In this document: positions 1 to 64,000 of the stretch, piece after piece
Layout: every line of letters starts with the position of its first letter
How positions within the stretch are numbered: the first letter of the stretch is position 1
Origin: Strigamia acuminata
Taxonomy: Eukaryota > Arthropoda > Chilopoda > Geophilomorpha > Linotaeniidae
Assembly (NCBI GenBank): GCA_949358305.1
Contig: OX442317.1
Span: 4,344,186 to 4,408,185, forward strand
Direction: 5' to 3'
DNA: 64,000 nucleotides
The notes under the pieces: generated by a model
Told to the model about the DNA's origin: nothing
The model's input: only the letters and a program-made list of their open reading frames with translations
Databases searched by the model: none
Position numbers and translations under genes: made by a program

Positions 1-53
1 ACGGCTAAATAATTTAACGAATTCTGTGATTTTTATTTTTTTTTCACAAGCAG

Positions 54-142
54 GCTGAAAACAAATCTCGTCGCCATTGGCAGCAATTTAATTCTTCGCC
101 ATCCATCTCAAAGAAGTTTCCTGATGTTCAAACTACATATCA
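54..142 (+). CDS. candidate internal exon, product unknown
   Basis: An 89-nt open stretch lies between a T-rich acceptor (AG at 52-53) and a strong donor (CA|GTAAGT). It reads AENKSRRHWQQF and onward without a stop. The flanking 700 nt on the right are AT-rich and have no second exon that I can join to it. It could be an exon of a gene that begins left of the window. The product is not recognised. Confidence 0.3.
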
Positions 143-882
143 GTAAGTACATTTTTCAAATTTAACTATTTTAATGAAAACTTGATTTAATGAATATTTT
201 CAATTTTTAATGAAACCTTAGCTGTGTAGAAATGGTACAAATATTTGGCAAAAATTGCGTATTGAAATTGTCATTTAATACTCTTTATATACATAATATA
301 ATACGTTTTGGGGCCCCACAATAACTAAATCCGGCCCTGCGTGTCACACATGTTTTTTAAATTCAATTTTCCGTATATTTTATCTGATTTTTTTTAATAT
401 CACGTTTTGAAAAAAGATGCTTACTTTTCTCGTGTTTTTCATTTTTTTTAGTATTATTTGGCAGTAAGGGTTGTACTGAATGTTCGGTTTATACTCAAGC
501 TGTTTGGCCGAGACGAATATTCAACTAAATTTATAATAAAATTTATAATAATTTAAAAATGTTACATGGCCATAGTTTATGCCATGGCAATGTCGTGAGT
601 GTGTGTAGAGGCAGCCTGCAGATGTCAAGGAGTGGGCAGATACACATGAGCCCCCAAAAAATTATTTCCTTTACCTAGACTGATCAGTTTTTATTTCTAC
701 TAACAAATTCTCCACATTTGCAAACTTTTTTAAATTTTTATTTCACAAATTTTCTTTTATTTTTTTACACTTCTGCCAGAAACCTAGGCCATCTATTTGA
801 TAAAAGTGGCTATTTCTAGATAGATCTTGAAGAATGATTAATATTTAATGACAATAATGGCACTTTCAAACAAATGGTTTTT
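143..882. other. no gene seen; AT-rich spacer
   Basis: There is no supported reading frame. A short GGGGCCCC / CCGGCCCTG stretch near 307-345 resembles the ends of degenerate transposon fragments and recurs in style near 56.4-56.7 kb. Nothing else is identified. Confidence 0.4.
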
Positions 883-3346
883 CTACCAAAGGCCTTTAGG
901 TATAGCAATCTTTAAATTTTGTATTTTGACCCGCACACATTGAAACAGATGCTTAGTAGATTGATGTTGGTAATTAGTTAACATAAACATAAAAAGTGCA
1001 AAACTAAGGAAGTAATAGTGCAAAGTGGGTCGTGACAACCTCCATAAGCTTAGGGAATGTCCATAAAACCAATTCTGGTACCTCGATAAATATATGTGGG
1101 AAGAAATAACATTTCTCGTAGGACCATTTTCAGATAATCGGTTTAGAGAACAATCCGAGAGCAGCTTAATTAACAAATCAAAACGTAAAGCGAATCGTGC
1201 ATCACATGAATTAATCGTAGGTAACAACCAATCCAAATTGAATCGCATTAGATTAGCCAGAAAAGGCATTGCATTGGATTTTCCTTCAGTCGCGATGAAA
1301 TGGTCTAAAAGTCGTTTCAAGTCGTGTTGTTTGAATTCATATTCGTTCAATTTAAAGTCCAGCCACATGGCAAATGCAGCCGCAAATTCGAGAATCGACA
1401 GGTCCAACGCTTCGTAATAATTTTCTATTCTGTAGAATTTCCTTTCTTTGTGGTTCGATAGAAATCCACATTCATACATTATTTTTGTCACATCATTGCT
1501 TTCAATCGTTGAATGTGCGTCGATTATTTTCTCCACTGCCAACCTTCCAAATTCTCTAACATTTAACTGAATTTCACTGGCTGATGAATTTAACCTTAAC
1601 AGGTCGATATCACGTTCTTTGCGAGTGTGCCTCAAAATATAATTAAACATTTCTGCTAAAAACTCAGTTTTCGGTAGTAATTCTCTTAATTTTTCCATTA
1701 TTTCCGGTAACGCCATTAGAAGTAACGGGGAATCGAACAACTTTAACTGCGGTTGGAAATATTCGATGATATTCGATGATATCGTGGACAGTTGGTGGAC
1801 AGTTGGAAATTTTTCAAGAATTTCTGCTTCATTTCGACACTTTGAGCTCCTAATATGCTTATCTGCTTATCGTAGAAATTGTTGGACAGAATGGGTAGTC
1901 CGAACACCTGCAAACACTCTTGTTCACTTAATATGAACAGATCGGTTCTGCAGAACACCACAACCGTGACTTTTTTGAATTTTTGTTTATATAATATGTG
2001 CACAATTTCGGCTCGTTTGTGACGGGGAACTTGATCGAATCCGTCAAATATGAAGAGAGTATCTTTCTCGTGGGTGTTTACTATATGAAGAACATCATGA
2101 CAATCACATCTCTTGCCTATTGCTTCAATCGCTTCAGTGATTCGTTGTACTTGGTTTAAAGAAAAGAAGAAGACCAGTTTGAAATGTTCGATGTATTTCT
2201 CATTTCTTGCCCAGTCGAACGCTAGTTTGGCGGCCAATGTGGTCTTTCCAAATCTAGGCTGGCCTTCGATTAATATGCGCAATGATTTCTCCGAGTTGAA
2301 GCGGTTAAAAATTTCATTCAGTTCTATTGATTCGTTCGATTGATTGAGTTGCAGTGGAACAAAATATTCTGCCATTGGCAAATCAAATGCGCCTTCTAGC
2401 GTGGGCAAATTAACATGTTTGTACAGTTGTTGCAGTTTTTTTTTTAAGACACGGTATGAGGTGTCAGGTGTCACCCAACGGCTAATCCAAGATACAAGTG
2501 AATTTGAATTTCTTTTTCGGGTTTCTTTTTGGATTTCTTCTCTGATTTCTCTTTTAATGTCTTCTCTGAGGTTTCTTGTTGTTTCTTCAGCTTCTCCTAT
2601 AAGTAAATAAATAAAAATTAAGGCAAATTGAAACTTTGCTGAAACTTGTGAAATTAATACAAGTAGGTGCGTTCAGTTCTGGTTGGGAAAGTGACAAATT
2701 AATGCGTTTATTCATGACCTCTGAAATGGCGTTGATTGAGGTATTGCTTCCCCTAACAATGTATACCCTAGTTCAAATGGTGGCTAAGAAATATGCGTAT
2801 AAAAATCTTAAGGTCTCTCTGGCTCGCAAGAAAAGCATCCGAGTGATGTAAACTAGATATAAAAATGGCATTTCGTACTCTGTATACCGATATGTGCATT
2901 TGGTTGGCAAATCATGCGTTCATTTTCAAGTTAATTATCGAAAAGGAGATGTGACTTCTCTTTTTTTTAAATTGAACGAATCTGTTTTTTAAATCAAATT
3001 TTGAGCACATACTTTCATGTATTAAAAATGACTAACCTCGTTCTACTCTTCCCACTACTATTTGATCGACTCTGGAGTTCGTGATGGATATACCGGTACT
3101 ACTGTCTTTGTTAACAAGTGTATTAATATCAACTGGCACATGTTTTGCACCCATAATGTTAGCAGGTATATTTCCTGAACCCGTAGTATTTTGAGCTTGA
3201 AATTCTTCGCCATAAAATATGTCACGTTCACTATCGAAGGTACTCATAGTTAGAACACAATCTGTAAAATATTCAATAAATTTTCTTAGCAACACTTGAC
3301 TGTAATCCAATTTGGGATATTGTGCTAGCTCCCTGATCAACTCCAC
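883..3346 (-). pseudogene. NACHT-domain (NLR-like) NTPase gene, frame broken
   Basis: Two minus-strand exons join in phase. The upstream exon (3346 to 3037, its 5' boundary unsure) ends CGAG|GTTAGT in phase 1. The next starts at 2596 after TTATAG and needs two bases. Exon 2 reads a charged coiled-coil-like segment, then a NACHT NTPase: Walker A EGQPRFGKTTLA near 2238-2270 and Walker B LFIFDGFDQV near 2030-2060. The helical part continues in another frame from about 1740 to a stop at 883 (LFDSPLLLMAL, then LSILEFAAAFAMWL, typical of the winged-helix/superhelical region of NLRs). No leucine-rich repeats follow. The frame breaks at about 1745-1800, where a TTTCCAA sequence occurs on both sides of 50 extra nt made of short internal repeats. 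Family role: cytosolic STAND ATPases that sense and oligomerise. As written, the gene would give a truncated protein. Confidence 0.7.
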
Positions 3347-4048
3347 ATTTAATATGATACTTACAGTTACAAATTCCTGTATTTTTCGTAGTGAAAGTTA
3401 ATAGGATTTCCTTTGGTAATTCCAGCTATTACTTCTTATCAGCTCGTTTTTCTTATCAACTGATAAATTATAAAAATAACCTTTGAGGGGCTCTTTCTTT
3501 TGTGGAAATTATGTTTTAAAAAACAACAACTTGTAGGACAATTCATTACTGTCAAAAGCTTGTTTTTGAATTAAAAAAAAATTGAATTCTAGTTTGAAAG
3601 ATTGATTCGAGTTTACTTTCTGGCTATAAAATAACAACCCACGATTGAGTCGATCCTCTTACGCTTCACATATATATATATGTATAAAATGTATATAAAA
3701 AGATTGAAATTGTTGTTAATAAAGCATATTTATTGTTCCATTTGTTTTAATCACATTTTAATTTTATTACGTTGGTAATATGAATACTTTGACGTTACAT
3801 CGCCCGAGTTAGATGATTAAGCGATGTGGGCGGCATTCAATACGGTATTGTTTCATTCGGTTGTGTCTAGATGGCGACAGCGACCAGAGGCAGTTTGTGA
3901 TTCGAAACGGTGGCGCCATCTATGTTTCTAAGTTGTAATGAATCGGGAGTTAAAATCCTTCTTGATGGTGATTATGCTTTGGAAAGGACCGATTTATCGC
4001 CCATGGAAACAATGCAATACGGTATTGTTTCGTGCACGTTTATTTGAC
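3347..4048. other. no gene seen
   Basis: AT-rich spacer with a short TA run at 3670-3682. The phrase ATACGGTATTGTTTC occurs at about 3840 and again at about 4018, suggesting a small diverged duplication. No reading frame is supported. Confidence 0.4.
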
Positions 4049-4250
4049 TCACACGTCAGTTTCAAACAGGTTTTGTGTGTAGGCGATAAATTCTGATCCA
4101 TCGAAGTAGACATTTGTCAATAAAATCACAGTGCAATACCTCGTGCAATACGGCGATTCTTCTTCGTCGCTCACATGACAAATTGCCGACACAGGATGAA
4201 ATTCCGTCGGCTGCTTGTCGCAGCTCGTCCCCATGCAGTCGGGCGGACGA
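4049..4250 (-). CDS. candidate cysteine-rich terminal exon, product unknown
   Basis: On the minus strand a good acceptor (TTTTATTTTAG, AG at 4252-4251) is followed by an open frame to a TGA at 4049. It reads RPPDCMGTSCDKQ and later YCTRYCTVIL, with six cysteines in 66 residues, which suggests a small disulphide-bonded extracellular segment. I found no upstream exon. The neighbouring plus-strand EGF-like fragment is in the opposite orientation, so the two are not one gene as arranged. Confidence 0.3.
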
Positions 4251-4280
4251 CTAAAATAAAACAAAATTGAATTAAACCAC

Positions 4281-4390
4281 TACAATTCGTGCAGGAACGG
4301 AGGTTTGGAACTCGTCAACACGCGCGTAACAAACAAGTGTGTCTATGTCCACCCGGATACACCCGACATCGTTGCGAGCATTCGGAATAG
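4281..4390 (+). pseudogene. EGF-like domain remnant, frameshifted
   Basis: One frame reads YNSCRNGG, the first half of an EGF-like repeat. The second half, VCLCPPGYTRHRCE, follows within 60 nt but in a different frame and runs into a TAG at 4388. Cysteine spacing C-x-C-x8-C with PPGY is typical of EGF modules in secreted and receptor proteins. The split frame and lack of flanking splice sites point to a decayed exon. Confidence 0.45.
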
Positions 4391-4779
4391 CCCTTGCGAT
4401 TTCTGTGATCATTTTGAGAAAAATCGGTGGAAATAGCCCATGCGTCTATTTTCACCGATATCGGTGGAAATAGCTTTGCCGAAAAATAAATGTTGACACT
4501 TTTTTGTGGAGCTGGTTGTGAATGGACAAATTATTACTGTGAAAAAGCAAGTTTATTATGAAATTCATTTTTACTTTCTTGTCTTTTGAATTAATTTTCG
4601 CGTGAATTAAATGAAAAATAAAATGTTAAAAGTGTGTCACATAATTGTAATTTTTTTTTCGCTTTAAAATGGTATTTTATTTTGCTTGGAAATGCAATTT
4701 TCGGCTAAAATGGGGCAATTCCGTCTTTTGGGGATACACCAAGTCTTTTCCAATTCCAATATACAAGTAATTATAATTA

Positions 4780-5010
4780 CTCCTATTTATCGCCCAGTGT
4801 GCTAAACTTGTTGAAACTTCACTGCAAGTATACAAAACGTATCCGATTTTATTGCACGCGAGAAAAACTACATAAAACCCAACTGTAATGTAGATGGAAT
4901 AAACGTATCCGAATTTATCGCCTATTGCAAAAAACGTGTTGAAACTCAACAGCAAATGCAAAATTCGTATTCGAATTTATCGCGGGAGTGCAAAACACGT
5001 TGAAACTAAA
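4780..5010. repeat. diverged tandem repeat, three units
   Basis: Three imperfect units share TTTATCGC, then a TGCAAAA-like stretch, then GTTGAAACT. They start near 4786, 4915 and 4974. The last unit runs into the INO80B-like pseudogene. An old satellite fragment is likely. Confidence 0.45.
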
Positions 5011-6059
5011 CGATGTGAATGTGGTGCCAACTTCAGCCCGGTGGAAAAAACATAAGTCAAGAAAAAAAACCGTGGCCGCCAACCGACAGCACGTAATTCT
5101 ATCGAACTGTTTTAATTTTGTAAAATATCAAAATGTTTATCGAAATTTAATGACACTGGGTGACTGGGTTGCCCAAGTGATCCCCGAATCTGCCAGCGAT
5201 GATGATTTACACATATCGGATAATTTCTATTTTTGTTTTGAATATATTGCTAGGCCTGCTTTGGCACTATCCGTCGACACCGACATCAGCGACGAAGATG
5301 CTTGGCTCGAAGTTTTGTAGTCGGGAAAATTAGACGAGTACGATGAATTAAAACGAATGAGAGATCCCTCATTGACGACAGCTCGACAAGTAAAATGATT
5401 TGAAAGGTTGAGATGCAATAAATAGTTGATTTTCCATGCTAGTGAGAGCTTTTAAACTCAACGGGATGGAACGATACCCGAACTGCAAATGCTACCCTCG
5501 GGTATTTCACTTAAATTTCATAATTTAATCAAATGTTTAATTTAACTTCTTGATATTTTTTTTTTCAGGATACAAAAAAAAAAGAAATGACGGAGGAAAT
5601 GTTGCAAAAAAGAGCGTTGAGAGCGAAAAAGCGGCGACGACAAGCACGCACAAGAAAAGGGAAAAAGATAAAGTATTAAAAAATTAATAAACAATAATAA
5701 ATTCCGAAAAATTCCGATTGATTTTATTTTATAGAAATTAACCATCGATCGCTTGTTGAAAAAACAAGACACACAGACGAAAATCAGCAGGTCGAAATCA
5801 TCGAAGAAAAGCGACGTTCCGAAGATAACATATCTGAATAATTTCGACATGATCACGACCTCGTTTCCCAGCGGAATTGGCTTTCCCGCAGTGTATTTAT
5901 TTGTTCGATGATAAGAATAAGATCGAGATTTGTTTTTTAAATTATTATTATTATTTTTTTTTTGTAGAATTCCTGTGAAGAAAACGGGTGTAAAAACAGC
6001 AAAAAATACTCGTGTTTTCGGACCGGTGTTGCAGTAAATTTAAAAAACACTTTCAATAA
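4988..6059 (+). pseudogene. INO80B: INO80B (PAPA-1/IES2-like) pseudogene, introns retained
   Basis: INO80B is a subunit of the INO80 chromatin remodeller with a PAPA-1-like region and a C-terminal HIT zinc finger. Both are visible here: SDEDAWLEVL then SGKLDEYDELKRMRDPSL (5269-5370), EMTEEMLQKRALRAKKRR (about 5584-5640), IDRLLKKQ (after an acceptor near 5733), FDMITTSFPSG, and a last exon from 5968 with GCKNSKKYSCFRTG. The frame is interrupted by TAG at 5318-5320, by TGA at 5396-5398, by a length change in the A-run near 5575, and by one more shift before CSKFKKHF at the end. Introns remain, so this is a duplicated rather than a retrotransposed copy, unless the assembly is poor here. The 5' end is uncertain. 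Confidence 0.7.
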
Positions 6060-6071
6060 CGAAAATAAACG

Positions 6072-6342
6072 CCCGTAGCTCCGCAACGGAGCCAGATATG
6101 CATACTCATGCGATAATTAAACGATTTTTTACACCATTTCACGTCGATTGGGCCTATTTCCGGCAATTTTTCAATTTTCCACGATTTCAGCAAAAACCCA
6201 AAGGCTAACCTATGGAGAAATGGCCAAAATCGGCCAAAAATTGAGAAATGCCAAAAACTAGCGGAATCGACGTGAAATGACGTGAAAAATCGTTTAAATA
6301 TCGCATGAGTATGCCTATCTGGCTCCGTTGCGGAGCTACGGG
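6072..6342. repeat. foldback (long inverted repeat) element, family 1
   Basis: The left arm CCCGTAGCTCCGCAACGGAG is mirrored by CTCCGTTGCGGAGCTACGGG at the right end. The pairing extends through ATGCATACTCATGCGAT against ATCGCATGAGTATGCCTAT and the ACGTCGATT/AATCGACGT segment. The core holds AACCCAAAGGCTAACCTATG, which also appears in the 330-bp tandem repeat at 8.2-9.1 kb. No coding capacity. Confidence 0.8.
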
Positions 6343-6376
6343 TTAAAGACCAGAGGAAAAGTCTTTGGACAAGTCT

Positions 6377-6518
6377 GTTTTTGGCCGATAACTCGGCAAC
6401 GGAGCGAGATGGACCTATAAATGTGATAATTAATCGATTTTTTGGCTCATTTCCGATCGATTGAGCTCATTTTTGGCACCTTTTCAATTTTGGACCGATT
6501 TTGGCCATTTCTCCATGG
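6377..6518. repeat. partial foldback element, family 1 relative
   Basis: This is a half copy. It has GGCCGATAACTCGGCAACGG, then TGTGATAATTAATCGATTTTT, then the TTTTGGCCATTTCTCCATGG core that pairs with GGAGAAATGGCCAAAA of the full element at 6072-6342. The right arm is missing. Confidence 0.6.
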
Positions 6519-6861
6519 CGGACAACGACAAGATATTCCAGCACGCCACAAGTGTTTTTAGCTAATCCCTTGGATTGTCGTGCTGGTGTTTCCGATCTTA
6601 ACGTCCTGAAAACAACCGATTACGGAGGTAAAGACTCGACATTTTTATTCATCATTTCATCTACAAGTTATTGTTTCAGCATTAGGAATTTCTACTGTAT
6701 TTATTGCTGCCTCCCGAGACACTTGTAAATAAAGTAGAAACAATAAGAAAAGAAAAAGAAAATGGGAATAAATTGATGTTTTGAATTATCACTTTGCTTA
6801 TTTAATAATTTTTGTTAAATATTTTTTAAAAGCGATAAATGGTTAGAGATGAATACCGACC

Positions 6862-6934
6862 ACCGGTGGCCGTGTGGTTAGGGTGTCCGATTTCTGAGCT
6901 GACTTGTGAGGGAACGGGTTCAAATCCGCGGCTA
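6862..6934 (+). repeat. tRNA-derived module (SINE-like)
   Basis: An A box TGGCCGTGTGG and a B box GGTTCAAATCC are 50 nt apart, as in a tRNA-Ser/Leu-like promoter. The acceptor-stem ends do not pair well, so this is unlikely to be a working tRNA gene. Confidence 0.5.
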
Positions 6935-7023
6935 TCTTTATCTTTTATCATTTATTTTTTCCGTCAATAAAAGGATAATCAAAGTTTATAAGAGCTTAAA
7001 CCTTGCTTAATTATTGCTATTCT

Positions 7024-7087
7024 ACGTAGCCATGTGGTTAGAGTGCGTGGTTAAAGTGATTTGGGTACGGGTTCAAATCCCGGAGTA
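7024..7087 (+). repeat. tRNA-derived module (SINE-like)
   Basis: An A box TAGCCATGTGG and a B box GGTTCAAATCC lie 43 nt apart and are followed by a T-rich tail. It is closely similar to the module 150 nt upstream. Confidence 0.5.
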
Positions 7088-7179
7088 GTTTTTCTTTTTA
7101 AAATTTATTTTTTCAGGTTTAAAAATGCAAATTTCAACTTTATAAGGCTCAAACTAACCGCCTCTGCTAAAAAGCACCG

Positions 7180-7250
7180 GTGGGAGCCGGTGGGAGGATA
7201 CCCATTGCGCCGGCATTGCCGGGCGCGTCGCGGGTTCGCCTCCCCGAGTC
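7180..7250 (+). repeat. degenerate tRNA-derived module
   Basis: GC-rich segment with a B-box-like GGTTCGCCTCC at 7233-7243 but no clean A box. It is placed here because of its neighbours. Confidence 0.3.
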
Positions 7251-7317
7251 GCTCTCCACGTTGGTCAACTTTTTTTTCAGTGGTTTTTTTTCATTTTGCA
7301 AAATCAGGGAAAAAGGA

Positions 7318-7333
7318 GGGGGGGGGGGGGGGG
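7318..7333 (+). repeat. 16-nt G homopolymer
   Basis: An uninterrupted run of G in otherwise AT-rich DNA. The length may be unreliable in the assembly, and on one strand it can form a G-quadruplex. Confidence 0.8.
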
Positions 7334-7344
7334 ACATGGTTTTT

Positions 7345-7650
7345 CTAGTTTTCTTTCCTAGGTTTTTTGAGCTTTTTATCTTGGGTTTTTCTTGTTTTCT
7401 TTCCTTAGTTTTTTTGAGGTTTTTATCTTGGGTTTTTCTAGTCTTGTCTTTTAGTATTTTTGAGGTTTTTCTAGTCTAGTATTTTTGAGGTTTTTCTAGT
7501 TTTGTCTTTTAGTATTTTTGAGGTTTTTCTAGTCTAGTATTTTTGAGGTTTTTCTAGTCTAGTATTTTTGAGGTTTTTCTAGTCTAGTATTTTTGAGGTT
7601 TTTCTAGTCTAGTATTTTTGAGGTTTTTCTAGTCTAGTCTTTTAGTTTTC
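7345..7650 (+). repeat. T-rich minisatellite, unit about 25 bp
   Basis: The unit TATTTTTGAGGTTTTTCTAG with a TCTAG or TTTTG spacer is repeated about ten times. The later units are nearly identical and the earlier ones (from 7345) are more diverged. A reading frame through it is an artefact of the repeat. Confidence 0.75.
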
Positions 7651-7717
7651 TTTTACATGTTTATTCGCATGTAATCTATAAGTATAAGTTTTAAGAAAAT
7701 TATAGTATAACAACCAT

Positions 7718-7789
7718 TGTAGCCGTGTGGTATCTTCTTCACGTAGTGGCTTTGGACTCCGGGCTAGTGGGTTCGAATCCCCGATGGAA
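7718..7789 (+). repeat. tRNA-derived module (SINE-like)
   Basis: An A box TAGCCGTGTGG at 7720 and a perfect B box GGTTCGAATCC at 7770-7780. This is the best match of the six modules, with an AT-rich tail after it. Confidence 0.55.
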
Positions 7790-7854
7790 TCTATTTCTAA
7801 TTTTAATTTTATTTTTATTTTTAATTTTTAAATATTTTTTTTTAATTCTCTAGA

Positions 7855-7932
7855 TTGGTTCGGATTCGAACCCGAACACATGTCCGTCGTTAAGTTTCAA
7901 AATACTAGACATCTAACCTCGAAGCCACTGCT
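7855..7932 (-). repeat. tRNA-derived module (SINE-like), minus strand
   Basis: On the minus strand an A box TGGCTTCGAGG (7927-7917) is followed by a B box GGTTCGAATCC (7872-7862). Its A box differs from the plus-strand modules, so at least two tRNA-like types are present. Confidence 0.5.
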
Positions 7933-8054
7933 TCTTGTTCTTATCCTTGTGTTTAATTGCCTTCTTATAGAGTTAAGAGAGAAAATTACTAGAAATGAAT
8001 AACACAAATTAGAACTGAATAAAATCAGCAGAATTTTTTTTACTGAATTCCACC

Positions 8055-8122
8055 TTTTCCTGGATTTGAACACAGACACATGTTCTTCAAATACCAGCCA
8101 TCATACCTCAAAGCCACCACTT
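8055..8122 (-). repeat. tRNA-derived module (SINE-like), minus strand
   Basis: Minus-strand A box TGGCTTTGAGG (8116-8106) and B box TGTTCAAATCC (8072-8062). It is a diverged sister of the module at 7855-7932, with the same AACATGTGT segment between the boxes. Confidence 0.45.
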
Positions 8123-8154
8123 GCCTTACTCATCTGCTGCTTAATTCTCTTACT

Positions 8155-9110
8155 TACAGATTGCGTACTGACATAATTTCTGAGACTTTTTTAATTTTTG
8201 CCAATTTTGACAAAAACCCAAAGGCTAACCTATGGAGAAATGGCCAAAATCGGTCCAAAATTGAAAAAGTGCCAGAAATGAGCTCAGAAGATCGAAAATG
8301 AGCTAAAAAATGGATTAAATATCACATGCATACGCCTAACTCCTACAGTTGTTGAGATATCTGCAATAAACCAAGTATTCCGACTCCGACCACTTTTTCT
8401 CTTGAAAAATTCCGTTTTCCGACCATATCTCTGCAACCGTAACAGATAGGCATATGCATGTGATGTTTAATCGCTTTTCTAGCTCATTTCCGATCGATTG
8501 AGCTCATTTCTGGGACTTTTTTAATTTTTGCCAGTTTTGACAAAAACCCAAAGGCTAACCTATGGAGAAATGGCCAAAATCGGTCCAAAATTGAAAAAGT
8601 GCCAGAAATGAGCTCAGAAGATCGAAAATGAGCTAAAAAATGGATTAAATATCACATGCATACGCCTAACTCCCACAGTTGTTGAGATATCTGCAATAAA
8701 CCAAGTATTCCGACTCCGACCACTTTGTCTCTTGAAAAATTCCGTTTTCCGACCATATCTCTGCAACCGTAACAGATAGGCATATGCATGTGATGTTTAA
8801 TCGCTTTTCTAGCTCATTTCCGATCGATTGAGCTCATTTCTGGGACTTTTTTAATTTTTGCCAATTTTGACAAAAACCCAAAGGCTAACCTATGGAGAAA
8901 TGGCCAAAATCGGTCCAAAATTGAAAAAGTGCCAGAAATGAGCTCAGAAGATCAAAAATGAGCTAAAAAATGGATTAAATATCACATGCATACGCCTAAC
9001 TCCTACAGTTGTTGAGATATCTGCAATAAACCAAGTATTCCGACTCCGACCACTTTTTCTCTTGAAAAGTGCCGGAAATAGGCCCAATCGACTTGAAATG
9101 ACTTAAAAAA
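8155..9110. repeat. 330-bp tandem repeat, about 2.8 copies
   Basis: The phrase CAAAAACCCAAAGGCTAACC recurs at 8211, 8541 and 8871, an exact 330-bp period. Copies differ at only a few bases. Each unit contains the arms and core of the foldback family at 6.1-6.5 kb (GGAGAAATGGCCAAAATCGG, GATCGATTGAGCTCATTTC), plus a segment ending in GACTCCGACCACTTT. The array seems to have arisen by tandem amplification of a foldback element. Confidence 0.85.
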
Positions 9111-9120
9111 TCGTTTAATT

Positions 9121-11062
9121 ATGCCAAAACTTTGGCAAAACTTGTGCCAAAACGTGGCCAAATGTGAGCAAAAGCGTAATAAAATGTGTGCCAAAACATG
9201 GTAAAATGTGTGCAAGAACGGCAAAATGTGTGCAAAAATTTGGCACAATGTGTGCCAAAACGTGGCAAAATGTGTGCAATAACGTGTTAAAATATGTGCA
9301 AAAACGTGGTAAAATGTCTGCCAAAACTTGGCAAAACGTGTGCCAAAACGTGGTAAAATGTGTGCAAAAACGTGGTAAAATGTGTGCAAAAACATGGTAA
9401 AATGTGTGCAAGAATGGCAACATGTGTGCAAAACGTGGTAAAATGTGTGCAAAAACGTGGTAAAATGTGTGCAAAAACGTGGTAAAATGTGTGCCAAAAC
9501 GTGCCAAAACGTGGTAAAATGTGTGCAAACAGTGGCAAAATGTGTGCAAAACGTGGTAAAATGTGTGCAAAAGCATGGTAAAATGTGTGCAAATTATACT
9601 GTATGGCAAAATGTGTGCAAAAACTTGGCAAACTGTCTGCAACAACGTGGTAAAATGTGTGCCAAAACGTGGCAAAATGTGTGCAAAAAACGTGGTAAAA
9701 TGTGTGCAAAACATGGTAAAATGTGTGCAAAAAACGTGGTAAAATGTGTGCAAAACATGGTAAAATGTGTGCAAAACCGTGGTAAAATGGATGCGATAAC
9801 TTGGCAAATGTGTGCAAAAATGTGGTACAATATGTGCAAATATATGGCAAAATGTGTGCAAAAACTTGGGAAAATGTCTACAACAACGTGGTAAAATGTG
9901 TGCAAAAACATGGTAAAATGTGTGCAAGAACTTGGCAAAACGTGGCAACATGTGTGCAAAAACGTGGCAAAATGTGTGCAAAACCGTGGTAAAATGGATG
10001 CAATAACTTGGCAAAATGTGTGCAAAAATGTGGTACAATATGTGCAAATATATGGCAAAATGTGTGCAAAAACTTGTCAAAATGTCTGCAACAACGTGGT
10101 AAAATGTGTGCAAAAACATGGTAAAATGTGTGCAAAAACATGGTAAAATGTGTGCAAGAACTTGGCAAAACGTGGCAAAATGTGTGCAAAAACGTGGCAA
10201 AATGTGTGCAAAAACTTGTCAAAATGTCTGCAACAACGTGGTAAAATGTGTGCAAAAACATGGTAAAATGTGTGCAAAAACATGGTAAAATGTGTGCAAG
10301 AACTTGGCAAAACGTGGCAAAATGTGTGCAAAAACGTGGCAAAATGTGTGCAAAAACGTGTTAAAATGTGGCAAAACTTTGGCAAAACGTGTGCCAAAAC
10401 GTGGCAAAATGTGTGCAAAAAACGTGGTAAAATGTGTGCAAAACATGATAAAATTGTGTGCAAAACATGATAAAATTGTGTGCAAAAACTTGGCACAATG
10501 TGTGCTAAAACGTGTTAAAATGTGCCAAAACGTGGCAAAATGTGTGCAAGGGGGTGTGCATGCAAAACATGATAAAATTGTGTGCAAAAACTTGGCACAA
10601 TGTGTGCTAAAACGTGTTAAAATGTGGCAAAACTTTGGCAAAACGTGTGCCAAAACGTGGCAAAATGTGTGCAAAAAACGTGGTAAAATGTGTGCAAAAC
10701 ATGATAAAATTGTGTGCAAAAACTTGGCACAATGTGTGCTAAAACGTGTTAAAATGTGCCAAAACGTGGCAAAATGTGTGCAAGGGGGTGTGCATGCAAA
10801 ACATGATAAAATTGTGTGCAAAAACTTGGCACAATGTGTGCTAAAACGTGTTAAAATGTGGCAAAACTTTGGCAAAACGTGTGCCAAAGCGTGGCAAAAT
10901 GTGTGCAAAAGCGTGGTAAAATGTGTGCAAAAACGTGGGAAAATGTGCGCAAATCACGGTAAAATGTGTGCAAAACATGGTAAAATGTGTGCCAAAAGTG
11001 GCAAAATGTGTGCAAAAACGTGGTAAAATGTTTGCCAAAACTTGGCAAAATGTGGGCCAAAA
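9121..11062. repeat. 1.9-kb minisatellite, 11/22-bp period
   Basis: About 90 variants of a 22-bp dimer, roughly CAAAAACGTGG plus TAAAATGTGTG. The two 11-bp halves are themselves similar. Higher-order repeats are visible: a 234-bp unit (marker CAAGGGGGTG at 10547 and 10781) and a longer unit across 9840-10290. The array has no stop codons in several frames on both strands, so long frames rich in KCVQ or THFTTF are composition artefacts. No start context or codon bias supports a protein. Confidence 0.9.
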
Positions 11063-11186
11063 CGGTTTATCGTGTTTATATTTGCCGCTAATTTAGTTCC
11101 TTGTTCATGTTAGCGTCCCTCGCTCTAAGTTCGTCGCGTGAGCTTTTCGTTTTATTTTAAAGGTTTGTTCATTTCGTTTAGATGTC

Positions 11187-11603
11187 GTGAAATCACTAAG
11201 AAAACGACGAATTTTTTATCAGCTAAAACTCGTTTTAATCGTCTGTTGCTCCTTTAAATTCGCCCGTGACGTTCCGATTGGAGGAGACATTGACCACGAG
11301 CCGATTCATTCGAACACCCCAATAATAGAAATTAATAAAGCGGAAGAAATTTGCTCGGCCTACTCAACGATCACAAAAGCTCATTCGAACCACTTTAATC
11401 AACAAATTCGAGCGAAAAAAAATACAAGAAAAATAAAAACTCAATTAGACATTTTGGCATTTTTCCATTACACATTTTGGATGGAACCGAGATTTTGTCC
11501 ATTCGAGTTTAGCTTTGGGTTAGCAACTTTTGCAAACTCGATTTTAGTTATCTACCAAAAACAAACTCCTCCAAAGACTTTTCCTCTTGTTTTTCGCCCA
11601 TAG
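11187..11603 (+). other. open frame of 138 codons, coding status doubtful
   Basis: The frame has no ATG near its start (the only early methionine would be GTG) and ends inside a foldback element. It contains DVPIGGDIDHEPIHSN and a lysine-rich stretch, with no recognised domain. It may be a remnant of an exon or of a transposon protein. Confidence 0.2.
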
Positions 11604-11855
11604 CTCCGCAGCGGTGCCAGATATACCTAGAAATAATTAAACGATTTTTCACGTCATGTCAATGTCGGTTGGGCTTATTTCTGGCAATTTTTTAAATTTG
11701 GACGATTTTATCAAAAACCCAATGGCCAAAATCAGCCAAAAATTGGAAAATGCCAAAAACTAACGGAATCGACGTAAAATGACGTGAAAAATTGTTTAAT
11801 TTTGTCTATTCTAGTTTAGCTTTGGGTTAGCAACTTTTGCAAACTCGATTTTAGT
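11506..11855. repeat. foldback family 1 copy between 43-bp direct repeats
   Basis: The element body (about 11596-11808) begins CCCATAGCTCCGCAGCGG and carries the ATTTCTGGCAATTTTTTAAA and AATCGACGTAAAATGACGTG segments of family 1. A 43-bp sequence that starts AGTTTAGCTTTGGGTTAGCA lies at 11506-11548 and again at 11813-11855, without visible difference. Flanking duplications this long are not typical of transposase target sites. Confidence 0.65.
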
Positions 11856-12251
11856 CTGAAACAGTGATGGACATACATTTTCTGAGGTTTCCAGCTCGGA
11901 AAATGATGACAAAATCCTCCTACCTTCATTTACCTATCGTTTCACTATCCTAATTTTGCTGTGAATAAATGTTGAAGATTGTTTGCGCAGCTAGCAAGTT
12001 ACAATTTACGCCGTCAAGGTTATTGTGTTGTATTTCTAGTAAATAAAAGCAAAAGATAAACCCAAAATGACATATATAATATTATTTTATACACGTGTCG
12101 TTTCTTTCTCTATCATATTTTTTTTTGTACATTTTTTTTTCTTTTACATGTTAACAGTTCTAACATAAAATCAGTTCAACAAACTGCAGTTGCGCCCATC
12201 GTTGTCACTCGATCACACTTAATTTTCACTGATAATTGTTTGTTGTTATTG

Positions 12252-12471
12252 TTATTTTCCATCAAAAACTACAGATTCGGAAGAATTAACGAATCTTGTG
12301 GGCCCTTCTTCACGTTTCACTTGTAAATGATGTGCCTGATGTTTCATGTGTTCCACGCTGTTGCACGGAAAAGTAGACGACGGCACGTGGCAGAACACCT
12401 GTCGCTCCTCGTAATCGTATTCGCACAGAATCTTATTGTCGCACAGATAAAACCGATCACCCACACAAAAC
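12252..12471 (-). CDS. LMO/Beadex-type LIM-only protein, terminal exon
   Basis: After an acceptor (TTGTTGTAG, AG at 12473-12472) the exon reads RFCVGDRFYLCDNKILC then EYDYEERQVF, the C-terminal half of the second LIM zinc-binding domain. The match is to nuclear LIM-only adaptors (vertebrate LMO1-3, fly Beadex), which bridge transcription factors. A 45-residue tail follows, ending FVNSSESVVFDGK and TAA at 12252. The exon starts in phase 2 and needs two bases for the arginine codon. No exon for LIM1 or the first half of LIM2 was found upstream on this strand in the window. The gene either has very distant exons or this is a detached piece. The subfamily call is good; the gene is incomplete here. 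Confidence 0.7.
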
Positions 12472-13147
12472 CTACAACAAATTAACAAATCAATCACAAA
12501 TTTCACAAAATAAATTTGTTAAAATAGAAAAAGAAATTTAAAAAAAGTGCATGCACGTTGCAAAAAAATTTGGAGAGGTGTTTGTACTTTGTAGTGGGTG
12601 ATACAGGAAGGATTGCAACAAAAATAAAAGATCTGACAGCTAACTGGAGATGTGTGTGGGTACAAAAAGGTCGGAGAAAGGCTGAAAAACATTGAAAGAG
12701 AGCCTGAAAACGTTAAAAAATGACAAAACTTTGAGAAAAAGTTTTAAAAAGCTTGTAAAACATGGTGAAAACATTGAACAATGACGTTAAAAAATGTCCT
12801 TGGTCATGTCCAAACCATGCCATTAAGCGGAATACTTTCGATCGAAAATTTGCTAAGTGAAGAAAACGTTATTTCGCTGCCACGTTAGAATATTTTCAAA
12901 CTTGACGTGGGGAGCTTTCGCAGTTCATTAAGAAAATTTAACGCCAATTGCCAACTCATGTGTTGTTTGGGCAAAGTGGAAAATTTCTCCTTTTCTTTTT
13001 AAATCCTTCCAATTAAGCTCATTTCGAAAAAGTGAAATAACTAACCCTTTTATCGCACTGTTTCAAGCTCAATTTTAGCCGAGTCTTTGAATTTGAGGAC
13101 CGGATCGGTCCCTCAAGAGTCTTCGTGTAGAGCCAGGGAATTTTGTT
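12472..13147. other. no gene seen
   Basis: AT-rich sequence between two minus-strand terminal exons. No LIM-coding exon and no clear repeat were found. It would be the 3' flank of the receptor gene and, if the LMO exon is attached to a distant gene, part of an LMO intron. Confidence 0.4.
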
Positions 13148-13484
13148 TTATTTAAATTTATTTTTTGGTTTAGTCGATGAGTTTTCCCATCGGGATTCCA
13201 AGAAGTTTTTGATACGTAACGACGTAAGACGTGCAGCTGCATTACGATACCAGCATTCTTTCATCACCTTGGACGTGACACGCAAGGCCTGAAATGGAAT
13301 AAGGTCTCGTGATTTGGGAATTTGAATTTTCTTTTTGGTTTGTTTCTACGCACCTCACACGACTGCCATCTGTTGGGTATGGAAGGCCTCTGCCGATCAA
13401 GGCATACTATTTTTCTCATTTCTTCTATCGTTGGATCCGAAGGCACCACGTCGTAATAGGGTAATTGATAATCCTCATAAATAC
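13148..13484 (-). CDS. TGF-beta type I receptor (activin/baboon-like), last two exons
   Basis: Two minus-strand exons join in phase 0. Exon 13484-13354 follows TTCTAG and reads [16 protein letters not shown], then IEEMRKIVC, then IPNRWQSCE, ending GAG|GTGCGT. Exon 13288-13148 follows TTTCAG and reads [14 protein letters not shown] and ARLTSLRIK. This is the end of the serine/threonine kinase domain (subdomains X-XI) of type I receptors, closest in wording to the activin/TGF-beta group. After LRIK the frame continues NFLESRWEN to a TAA at 13148, where family members have RIKKT. One extra or missing base is possible. No earlier kinase exons precede it: a copia fragment and then Dscam on the other strand occupy that side. 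It is either a gene with a huge intron or an orphan fragment. Confidence 0.65.
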
Positions 13485-13655
13485 CTAGAATTTTTTTTTA
13501 AAAATATAATTTTAAAATAAAATGACGCAGGAAAATTAAAAAAGGAGAAAAATCCAAAAATGTGATCATTTTTCTAATAAAAATGACTAAAATTAAATAA
13601 ATTTGCCCATTTTACATCAAAAATAAGTAAAATCAAATCAAATTTGCCAGAAAAC

Positions 13656-14053
13656 TACAAGACAACATGCACGGCAGAGAAGCCGCCGCCGCACTCTCCA
13701 CGCCAAAATCGGATGCCACTCAAGACGCGATGTTCGTACAATCGAAAAATAAATCGAAAAACAACATGAGCAAAAGCACTCAAAACCCAAACAAAAATGG
13801 CAAGAAATGCGACTTTTGCGGATGACTCGGACACGAAATGGCGGATTGTTATTTCCACATAAAACAGCAAAAAGCCGGAACAACCGGGACATCAACAGTC
13901 GCTCGATCATTTTTCGTACAAGAAAACGGGAAAAATGAAACCGTCGCATCCATACGTGAAAATCCAAACGCAACATCCCACATGTGTGCGAACAAGGAAA
14001 AATTCGTGGAAATCGATAGAAACGATATTCACCATTTCTTATTCCAATCTTAA
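13656..14053 (+). pseudogene. copia-like gag fragment with zinc knuckle
   Basis: The frame reads ALSTPKSDATQDAMFVQSK, a lysine/asparagine-rich linker, then a CCHC knuckle: C-D-F-C, stop, L-G-H-E-M-A-D-C. An in-frame TGA sits inside the knuckle at about 13826. This arrangement is that of Ty1/copia Gag ahead of the protease. No protease, integrase or reverse transcriptase follows; sequence resembling the Dscam 3' flank begins within a few bases. A decayed retrotransposon remnant. Confidence 0.6.
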
Positions 14054-14059
14054 ATTCCT

Positions 14060-14420
14060 AAATATTGTGAGTAAATTAGTTGAATTAAACTTTTCTCTGT
14101 GAAGCAAAACAATTATGCGTGATAGTTAGCATTTAATACTTTAGTTTATTTATTATAACTATTTATTGTAATGTTTGTGTAAATGTGTTTTCGTACGTAA
14201 TGTATAAGAAGGGTTTATATTATTCACTTATATCATTCACTAATTCATTAATCCGAGTTTAACTATTAGCAGGATTTTTTAACATTTTTTCTACATAAAT
14301 ATACGTCGCTGATGTTCGTTTATATTCATGTAGTAGCAGAAATTCAATAGTTACACGAATTAAAACAACTGTTCCAAATTCCAACTTTTTTCATTCAAAT
14401 TTCGTGCAAATTGTAGGAAA
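14060..14420. repeat. possible solo LTR or UTR copy, shared with Dscam 3' flank
   Basis: It shares TTTCTCTGTGAAG and TTTATTATAACTATTTATTG with 24440-24700 in the same order and spacing, and weaker similarity further on. Because it directly follows a copia gag remnant, an LTR is a reasonable reading, in which case the Dscam 3' flank holds a second LTR. A copied Dscam 3' UTR is the alternative. Confidence 0.45.
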
Positions 14421-14475
14421 GATTGCTATTGGTCAGATCTCACGGTTTCCTCGTGTACCGAAGGTCACTGCCATC

Positions 14476-17400
14476 ATGGGCTTCTTTTCAAATTCCCGAG
14501 TAGTAATTATACTCATGACCACTTTCTGTAAGGGTAAGTCGTACCATTTGCATGTTCTAAATCGTTAAAATCATCAAACTAATCGGGCAAACGACCTTCG
14601 ACGAGCATCCGTGCAGAATGAACAACAGTGAGTGGCTATGACAACCAACAAAAGATAAAATAATTCCACATGGCTCCACATTCTGCTGAAATGACGAACC
14701 ACAAACTACAATTCTCCCTCGACACATCAAATTCCCAAACCGTCCAAAATACTGCGTCCGATATATCGTATTTTGCAGATAATAAATCCCGAGTTCGATA
14801 GTGCTGTTTCTAAGCCAAATTTCCGCTCTATCATTCTGGCCACTAGATGACGCCACTGTCCGTGTGATGGCGACTACACATCGGCGCGGAAAATTCAAAC
14901 TGAATTAAAAAGTTGCATTTCTATTTAAGGTTTTGCTGATATTTCAAAACCTCCAGAATTCGACAATGAACCACCTTTTCGCGTTGAATTCTCAAACAGT
15001 TCTGGAACCAAAATACCATGCACCGCAACCGGCTCTCCACCGATTAACATCACTTGGATTCAAGCTGACGGAATTCCCGTACCAAAAATTAACCAACTGA
15101 GACACGTTACGGATGAAGGAACCTTGGTTTTCCCATCATTCGAGGCTAAAAGTTACCGACAAGACATGCACGCAATTACCTACAAATGCACTGCAACAAA
15201 TGCAGCGGGGACGATCATCAGCAGAGAAGTTCACGTTCAAGCAGGTTGAACACAGAATGTGTGTTATTATTTTACGTAATACTTACACTTTTGCTATTTC
15301 AGTCATGGACCAACTATTTGAACCACATGTCTATGATGCTTTTGCCACTAAAGGAAGTACTGCAGCCATCAAATGCGTAATATCGGGAACAGTCACTAAA
15401 TACGTGATCGTTGATACGTGGATTAAAGACAACCAGAAAGAAATTAAAACTTCCTTCTTTGATGGTACGTTATCTTTCTGAATGCCCTTTTTACATGTAT
15501 GTTTGCCACTTAATTTATACGGTGTAATTACTTTCAAGATAAAAAATATGCTATCACAAAAACTGGTGACCTATTGATATCGAACGTGGACAGTTCAGAT
15601 GCCGGTAGAACTTATCGATGTATCGCTAAACACCGGCTCACTGGAGAAGTTAAAACCAGTTCAACGGCAGGAAAACTCTTTGTTACTGGTAAAAACGTCA
15701 ATAATAAATGCTACTTAATTACCTACAACCATTCTTACGTCAGAATTGCAAGGCAATGTTCCAGCAAAGATTCTAGAAATCGAACAAACTGTTTCTGCTG
15801 TTTTGGGGAGTCGAGCTGCTTTGCCCTGTGTGAGCCAAGGACACCCAACTCCTACTATCAAGTAAATCATATAAGTGTTTCTTTAACAAACCAGACTAAC
15901 AGCATGAAATTCTACTTTCCAGGTGGTTCAAGAAAAGCAGTACAGGAACAGTTCTACCCGTTGACTTCGACAACCGCATAAAGATAACCGGATTGGCTCT
16001 CATCATATCAAACATTCAAGGAAGTGATTCTGGATTGTACGTATGCGTTGCTGAAAATTCTATTGGAACTTCAAGAACGGAATTGATGTTAAATGTGCAA
16101 AGTAAATGTGGATAACAAAATTGATTTTTCAATATCCTAATTATATCAAGCTTCGCTTATCTAGAGTCTACTGAAATAACATTGACGCCTTCGCACATCA
16201 AATTGGAACCGAATGGAAACCAGAATTTAATCTGTGATATAAAAGCTACATCCGAGTTCACTGTTTCGTGGTACAGAAATGGTAATTTAATGCCAGAAAA
16301 GAATGGAAATCAACAATTGCATCCAGAACTAAGCGGCATCTATCAGTGCTTTGCTAAATCTGAAGATGATATGGTCCATGATTCAGTTGTAGTTATATCT
16401 AATTTAGTTGTAAGCATAATGTAGTGGCAGTGAGGAATTGAAGTGAATAATTGATATCCAATTTTGATTCCAGCAAATAAACCTCACATAATCAGAGGAT
16501 TTGAGGAAAAGATTTTAAACCCTGGAGATAGCATCAATCTCGAATGTACTGCTGCTGGAAATCCCACCCCAAAAATTACGTGGTACTTGGAAGAAGAAAA
16601 TCTATCCAAATCGAATTCCATTTATATTAATGAAAAGATGGAAAGTAGTGATGTTGTTATTAGTGAGTTGACACTGAATAAAGCGTCGGTAACCAGCGGA
16701 GGAGTGTACACGTGCGTAGCAAGAAATGATTTGGGAAGTAATAGCTACAGTGCTAGAGTAAATGTGTATGGTAAAAACAATTTAGTAATAGCTGCTGAAA
16801 CAGTGTAAAGAATATTTACTTTAATGTAGGAAAGTTAGGTGTGCGATCAGTGCAGCAAAGAACTGTCGTAGCTGGAGACAATTTGACTTTAAATTGTCCA
16901 TTTTATGGGTATCCGAAGAACAGTATTGAATGGGAAAAAGGTACCATATAATGCTTACAATAAACAGGTTAATACACATCGGATTTATTAATTCCTCATT
17001 TAGATTCAAAAACAGTGCCAAGAATGTTTCATCAGAGCGTGTTTCCAAATGATACACTGATTGTAAGCCAAGTTAAAAAGGGCGAAGATGATGGCAAGTA
17101 TTCCTGCAAAGTGTCAAACATTCAAGGTGAAACAGTAACCGGAACGGTAGAAGTGGTGGTAATGAGTGAGTATAACTATTATACTACAATACATGTTTTG
17201 AACCTATTCTTACTACAGGGTGGGGCAAAAGTCACGAACTGTTGGGAAGTCTTAATAACTATTTTTTTTTTTTTTAAATTTTTCTTCAACTATTTTGTTG
17301 AGATTAATCATGGAAAAATTCACAACCGAACACAGAACACAAATTGTTAAACTTTACTAACAAACCAAAGGATCAATAATTCTGATCCAACATCCAACAA

Positions 17401-20400
17401 TCAAATGTCGAATCATTGATATGTTCTTTGGATCACAATTGACCCTCATTTTCGATAGTAAAATTCCCAATTTGTGTTCGCTGTTTAGTGGTGAATTTTT
17501 CTATGATTAATCTGAACAAAATAGTTAAAGAAAAATTTAAACAAAATAAATTTAAAAATAGTTATTAAGGCTTCACACCAGTTCATGACTTTTGGCCCAC
17601 CTGTACGTATATTAAGTAAATGAGTAACCAATTCTTAAATTACTTCTAAATAAAACTCTATCTTATGTTACTGCATAAAGTGTGCAATGTATTCATAAAT
17701 TATTTCTTAAATGCATTTACATCTATTTGCAAAATTCAATTAGAAAAAAAAATTTAAAAAATACACACTTGGACTTTCATTCACTAACTTTTTCAGTTGC
17801 ACCAAAAATAATGCCATTTTCATTCCAAGAAGACTTATTGCGTGAAGGCATGAGAGCTAGACTTCAATGTGTCGTGAGTGAAGGAGACTCACCCATCACG
17901 ATTCAATGGCTTAAAGACAATGCTGTAATTCCAAATGAATTAGACATTAAAATTCAACAGATCGATGAATTTTCAAGCATTCTTAATATAGGACAAGTAA
18001 CTCCCAAACATAATGGCAACTACACCTGCAAAGCTAAAAATGCAGCCATAACCATGGAACATTCAGCCGTATTAAATGTCAATGGTAATGGTTTTCTTAT
18101 CTCGTCTTTTGCCTTGCAGTTCCTCCAAAGATTATTCCCTTTGCCTTTGTGGATGATCAATTCTACAAAGGAATGCGTGCCCATATCACATGTGCTGTGA
18201 GCCAAGGAGATCCGCCGTTGACCTTTCAATGGTTAAAAGACGATCGCCCGATCCCAACTTCTTTGCAAGATGTGGCAACGCGTCAATACGACCAATACAC
18301 CAGTTCTCTAAGTATTGACAGTGTTTCTTCCGGCCACACGGGAAATTACACCTGTGTTGTATCAAATCGGGCGGTGACGGTCAGCCACACGGCGCAACTT
18401 CTGGTTCACGGTAAATAATCAATCCATTGATTTAATCCATTCGGGGATTTCTTTTCCAGTTGCGCCCAGGATCATTCCCTTCTCGTTCCAAGACAAATCT
18501 GTGGTGGAAGGCAGACAAGCGAGGGTTATGTGTGGGCTAATTGAAGGAGATGCTCCTGTCACTTTTACTTGGTTGAAAGATGGATTGCCAATAAAGCCAA
18601 AAGATGTAGAAATTAAACGTGCTGACGATAACTACTCCATACTTTCCATCCACAGTGTCACTCGTGGCCACACTGGAAACTACACTTGTGTGGCTACAAA
18701 CGGCCTTACCAGTTCTGAATACACTGCTTCCTTAATAGTTAATGGTAATTGCTAATGCAACTATGTTTCGATTATTTTTCAGCTGCCCCTAAGATCATTC
18801 CATTCTCCTTCCACGATGGTAAATTATTCGAGGGAGTTTTAGTGAAGGTTACGTGCGTAGTTTATCAGGGAGACCTCCCAATTACCATAAAATGGCTGAA
18901 AGATAACCAACCGTTATCCAACGTGGAGGGTGTTAATGTCCGACAAGTTGATCAATTTTCCAGCATGCTAACCATAGAGAAAGTGCAACAAATTCACAGT
19001 GGCAACTACACTTGCACAGCGACAAACTCTGCAGCCTCAGCCAGCTCGACGGCAATCCTTGTTGTCAATGGTATGACAATCAAGTGATTAGTATTCTCTT
19101 TTCTTATATTTTGCAGTCCCTCCAAAAATTGTTCCATTTACTTTCCAAGATGGACATTTACTCGAGGGCATGTTAGTTCGTGTGTCTTGTGTAGTCAGCC
19201 GAGGAGACTTACCATTGAATATAACTTGGCTCAAAGACAATAAAATTGCATCCCAACAACCTTCTGTTAGCGTGCATAACTTAGACGATTACTCCAGTGT
19301 CCTGTCAATTGACCCAGTGACTAAGAAACATGATGGCAATTACAAATGTGTTGCTAAAAACATGGCTGGAACTGACACATTTGTTGCATCAATAACTGTT
19401 AATGGTAAATTATCGTTCCAGCAGTTAAAGAAGTTATGTTGCCATGTTATTTACTGAAATCAACTGTAGATGGATGGAAATATCTATTATTAAATTTTAA
19501 TTTAAGAAATTAAATCTTTTTTAATTAAAAAGAACAAGCTTATAAGATATTATTTCTACTTCAAATTTGCACAAGTTTGGGCAATTTTAATTTAAAGAAA
19601 TTGAGCAGAAAATAATATAACTTTGTAGGAGCTTCATGACTACTTTTTTTAAAATGCTTTTACTTCCGTAAAAATTAAGTCCTAATTCTTTTTTTCCTTA
19701 AAACTTATTTATTCAGAATTACCAAAATGGGTTGTCCAACCCAGTGACACCAAAGTTCCTATAAGAAGTTCAACTACCATACCTTGCATAACTAAAGGAT
19801 TTCCAAAACCAACAACTACTTGGTACAAAGTGCAAGGTTGGTCTAACTAATCCACACATTCAAACATTCCAAATAATAACGTTTATACATGATTTAAGGC
19901 TCTAATGCTCGAGGAATGAAAAACTTAATTCAAAATGGGAATAACTACAAACTGTTATCAAATGGTTCACTTCTGATTGAATCTGTCAACATGGAGCACG
20001 CTGGATATTACTTCTGCGTGTCAAGCAATACAATCGGAAGAATAAGTGAAATGGCTCTACTATCCATCAGTTGTAAGTGACGAAATTCCTCAATCAAATA
20101 AAACCATAATCAAATAAAATGTACTTTTCAGCAGTTCCCCCTCAACTACACAAAAAAAATCAAAATGACACCGTTAAAAGTGGCGATTCCGTACATTTCA
20201 AATGCATTGCGCATGGAGATAAACCCATGATATTTACTTGGTACATCAATGGGCAATTGAAGAATGCGAGTAATGGAAATAACGAGTAAGTTCACACAAG
20301 ATCCATACAGTAAAAATCAATCAATCACTCCTCCCAACTCACTTCAAGGTATCTCATAAAGCAATCGCATGATATTGCGAGTGAAACCTCAGAGTTTGCC

Positions 20401-23400
20401 ATAATGAAAGCAGGTCGGCAAGATTCAACAAACTTCATGTGCAGTGTGCAAAACTCCTACGGTTCGGAGAATGCTACATTTAACTTGCTAGTTTTAGGTT
20501 TGCATTTATTTACAGAACCACCTGCTTATGCTAACTAATATTTGATCATTACAGAGAAGCCCGACGCCCCCGGAGATATCAAAATAATCGAAGCGAATAA
20601 TCGCACGGTGGTAATAGGCTGGGCCGCACCATTTGATGGAAACAACCCGATCAATAAATTCATCTTGCAGTACAAACTTACAACTGGTAAACAAACAATT
20701 ACAATAGAAAATACAAAATCTGATAATCTGATTCTGATAGACAATTGGGAGCTGGGAACTCGAAACCTGACCCTTCCAGGGCGCAAATTGCAATCAGCAA
20801 TCAGTAATTTGAAACCGTCAGCAAATTATCATGTTCGCATAATTGCTGGTAATGATATGGGACTAGGATTACCCAGTGAGGAAATAGAAGTTCTGATGCC
20901 TGATCAAGGTAATGCGCGATTAATTAAATTACATTTAAAATTAAAAATGCATAAATTTAGCACCTGCTGGACCTCCTTTAAATGTGAATGCCATAGCAAC
21001 CGATTCAAATAGTTTGAAAGTATCATGGGAGGTAACGACAAACAAAACTCCAAAAACTAAATTTTATGACTAAAAGTTTTCATACCAAAGGCTCCTCACG
21101 CACAGCTCAGAAATGGCATCATTAAGGGATACAACATTGGCTATAAAATTGCGAGCTCGTCCGGCGCTTATCAGTTTCGCATGTTGGAAGTTCCCGAAGA
21201 TTACACGGCCACTCTCTCGCTGCCCATCAACGATCTGCACAAGTTCACTCAGTACAGCGTCGTCGTTCAGGCGTTCAATGACGGCGGAAAGGGACCGCTG
21301 TCGAAACAAGTCATCGCTGTCACTTCAGAGAGCAGTTGAGACTCGTGGCATTTCCAAAGTATCGATCGTATTTAGAGTTTATTTTCTAGTTCCAACGAAA
21401 CCACCTCAAGACATCAAGTGTTCGGTGCTGTCATCGCAAAGCATTCATCTCACTTGGCACCCACCCCCGCTGGCGAGCATTCACGGGATTCTGCAGGGAT
21501 TTAAAGTGAATTTCAAATCAGTCAAAGATCAGAGTATGTGTTGACGTGCATTGCAATTTTTTTTTCAACCAACAATTTCCATTAATTAGAAAATATAGCA
21601 CCAGAAGTCAAAACAATGAACACGTCGACCAAACTGACACTTCAAAATTTGGAAAAATACACAAATTACAGCGTACAAATCTCAGCAACGACTCGAAGCG
21701 GAGAAGGAGTTAAGAGCGAACCCATATTCTGCAGAACATTCGAAGCCAGTAAAAGAATCTTTTTGTAAATCAATAAATTTTTAAGTTAACTCAATATTGA
21801 ATCTCAGTTCCAGACATTCCTTCCGATGTGAAAGTTTTGCCAGTGTCTGCTCAATCAGTTATCGTTGCCTGGAAAGCTCCAACTCAACTGAACGGCATCA
21901 TTACTAAATACACCGTTTACGTTCAACCATCTGGAGCAACCAAAGAGGTAAATGATTAAAATACAAATCTAATTGCATATTCTTAATTTGCTGTGATATT
22001 TGTAGGTAAATGTGAAGAAGCAAACTGTTGGTGGAAATACAACTTTCTACGAAATTAACAATTTAAAACAAAGCGAGACGTACCAATTTTGGGTAACGGC
22101 TTCCACGGTGATCGGAGAAAGCGCCAAAAGTCGAATTGTTTCCCAATCCCCCAGCAGCAAATTACGTGAGCTGAGCAATGGCTGTCAATGCTATCGATAC
22201 TACACTAATTTATTTACTAGGTGCCGCAAAAGTTGCAGGATTTGGAAGTTCTCTCGTCATCAGCCAAGGGGAAGATGTTCTCCTTCCGTGTAAAAGTGTT
22301 GGAATGCCCACACCGCAACAACGCTGGATGAGTAAGAATTAAGCATTTATCATTTACGATTTATAAATTTCATTTCAATTTTTGGGAGTGGAAATATTTT
22401 CGATTTGGACCAAAAACGTACAACTTTAGCTGATGGATCGTTGCTAATCAAAGACACGGATGAGTTGGATTCGGATAACTACACATGTCACGTGCAGAAT
22501 GAACATGGACACGATTACATTACTTACAGCGTAATTGTGCAATGTAAGAAAATAAATCACACACACGTTTGCCACTTAAAATTGATGCTTAACTCATACT
22601 CAATTCAAACAAAAATTCTTGTACTAAAGCGGCCCCCGGAACTCCGTTTGTTGAAATTTCATTAATTACAACTTCATCTATTGACATCCAGTGGAACGTT
22701 GAAACAAATGGCGGCAGCCCAGTACTTGGTAATATAAAATACAAAAATTTCAATACCACCCCCAGTGTGTACTCATATTTACCATGCAAAATTTTACAGG
22801 ATACAAATTGTACTACAAACATGATCACAGCGAATGGCAGTTAATCGATTTAGATGCAGCTACAAATTCCTTCCACTTGGACGGTCTCCACTGTGGAACT
22901 AAATATCAGATGTACATGATAGCGTATAATAAGTTGGGACAGGGAAAAGCCACCCACGTGATTGCCACTGCAACCAAAGGAGGAGGTAAACATTAATATC
23001 TAAACTAACATTCTCTTCAATGTATGCATTCTTACTCCCAGTTCCGACCTCTCCATCCAAATCATCTTTGATCGAAGAAGGATCAAACTACGTCATTCTC
23101 AATCTGGATTCGTGGTTCGTCGATAAATGCCCCATCAAATACTTCGTCGTTGAATACAAAACTCGCACTTCTGTCCAATGGACTCTGCTGTCGGACGACG
23201 TGAATCCGGACAAACACAAGATCACTTTGCCCAATTTAGCACCGGCAACTTGGTACAATCTGAGAATGATCACCCACAGCAGTGCAGGCACCGCAGCAGC
23301 CGAATACACTTTTGCCACTCTCACTATTGATGGGGGTAAATAAAACAGAAAATTAATAACACCCATCATTCATTCTACGTTTTCAGCAACTATAATGCCC

Positions 23401-24402
23401 GCAACAATGTCCGATGACGCCGGTATCAGACCAATCGCATTCAAGTTTGAACTCAAACACGTGATTGCGGTCACCTCTGGAACCTTAATACTCATCCTGG
23501 TCGTAGTGATTGTGTGGATTTGCAACCAAACTACTAAATCCAAGAAAAGTCACCGCCGAAAGTCGACTCCCAAATTTTTCCCCCAATCCGAATGCGGAAG
23601 TGACACCACCTACAATGGCACTTATTGTACCTATGGGCCGGGAAAAGCAACTTTTCAAAATACATGTACGTGATAAACAAAATGTAATTGCTTTTCGTAA
23701 TTATTTCAATTGCAGTGAGAAAAGGAGATGTAGCTCCGTACGCAACCGGTCATTTCTCAGATCACTACCAAACCGAAGAACTCGCGATGCTTAATTCAAA
23801 TCACCCAATGATGGGTTTCGGCAACATGATGGCTGCAACGGTATTTTAATCCCTTTTCAATTTTGCCTTTTCAATTTAAATTTAAAAAATCCAAATACAA
23901 ATATACGTAGCATTCAATATATTACAGACAGTCCCCTTCTATCCGCAGGGCCGCACCAGTATCCCACCAAGAGGAATGAGTAAAGAAAATATAATGTGAT
24001 TAATATCCAACATTTACAAACATTAAATTCTTCTACTGAATTTAGGCGCCGCCGAATTCCCTCACTTTCAAGCACAAAACCAAGCATTTGCTACCGCTCC
24101 ACCGATGTCCGATTGCTACGCCGGAAACTGCTCTTACCCAATTAAAGGCCACGCTACACCTCAACACAAAATGGATGCCATTATTCCACCCCCTCCTCCA
24201 CCACTCCCAACTCAAGGGTAAGTGTTTAATTTATTAAAATAAAAGAATATTTATTTCTGATATTTTGTTTAGAGTTGTCGAGACTACATTCACATTTCCC
24301 TCCATGCCCGAAGCAGCTGCGGCAGCTGCTAAGGAAAAGGCTCAAAAAGGAGACAAGTACGATGCACCATGGGATGCAAAACGTGCTCAAAATATTGAGT
24401 GA
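14476..24402 (+). CDS. Dscam: Dscam (Down syndrome cell adhesion molecule) homologue
   Basis: Single-pass neuronal and immune-type adhesion receptor. ATG at 14476 opens a signal peptide exon (RVVIILMTTFCKG, to 14533). Order: Ig1 14930-15244; Ig2 15303-15464 and 15539-15688; Ig3 15744-15861 and 15923-16101; Ig4 16165-16409; Ig5 16474-16770; Ig6 16830-16940 and 17004-17165; five Ig7 exons 17797-19404; Ig8 19727-19836, 19899-20072; Ig9 20132-20285, 20349-20497; FN1 20555-20908; FN2 20961-21334; FN3 21390-21748; FN4 21808-22165; Ig10 22221-22331, 22389-22543; FN5 22630-22985; FN6 23042-23335; transmembrane exon 23387-23665 (VIAVTSGTLILILVVVIVWI); tail in four exons to TGA at 24400, with a PPPPPPLP motif. 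With one Ig7 the protein is about 1,850 residues, somewhat shorter than fly Dscam1. The Ig4/Ig5 junction (donor 16410) and the Ig10a/Ig10b junction (acceptor 22388) are out of phase as written. All other junctions agree. Confidence 0.92.
17214..17605. mobile_element. mariner-derived foldback MITE in the intron before the Ig7 array
   Basis: Terminal inverted repeats CAGGGTGGGGCAAAAGTC and CAGGTGGGCCAAAAGTC (read from each end) are flanked by TA on both sides. Inside, about 140 bp at each end pair as long arms. The left arm reads MEKFTTEHRTQIVKLY, the N-terminal wording of mariner transposases, followed at once by a stop. The right arm is an inverted copy of the same 5' piece. No catalytic domain remains, so it is non-autonomous. 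Confidence 0.8.
17797..19404 (+). other. Dscam: Dscam Ig7 exon array, five tandem variants
   Basis: Exons A 17797-18084, B 18120-18410, C 18460-18744, D 18783-19070 and E 19117-19404 (285-291 nt) each encode a whole Ig domain. All begin and end in phase 1, so any one, or any combination, keeps the frame. Shared framework: PKI-x-PF-x-F, the first Cys, GD-x-P, WLKD and GNYTC (GNYKC in E); loops between these differ freely. This framework is that of Ig7, encoded by the exon 9 cluster of insect Dscam1. Introns inside the array are 35, 49, 38 and 46 nt. The intron before A is 631 nt and the one after E is 322 nt; other introns of the gene are 50-87 nt apart from the first (396 nt). Mutually exclusive use is inferred, not shown. 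Constitutive inclusion would give a 14-Ig protein. Confidence 0.85.
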
Positions 24403-24740
24403 GAAATTTATACTCCGTTTAATTCACTTTTTCGAATTTAAATTATAAATATTGTGATTGTGATTAGAGATTAGAGTAGTTAAGTCAAACCTTTCTCTGT
24501 GAAGGTCAACTAAAACTGTTTTGCATAATATTTAAAATACACACGTACATTATTTATTATAACTATTTATTGTAATGTTTGAATCTACTTGTAGTAATCA
24601 AAAATGTTCATGTTTGTTTAACTAAATTAATGAACCTTACCACTCTATACCGTAGGTCGATTTTTTTACACAAATATTTGTAGTAGTTTTATAGATACTC
24701 TAAAGTCTGAATAAATTTGTTAGAAATCAAAATAAATTTC
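24403..24740 (+). other. Dscam 3' flank with poly(A) signals and LTR-like segment
   Basis: AATAAA hexamers occur at about 24711 and 24730, some 310 nt after the stop codon. The stretch 24440-24700 shares ordered blocks with 14060-14420 upstream of Dscam (see that entry). The 3' end of the transcript is therefore probably supplied by or next to an inserted sequence. Confidence 0.45.
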
Positions 24741-25496
24741 CAAGAATAAAAATAAAATAAAATTGCTGAAACCAAATTCAAATTAATTAAATATTCAATT
24801 AAACCATTACTTTTCCCTGCAATCGACCAAGGTTAAAGGCTCGTTAAAAACGAGGTTTATCGGCATGCCGGTATAACTAGCACTGCACTGGCATGCGGCT
24901 TAATGTGAGGTAATACGGTAAGGAAACGTTATTTTATTTTTATTTAAACTCAATAATGTAGAGTTGGCTTTCAAACCAATGTAAAAATAGTTTTAAACTC
25001 ACCAATCAGGTGAGAACTATTAATTGCGAGAAAAGTAAGAGGTATTTAATTAGAGTTAATTGCGTTTTTATAAGATTTGATCTATTTAGTAATAAACTGC
25101 AGTAAAAACACGTTTTCTTATATTTATATTTGTAGCTATATTGTACATAAATAGGATTTAATTGTGAAACGATTATGAAATGTTAAACAAACAAACAGAA
25201 CGAAGAACGAAGAACTTGCTGAAGCACTAGTTGCTGGCCAGAATAACAAAAACATTAGATTAAACATGTACTCTTTCCTTTTTATTCCTAACCATGCAAT
25301 CAAGTCCAGTTGTTAGTTCTTAATCTTCCAACTTAAAAGGAATGGTTTGTTGAGGTGTGAATTAGCACTAACTTGTATAAGCAATCGTGCTTCATCTCGT
25401 GGCAGTAAATCCACTTTTAGAATAATCTTTTACCAAGTGCATGTGCATTAATATTAATACAAAAGGAATCATACGCGAGGTAAGTTTCCATTAATC

Positions 25497-25546
25497 ACCA
25501 AATTGTTGACTTGTAAGGTAACCACCTTACAAGTCAACAATTTGGT
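25497..25546. repeat. perfect 23-bp-arm hairpin
   Basis: ACCAAATTGTTGACTTGTAA plus GGT, a 4-nt loop AACC, then the exact reverse complement. There is no T-run after it, and this is not a bacterial context, so a terminator reading does not apply. Possibly a transposon footprint or a recent inversion-duplication. Confidence 0.85.
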
Positions 25547-25614
25547 ATTTTTATCCTGACACCATTGGGTATGTTTTAACATTAAATGGAATATAAAAAA
25601 CTTTATACACTCTG

Positions 25615-25815
25615 GTTCGACTCAAGAGTATGCCCTTCTAAGAGCCGCATCACAGGTGTAGTGATCCAAAAATGTAGGAATAATCATAATAAAAATAAGA
25701 ACTACTTCCAGAACTACTTCTCCTAGTGGAGATTCTTTACTCTATGGTAATAGAGACTGGAGTTAGGAGTAATGCGGCTCGGCCAATGGGAGAAGGGTAT
25801 ACTCTTGAGTCGAAC
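25615..25815. repeat. inverted-repeat element (MITE-like), 201 bp
   Basis: Ends GTTCGACTCAAGAGTATGCC and GTTCGACTCAAGAGTATACC (read from each side) pair over 25 bp with one mismatch. GAGCCGCAT / ATGCGGCTC pair further in. No coding capacity. Confidence 0.75.
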
Positions 25816-26231
25816 AAGAGTATAGTACCGGACTAGTGTGTACAGATTATTACTTTGGTATTGTATGGTTAGGTAATTATTCTTTATCTTGTGTATACTT
25901 GATATGCTAATACTAATCCTAAATATGCTATTGCCTTTTTTCCCGAATACACTTGTGCCATCATTATGTTTCTGCCTGTCCTGTCCCCGTCAATCTATTT
26001 CTTTCTGTTCCTTGCTACTGTCTGTATCGTTGTTTCTCGTTAGGTTTGTTTCTGTTCATTATTACCATACTGAAACCATCATACTTGTTTCTGTTCCTTC
26101 TTAATGCAGCCAAGTAGTATTCGTCCTTTTGTTGAAATAACATGCAGCATGCATTATCTAAAAATAATAATATTGGCGGATTTTTTAGATTTATTCAGTT
26201 GTAAATTCTTAATTTTGGAAATTGTACTCAC

Positions 26232-26425
26232 CCAAATACATTGTGACTTTGAACAAACTCCAGTTTCGATCGTGGATGGCCGTAACTGTCGACCATGACG
26301 CCGCGCCATTCTTCTTCCCAATCTGATCCTCGCTTCCGCTCGTGCTTCCATCTGGTGGAAGAAACCTTAACCTTCGTAATAAACAAAGCGTCATCCAGTT
26401 GAAAACAATTTTGCTCGGTCTCAAT
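26232..26425 (-). CDS. candidate internal exon, product unknown
   Basis: On the minus strand a TTTTTCAG acceptor (AG at 26427-26426) and a strong donor (GG|GTGAGT) bound 194 nt open in one frame (phase 0 in, phase 2 out). It reads NCFQLDDALFITKVKV, then a basic KHERKRGSDWEEEW stretch and KLEFVQSHNVFG. I do not recognise the family. It is not a kinase or LIM exon, so it does not obviously belong to the two orphan minus-strand genes at 12-13.5 kb. Confidence 0.4.
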
Positions 26426-27748
26426 CTGAAAAATGTATTTATTTAAATATAATTAAAAAATAAATACAAAAAAACGAGAAGAAACTAGAAAAAAACGAGT
26501 GAGAAATTGAATTTGCCGGAGTATGACGGAGGATGACGGAAAAAGGGAAAAAAGGTAGTTGGTGCACATCTATGACGTCACTTCCTGCCAACAATGTTTT
26601 CTCCGCTCATAAGCTGGGTCCGATGCCGAGTGCGCAGTCTAGTGTATTCAGGTCTGTGGCTGAACTACAAAAAAACTGATGTATAGTCCCAACAGCAAGC
26701 GACTGTTTACGGTTAGTAATTAAAGTTGCATGTAAATTTTATTATTAAGCGATTAAAGAACCGTCTTTTTTTTCATTTTCTGTTTTCATGAGGATCCAAA
26801 TAGAACACACCAGGAATTTCTCTAAGGTAACATTTGTTTTTGATCATGTTTTGTAATTTATCAATATTACTTACTCGTGTTTTTATTATTTTTATTATTT
26901 TTTACATTTTGTGTTTTTTTTTAGAGAAAGGTGAATTTTAATTTCAAAGAACAGGCACACTAGTAAGAAAGAAGCGGCAACGATACAGTTGGATGGAAAT
27001 GCGATGCAAACTGGTAGTTAAATTGCAGCGAGTTATAATTAATTTTTTCTTACTTAATATTGTTTTAAAATTATCATTTTATATTTTTTACAGAAATTTA
27101 TTAAATTATAAAAAATTATTTTGTGTTAAGTATATTTTTTAAAGAATAAATGTATTTCTATATTAGGCAAGATTACCTACCTTCATCTTGTATCACTGGA
27201 GCCGGTTGGATTGACGGCTAAGTAATTAGACGATGGGTATATTCTTCGGCACAGTACTACGAGAATTTTCGTGTGGTTCATTTTACTCTCAAAATGGGAG
27301 ATGTGGGTGTGAATTTGCAGCAAACCCGTAAGGATTTATCAACTACAGAAATTCATTTTGTACAACTTGTTTATTTTTATTTTCTAGGAAATTTTACTTG
27401 GATTTATCTGTGGATTTCAATTTCTTCGATTAAGAAATTGTTCGTCAAACTCAGTCTTCAGTTGAACTCGATTAAATAAAGGGAAATATGAAAGAATGGC
27501 GAAAGTTCATGTGAGTTATACAATGTTATTATTATTGTGATTATTTATTTTTATAAATTTGTGTTTTTGTTTTATTGGTGATTTCAAGCAAATCGAATCG
27601 GTCGAATGAGAACATTTACGAGTGAAAAATCAAAAAGAGTGAAAGATGACTGATAAAATGTGCTAACGTAGGGCTCTGGAGAAGTAGAAAAGTATTTTAT
27701 AATGTCAAACATTTAAAAATATATATGCGGTTTATATTATACGTTTGA
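26426..27748. other. possible noncoding or short exons behind a CRE/ETS promoter
   Basis: TGACGTCACTTCCTGCC at about 26575 joins a CRE and an ETS-type site, a common pair in TATA-less promoters. Downstream are several exon-like blocks with fair splice sites (about 26640-26705, 26935-27005, 27240-27330), each with short frames such as MGDVGVNLQQTR. I cannot assemble a convincing protein from them. Confidence 0.25.
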
Positions 27749-28045
27749 ACCCAATTCTATTTTTACATGGTAGATACGTTCCAGAACAATACATGTTTAG
27801 CTAAATTAATAAAAGTCGTGTTCTAGGTGTTTCTGCTTTTGTTTTGTGATCTTCAAAAATACAAAAACTAACACAAACGCAAAAACACTTGAATACAGCT
27901 ACTGCGTACTTTTATTTAAATCTTTATAAAAAAAAACGTGTTATATCAAAAGAAATCATGTAAAAACGGAATTGAATTTATTGAATTTATTTATGTTAAA
28001 TTAAAATCCTGTAAAAAAAAAAGACCGTGTAAAAACTGAATTGGT
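27749..28045. repeat. TIR element, family 2
   Basis: It starts CCCAATTCTATTTTTACATG and ends CCGTGTAAAAACTGAATTGG, imperfect inverted ends. Internal blocks (GGTAGATACGTTCCAG, AAAAACGGAATTGAATTTAT) recur in the same order in the element at 60390-60806. Non-coding. Confidence 0.65.
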
Positions 28046-29236
28046 ATATATATATAAAGATGGTAATTAAATTCAAGAAGTAATGACTCTTGAACGTTTA
28101 TTTTTTCTTCACCTATACAATTTTAATATCTTTCTTCCCCTTCAATCAAGGCAATTTAGTCCATCATGAGCTACTGACTTTTGCTTTTCAATTTAGAAAC
28201 CGAAGGGCCGACAGCCCAATATGGGCCAATCATAGACACAACTGCGTGGGCACAGGCGGCTTGGTTTAAGATGGTTACAACCTTTGGTAGGTAGGGTTAG
28301 GTTGAGATTACATTGGTTGCACTATCTTTTAAAAAATCCTGACCGTACCCATGCATTACGCCTACTAAATCTGATATCTAGATTGAAATCAGCAATCCAG
28401 TTGTGATAAAATACTAGAAAATTCTATCTAGTTTTAAATGCCGGTACTGTAAATCTGAAGGCTGGTAAAACTATTTACAACAAATTATTTACCCTAATCT
28501 TTGACTCAAGTGCCCCCAACTCAAAAATCATCTACCGAAGAAGCGTTGTGCGGTTATTTGGTTTTATCTGTGTTTTTTGATGGTTTGTAAAATTTTTTTG
28601 TGGGCGTTGAAAATGGCTTTGCAGCCCGTCGTGGTCACCAGGGGGACTTGGATCCAATTTGACCGCACTGTGTCACTTTTAACTTACAAATTTGTCGAGT
28701 AAGATAAGTGGCCCAAATTGTCTCCAATTGGCACTTCAGCAATTACTACGCCGGATATGCCTTTTCCGGTTGCTTTGAGGTACAAAGCGAATTTTCTGCG
28801 ACCTATTCCGTAACGACGTTTGCAGAAATTGCTCTGCAGATTGGATAAAACGGAAATGGAGATGAAAATAACTAGATTTGAAGTGTAAAATTGGTTGTCC
28901 TCTTCTGTATCTTGAGTCCTGTCTAGACTGTTCAATATTATGCCTTCCACGAACCAGCAGAAGGGCCTCATGTTGCTGCGTGGGCGACAACTACTCCATG
29001 CGACTGCGGGGGTCCCGAATTCCACAATAAAAATGTCTTCCCAAGAAAAAATATTTAAAAAAAAAAAACACTGGGTTACTGTTTACGAAACAGTAAATAC
29101 AATTTTTACATCATATTTATTTGACTTTCCGATGATTTGCTAAAATTATATGGAATTTGTACAAATAAACAACAAAAAATAAATAACCACCATTATATTA
29201 TCTTTAAACACGTAAAATTCGAATTAATTCCACAAT
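28046..29236. other. no clear gene; possible minus-strand exon near 28690-28980
   Basis: A minus-strand open stretch ends at a good donor (AATTT|GTAAGT at about 28687) and reads LKATGKGISGVVIAEVP. Its upstream boundary is unclear and a second frame is open too, so I leave it unassigned. The left part (28.1-28.6 kb) shows no feature. 29087-29115 resembles the core of the foldback at 42580-42689. Confidence 0.3.
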
Positions 29237-29241
29237 AGTTG

Positions 29242-29819
29242 TGTGAAAATCGAGTGATTTTACGCGTGATATAAACTATTATTTGAATTGCTATTCTCAT
29301 TTTTGAATTGTTGTTATCTTTTATATTTCAATGTGTTGATTTGTCTTGTGGTTTTAGTTGTTATTTGTGTTTCATTTACATTGCTTTATCATTGTATATT
29401 TTTATTGATAATTTACCATTTTATTAGATTGAATAGTTTAATATTGTTGTAATATTTCTTATTTTACTGCTTCAATATATTTGTATTTCTTATTTGAGTG
29501 TTTGACCTGTTCCTCATTTGTAGTACCTTGCCCTGTTAATCCCTTAATTGGTGTGGGTTTTTCCTACCTCTTGAGCGCCGTCTCATTGGCGCTCTGAACG
29601 CGTCATCCACATTCCTCTACCCCTTTTCCCATTGTGTTGAAAATAGAATAAACTTTTAGTGTACTTTTTACCTCTAAAACGTGTGGTTGTGCTTTTACTT
29701 TGCTCCAACGCCATCTTTGAATTTCAACACAACCTCAACTTTATCCATCATTTGTATCCAGGAACTTTTAGAAACTTGTTGCTAAGTTTGTATTATTTTT
29801 ATCTTATGCAAATTTAACA
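29242..29819 (+). repeat. 5' LTR of the BEL/Pao element
   Basis: 578 bp. It contains an AATAAA at about 29648 that can serve as polyadenylation signal in the 3' copy. A GAGCGCC / GGCGCTC inverted pair lies at about 29573-29596. Confidence 0.93.
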
Positions 29820-29820
29820 T

Positions 29821-29838
29821 TGGTGCCGAAACCCGGGA
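29821..29838 (+). promoter_or_regulatory. primer binding site
   Basis: TGGTGCCGAAACCCGGGA starts 2 nt after the 5' LTR. Its first three bases are the complement of the tRNA CCA end. I cannot say which tRNA primes it. Confidence 0.8.
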
Positions 29839-29874
29839 GCTACTTAATTTCCCATCTAATCCAAATTATTCAAA

Positions 29875-32800
29875 ATGGTGAGAGTATTTGAGCTGAAGAA
29901 CAGGGCGTTCCGAGCGGCCATATTGGTCACCGAGACGCTCTTAACCACAATAACCGCCGCGCTGACCGGACGAGCAGCGATACCGCAAGCCACGATTGAA
30001 CTGTGGATGCAGCAGCTCGAGCAGAAACACAAACGAGCTCAAACAACGTTCGACGCCACCTTGGATCAAGCCAAATCTGATCAGGAAATCGACACCACGG
30101 TGCAGGCACTCGACGCGTTGGAGGACCGTTTGGCAGCAGCAAGAGCGGAGTTAGCAAGGTACATTCAAACATATTTTCCACCTTTACCGCCCCAAAACTT
30201 GCGACCGGACGCGGAGGCGCAACCGACGGCGAACATCGACGCACTAGCGGCGGCCATTACCGCAGCAGTGTCGGCGGCGACGCCACGAGTGACCCCAACA
30301 AACGGCCAGCCATTCATCAAACGCAAACCGCTGGAGATTCCCAAATTCGACGGGCGCAAACCTGAGGAGTGGGGAGGATTTTGGAAAACATTTTCCATTC
30401 AGGTTGGCGACGACGAGCAACTGGATGCAACACATAAACTGTTGCATTTGAGGACATATTTGGTAGGAGACGCGTTAGATGACATCAAAGCGTTGGAGAT
30501 TACAGCTGGCAATTATAATACTGCGGTCACACGCCTACAAAAAAAATATGGCGACAAGATCGTGCTTGAAAACAAATATTTGTCAAATTTAATTAACCTA
30601 CCTTTAGTCAACAGCGATCGAGATAGGATGGGGCTCCAGAAACTGCACAGACACGTAGAAATCAACATCGAGAATTTGGCGAACATCGAGGTACCATTGG
30701 CCGAAATTCAGCGTACCATTTTCCCCGTGCTGTCGTCCGCCATACCACGCAACGTGATTATGGAGTACGACAAAGACTGCGACGGAGAGAGGTCGGTAAC
30801 GAGGCTAATGGATTGGCTGAGCAGTTACATCGCTAAACACGCCAAATACGACATGATGAAAACTCAAACAAAACCTGATGCAGCAACAAACAAATCGTCA
30901 TTCACGGATAACGCCCACAACAATAAGGGAAAATTCAAACGAAAAGAAAAGGAGCCTCGATCTGGATCAGCGTCACAACTTTCGGTAATAATAATAAAAT
31001 GCCAATTTTGTGATTCCACAGAACACAACCGAAAGCGATGTCCACTCTCGATGGAAGAGAGACGTAAAAAGTTGCAAAAAAAGGGAATTTGCTTGCGATG
31101 CTTGGGAAAAGCACCCCACAAAACTGAGGAGTGCAGGACTCGCATGAAATGCTACAGCTGCGAGGGAGCGCACCACACACACGTGTGCGACACGCCAAAA
31201 TCTACGGAGGTCGTCGAGGGAGTCACCCATTCGAACTCAGTAGTCACCACCTGTCCTCCCAAGTCCGAATTTTTGATGGTCCAGATGGTGAAAATGGCCG
31301 GACCAAAACTGTCGACGTCGGGAGTGTGTTATATCGACGGGGGAGCTCAACGCACATTCATACGGTCCGAATTGGTAAAAAAACTGAACTTAAAAATTTT
31401 AGGGACAGAAACCATCAACTTGGCCGTGTTTGGACAAGAGCCGAAGTCAGAAATACGCAACAGAGTCGAATTAACTCTCAGCCCCGCCAATTCGAAGTCA
31501 CCAGCTGTCACAATCGAGGCCATTGAAACTGCCCACGTCACGTCCACGCCCGGAGAGCAGCCAAATGCGCAACTTAAAGCCGAACTACATCGAAGAAAAA
31601 TCGAGGTGGCCTGTAAACAAGTCGCATTGCATTCGAAGGAAGTGGACCTATTAATTGGAGTAGACCATTACTGGCGTGTAATGACAGGCCAAACGGAATT
31701 TTTGGAGGAAAATTTAATTGCAGTAAAGACTAAATTTGGTTGGACACTACACGGACAGACCACGAATGGGACAAGAGTCATCGCTGCGCCGGTAAGAATT
31801 AACAAAATTACGCTTACCCCATCGACAGATGACCTTTTACGCCGGATGTGGGAACTGGAACCGATTGGAGTGCGCCACGAGTCGGTCGAAGACAGCGACG
31901 ACGCTGAAACGCTGCAGAAGTTCGAAAAAACTATCAAATGGACGGGTTCAAAGTATTCCGTGGAACTGCCGTGGATCGTGGACACCAACGAGCTCGACGA
32001 CAATTATCGAGGAGCAGAACAACGCATCATGTCGCTGATTCGTCGCTTCCGAAAACAACCAAACCTCTACTTAGAATATAAAAAGGTTATCGACGAGCAG
32101 TTGAAAATGGGAATTGTCGAAGAAATTCCGAACCAAACTTCGACAGGGCCGGTCTACTACATGCCACATAGTCCAGTGATCAAAGAGGAACGAATTACCA
32201 CAAAGTTGCGAGTCGTATTTGATGCATCATCACACCGAAAAGGCCACCTTTCCTTGAACGATTGCCTATCAAAAGGTATAAACTTTCTACCTTCACTAAT
32301 TTTCGTATTGTTAGGATTTCGTCTTGGGAGAGTGGCCATGATGGGTGACATTAAAAAGGCATTTCACATGATCGAGATCGCTCTAAAGGACCGCGACGCA
32401 ACGAGATTTTTCTGGATTGATGAGTGCTGGGACGGTATAGGAAAGGCATTGTTAAAAGTATTGCGACAAACTCGAGTGTTATTTGGCGCCACACCAAGCC
32501 CATTTTTGTTGAGCGCCACCATTCGACATCACTTGCGCAAATACGAGAAGAAATATCCAGAAACTGTAAAACTGTTGTTAAAGTGCCTGTACGTGGACGA
32601 CTTCATCTCATCCCTCAAAACCGTCGCTCAAGCACTGGTAACATTTCGCCAGTCTAACCTGATTTTTACAGAAGCCGGCATGGAACTCGCCAAGTGGCAA
32701 ACCAACTCACCGGAACTCAGAGCCAAATTTCGCGAGGAATGCCCCTCTGACACACTGCTGACATCAGATGAAGATACAAAAGTGCTGGGAATCAGATGGA

Positions 32801-35154
32801 ATCCAAACTCGGACGAATTGGGACTGGCGGTGGAGAAAACTTGCTCACCTTACCAAAAAGCGACAAAGAGGGAGGTAATAAAATTAACAGCGCAAATTTT
32901 CGACCCCTTAGGATTTGCCACACCATTCACCGTGACAGCACGCATGTTTTTCCAGTCCCTATGGCTCAGGAATTTGCCATGGGACGACGAATTAGACATC
33001 GAGTTGCGCGCTGATTGGAAGAAATGGACCGACCAAATTCCCACTCTGAAAAATATTGCAATTCCACGATGGTTGGGATTGGACGAATTTGACCAATGCG
33101 AAGTACACATATTCTGCGACGCGAGTCCGAAGGCATATGGGGCGGTGGCATACATCCAGAACTCTAATGGTGATTTGATTGAGACTAATTTCATTTTATC
33201 AAAGTGTCGTGTAGCTCCTGTCAAACCACTTACGCTGCCACGACTCGAACTCATGGGAGCACTGGTTGCTGTACGCCTCGCCGATCAAATCAAGGAACTG
33301 GTGACGCCAAACGAGATATTTTTTTGGACGGATTCGCAGATTTGTCTGCATTGGATAAAAAACACGTCCAAACGACCGCCAACCTTCGTGCACAATCGGG
33401 TACTGGAGATAAGAGAGAAGTCAAGAGTAGACGAGTGGAGACACGTGCCAGGCGTCGAAAATCCTGCCGACCGCCTGACAAGAGGAATGGACGCAGAGGC
33501 GATGATTGTCGAGCGACTTTGGTGGAAGGGACCAGACTGGCTGCGCGGAAGTCGTCAGGATTGGCCAAACCTACCGACAGAGACGGTCGAAGAACCGGAC
33601 GAGATGACTGAAATCCACGTCGAGGCGGTACAGACGACAATAACTAATGTTTTTCCGTTTGCCAAGTTTGGATCGCTTTCAAAGGCTATCCGAACGTTGG
33701 CATGGGTTTTCAGATTCGCTGACAACGCTGGGAAGCGACAACAAGACGCCAACCAGCGAGGTCGAGGTCCATTGGTCGCAACTGAGTTGAAACGCGCGAG
33801 ATTCGGCCTAATTCGAATCGCGCAAGCAGAGGTTTATGGCCAGGAAATAAACCAATTGAGGGATGGAAAACAAATTCAGAGGGATTCGAAATTGCGAGAC
33901 CTGAATCCACAGCTGAACGATATGGGGTTGATTGAACTGCAAACTCGACTGCAAAAATCACGAGATTTGCACACAGCTGTGCAACCTTTGATTTTACCTC
34001 CAAACCATAAACTCACGAAATTAATTTTACAACACTCTCATTTACAGGTCCTTCATTGCGGATTGACAGCCACATTGTCGAAATTTCGAGACTTATACTG
34101 GACACCATCCGCAAGGAGGACCTTAAAATCGATTTTGGACAAATGCGTCGTCTGCAAAAAGATTCAAGGACGGTTGATGCGAGAAGTGCCAGGCCCCCTC
34201 CCAGCAGACAGGACGACTAAGTGCCAACCATTCGCGGTTACTGGGGTCGATTTTGCTGGACCGATAATAATAAAGGGACGAACAACCAAAGCTTACATAG
34301 CCCTTTTCACGTGTGCAACCATTCGAGCGGTCCATTTGGAACTGGTTCCCTCATTGTCAACAACAGACTTTTTGGGAGCTTTTGAACGATTCATCAGTCG
34401 TAGAGGCCTCCCAAAGACGATGTACAGCGACAACGGGTCCACCTTTCGCCGCGCTCATTTAGAACTTTCATCTCTTTTACGCTCCACCAAAGACGAGGCG
34501 TTCCAAAATTATCTGGCTCAAAAGGGAATAGAGTGGAAGTTCATCGTGGAAAATGCACCATGGTGGGGAGGGTTTTGGGAGAGGATGGTACAGACAGTTA
34601 AACGTTGCTTGAAAAAAGTAATCGGATCTGCACACCTCAACTTTTATCAATTTGGAACTTTCTTGGCACAGACGGAAGCGGTCATCAACCGTAGGCCCAT
34701 CACATACGTGTACGAGAAGCCAAGCGAAGCCGAACCACTTACTCCAGCACATTTCTTGACGGGAATCATGCAAACGCACTTGCCGGATTCAGGGTCGACT
34801 GAAATACTCGAACCGACTCAAAAGGAATTCGTTCGACAGTGGCAATATCAACAACGCATGTTGTCAACATTTTGGTCACGCTGGTCCCGTGAATATTTAA
34901 AGGACCTGAAGGTGCAAACGGGAAAATCAGACAAACGTGAGCTGCAAATTGACGACGTTGTGATAATTGAGGAGCAATTTAAACCCCGTTTGAAATGGAA
35001 GATGGGGAGAGTGGTCGAAGTCAGACGAGGTCGCGATGACAAAGTTAGGTCATGTGAACTCGTGCTCGCGGATGGGGGAAAATTACGTCGACCAGTTCAA
35101 CGTCTCGTGCGTTTGGAAGTGGGGTCAGACATCCCCTCCCCGCCGGCAGTGTGA
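29875..35154 (+). CDS. BEL/Pao Gag-Pol polyprotein, 1,759 residues
   Basis: One uninterrupted frame. Approximate residues: Gag with the DUF1759-type region ([16 protein letters not shown]) 155-290; CCHC-type knuckles 375-440; aspartic protease near 486 with [11 protein letters not shown], a DGG where the family usually has DSG or DTG; reverse transcriptase 690-950 with YVDD at about 905; RNase H from about 1079 ([11 protein letters not shown]); integrase HHCC 1390-1430 and catalytic D, D, E at about 1457, 1516 and 1558; C-terminal DUF5641-like domain to the end. It makes the particle and the enzymes for copying and inserting the element. The stop TGA (35152-35154) lies within the first bases of the 3' LTR. 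The ATG at 29875 follows the primer site by 36 nt, and gag and pol need no frameshift. Confidence 0.93.
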
Positions 35155-35727
35155 AAATCGAGTGATTTTACGCGTGATATAAACTATTATTTGAATTGCT
35201 ATTCTCATTTTTGAATTGTTGTTATCTTTTATATTTCAATGTGTTGATTTGTCTTGTGGTTTTAGTTGTTATTTGTGTTTCATTTACATTGCTTTATCAT
35301 TGTATATTTTTATTGATAATTTACCATTTTATTAGATTGAATAGTTTAATATTGTTGTAATATTTCTTATTTTACTGCTTCAATATATTTGTATTTCTTA
35401 TTTGAGTGTTTGACCTGTTCCTCATTTGTAGTACCTTGCCCTGTTAATCCCTTAATTGGTGTGGGTTTTTCCTACCTCTTGAGCGCCGTCTCATTGGCGC
35501 TCTGAACGCGTCATCCACATTCCTCTACCCCTTTTCCCATTGTGTTGAAAATAGAATAAACTTTTAGTGTACTTTTTACCTCTAAAACGTGTGGTTGTGC
35601 TTTTACTTTGCTCCAACGCCATCTTTGAATTTCAACACAACCTCAACTTTATCCATCATTTGTATCCAGGAACTTTTAGAAACTTGTTGCTAAGTTTGTA
35701 TTATTTTTATCTTATGCAAATTTAACA
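35150..35727 (+). repeat. 3' LTR of the BEL/Pao element
   Basis: Same length as the 5' LTR, with no difference seen on reading both. Its first bases contain the gag-pol stop codon. Confidence 0.93.
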
Positions 35728-36863
35728 AGTTGGTCATTGAAAGACAAACAATTGAAATTTATGCGTCCAATCCCAAAGAGCTCTTTGCAACCTCATTACA
35801 CTAATGGAAAAATATGAAATCCAAACTCTAGGGGCCTTTAGATCCATTAATAACGCGCGGTTAACCAAACACTCACTAAGCACTGTCGCTATCAGGTGCA
35901 GACAAACTTGAGTGTTACGAAATAAAAAATGCACAATCAAAAGAAAAAATTAAAAATTAAAAATAGCAAACAATATTATCACATTAATTGACACAGTGAC
36001 GTAAATTGTGATTGCAAGGACCTGGAAAAGGATGTATATAAAAAAAAAACCTGGTTTGTAGTGCATTATGGGAGCGCTTTTTTTCGCACTGAGTAGGTTT
36101 GCACAGTCCAGTTGAGCTCACGGCACTCCGTTCGCTTCTCACTGCCACACCCAACTAAAAACACTGCAACAACAGTTGTTACTTACAAGTTAGTGTACCA
36201 GTAAGTGCGCAGCCATTTCTTTACTCGTGTGTACATGTATTTAAACGAAAACAGGAAAGAAACTGAAGGAAAAAAAAATCGTTTCAAACATTTCAACTTA
36301 TTTTAAGTTCGGGGAAAAATGTGTTCGTGTCGTTCGCATTCGCACACAACCCCAGGGCGTTTCCTAATGGAAAATTGCAGAACTTGCAGTTTCATTACGC
36401 GAAATCAATTGGTAGCGATGTTTTTATCGAGTTTGTTTGTGCGGTTTTAATTACATTTGATCTCGCGCTTGGAGATTTTCCTTCGAAAAAAAAAAATCGA
36501 AAAAACGGATTTTAAATGGATTTGGAACGAAATTAACATGAAATACATGAAATATTCACACTCTATAGTGTAAATATATCGACGGAGACCTTGACCCATT
36601 TGAATAATTTTTTCTTTGAAAAACTGCCGTCTTGAAAGCGCGCGCCCCTAAAAGCGTCCGAACAAATGGACGTGGCGGGCGGCTATTCGGCGCCTCCTGA
36701 CCGTGACGTTGATGCGTTGTGGTGCGGTTTCGATCTGTAAACAGGATAAATTGGAGAAATCATCTGTTTTATGTACAACATTTAGTTTAGGAGTTGTTTA
36801 CTTTGTTAAGTGGATATTTTTATTTGTTTGTTTATTTATTTATTTTTATTGTAGAGGAAAAAA
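35728..36863 (+). promoter_or_regulatory. upstream region of the first LITAF gene
   Basis: TATATAAA at 36035 is followed by a GTAAGTG donor at about 36201, then by a TTTATTGTAG acceptor at 36853 just before the first coding exon. A noncoding first exon ending near 36200 is plausible. A frame starting ATGGACGTGGCGGG at about 36666 reads YSAPPD, like LITAF N-termini, but cannot be joined in phase with a good donor. Confidence 0.4.
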
Positions 36864-41823
<4,960 letters not shown>

Positions 41824-43018
41824 GAAAACCAAAACAAAAAAATAATGATGGAAAAATTAAAAATCAAAATAATCGCAAATTAATTATATAAAGCAACACT
41901 GCTTCGGTACCACCAGTCAGAGATCATAACCAGATCTAGAGTACTCAAAACAAACCCTCATTTTGCTCCAAATTGAATTGCTGCCAATTGAGTATCAGTA
42001 CATATGTCAAATGTTTGTTTACATTAAACAAAACAAAACCTACAATTCCAACCAATGCTGCACCGAGCATTTCTAGATGTGTTCATTATCTCTACGTGGA
42101 AACTTGCAATGTTTTTTTTTGTACGTCTTTCTATCGTGCATGTAATTTTATAAGAAATTCATAAAATCTTACCTAATCTACATGTAAATGTCATTTACGT
42201 GCCATTGTACCGCAATCATTTTCTAAGTTCGGGTGTATTGAACCCACGCATGCAAATCATGATACTGGAAAATAAAAGTTTTGAAAAAAAGAAAAAATGA
42301 GCCAATAAAAAGAGTCTTTAAAAACAAGTTTCTCTTACACGTGCTCCTTCCCATCATGCCACAGCTGCCAAACAAGGCCTTGGGAATGTTTACCTTGGAG
42401 AACTTGTTAGAGGTCGCATCAAATATTCAATAAACGGCCCACTGACCACATTACATCGAGTTATTCAACAGGTAAGTTGCGTTTTTTAATCCATCTACGC
42501 AATCATTGATTACGATGACTAAATAAACCGGGTTATTGATTTTTTTGAACTTTTTTTTTCTTAACGATTTTCACTGCTTGAAATTTCATGTTTACTTTAC
42601 CGGAAAGTCAAGTAAGTACAATACAAACAGTAAATACAATCTTTACATCATATTTACTTGACTTTTTAGTAAAGTAAATATGAAATTTCCATTAGAAGAT
42701 GCGGGAAAGGCGCAATTGATCTATGTATAGAAGTGGATTATTTTTAGATGATGAAACGGAGGAAATTTCAAGACCGCTTTGAAGTTTCTTTATATTTATT
42801 TGATTTTAAAAATCTGAAATGTATTTATTTTTATTTTAGTTAGTCGGGATTGTTTGTGGCATTTAACTTCCCTTTGGCCTTATTGGTATTTTCGATGTTG
42901 TAATCATAATTGTTTGGAGCGAAACATGTTGCATAATACGCAGCTGCCATGTTGACCTAGTCTGTGTAGACGTTGTTCCTAATTTATTTGCTGTGCATTT
43001 GTGTTTAGGAAGAGAGCC
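41824..43018. other. intergenic region between two LITAF loci
   Basis: It contains the 3' end of LITAF A (AATAAA near 42271), a foldback at 42580-42689 listed separately, and the GTGTTTAG acceptor at about 43001-43008 that precedes the LITAF B start codon. Nothing else is recognised. Confidence 0.4.
42580..42689. repeat. 110-bp foldback element
   Basis: GAAATTTCATGTTTACTTTA at the left pairs with TAAAGTAAATATGAAATTTC at the right, and AAGTCAAGTAA with TTACTTGACTT further in. The central AAACAGTAAATACAAT is shared with 29087-29125. Confidence 0.8.
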
Positions 43019-43950
<932 letters not shown>

Positions 43951-44813
43951 ACTTGTGACGTAACTTCTTGATGCCATTTATTGAGATTAATAATCGGAGG
44001 CACATACGCCAGCTATCTACACACTCGTGCCATCTAGTGAGGGACGATGCCAACTTACTGATATTTGCTTTTTGTTTGATTTTTTCAATAAAAGCTATTT
44101 CATTTATATTTTTATCAGCCAAATTAATGCAAATAAAACGAGTGCTATTTTTCTTATTTTAATTCCTCTTGTTTTCAATGACTATATCTATTTATCTTGT
44201 TTCATATTTTAATATTTATAAATCGGTAATGTTGAGTTTCATGTAAATGTGCAAAATAAAGTATCGCTGTATGAATAAACATTTGTATTAATGACTGAAA
44301 ACGAAAAGAAACCGAAACCTCATTACTGTAACTGATGTGTTGTTAATCCTTTGTTTATCGGCGCACTGAATCCGTTGTCATGACAACTATTAACGCTAGG
44401 CGAACGATGACAGAAGCTAATTAATGAACAGCCAATTATTGGATGGTTTGGATTCATAACCACAGAGATAATTAATGACTAAATCCTTTGTGAGGATGGA
44501 TTAGCGGATTAAGGAATAGGTAGAAAAAAATGTTTGTTTTCAGTTCATTTTCAATGGATTAATAGCTAATCTCCATAATAAAACCATGTAATAATTTCTA
44601 ATAATGTTTATTAAGCCGTAGTTTTGCCTTTTAATGATACCTTGCAAGGTTTCATGATTTTTTTTTTAAATTCGTTTATTTTCACCATTTTTTCACATCC
44701 AAAGTTTACAGGTTTTACCACTAACTTCAAACTTTTATGTAGCGTTATCTGAGCTGAAAGTTTTGTAAAAAACGTAAGAAAATCTCAGATGTTGTGCACC
44801 AGTTGAAATTTAA
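43951..44813. other. 3' flank of LITAF B; no gene seen
   Basis: Poly(A) signals at 44087 and about 44257. AT-rich sequence with no repeat that I can name, up to the promoter of the small gene at 44874. Confidence 0.4.
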
Positions 44814-44821
44814 TGACGTCA
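44814..44821 (+). promoter_or_regulatory. CRE-type site upstream of the small gene
   Basis: TGACGTCA, a perfect palindromic cAMP-response/bZIP site, lies 53 nt before the ATG at 44874. The same octamer occurs near 26575, 47955 and 60565. Confidence 0.5.
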
Positions 44822-44873
44822 CATTTTTAACTCGACTAGAATTTGGGCGGTAGTAACAACCTACGAGTAGACG

Positions 44874-45159
44874 ATGGCCGATTACATTGCAGAACTGTAT
44901 CCTACAAATTTAATGGATTTAGACGATCAAATAAAGCTGTTTAGATATGATTCACAAGCGTTTTGTAAGTAAATCGAACTACAATCGTAATCAATTGACT
45001 AAATTTCCTGTTTATTTGTTTTTTAAAGGTTTCAATTGTTTTGGCGACCATTTTTCAAAAATGACGGATGTGCGCGACCGATTTTATTCGATCTTTTCGT
45101 CGTTGTTGCGGTTTATTCACGCAAATATCATATTCGGAAGGTTTATTCAATCGTCATAA
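44874..45159 (+). CDS. small two-exon gene, 73 residues, product unknown
   Basis: Exon 1 44874-44964 begins ATG and reads MADYIAELYPTNLMDLDDQ; it ends TTT T|GTAAGT. A 64-nt intron, typical for this genome, ends TTTTAAAG. Exon 2 45029-45159 continues in phase (T|GT) as CFNCFGDHFSKMTDVRDRF, then a hydrophobic stretch RFIHANIIFGRFIQ and TAA. Start, donor, acceptor and phase all agree, which is unlikely for chance sequence of this size. C-x2-C and a C-terminal hydrophobic patch are visible. The family is not recognised. An alternative is a longer gene with a donor at GGAAG|GTTT (about 45141). Confidence 0.45.
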
Positions 45160-46559
45160 ATTTAAAAAAAAATAATCTTTACATTTTTAATTCTAATTTT
45201 TCTTCCGTAATTAACTTGGTTTCTCTAATTATCTAGATTTTTCGCTTCACCTTCAATTTCCATTTTTTAATTCCTGAGATGTTTAAAACAAAACCAGGAC
45301 CATTTTGAAAGGTGTCAACTTTAGGTGAAGTTGTTGCAAATTTTAAAAATGTATGCACTCTAAAAGAGTCTGCATTAGTTCTTGTACGGAGGTAATTACC
45401 TTTTTTCCCAATAAATTTTAAGAAATGGCACCTGTAACATGATTTAGGAAAATGTTGTTATAAACAGGTTGCACAGAGGGTTGGGTTATAGGAAATGAAA
45501 GGGGGGAGTTGGAGTATGGCTGACAATCATGGGGCCATTAATGGCGTCTCATTAGACGACATACTCTTTATCATTTTCATTTCTCTTTTTTTTTTTTTTT
45601 TCTCCTCCAATTTCACTTTGAAATGCTTTAATTAGCTGACAAGTTGAGGGAGAAAAAAAAGGAAAAAAAAATAACTCATGAAATTGTCCAAATCTTTCTG
45701 TCTGTGCCTTCCATCATGCAATTTGATTGACATTTGGTGTAATTTTGGTGTAAAAAAAATGAAATAATAATGTAGAAATAAACATTTATGTCATCAGGTG
45801 AAACATGTGTTAAATCATCTGGAATAAATGCAGCTATTTCTGTAGGGATTTGAATTTAGTATTGAAATTTGTGTAAATTTAAGTTTGATTTTGTACTTTT
45901 CTGTCGTGAATTAACTACAGTGAGTATTGATATCAATTTTTTTTAGTGTTTTTGATCAATTTAGACAATTATTTTAGTTTTAATCAATTTTTGTATTGAA
46001 ATTAGTGATTTCGGTTAATTTATATATTGATTTCAGTTGTTTTGGTCAATTTAGAGCTGTGTTGTGAAGGATTTATGATAGTTTTTAATTAATATACAAA
46101 AATCCCAAATTTTAAAAAAATCTGGAAAAAAATTTCGGAAAAAAAAATTTTTTTTTTTTTCATTTTATGAAATTAATTGAATTTTTCGGGCTTTTTAATT
46201 AGAAAAAAATTTTTTTTTGTCGCTATTGTAACATTTCTTGGTTAGAAGTCGGCTCAATAGATGGCAATGGCAGTCTTCTCCGATTTCCCAAATCCACGCA
46301 CAATCTAAACTTCTTTCTCTTTGTAGATTCCCCGCAACTGCAACATCCCATCCGACAAACCAATAATCCAGAATATGGTTGAGAATAATCCACAAATGAC
46401 ACTAATCATCTACAAATTGATTTCGAGATGAAAGCCAAGTAAGTGAGCATTAAACGAGTTATTTTTTGTGTCATTTCACTATACCGAGGTCGTTGCGCGC
46501 TTACCATTATTTGTATCCTTAATCCTCTGATGTTGACCTGGCCTTAAATTTATACGCAG
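45160..46559. other. no gene seen
   Basis: AT-rich spacer with T-runs near 45580 and 46145 and A/T low complexity at 46080-46220. Confidence 0.4.
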
Positions 46560-46760
46560 CATTGGCTCCTTTCTTTGGTTAATCCGAGTGGTCAGTTGGA
46601 TGTCACCCTGAGTGTTACATATGAGGCCCATAGGCCTCTGATTTGTGGCCCAATGAGAATCGCTAGAAGGGGATCAGCAAGAGGACGCCACTTGACGATC
46701 CTCATAAATCAGTGGACACACATCTAAGCCTAAGGGTCAACACAGAGCGCTGCAGAATTT
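46560..46760. other. GC-richer island, possible regulatory element
   Basis: Non-repetitive sequence in an AT-rich desert. It contains TGTGGCCCAATGAG (a Runx-like core and a CCAAT box). No reading frame. Function is inferred only from composition and context. Confidence 0.25.
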
Positions 46761-47029
46761 GGTAGACGAATAAAAAGTGAAGGGCGAGTTAATGATATTG
46801 GGCAATAGACACTCTTGAGGAAATACACTTTGGGATCTTGGGCGGAGGGGAAAAGGAAATATGATTGAATTTGAGCAGAGAGTATCAAGAGATGAGATGG
46901 TTTAAGCAGATGTAATGGATGATTGAGGATGCCAAAGTGTTTGTTGATCTGGATTTTATTGTGTCGTTCGACTAAATTGATATCTCGCTACTTAAGAAAG
47001 CGACACAACGGAGAAGGAAGGCCGAGCAT

Positions 47030-47031
47030 AT

Positions 47032-47062
<31 letters not shown>

Positions 47063-47063
47063 T
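47030..47063. repeat. (TTTA)n microsatellite
   Basis: About eight TTTA units. Confidence 0.9.
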
Positions 47064-47279
47064 CACTAAAAATTCAAGAAGTTATTTTAAAGATAAGTTG
47101 CACCAAGAAGAATGAGTTATTTCTATATACAAATGCAAATAATAATGAATCAAATTGTAAAACTGACAGCTCCGGTTATATTGCTATGGGAGTATTGCAG
47201 CAAAGCACAGGGGCAGCACAAACCCATCTTGAATTTTTGGTGAAATTAAAAATTTTTCTTTTTTCATTTACACTTGTTT

Positions 47280-47422
47280 GTACTGAAAAAATCGGTTCGT
47301 TATAACGAAATTTTTTTAACATAGTGTTCTATGGCCAACCAACCAAATAAGCAATTTTTACCAGTTTGTTATAACGATAAATTCGTTATATCGCGATTCG
47401 TTATAAAGAGTTTCGACTGTAA
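47280..47422. repeat. Tigger/pogo-like MITE fragment
   Basis: The right end, read inward, is CAGTCGAAACTCTTTATAAC, followed by CGAATCGCGATATAACGAAT. This CAGTNGAA...TATAACGAA wording is common to Tigger/pogo-type ends. The left part has TTCGTTATAACGAAA but no matching terminal repeat, so the copy is truncated or diverged. Confidence 0.45.
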
Positions 47423-47995
47423 TGTAAACGGAGCATAATTTATAAGGGAAAAAGTGCCTGATGCAAACTCGTGTATCAGTTTGTGTGGAATGCCGATAAG
47501 TTTTGGCGATTTCATTAAATTCCGAAATATTTGCAGGCTAGTGTGATACAATTACGTGTATTAAAAGTTACTATTGGTAGAGTTTCACAGTTTTAGTTGG
47601 GTTTAACATCAAAAAGTCATTTTGAAATGATGTCATCCAGATTGAGTTTTAATACCCTTAATGTGATGATGCACAATTGCAATAGGAATGATGAGGCTTT
47701 TAATTACACATCAGACAAATATCCCGATTTAGTGTCACTTTGTACATATACGACAAATTAGGCTTGCTTTTTATTTTTACGATCCTATTCATCAAGTGGA
47801 CCATTAGTTTATATGGTTAGGATAAGAATTAGCCGAGTTAATTAAATAATAAATTGCAAAACTTGATGTTAAACTCAAAATTCTTAAAGCATCCAAACCA
47901 CAGCCGCATTCTTTTTAAAAAATATCGTAAAATCCGCGTTTTCACAGGAAGTGACGTCATATTTGAAACCCAGCACTTATTCGGGCCGGCGCATA

Positions 47996-48428
47996 AGCGA
48001 AAAATCACCGTTTTTTGCGAAAAAACATTGATTTTTGCGAAAAAACATTGATTTTTGCGAAAAAACATCGATTTTTGCGAAAAAACACCGATTTTTGCGA
48101 AAAAACACCGATTTTTGCGAAAAATGGTGATTTTTTCGTGAAAATCACCGATTTTTTCGTAAAAATCACCGATTTTTTCGTAAAAATCACCGATTTTTTC
48201 GTAAAAATCACCGATTTTTTCGTAAAAATCACCGATTTTTTCGTAAAAATCACCGATTTCTTCGTTAAAATCACCGATTTCTTCGTTAAAATCACCGATT
48301 TCTTTGTTAAAATCACCGATTTCTTCGTTAAAATCACCGATTTCTTCGTTAAAATCACCGATTTCTTCGTTAAAATCACCGATTTCTTCGTTAAAATCAC
48401 CGATTTCTTGCAAAAAAACCGGTGATTT
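47996..48428. repeat. 21-bp minisatellite
   Basis: About 20 units in three zones: CGAAAAAACACCGATTTTTG (48000-48120), ATTTTTTCGTAAAAATCACC (48130-48255) and ATTTCTTCGTTAAAATCACC (48256-48410). Each unit is itself a near-palindrome. The 21-bp period leaves both strands open (heptads FVKITDF and EIGDFNE), which is an artefact and not a protein. Confidence 0.9.
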
Positions 48429-49549
48429 TACCGGACCCGGCGTTTATTCAAGGCCGGCGCCAACTTGTGAAATCGCCGCTGACCAGCCGGTGCTTAAACG
48501 GGACCGGCGACTAACTGAACTCCGGCTATAATAGGAGGCGCTACGGTACACCTAATTCTGTTTTTACACGCTAAACACGTTTCAGATAACAACATGTTTT
48601 TGTTTTTAGAATCGAAGAAATACGGTAGTGATTTTTTGCTGCAACTTGTAATGAAGGGCGACTTTAATTTGAAGAAATACGGTAAATAAAAAATTAATGC
48701 AGTTGTATTTCTTATCGTGAAATAGCTATTGCAATAATGAAGCAGCTCGGATAACTTTGGGCTATATTTTTATGCCTCCCACTTGACTATCTTTTGTTTG
48801 TTGTGCTTTCATATGCACTTCTCTGGAGAGTTTAACAATACACTGAAAGGAATATCCACTCGGGGCTACATCCCTTATCTTTTATATGGGATTTGAACAA
48901 CAAAGTTTACAAAGTTTGCCAACAGTTTGCAACATGTTTTCATACAACATTGGCCATTTTGGCAATCAGTTGCAGCATTAATGTGCATCGTGTGAAAATA
49001 ATGGAAGGGATGACGAGACATATTACTCGTGTCAATAATAGTTGATACCCAAGGAGTTTTATCGGGTTGGCATGACGCTTCACTGCTTGTGATGTATTAA
49101 GTTTGACAATCCACGAAGCAGATTTAACTTCGAAAGTTATCTGAGGCTTAAAAATTGATACAAAAACTATCGGATGTGAGTGCAAGGTGGGGGTGGTGTG
49201 CTTTTTCAAAATACAATCTCTCCCCACTGACAATGCCACTCCAAGATGTAATATTAAAAAAAAAATGGGAAAAGAAGCGCTGTTTATGGACCAGTGGGTG
49301 TGCCTATCAAGAAAACAAAGAATAAGTCAGGTGTCAATGTTTATTGACATTTGGTTGGAAATCGCATGTCTGTTTACTCATGAGTGTCAGCTGAGATGGC
49401 AGTGGGAAAAAGTTAATAGATAAAAGTATCATAAACTTGTTAAATGTCTATCTATTGTTGAAAAATGTTATCTGAATGCAGGTAGAAAAAGTTGTGATTT
49501 TAGAGGGGGTCCTAAGCTACAATAAATGGTTTAAAAATTAAAAATACAT
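48429..49549. other. no gene; a small repeat copy
   Basis: AATCGAAGAAATACGGTA at about 48610, echoed by GAAGAAATACGGTAAA at about 48673, matches the right end of the foldback at 63577-63735. CACCTAATTCTGTTTTTACA at about 48548 matches the left end of TIR family 2. No coding feature. Confidence 0.4.
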
Positions 49550-49689
49550 TAGCTGCATTCAAAAACTAAAACATTTTGTGTTTTACTTCAATTTTAAACC
49601 AAAAATGACATCATTTCCTGTTAAACTCCATGTTAAAACTTAAAATACACCTAAACTAAAATTGTTATTTTAGTTTTTGAATGCAGCTA
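49550..49689. repeat. 140-bp MITE with 22-bp perfect TIRs
   Basis: TAGCTGCATTCAAAAACTAA plus AA at the left and its exact reverse complement at the right. No coding capacity. The ends resemble those of the larger element at 59534-60098 (GCATTCGAAAAG). Confidence 0.85.
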
Positions 49690-49791
49690 TTGAAATTATA
49701 TGGCAATGTACAGTATTTTGAAATGCATTGGGTTTCACAAGAATGTATTTTGTAATATATTTTTGCATGTTACTGGTTTGCAAATGATAAT

Positions 49792-50145
49792 TAAGGTTTC
49801 GGTACCGGGAAACCCGGTGAAAAATCAGGGTACCGGGAACTGGGAATTTTCAAAATAACCGGCTCCGTCAAAAAACGTCGTTAAAATGTCATTTTCGTCA
49901 TTGAAACGTTGCAACTTGTAATGTTTCAAGGATAAAAATGGCTATTTTTACCATAAAAAATGGCTAAAATGGGCCTTTTTTGACGAAAAATGGCTAAAAT
50001 TGGCCATTTTTTACGAAAAACGGCCATTTTTAACCATTTTTTGTCGCCTGATTTTAATTCTCGGGAGTACCGATTTCCCAGGAATATCGGCCATTTTGGT
50101 ACCGTGAATCGGGAATTGGAAAAGGGCGGGAAAACCGAAACCCTA
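49792..50145. mobile_element. hAT-type MITE with 8-bp target duplication
   Basis: Ends TAAGGTTTCGGT and ACCGAAACCCTA are inverted. ATGATAAT flanks both sides (49784-49791 and 50146-50153), the 8-bp duplication expected of hAT transposition. The interior has inverted AAAATGGC/GCCATTTT runs and no transposase. Confidence 0.85.
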
Positions 50146-52190
50146 ATGATAATACATTTTGTAAAATGTATTACGAAATCCATTCCTAATAATATTATTT
50201 GACAGATATGATTGCATTTTCAAATGCATTTTTATTCAATTGTATTATGAAATGCCATTATTTAATGTACTTAATTCTGCAAAATGCTGTACCATATATG
50301 GGAATAAGGTGTGCTGCAGCTTCTTTAGCCTAATGGTAAATCTGGCACTGTGAAGATGGGTGTGGTTCAAAATGCCTATAGATAGGTAAAAGTATCTTGG
50401 CTTACATTTTCTTCTTACAAGGGTTTATTGTGGCATTTAGGATGGGCTGGGTTAGGTTAGAATGCCATGTTATTTTCCCCTGGCAGCAGAAACTGAACCA
50501 CAAGTAAGGTTTTTGTTAGACGAGGAGGAATCTGGCAGGAAGACCTAAAAAAGCCTCTTGACACTTCTTCGGTTCAAAAAATATCTCACTTTTGATGGGA
50601 TCCGAAGTCCTGAACCAGGCATTGTTTGTTGAATAAACGTCACAAAGTCTGTTTCCATCAAATTTATGTTTTATGTCTGGCTTAGCCAGAAACATTTATA
50701 TATAAATTTTGAAAGGTTTCTTGACCTTTCACCCTAGTTTGACCCAACCTCTTAAAAGTATCACCTATATCATAATGACCCTAACTAGTCAGATCCTGTT
50801 TAACCCCCTCCTTGCTTGAACCCATTAAAGGATTAAAGCAGTTGTAGTGTGTTTCCAGATAAGAAAACTCTGGTTTTCCTTGCTCAACCCACATGTAAGC
50901 TGAAAAAAAAATTAAATTTTTAAAAAATGTGATTAGAGATATTCAAACATTTTTAAAAAAGTTATAGATGTCAGATTTCAGAAAGGTGTGGAAATGGTTT
51001 GACCACTGAAGATGAATGTTTGATCTAAAGGCCTATGGTTAGGTTAGGTTAGGTTAGGTTAGGTTAGACCCCCCGCGAACCTAACCTTACTGGTTTTTTG
51101 ATGTAAAAACCATTTTTTAAGGACGGATTGTCGCGGTAGATTGTGTCGCGGTAGATTATGTAGCGCTAGATGTGGGGCTCCGACTCTGTGCCGGGGGTCC
51201 GTAAAAATTTCTCTGGCAAAAAGGGGCGCAAGTGGAAAAAGTTAAGGAAGCCCTGGTTTAGAGCGCCGTTAACGTCCTTAAAATTACTAATATAATCGCA
51301 AAGTAAGTGCGCATTGAGATAGGTGATTTTTTTGTGTGGACATTTATGAGCAATTACCTTGAAGGAACAAACATGTACACGTTCTAAAATTAGTGCTCGG
51401 TGCAAGTGACCGAGTGTAACAGATGTAACAAATCCGCACTTGGACCTATCATTTTCTCTGAGGCCTGTCTGAGTTGAAAGTTGTAGCGAAAACGGAAATA
51501 GAACGGGATCCGAGCGGAAATGAAGATGTTGAGCCGGTGGCAGAGACTAGGGGTGAAAAAGTTGCTGTTAGAGTACGAGCTAAGAACATCTTAATTGCAC
51601 GTGGCAACGGAAAGGGAACACCATCTACTAAGAGCAAGTGCACTCTCTCAAAACGTGAGCAACAAATGAAAGCGCACGTAGAAAGTTAAGCGTTGAGTGT
51701 TGTGCGCTGTGCGTGTGTGCAAACGCAAGCTTTAAAGTTGTTACACTTGATGAGTGGACTTGCAACGTCAATAAATAATGGCGTCCACTAGGTGTAATCT
51801 TTTGCGCAGCGATAAGGGGCTGCTCATTAATTTATTGCGCACAAATATTTATCAGGTTGCAAATTTACTTCTCAATTTGTTGCTTTTGAAAACGAGTTAA
51901 ATCAGGTTGGCGAAGCGAGGAAAAACAAAGGGGATGAAATTGTTTACAGGGGCAAAGTGATTGGTGGTGTTTGGTTTCTCCAAGACTATACACACTGGCA
52001 ATTTTGGCTTCGTGTGAAATTATCTTTTTCCAAAGACCGAAAGGCCGAAAGGTTGCGTTCTGTATAAAATTACAAATTAAACGTCTTCTGTGCAAGTCAT
52101 CTGACAAAGTTTCACCATTCATCAAGAAACCGTGCATTTGGAAATGCTTGTTTAACTTGCAGAGTTAAATATAATTTGTTGTTAAAATAC
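50146..52190. other. no gene; tRNA-like piece, telomere-type tract, doubtful frame
   Basis: Holds a tRNA-derived module (A box TAGCCTAATGG at 50326, degenerate B box GGTTCAAAATGCC at 50364) and the TTAGG tract at 51037. An open frame of about 70 codons at 51474-51689 (VAETRGEKVAVRVRAKN) lacks an ATG start and a recognisable family. Confidence 0.35.
51037..51066 (+). repeat. interstitial telomere-type (GGTTA)6
   Basis: Six perfect copies of the arthropod telomere pentamer, followed at about 51080 by CCTAACC in the opposite sense. Single shorter matches occur near 28290 and 50450. It is too short for a true telomere. Confidence 0.85.
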
Positions 52191-52447
52191 ACAGTTTGCG
52201 GCAGGTACTTTTCCCTTACAATTATGACATTTTTTACACTAATGTAAAAGTGGGTTGTGCGGTTGAAGTTTTAAGTTATAGTTATAAAATTAGAGTTAAC
52301 CTTATACATGTCACGTGATTACCGAAACTAGTAATGTCTCATTCACATCAAATTATAGTGTAAGCTCCGGTAGAGTTATAAGTTTTCCACTATACTTGTA
52401 GGCTTAACGGGGTTTTTTATAAGGGAAACGTACCTGCTGCAAACTGT
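52191..52447. repeat. MITE, 257 bp
   Basis: ACAGTTTGCGGCAGGTACTT at the left pairs with ACAGTTTGCAGCAGGTACGT read from the right, extending to TTCCCTTA. A partial relative (TAAGGGAAAAAGTGCCTGAT) lies at about 47441. Confidence 0.8.
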
Positions 52448-53256
52448 ATAATGTTGTGCGCAGATGAGAATGTTAGATTTAAAATATAAATATAATTTAG
52501 GACAATGATTCACATGACTAGTTTGTTCAAACGGGTTTAAACGACCGTTTATGAGTTATTGAATGCGCCTATAAGGTTCGGACAAGTGGGATAATGATGT
52601 TTAGATCAAGTCATCAAATAATAGTGCAATTTTGTATTTTGGTCGATACCGCATCGTCTTGCTGATGAGCTTTGTCGATCAATTACCGTGAGCGCATCCA
52701 GATGGCGGTCCAAAGTTGTTGCATGCAACCAACCCATTGTCTTATCATAGATAATTAGCCGAGGCCAATCATGAGATATTGGTTTTCATTACCAAACGGC
52801 TTCATACAACCGATGATTATATTTGATATCAAAATTCCAACGTAGCTGACGCTTTTTCTTTCTCCCTCCCACTTTCTTAAATCAAATATTTCCATTATTA
52901 ATTAAAAGAAATTCTTTTTACTCGAATAAGAAAATCAATGCGGCGGTAAATGACATTACAATGGTGATTAGACAACTTCTTTTATTTATTTATTTAGAAA
53001 TTTACGGTAATTTCGGTTGAGTTAGACAGCTGTCTAATCATTTGAAAAAACTTTTTATTTTAGCCCTCCTTCCCTTCTCTTTTCCCATCTTATTTTTTTG
53101 AACTTTGGAATTTTTTTCCTTGCATTTTTAACCAGTAAAATGGAATTTGCTTTAATGGTAATAGACATTTCCATTAGCACAAGAATATTAAATAAAATTG
53201 TGGACCATTCTCTACATTTTATGAATTTTAAGTGTAAAGTTTAAACTCTGGGTGTA

Positions 53257-53468
53257 ATACGTAGCACGGAAGATCAATTTAACATCGCATCTATGCACAT
53301 ACTATATTAAACAATGCGAAATATAACTTTCCCTACATGAACTTTCCATACACATTTCCACTATGCGGAAAGACGATCATTTACAGCTATATTTCCATTA
53401 TACTTTCCATATGGAAATCTCACATTTTTTGCAGATGCGATGTTAAATCGTTCATTGCGTTACGTGTT
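53257..53468. repeat. inverted-repeat element, about 210 bp
   Basis: TTTAACATCGCATCTATGCA at the left pairs with TGCAGATGCGATGTTAAA at the right, extending outward through TACGTAGC/GTTACGTG. The centre repeats TTTCCATA in both senses. Confidence 0.7.
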
Positions 53469-53689
53469 TAACTGCAATTTTAAAACCCGCTTTTCGAACG
53501 CGACGACAATTTCAATTATACTCCTATAACATTTATTCTAGAGTGAAATAGAACAGTCGAGTTTGCCTCTGTGGGAACAACGTTCGTTTACTTTGTCGCT
53601 TTTTTCCTTCGTGGGGTTTGAATCTTTTTATTTATATATTTTTTTTAATTCGTATTGTTTGTTGGAGAGGCCCCTTGTTGCTTTTCTCT

Positions 53690-53960
53690 GGCGATTAGCC
53701 GGTCGGGTTAATTAGCAAGAGGAGACGTGTTTACTCGAGAACGCGTCAAGCATGTGTCCAATTAATGCGAGCGAAATTGGCGCGAATTAATTCCCATCTT
53801 GGCTCCCTGCGTCCCAAAGCCTGACATCTACATATGCCAATTAGGCCTAATTGAGACGCATAAATAATGTCCAACTTACCTTTTGCCCACCGACTGGCTC
53901 CTAATGAGGCAGCCAATTATTTCACGACGACGTTATACGCCAAAAATTGACACTACTGAG
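53690..53960. other. GC-richer island with homeodomain-type sites; minus-strand donor
   Basis: It contains GGGTTAATTAGC, CCAATTAATGC, GCGAATTAATTCCC, GCCAATTAGGCCTAATTGAG and CATAAATAATG: at least five ATTA/TAAT cores in 200 bp. A strong minus-strand donor (CAAAAG|GTAAGT, at about 53880) suggests a 5' exon of an unseen minus-strand gene ends here. Confidence 0.3.
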
Positions 53961-54891
53961 AGAAAAAAACGATTTCAAGCAGATGAGACGCTGATTAAAG
54001 TAGGCCTCAAACCAATTAGTCAAAACTTGGGTCCCTTCTCTCCTTTTCTCTTCAAACACATGTAATAATGTCTTAAAAAAATAGGAATTTAAAGAAAAAA
54101 AATTGATTTTCTTAAATAGATGCAATAAATGTGTATTTATTGGTGATTTGGTGATGGTTTCATCAAGGTATTTTTAGTTTTCGCTGATATAGCGCTGCCC
54201 TTTTGGCTGTGGCTTTTATTAGAACTAGGCACAGCGTCGTGCTGTGGCAAGAAATGGAATTAAAATGTTTGAAGTTCGGGTGCTGATTGGGTTTTAATAT
54301 TGTAAGAAATATTTTTTAGCCGAGTTGTCGCGTTTTTAAGTGATGGAAATGACGAGTTTTAAAGTTTAATTTGTTTTAATATTTTATTTTTCCTGCAGAA
54401 GTTTGGAAAATGAACTAATTTTTGAGGTTAGAATTCGAGTAGTTGATTCATGAAATTTGAACCAAACTTGAAATGAATGTTTAACTTGAACTAAGAATGT
54501 TAATTAGGAGAGCCATTGGAGGTAAACAAACTTCATCCATAATGAAAAGGAAAACCAAGACATGAACAAGTTAAGCGAAGATGTTTGTCTTTTGGTTTTT
54601 TATAAATTATTTATTATTAACTAATTTGTCGAAAGGTCAAACTGAAACCAACACAGATTTAAAAATATTTTTTACCAAAAAAAAAAATATTTTTAGTCTT
54701 CAATCGGCCATTTTGAAATTTTATTGCATTGATTATCAGCACTTTGAAAACCTTAAAAAAAAAATAATAATAACAATTTTAAATTTTAACGAGATTTCGT
54801 TTAAAGAAAAAAGGATATTTTATTTTGAAAAAAAAAAATATATTGAACAATTTAAATATTTTTTTAAAGAGTTTTTATTTTCTCTCACTAG

Positions 54892-54978
54892 ATGGACCTC
54901 CAATCACACATTTCACTGCACGTGACGAGTCCCGTTTACCGGTTTCCTTCGGCCCCGATTGCTCAACTCAAGACACAG
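54892..54978 (+). CDS. candidate symmetric exon, product unknown
   Basis: 87 nt between TCTCACTAG and G|GTAAGG, phase 1 in and phase 1 out. It reads GPPITHFTARDESRLPVSFG then PDCSTQDTG. Splice consensus on both sides and an open frame support it, but it is short and I find no partner exon. Not recognised. Confidence 0.3.
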
Positions 54979-57900
54979 GTAAGGTGCACTTCAACCTTAA
55001 AAACCACATTAATCATCTCACGTAAGTCCTAACTAACAAAAACAAAACTTTCCCTCCGTTTACGAATGCAATCGATCGTCCAATTCACTCGCAGTACCAA
55101 CTTGCTCTGATCACGTGTCCGAAAACCTCGTCCCGCATTGAAAATCGTCAAAAAACACTTCAAATCCAAAAAAATAAATAATTAATTCTCCACACACATT
55201 TCAAACCACCAATTAATTATCGACCACGCACATCGCGTTCCCACAACATTTAATCGCAATTCGGCCAATTGATGCAATTTGTCGACGTAGAATTGCAAAT
55301 CCGCGTCGGTGGTGAAAAATGTGGATTTTTCCACGTCGAAATTTGGCGTAGGCAGCGATAAGGAATGGGGCTGGGTGGGTGGGGTGGAGATAGCTGGACG
55401 CTGGCGTTCCTTGTTAGCAGCTGAGCGTCGGGGGTGGGTTGCAATCCTCTTTGCCTTTCTTCTAATGGAAGGCCCTTGTTGGCTGGAGAAAGATCCACAG
55501 TGGATCGAGATCGCGCGCGAGGATTGCCCCGCGGGAAAGATGCTGAATTTATTGGCAGGGATTAGCTTCACCTGCTTCTAATGCTCGAGGCCCCTCGCTA
55601 ATGGCCACTGGGTCAGAGGTCAAGTGAACTATGTAAACGACCACGTGCGGACCTGCACTACCGGATTTTCTGCCAACTCGGACGGGTCAAGGAAGTTTAG
55701 AAAATTAAGAGAAAATGTTTTTGTTTGTTGTTTTTTAATTGATTGTGGAAGTTGGGATGTGTTGGCGTACATTGTTGAGTATTAAGGTGGGAGATTAAAT
55801 TATGTGTGGGGGGGGGGGGATGGGGGGGTTTGAGTGGGAAGATTTATTCATTACGATTTTTGGAGTTGGAAGTTCGTTGGAAATTCTGAATTGAAATTTT
55901 TATGGATTTCTTAAGCCATTCATTAAAGTCTCATACGGCATTATTTATAGGATTAAGATTAAAAGTGTACCGGTTGAGGCAGAATTTTTGATACTGAGCT
56001 AATATTTTCAAAACTTGCAGATTTTTAGAATTTGATGATTGATTTGGTTTGCCGTAAGTTTGTAACGAATGAACGGTAGACGAAAAATGTCAATTGTAAA
56101 GTTGTAGAGCATTGTTTTTTTTTATTTTTTAGTGAAATGACGTGTTATTATCTATTTTTTATTTTGGAAAAAGATGAATAATAATAATAATAATCGTAAA
56201 ACCGGGTTTATTGCTGTATATTATTATATTTGCACGTCCCACTTTACACAGCAGTTCATCAAATTCTCAATATCTAAAATAGTTACGAAAATATTGGTCT
56301 TGCATCAAGAATTCTGACAAGTGAGTTATCTTGTAACTTACAAGCCGATGTTCCGGCTTAATATTTTAATTATTTGTGTCGTAATAACTCGTAATACGGT
56401 GCATAGCAACAAGTAGGCTGGGCCGGATTAAGGGGGAGGCAAGGGGGCAGTAGTGTCCCGGCTCCCGATTCTTAAGGATCCTCTTGTTACATGAACAAAA
56501 TGCATTTTTTAAAATTTTAAATTGCTTTTTCTTGTCTGAAAATGCATTATTTCACTAAAAAATGCATAGTTTTGCCTGAAATTACGAATTTTCCACCTCA
56601 AAATGAATTTATTTCCCATAAAAATGCATTTTTCCGCCTGAATATTTAGGGGCCCTCTTGTGACAACTGCTCCGGGCCCCCGAAGCTGTAATCCAGCTGA
56701 GCAAAGTAACGGCCCCATGTAGCCGGCGCACCCTGAATAAAATAATAAAAACAAGCCAACTTTTTCTCCAGTTGACACAACGATTGACAACAGATGGTGG
56801 ATTATTTCCTTGTCGTTAATGAGGATGAACACGTGTTGAATTCACTAAAGGAAAAAACACTCCCTGCCCTTTCCTTGCTCACAAATCCAAGCGAACGGCC
56901 TACTTGTGTTCCTCCTGCCATCACTCACCGCACCTAAGCCTATCACTCATTTTCACCCGGCACGAATTTCTCCCCATCCTCTGTATCTTCGATTCAGTTG
57001 CCATGCCTACAAACTCGCACTCTTACACTTGTATTTTATTACAGCAACCGTAAGTTGATTTTCTTTTGCTGGCCCGCAATTTTACTTGCCCCTAAGGTCC
57101 TGTAATTAAGTTGAGTGACGGGTTTAGGTTTGCACGAAACATAGGTGCGCCTATCAGTGTTGTGGGTGTCATATTTTGCCCAACTAAATGACACGTTAAT
57201 GTCCAATTTAGCGCCGAAACGCGCCTTGTGATTCGGGCTGTATTGCCTCCCCTGGTGCCCTGGTGGTAAATTTATCAATTTTTGAAGTTGGCTTCACTGC
57301 GCCTGAATTATGGCCGTAGGTTTGCAGCGCCGCGTAGGTATTTGCTGGATGATGAGCGGGGGTGAGGATTCTGAAGAATGGTGGCATTGTTGGAGAGAGC
57401 AGACGGGTTTTAACGGTTTAAACAGAGACGTTTTAAGGGATGGCAAAGGATTGGGTTTTGAATTATGGCGTGCGAAGTCTGCGAAGAACGCGTTAAAAAT
57501 TAGAAAAGTGATGGGAAATGGGAAATATGGCAGCGAGTGTTCAGCAGCAAAGCTCAGGGGTTGCATTTAAAAAGATAAAATAAAAATTCCAAAATTTTTA
57601 TATATTTATATATTTTTTTTGGAATTTAGGATTTTTGATTTGAAAGGCAAAATCAACAGTGGTCAAGGGATTGGGGGAAGAAGGGATTCATTCTGCATTT
57701 GCACCTATTGTTGACCACAAAAGCCAATAATCGCTGGCATTTGTGCTTCCATCTATACCCCGGATATAAGTGGCCACAATAAAAAGCAGACCCAGAGGAA
57801 CGCTAGAGCAACGCGTGAATAATTCAAAACACAGGGAATCACACCTCTTGATCGAAAAACCACTCGCCCATTAGAACCCACACCCATCTATCCCTCTACC

Positions 57901-59533
57901 AACCCTCACTCAAACAAAGTGCATCACTCTTCTTCTCCACCACCCCTCGTCATCCCCTCTTGGAATTACCTCCCATCCTGCATTTTTTTTATTTTTATTT
58001 TTATTTTTATTTTTTATTTTTCAAAAAATTCGTTATTCATTTTAGGCGGCGTATGGTCATTCCTGCGTCTCCGGGGACGCGAGTGTGTTGATGCGTACGA
58101 GTTGTTCCTCTGTTTACCGGACTCGAAATTAGCTCCGAAACCAATTTAATCTCGTCCAACGTGAGCCCCCGCTATAAGAAACGCCACTTGATCCCACTTT
58201 GCGCCCACACTTAGGTGAAGAGTGGTTTTGGTCGAGTCACGGGGGTGAGGGTAAAAGTTGGGACGCAGGTGTCGGTTGCCATGGCGATTAGGATGTGTTG
58301 GTCATGGTCAGTTCGCTCTAGAGGGGCTGTGTTTGATGCTTGAGTCGGCTGGATTGTTTCCATTAATTTATTAGAAGCTAATGAAGGCTTAGCATCTGGA
58401 GAAGCTAATTAGAGAGATGGGAGGCGGTAGGGTGGCCCCTGGCTGCCACCCTCCATTCATACGGTGAGCTAATTAGGCCTGGTGTGGGGGGAAAAGGAAA
58501 CAGACGCCACCATTGCTCACATTGGAAAAAGTGGGGAATGGCATGTGCAGTGCATGGGCATCGCCACTGCAAGTGCATGTGCGTTGTGCGTCGTGGGGTG
58601 AGTTCAGTTGTGTTGCATTGTCTGCTTGGCTCACTCGTGTCTTCTGAGGGAGCAATTACTCTGATGGTGAATTTTATATGATGGGTAATTTGATGAAAAG
58701 TGTTGTTTGTTTACTTTAGCCGGTTGTCAGGAGGAAATTTGTTTATCTTGTTTATTAAATTGGATTGCAATGTTGATTTTTAATTGATTTTTTTAATTTT
58801 TAATTTTTAATTTTCATTTTCAATGGGTTTTGAGTCAAAACAAGATTTTTTCTAATTGAATAGATTGTTTTTTGTTTGTTTTTTTATTTTTGGTGTTTTT
58901 GTTGTTCATGGATACGATGGTTTGCAGAAATTGTTTTGATTGCAGTGAATGTGTAGTTGCATGTTGTGGTCAATATGGTAGTGTCCTCTTGTGTGGTGGA
59001 GATCAATTTTTCTGTTTGTTTTGAGTCAGGTGCAGAGCCCAGTGTTGCAGAAATGAGGCAAGCCATGTATGCAAAATTGAGTGCCATAAATGGAAATTGT
59101 CAAGTGAAATTATATTGATTGATGCAATTTTTGTCGTGTAAAGTGCATTGTAAGCAGTGGTTCTACAAGATGTTCCGCTTTCATTAGGGGTGTGTTTACT
59201 AATACCATGTGATTTAGTGGGTGTTTTCAGCCAGATAATCTTCATAAAAACCATGCTTGAATTGGATAGATTAGGTCATATTGCCAGCTGGAAAATTCCA
59301 TCGTAAACTGCCGTAACTGCCAGTGTAATTTTAAGAAACACTTGGGTATCAAAGTGTTTTGGATGCTTTAAATGTGGGCATGGAATCTGCTTTAAAACAA
59401 TATGTGCATTCACAAAGTCGTGTTGAACTTGGAGTTTAAAATGTTTTGTTGTTTAAATGTCATGCGCATGCTTACTGTGACTGAAAACAGACCGCCATTT
59501 TTGAAGTTAGATGGAGAAAAGCAGTTTAAATAG
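54979..59533. other. gene desert with GC-richer islands
   Basis: No supported gene. Islands at 55080-55640 (GGGTCAGAGGTCAAGTGAAC, nuclear-receptor-like half sites), 56900-57330, 57700-57960 and 58150-58650. A GGGCCC-rich degenerate transposon piece spans about 56400-56760. An (AAT)n run lies at 56177 and G-runs at 55807-55830. Frames seen in these islands lack splice or start support. Confidence 0.35.
58360..58480. other. cluster of TAATTA sites
   Basis: TTAATTTATTAGAAGCTAAT, GAAGCTAATTAGAG and GAGCTAATTAGGCC lie within 120 bp around a GC-rich core with a GGTGGCC...GGCTGCCACC imperfect palindrome. Enhancer-like by composition; no direct evidence. Confidence 0.25.
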
Positions 59534-60098
59534 TAGGCGCATTCGAAAAGTCATTTGCACTAAACGACCAGTGCAACTGGTAGTGTAAATGTCAAATTAA
59601 ACGACCCAATTTTCGAGTTGAAAAATAAATTTCTGTGTAAATTTCAGTGTAAATTAAAGTGTAAATAAACTAGCCCAAATGCGGCCGATCATCGGCCGCA
59701 TTCAATCGCACAAATGCGGCCGAATACGATCATACGAATGCGGCCGAATACGATCATACAAATGCGGCCGAATACCGGCCGCATTCGATCGCACAAAGGC
59801 AGCCGAACATCGGCCGCATTCAATCGCACAAATGCGGCCAAATACCGGCCGCATTCGATCGCACAAACGTACCTAAATTGTTCCAACCGATCTAAGTAAA
59901 TCCAAGATGGCTGCCAACAAGACCCGATTTGAACGAGAAAACTCGTTGAACGGAGATTTTAAACGTAAACGTGGCGTGCAGGCCGTTTCCGTTTAACCAG
60001 TTTACACGACATTTACACGAATTAATTCGTGTAAATGTCGTCTGAAAACGAGTGTAAACACATTTACACTCGTTTTAATGACTTTTCGAATGCGCCTA
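59534..60098. mobile_element. 565-bp TIR element, non-autonomous
   Basis: TAGGCGCATTCGAAAAGTCA at the left is the reverse complement of the right end. Inside are a GC-rich repeat (59685-59870, units AATGCGGCCGAATA and GGCCGCATTCGATCGCAC in both orientations), a perfect palindrome ACGACATTTACACGAATT/AATTCGTGTAAATGTCGT near 60007-60042, and an AAACGAGTGTAAA hairpin. GAATGCGCCTA also occurs alone at about 52561. No transposase. Confidence 0.75.
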
Positions 60099-60389
60099 GT
60101 GTACACATGAACCAAGGATAACATGGACACATATGCGTTTGTTATTTTTTATTGATTTGTTGTTCTGTGCGCTGATTGGATTACAGCAATCACGTGTCAT
60201 GCATTATATGCCAACTAAGCATGTTTGTTACCTTTTGTCATCCCAGAATACAGCGCGGCTATGTGTTATGTGGCGCCATCAGTGGCAAAACGCACTGAAC
60301 ATGTTATTCTTGGTTCATGGTGTAAATTACTTTACGAATGCGCTTATACGGTGGGGAGTATTTAAACCAATTTTTTTTTTATATTTATA

Positions 60390-60806
60390 AACGGATATAC
60401 CCAATTCTGTTTTTACACGGTAGATATGTTCCAGAAAAAAAATACATGTAAAAACAAGTAAACATCTTTAATGCATGGACGCATTACATATTAGACTTCT
60501 AAACCCCTAAACCGAATGTTGGATTTAACTTGTCGCAAATGCGCGATGTAGACGCTTCCGGAAATGACGTCATATGAAGTAAAAGTGAAATGAAGCCGGA
60601 AGTGCGCGGACGGACAGACGAACATGACCGTTTCAATAGACTTTCTAAACATCAGTTGCATTGAATTAGTCGTGTTAAAAGTTATTGGTGATTGTGTTTT
60701 AGTTTTGCGATGTTAAAAGATAGAAAACAAACACAAATACTTAAAAAACGGAATTGAATTTATGTTTCTAGACCGTGTTAAATCAAAATCGTGTAAAAAC
60801 AGCATA
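60390..60806. repeat. TIR element, family 2, with CRE/ETS promoter-like core
   Basis: The left end CCCAATTCTGTTTTTACACG and the right end TCGTGTAAAAACAGCA match the element at 27749-28045, as do internal blocks GGTAGATATGTTCCAG and AAACGGAATTGAATTTAT. This copy is longer and holds TTCCGGAAATGACGTCA (60556-60572) and GCCGGAAGTG (about 60595). Confidence 0.6.
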
Positions 60807-60964
60807 GCTTTGTGGAAGTTGGAGAAGTTTGGTTTACAATGGTCACATGCAAGTGAAATGAGTTAAATTTTTTTTCTATAATTTTATTTTTTAAAACAGT
60901 TCTCCCACATGTTCTCTGTATAGCAGTATCATCTGTTCTGTTCCATTTTTTTCTTGTTCTCTCG

Positions 60965-62668
60965 TTATAAATCACTTTTTTGTGATGATTTGATCCCTTT
61001 TATTTCCCCCTCCTCATTTTTTCCACTAGCCCTTAACTCTTCGGGATCATCAAAGTAAATTTGATCATATTGCTGGTAATAAGTGTCATTTATAAATCGT
61101 TTCTCAATTCCCTCGGAGCAATCCATGTGTCTTGTTAATTTGAAAATTTCCCAAACGACGTCTTCATCCGAACGACAAAATGAATCCAAAGGATTAGTCT
61201 TGAATGTTTTGTTGCTTGTGGGGATGCCAATCTAGTAGACAGGCAGCTGGTCCCACGAGGATGCAGGCTGGCTCCCCGAGAGAGAGATATGCGTGGGCGG
61301 ATGGACGCGCCTTATGAAAAGACAATGCGGGTGTCAGGGCGCCCTTACACGACACCCACTTGGTCGCATGTCTAATTAACTGCCCCTGAGACCAACATGC
61401 TGCACGTTTGACACCACCTGCTGATTTCGATTCTTCTGTTTCTCTTTTTTCTTTTTTTTTTTTCTTCTTTTTTTTTTTTTTTTCTTTTTTTTTTATCTCA
61501 GCTGACGTTGTAAGATGTTTAAAATTGCATTTGGGGATCAGCCATCACCTCCAAAAAAAGAATTTGGAATTTTTTTTTTATATATAATTTTTTTGTAAAC
61601 AGTTGAGTAGAGTATAACATATACCCAATGCTTGTACTGGTAATAACAGCAGTTGCAATCAATTTTTGAGAGTAAAAGTGACTTTTTGTTTTTCTACCTT
61701 TTAAATGGCTTGGCGGCCGATCTAACTCGTCTCGTGTGTTGTGTGTCATTGGAAAGTGAGGAAGAAAGTCGGGAAAGTAGATCTATTTTCTTGAAAGTCA
61801 CTTTCTGTTAAACTTGCGCGTTAATAATCCACAATGCACTGCGCAGAATCAACATGTCACATTTGTTGTGATGTCATAAGTAATGAGTGGGTGTTTACAT
61901 TGCAAATGGCAATGCGGAAAACACCCAAAATCTACCTCAAACAAGTAGATTTTAGTTTTCTACGTCGTAGATAAGATTGACTTTTCTGAAAAACTGGTTT
62001 GTTTACATGATCAGTTTTCCAAAAAAGTAAATTTTGCATTTATCTGGATAAGTGAGTACATATTTATATGAAAGAAAAAATGCGTCTTTGAATCGAAGAA
62101 ATACGGTATGTTTCAGTCGATGTTTCAGATTTTTACTTTTGTGACAACTTATGGAACAGGAACAGATTTACAGGTTTTTGCTCAAGAAAAATTGTATAAA
62201 ATTTTTTTTTTCTTTTTGGGATTTTTTTCAATTAGGCCCCCAAGAAGGGTTGCGAGAAGGGCCCCCAGATCAGAAATTTGCCTCTGTTATTTCTGAAATG
62301 CCAATTCCAATTTGATTTGATTTTTTTTTTTTACTTTATATTTTAAAGTGAACAAAAGCTAGCGTTCGAAACAAATGGGGCTCGAGGAACTCCTGCGAGA
62401 AGGTGTAGGTAATTGTTAAACGAAAAATCAGGCAAGAAAAGTTCGGGAAGGTTTGAAACCAATCACTAGTGGAATCCAATCTCATTCCCTAACACCCCTG
62501 TGTGACTCACCCATACTCCGACTTCTTTCCTCCGATCCGACATCAACCGCACGTGCCTTTTCGCGTGCTTGGCGAATCCCCTCGCTACAACGAACTCTCT
62601 GGCATTCTCACGCGCACCAGCACCAACCTTGAATTTCAAATGAAATGGCCATTGTGTAAATGGCTCGG
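60965..62668 (-). CDS. candidate two-exon minus-strand gene end, product unknown
   Basis: The last exon 61231-60965 follows GTCTACTAG and runs 88 codons to TAA: IGIPTSNKTFKTNPLDSF, DVVWEIFKLTRHMDCSEG, a tyrosine-rich DTYYQQYDQIYFDDPEEL and an acidic/basic tail. An upstream block 62668-62511 is open between TCATTCAG and TGG|GTGAGT and reads KVGAGARENAREFVVARGFA. Its donor phase (0) fits the last exon, giving a 1.3-kb intron. The last exon looks coding from its codon use. The link to the upstream block is a guess, and that block is compositionally basic and may be noncoding. Family not recognised. Confidence 0.35.
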
Positions 62669-63259
62669 CTGAATGAGTGGGTGGCGGGAAGAACGCAGGA
62701 GGAGAAGGAGAACGCCGGCAGGGGGAGGATAGTTAACAGTTAGGGTACAGAAGCGCTCCCTCGTCTTGCCATCTGGGAAAATTGGCTCCAAAAAGCCCGC
62801 CATTAGTTGCGATTAGAAGGTGGCTCCGTGTTTCTCTCGAGTGGATTTGGTGCAATTTTAATGCCAGCCCGAGCTGCGTTTGAATCTTTCAATAGCATCA
62901 CTCGCCTAATTGCCTTTACTCTTCATTGAATCTTGTAATTGGAGTCTGTAAAAGAAAATGGAGCACACTTTCCACACTCACTTTTGCCCTCTTAAACCCC
63001 ATTCTCTAAGTGAAGCAGATTCCACTGCTTAAACTGGATGAATTTTAGGATTTAATGTTTTCTCGCTTATTCTCTTTATTCCGCGCGGATTCCCTTATAA
63101 ATACGTGATGCTTATTTGCGAATAACTTGATATTAGCCGCGCTGTTTATTAAATTTTATTAATTTTTCAGAGTATAAGTTTACGGTAGCCAACGAGATGG
63201 ATGAAATTATTTAAGATGAAAAAAAAAACATGAAAACTTTTTTTAACAATATCTGCATT
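62669..63259. other. no gene seen
   Basis: Single-copy sequence, GC-richer at 62690-62900 and AT-rich after 63050. No reading frame or repeat identified. Confidence 0.4.
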
Positions 63260-63572
63260 TAGGTCTGTGCAATTACTCTTTGAAGCGAATGCGAATGCGA
63301 TATTGCAGTCTCGAAGTATCGCTTAGAATAGGCAGTGTAATCGCAATATTGCTACATATCGCATTTTAAAATGGATTCGGTTCGGGTTCACTGCATGCGT
63401 TAAAAAAATGTAAATCACGAGACGTTTGATAAATCGCATATATCGCAATGAAAACCAGATGTATAAACGTGAGCAAAGTCTTCCACTGCGATATTTTTCG
63501 GTATTCTGCGCCAGAGAGTCTTACAATAGAAAATAATCGCATTGCGGTATATCGCAAATTTGCACAGACCTA
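63260..63572. mobile_element. MITE with TAGGTCTGTGCAA ends
   Basis: Perfect 13-bp inverted ends TAGGTCTGTGCAA / TTGCACAGACCTA. CTGCAT sits next to both ends, suggesting a partly conserved 8-bp hAT-type duplication. The interior is rich in ATCGCAATAT and ATATCGC inverted motifs. Confidence 0.75.
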
Positions 63573-63576
63573 CTGC

Positions 63577-63735
63577 ATACCGCATTTCTTCGATTAAGAG
63601 TCGCTCTCGATTGTTTTATTGTATTTCTTCGATTAAAAGTTGCGGTTTATAATTGCAGGGGCAATTTTTTACCACGATCTTTAATCAAGGGCAACTTCTA
63701 ATCGAGTGCGACTCTTAATCGAAGAAGTTCGGTAT
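63577..63735. repeat. 159-bp foldback element
   Basis: ATACCGCATTTCTTCGATTA at the left pairs with ATACCGAACTTCTTCGATTA read from the right, then AGAGTCGC with GCGACTCT. Right-end fragments occur at about 48610 and 62092. It is only 4 nt from the neighbouring MITE. Confidence 0.8.
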
Positions 63736-64000
63736 TTAATTTAATAGATTGGGGAAAAAAAGTGGAAATTTGAGCTGTATTGCACAGTACTATCTCTGCT
63801 TTATGTAACACTTGGAAACGTAATCTTCACCAGCAACGCAAATATATTCATAAACTCGTAGGTACACAAAGGACTTGCTCGGCACATTGATCGAGCCGTT
63901 GCCTTGCCTATAATCAAGATGATACTTGCTTACGTGATGATGAGATTGTTTTCTACTAATTTGATTTATACTGTCCTCTTTTGGAGGGGTCTGGTGGCGG
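63736..64000. other. no gene seen
   Basis: Window end; single-copy-looking sequence with no supported feature. Confidence 0.4.

What the first reader, a model, noticed from the sequence alone, without database searches (positions are those of the whole stretch)
17166..19726. Five-exon Dscam Ig7 cassette with sub-minimal internal introns: a compact mutually exclusive splicing device
Five phase-1/phase-1 exons each encode a complete Ig7. The four introns between them measure 35, 49, 38 and 46 nt, all below the smallest other intron in this 36-exon gene (50 nt). The introns flanking the array (631 and 322 nt) are much longer than the 50-87 nt norm. Introns too short for simultaneous 5'-site and branch-point binding would bar splicing of neighbouring variants to each other while leaving each free to join the flanking exons. 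It is a minimal version of the fly exon 9 cluster, and the exclusion rule would be readable from lengths alone. Non-adjacent pairs such as A-C would need a further rule.
Basis: partly seen in the sequence, partly recalled or inferred. Interest (0 to 1): 0.9.

Follow-up and report, generated by a model that had tools for sequence, protein, structure and literature searches.

The report
Centipede Dscam swap-exon array
A centipede cell-surface gene carries five alternative copies of one protein domain separated by gaps shorter than any other intron measured in its gene family, a pattern shared by most of its sister genes that could stop neighbouring copies being joined together, though it cannot by itself explain how only one copy is chosen.

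Summary
Five intact Dscam Ig7 exons are separated by 35, 49, 38 and 46 nt. One coordinate is wrong: the downstream flanking intron is 312 nt, not 322. About 383 nt of the 631-nt upstream intron is a palindromic insertion.

The genome fits Strigamia acuminata. Ig7 arrays of 2-5 exons, suggested by transcripts to be mutually exclusive, are already reported in S. maritima, so the kind is known.

New here is a length rule across the family. In 36 Dscam genes, 91 of 97 introns between neighbouring Ig7 exons are 27-49 nt; none of 113 constitutive introns of 37 Dscam genes is below 50. 31 genes have only array introns under 50, 5 only ones of 54 or more.

Length cannot be the whole rule. It bars only neighbours; where no exon C is found, B-D gaps are 131-1103 nt; five genes lack it; and shortness may result from exclusion, not cause it.

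Also found: the A-E order is shared with a millipede, and the array is exchanged between paralogues as a block.

No RNA data were available, and a control on unrelated genes did not complete.

The parts
17004..17165 (+). Ig6b exon, constant exon upstream of the array
   Evidence: phase-1 donor A|GTGAGT
17166..17796 (+). upstream flanking intron, 631 nt
   Evidence: GT-AG
17219..17601 (.). palindromic (MITE-like) insertion inside the upstream intron
   Evidence: inverted repeats I1 and I2; L013 and L018 align through it, the other printed paralogues do not
17797..18084 (+). Ig7 variant exon A, 288 nt
18085..18119 (+). A-B intron, 35 nt
18120..18410 (+). Ig7 variant exon B, 291 nt
18411..18459 (+). 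B-C intron, 49 nt
18460..18744 (+). Ig7 variant exon C, 285 nt
18745..18782 (+). C-D intron, 38 nt; branch-point-like CTAAT 11 nt from the 5' splice site
18783..19070 (+). Ig7 variant exon D, 288 nt
19071..19116 (+). D-E intron, 46 nt
19117..19404 (+). Ig7 variant exon E, 288 nt
19405..19716 (+). downstream flanking intron, 312 nt (reader wrote an end at 19726, 322 nt)
   Evidence: AG at 19715-19716, in-frame ELPKW start of Ig8
19717..19836 (+). Ig8a exon, constant exon downstream of the array
17779..19408 (+). block homogenised between paralogues (94% identical to L010 at C5:3.73 Mb, against 68% from 19715 on)

Best explanation
This is a myriapod Dscam Ig7 exon array from which one exon is probably chosen per transcript. 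Shown: five class-conserved exons A-E, all frame-neutral, with inter-exon introns of 27-49 nt in 31 genes, below the smallest (50 nt) of 113 constitutive introns measured in Dscam genes of this genome. Inferred: such an intron is too short for U1 at its 5' splice site and U2/U2AF at its branch point to sit together, so two neighbouring variants cannot be joined to each other, while each can still be joined to the constant Ig6b and Ig8a exons. Inferred: since every exon is a multiple of 3, double inclusion would not be removed by nonsense-mediated decay, so exclusion has to act at splicing. The short introns explain neighbours only. A second layer, not identified here, must choose the exon and bar A+C, A+D, A+E, B+D, B+E and C+E.
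For: 91 of 97 neighbour introns are below 50 nt and 0 of 113 constitutive introns are (for 96 and 113, for one more). Every array intron is shorter than every constitutive one in 29 of 30 genes with both kinds measured. Of 30 genes with two or more neighbour introns measured, 29 have all under 50, one (L027) all over, none is mixed. A-B lengths differ between lineages (27, 29, 35, 37, 49) without reaching 50 in compact genes. Best branch-point-like motif to 5' splice site: median 15 nt in 91 array introns, 36 nt in 86 constitutive ones (weights recalled, and the distance depends on intron length). In human work, under about 50 nt between donor and branch point is the criterion for steric interference (PMC5740500, PMC7969005, passages). 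Transcripts of S. maritima suggest mutually exclusive use of many such exons (PMC4244043, passages).
Against: No transcript evidence in this species. Whether this genome splices introns below 50 nt in unrelated genes was not tested (control did not complete). Some animals do splice introns of this size (recalled). Five genes have array introns of 54-472 nt, and 16 arrays have B-D introns of 131-1103 nt, so length is not needed for every pair. 57 of the 91 short introns belong to 15 genes of one homogenised family, so the independent number is far below 91. The branch-point motif also lies within 25 nt of the 5' splice site in 21 of 86 constitutive introns, and is 36 nt away in the window's D-E intron. 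For the window itself one of four docking scans (3' flank against acceptors) beat all 12 shuffles. In human MXE clusters steric interference was a candidate in only 9%. The window copy has an unreconciled Ig4-Ig5 joint, and the arrays of L011 and L040 are damaged.
Confidence: 0.55

Rival explanations
1. Relaxed floor: exclusivity is enforced by something else. Because introns between variants are never removed as introns, nothing keeps them above the spliceable minimum, and they erode until little but the splice signals remains. Shortness is a consequence, not the cause.
For: Beetle Dscam1 exon 6 clusters have more than 45% of inter-variant introns under 50 bp and are explained by docking-selector pairing (PMC8042237, passages). 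The shortest introns here, 27 nt, hold little beyond splice sites. Five genes and the B-D gaps show arrays can exist without short introns.
Against: Without a ceiling one expects mixtures within genes, as reported for beetles; here none of 30 genes with two or more measured introns is mixed. In compact genes 0 of 91 array introns exceed 100 nt against 6 of 96 constitutive ones, Fisher p 0.03, not corrected for shared ancestry or for the smaller target.
Confidence: 0.35
2. Fly-type competing RNA pairing: a docking site in a flanking intron pairs with one selector at a time, the selectors lying partly in the exons because the introns leave no room.
For: Described for insect Dscam1 exon 4, 6 and 9 clusters, with partly exonic selectors in beetles and clade-specific docking sites (PMC8042237, passages). 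It would supply the missing rule for non-neighbours. 9 of 12 paralogues keep 3'-flank similarity to the window above their shuffles, L019 barely. In the window, the 3' flank against the five acceptors beat all 12 shuffles.
Against: In 6 of 10 paralogues the 5' flanking intron, and in 3 of 12 the 3' one, shows no similarity to the window's above shuffles, although the array is 89-94% identical in L010, L019, L020 and L022, where it aligns alone. Scans for a flank segment pairing with all variants beat all 12 shuffles in 6 of 48 tests, about 4 expected, with no consistent place (weak test, shuffling of two-base blocks).
Confidence: 0.3
3. All variants are spliced in tandem into one long protein, as public gene models show, and the short gaps are ordinary introns.
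For: 8 of 9 S. maritima and 5 of 6 Chamberlinius proteins examined contain three to five Ig7 domains in a row.
Against: These would be the only introns below 50 nt among 210 measured in the family (97 array, 113 constitutive). The S. maritima genome paper reports transcripts that suggest mutual exclusion. One such model reads straight through an A-B gap as coding (P0020), which looks like an annotation error.
Confidence: 0.06

Closest known systems
Strigamia maritima Dscam paralogues with duplicated Ig7 exons (Chipman et al. 2014, PMC4244043, passages read; its ref. 107, recalled as Brites et al. 2013, not read)
   Same: 60-80 Dscam paralogues, 40 with the Ig7 exon duplicated two to five times, transcripts suggestive of mutual exclusion; UniRef proteins P0007, P0008 and P0011 of that species carry the same classes at 79-92% identity.
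   Different: The passages read give no intron lengths, no mechanism, no class orthology beyond centipedes and no exchange between paralogues.
Insect and crustacean Dscam1 exon 9 (Ig7) cluster
   Same: Tandem alternative Ig7 exons inside a canonical Dscam gene.
   Different: Here at most five variants per gene in many genes, inter-variant introns all under 50 nt in 31 genes, and no consistent docking site found.
Beetle Dscam1 exon 6 cluster (PMC8042237, passages)
   Same: Inter-variant introns under 50 bp are common (more than 45%).
   Different: There a mixture of lengths with docking-selector pairs; here no mixed gene among 30 with two or more introns measured.
Steric-hindrance MXEs such as OGDH 4a/4b (PMC7969005, passages) and Dscam exon 17 (known here only from a sentence and a reference entry in that paper)
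   Same: 5' splice site too close to the branch point for both to be used.
   Different: Those are pairs of exons; a five-exon array leaves six non-neighbour pairs unexplained.
Chelicerate sDscam 5' cassettes (PMC4835542, passages)
   Same: Repeated Ig7 units.
   Different: There variable cassettes lie at the 5' end with alternative promoters; here the array is internal, after Ig6.

Membership tests
Arthropod Dscam, Ig7 position | Ig domain most similar to Dscam Ig7, between Ig6 and Ig8 exons | tested here: met
   exon D aligns with the seventh Ig of PDB 3dmk, 57.8 bits; constant exons on both sides
Mutually exclusive exon array | tandem homologous exons with equal phase and frame-neutral length | tested here: met
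   five exons, phase 1-1, multiples of 3; B-E 46-49% identical to A
Mutually exclusive exon array | exactly one variant per mRNA | not testable with these tools
   no RNA data; suggested for S. maritima by PMC4244043
Steric-hindrance MXE | inter-exon intron shorter than introns the same genes splice | tested here: met
   91 of 97 under 50 nt against 0 of 113
Steric-hindrance MXE | all pairs of variants sterically blocked | tested here: not met
   non-neighbours are hundreds of nt apart; B-D 131-1103 nt in 16 arrays without a detected C
Steric-hindrance MXE | genome does not splice introns of this size | not tested
   control search did not complete; only Dscam introns measured
Docking-selector MXE (fly type) | conserved flanking-intron docking site pairing with every variant | tested here: inconclusive
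   6 of 48 scans beat all shuffles, about 4 expected, one of the six in the window; flank similarity absent in 6 of 10 (5') and 3 of 12 (3') paralogues
Chelicerate sDscam | 5'-terminal cassettes with alternative promoters | tested here: not met
   Ig exons upstream of Ig7 precede the array on the same strand; promoters not tested

The most novel reading that the evidence does not exclude
An Ig7 cassette older than the centipede-millipede split, in which neighbour exclusion is hard-wired by introns held under a ceiling of about 49 nt. In genes without exon C the same rule makes two exclusive pairs (A or B, D or E), which would allow transcripts carrying one exon of each pair. The short introns also keep the 1.6-kb array continuous enough to be copied between paralogues as one module.
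Probability: 0.25. Interest if true: 0.8.

Novelty: new variant of a known kind. Interest (0 to 1): 0.6.

Why it matters
How one exon is chosen from a tandem array is a long-standing question, answered in insects by long-range RNA pairing. Thirty-one natural arrays with sub-50-nt gaps, beside five sister genes without them, make the competing ideas (length as cause or as consequence) directly testable by counting junctions in long reads. If length is causal, part of a splicing rule can be read from sequence. The exchange of whole arrays between genes also invites comparison with Daphnia arrays 4 and 6, where no gene conversion was found between exons of one array (PMC3236188, passages); that is a different comparison from the one made here, between same-class exons of different genes.

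Tried and rejected
Considered and rejected: strong constraint on synonymous sites in the array. In the closest pairs (window with L013, L018) array fourfold divergence (0.134, 0.159) is not below that of constant exons (0.115, 0.118), so exchange between genes fits better. Rejected: the 19-nt 'D-E intron' of L011; exon D there has lost its end and donor, so it is dropped (97 to 96). Led nowhere: the flank pairing scan. Not used: Rfam search, structure prediction.

Control not obtained: a search with PF00118 for intron sizes in unrelated genes was sent 16 times unchanged and never answered. The 50-nt floor therefore rests on Dscam genes alone.

Limits: introns were placed by projecting window exons with tblastn and taking the nearest in-phase GT and AG, not from transcripts; only GT and AG were accepted. 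11 of the 113 constitutive introns had boundaries more than 3 nt from projection, and 2 more (about 71 and 82 nt) had no in-phase pair and were dropped. Only intron types near the array and the window's own were counted; 96 of the 113 are in compact genes. Loci overlapping one gene were merged by hand. L016 and L017 have identical arrays at two places and are both counted; L017 is left out (apart from one per-pair line). 'Without exon C' means none detected. The gene set is what two capped searches (150 candidates scored each) returned, and not all of their places were fetched. A-B lengths of 88 (L026 gene) and 302 (L028 gene) were worked out by hand from hit coordinates and are in no count. 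The groups tested were chosen after seeing constant-exon similarities; 12 of 14 close genes were in those trees.

Species: inferred from span (237.5 Mb) and scaffold lengths (C1 66,985,994 and C4 19,343,292 against longest 67.0 Mb and N50 19.3 Mb) in PMC10556566 (abstract and passages), not from a marker gene; 157 contigs here against 158 scaffolds there.

Not-in-print statement: the listings, and the passages read, showed no report of intron lengths, millipede class orthology or block exchange for myriapod Dscam arrays; the primary centipede paper was not seen.
Full report
What is there. The window lies in a 237.5-Mb genome at C5:4344186-4408185. Span and scaffold sizes match the published Strigamia acuminata assembly (PMC10556566, abstract and passages); this is an inference. 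The gene on the + strand is a Dscam. Its Ig7 position holds five exons, A-E, each a whole Ig domain, phase 1 to phase 1, lengths 288, 291, 285, 288 and 288 nt. Exon D, the one tested, aligns best with the seventh Ig of fly Dscam 1.30.30 among that chain's domains. The introns between them are 35, 49, 38 and 46 nt, and the 18 other introns placed run from 52 to 74 nt. The upstream intron is 631 nt, but 383 nt of it is a palindromic insertion through which, among the printed paralogues, only L013 and L018 align.

Is it known? Largely. The S. maritima genome paper reports 60-80 Dscam paralogues, 40 of them with the Ig7 exon duplicated two to five times, and transcripts that suggest mutual exclusion (PMC4244043, passages). 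So the array belongs to a described set. The passages give no intron length or mechanism.

The length pattern runs through the family. Two capped searches of the genome led to 36 genes with at least one pair of neighbouring classes in sequence I held. After merging overlapping loci and dropping one artefact, 91 of 97 neighbour introns are 27-49 nt; the six others are 54, 58, 209, 423, 447 and 472 nt. Of 113 constitutive introns from 37 Dscam genes, 30 of them with arrays, none is below 50 (minimum 50, median 63). By distinct sequence, without L069, the counts are 68 of 73 and 0 of 109. In 29 of 30 genes with both kinds measured, the longest array intron is shorter than the shortest constitutive one. 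Of 30 genes with two or more neighbour introns measured, 29 have all under 50, one (L027) all over, and none is mixed; five more's list have a single measured intron, and L069 makes a sixth. In all, 31 genes are compact and five released (L026, L027, L028, L066 on C4 at 11.16-11.92 Mb, and L069 on C5 at 3.15 Mb).

How independent is this? Less than the counts suggest. 57 of the 91 short introns come from 15 genes of the window's own type. Among 14 of these the A-B, B-C and C-D introns are 88-94% identical, D-E 79% with L011's artefact included, against 53-65% for constitutive introns. But the array exons are alike too: fourfold-site divergence is 0.13-0.24 in A-E and 0.39-0.53 in neighbouring constant exons. 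The constant-exon groups {window, L012, L013, L014, L018} and {L015, L016, L021} each have 100% bootstrap in a constant tree of 12 genes and are rejected by the array exons (AU p 1.6e-5 and 1.6e-93). C-D and D-E intron types occur in all four combinations (38/46 window, 38/41 L016, 35/46 L013, 35/41 L012). So the array is copied between genes, including ones on C1 and C11. Gene conversion is the natural reading. In four comparisons (L010, L019, L020, L022) the alignable block ends 9-32 nt before exon A and 4-9 nt after exon E; in others it runs on downstream. The C4 genes give more diverged lineages in which lengths differ (A-B 27-29 nt in several) yet stay under 50.

The array is old. S. maritima UniRef proteins and NCBI proteins of the millipede Chamberlinius hold the same classes in the same order. 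In a tree of 109 Ig7 domains, class B (100/98), D (98/86) and C (98/78) each unite centipede and millipede rows; E is weaker (90/74), A is unresolved, one S. acuminata exon called E (L053) sits beside D, and the program warns of few columns. One millipede model reads through the A-B gap; its 15 extra residues imply a gap of 45 nt (P0020; inference from protein).

How it most likely works. A gap of 27-49 nt leaves the best branch-point-like motif a median of 15 nt from the 5' splice site, against 36 nt in constitutive introns; the scan is crude and 21 of 86 constitutive introns are also within 25 nt. Under the roughly 50-nt criterion used in human work the two complexes could not assemble together, so neighbours could not be joined, while joins to Ig6b and Ig8a remain open. 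Since all variants are frame-neutral, decay cannot clean up double inclusion. These steps are inferred.

What it does not explain. Six of ten pairs in a five-exon array are not neighbours. In 16 arrays without a detected exon C the B-D intron is 131-1103 nt (131-527 in the 13 compact ones). Five genes have no short gap. A fly-type docking site was not found, but the tests were weak: 6 of 48 pairing scans beat all shuffles, about 4 expected, one of the six being the window's 3' flank against its acceptors, and 9 of 12 paralogues keep some 3'-flank similarity with the window. Beetle Dscam1 exon 6 clusters combine many introns under 50 bp with docking-selector pairing (PMC8042237, passages), so short gaps can coexist with, or follow from, another mechanism. 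Whether length is cause or consequence is open; I lean to cause, for neighbours, because no gene is mixed.

Verdict. Observation confirmed with one coordinate corrected; interpretation partly supported; kind known, with a new, quantitative and testable variant. The main gaps are RNA evidence and an intron-length control on unrelated genes.

Noticed in passing
window 16395-16490: The Ig4 exon end differs from two paralogues (L041, L043): the donor there is phase 1, in the window phase 0, while the Ig5 acceptor needs phase 1. The window copy may be frameshifted or spliced unusually.
   Followed up: partly
window 22320-22400: I found no frame-compatible AG acceptor for the Ig10a-Ig10b joint, yet the sequence is nearly the same in the paralogue of L018; a non-canonical acceptor, a shared lesion or a wrong model.
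   Followed up: partly
L011, about 1760-1810: Exon D has lost its 3' end and donor by a short deletion, leaving what looks like a natural four-exon array.
   Followed up: yes
L040 after 2122, and L023: Array broken after exon C: donor lost, unrelated sequence, truncated exon D about 2 kb away.
   Followed up: partly
L069 (C5:3151190-3152020): Two Ig7 exons, A-like and B-like, 209 nt apart with GT-AG: a fifth gene without the short gap.
   Followed up: partly
P0007, P0008, P0010-P0012, P0014-P0021: Public gene models of S. maritima and Chamberlinius place three to five Ig7 variants in one protein, probably an annotation error if the exons are mutually exclusive.
   Followed up: partly
P0006 (Polyplax serrata): A louse Dscam-like model reads through two Ig7-Ig7 gaps with about 8 extra residues each, hinting at inter-variant gaps near 24 nt there too (from protein only).
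   Followed up: no
window 9003-11066: Long repetitive open frames on both strands, apparently a tandem repeat array.
   Followed up: no
window 883-2672, - strand: Open frames with a P-loop NTPase look (GQPRFGKTTLAAKLAFDWAR), possibly a NACHT-type gene (recalled resemblance).
   Followed up: no
window about 29800-31000, + strand: Open frame resembling a retrotransposon gag (recalled resemblance).
   Followed up: no
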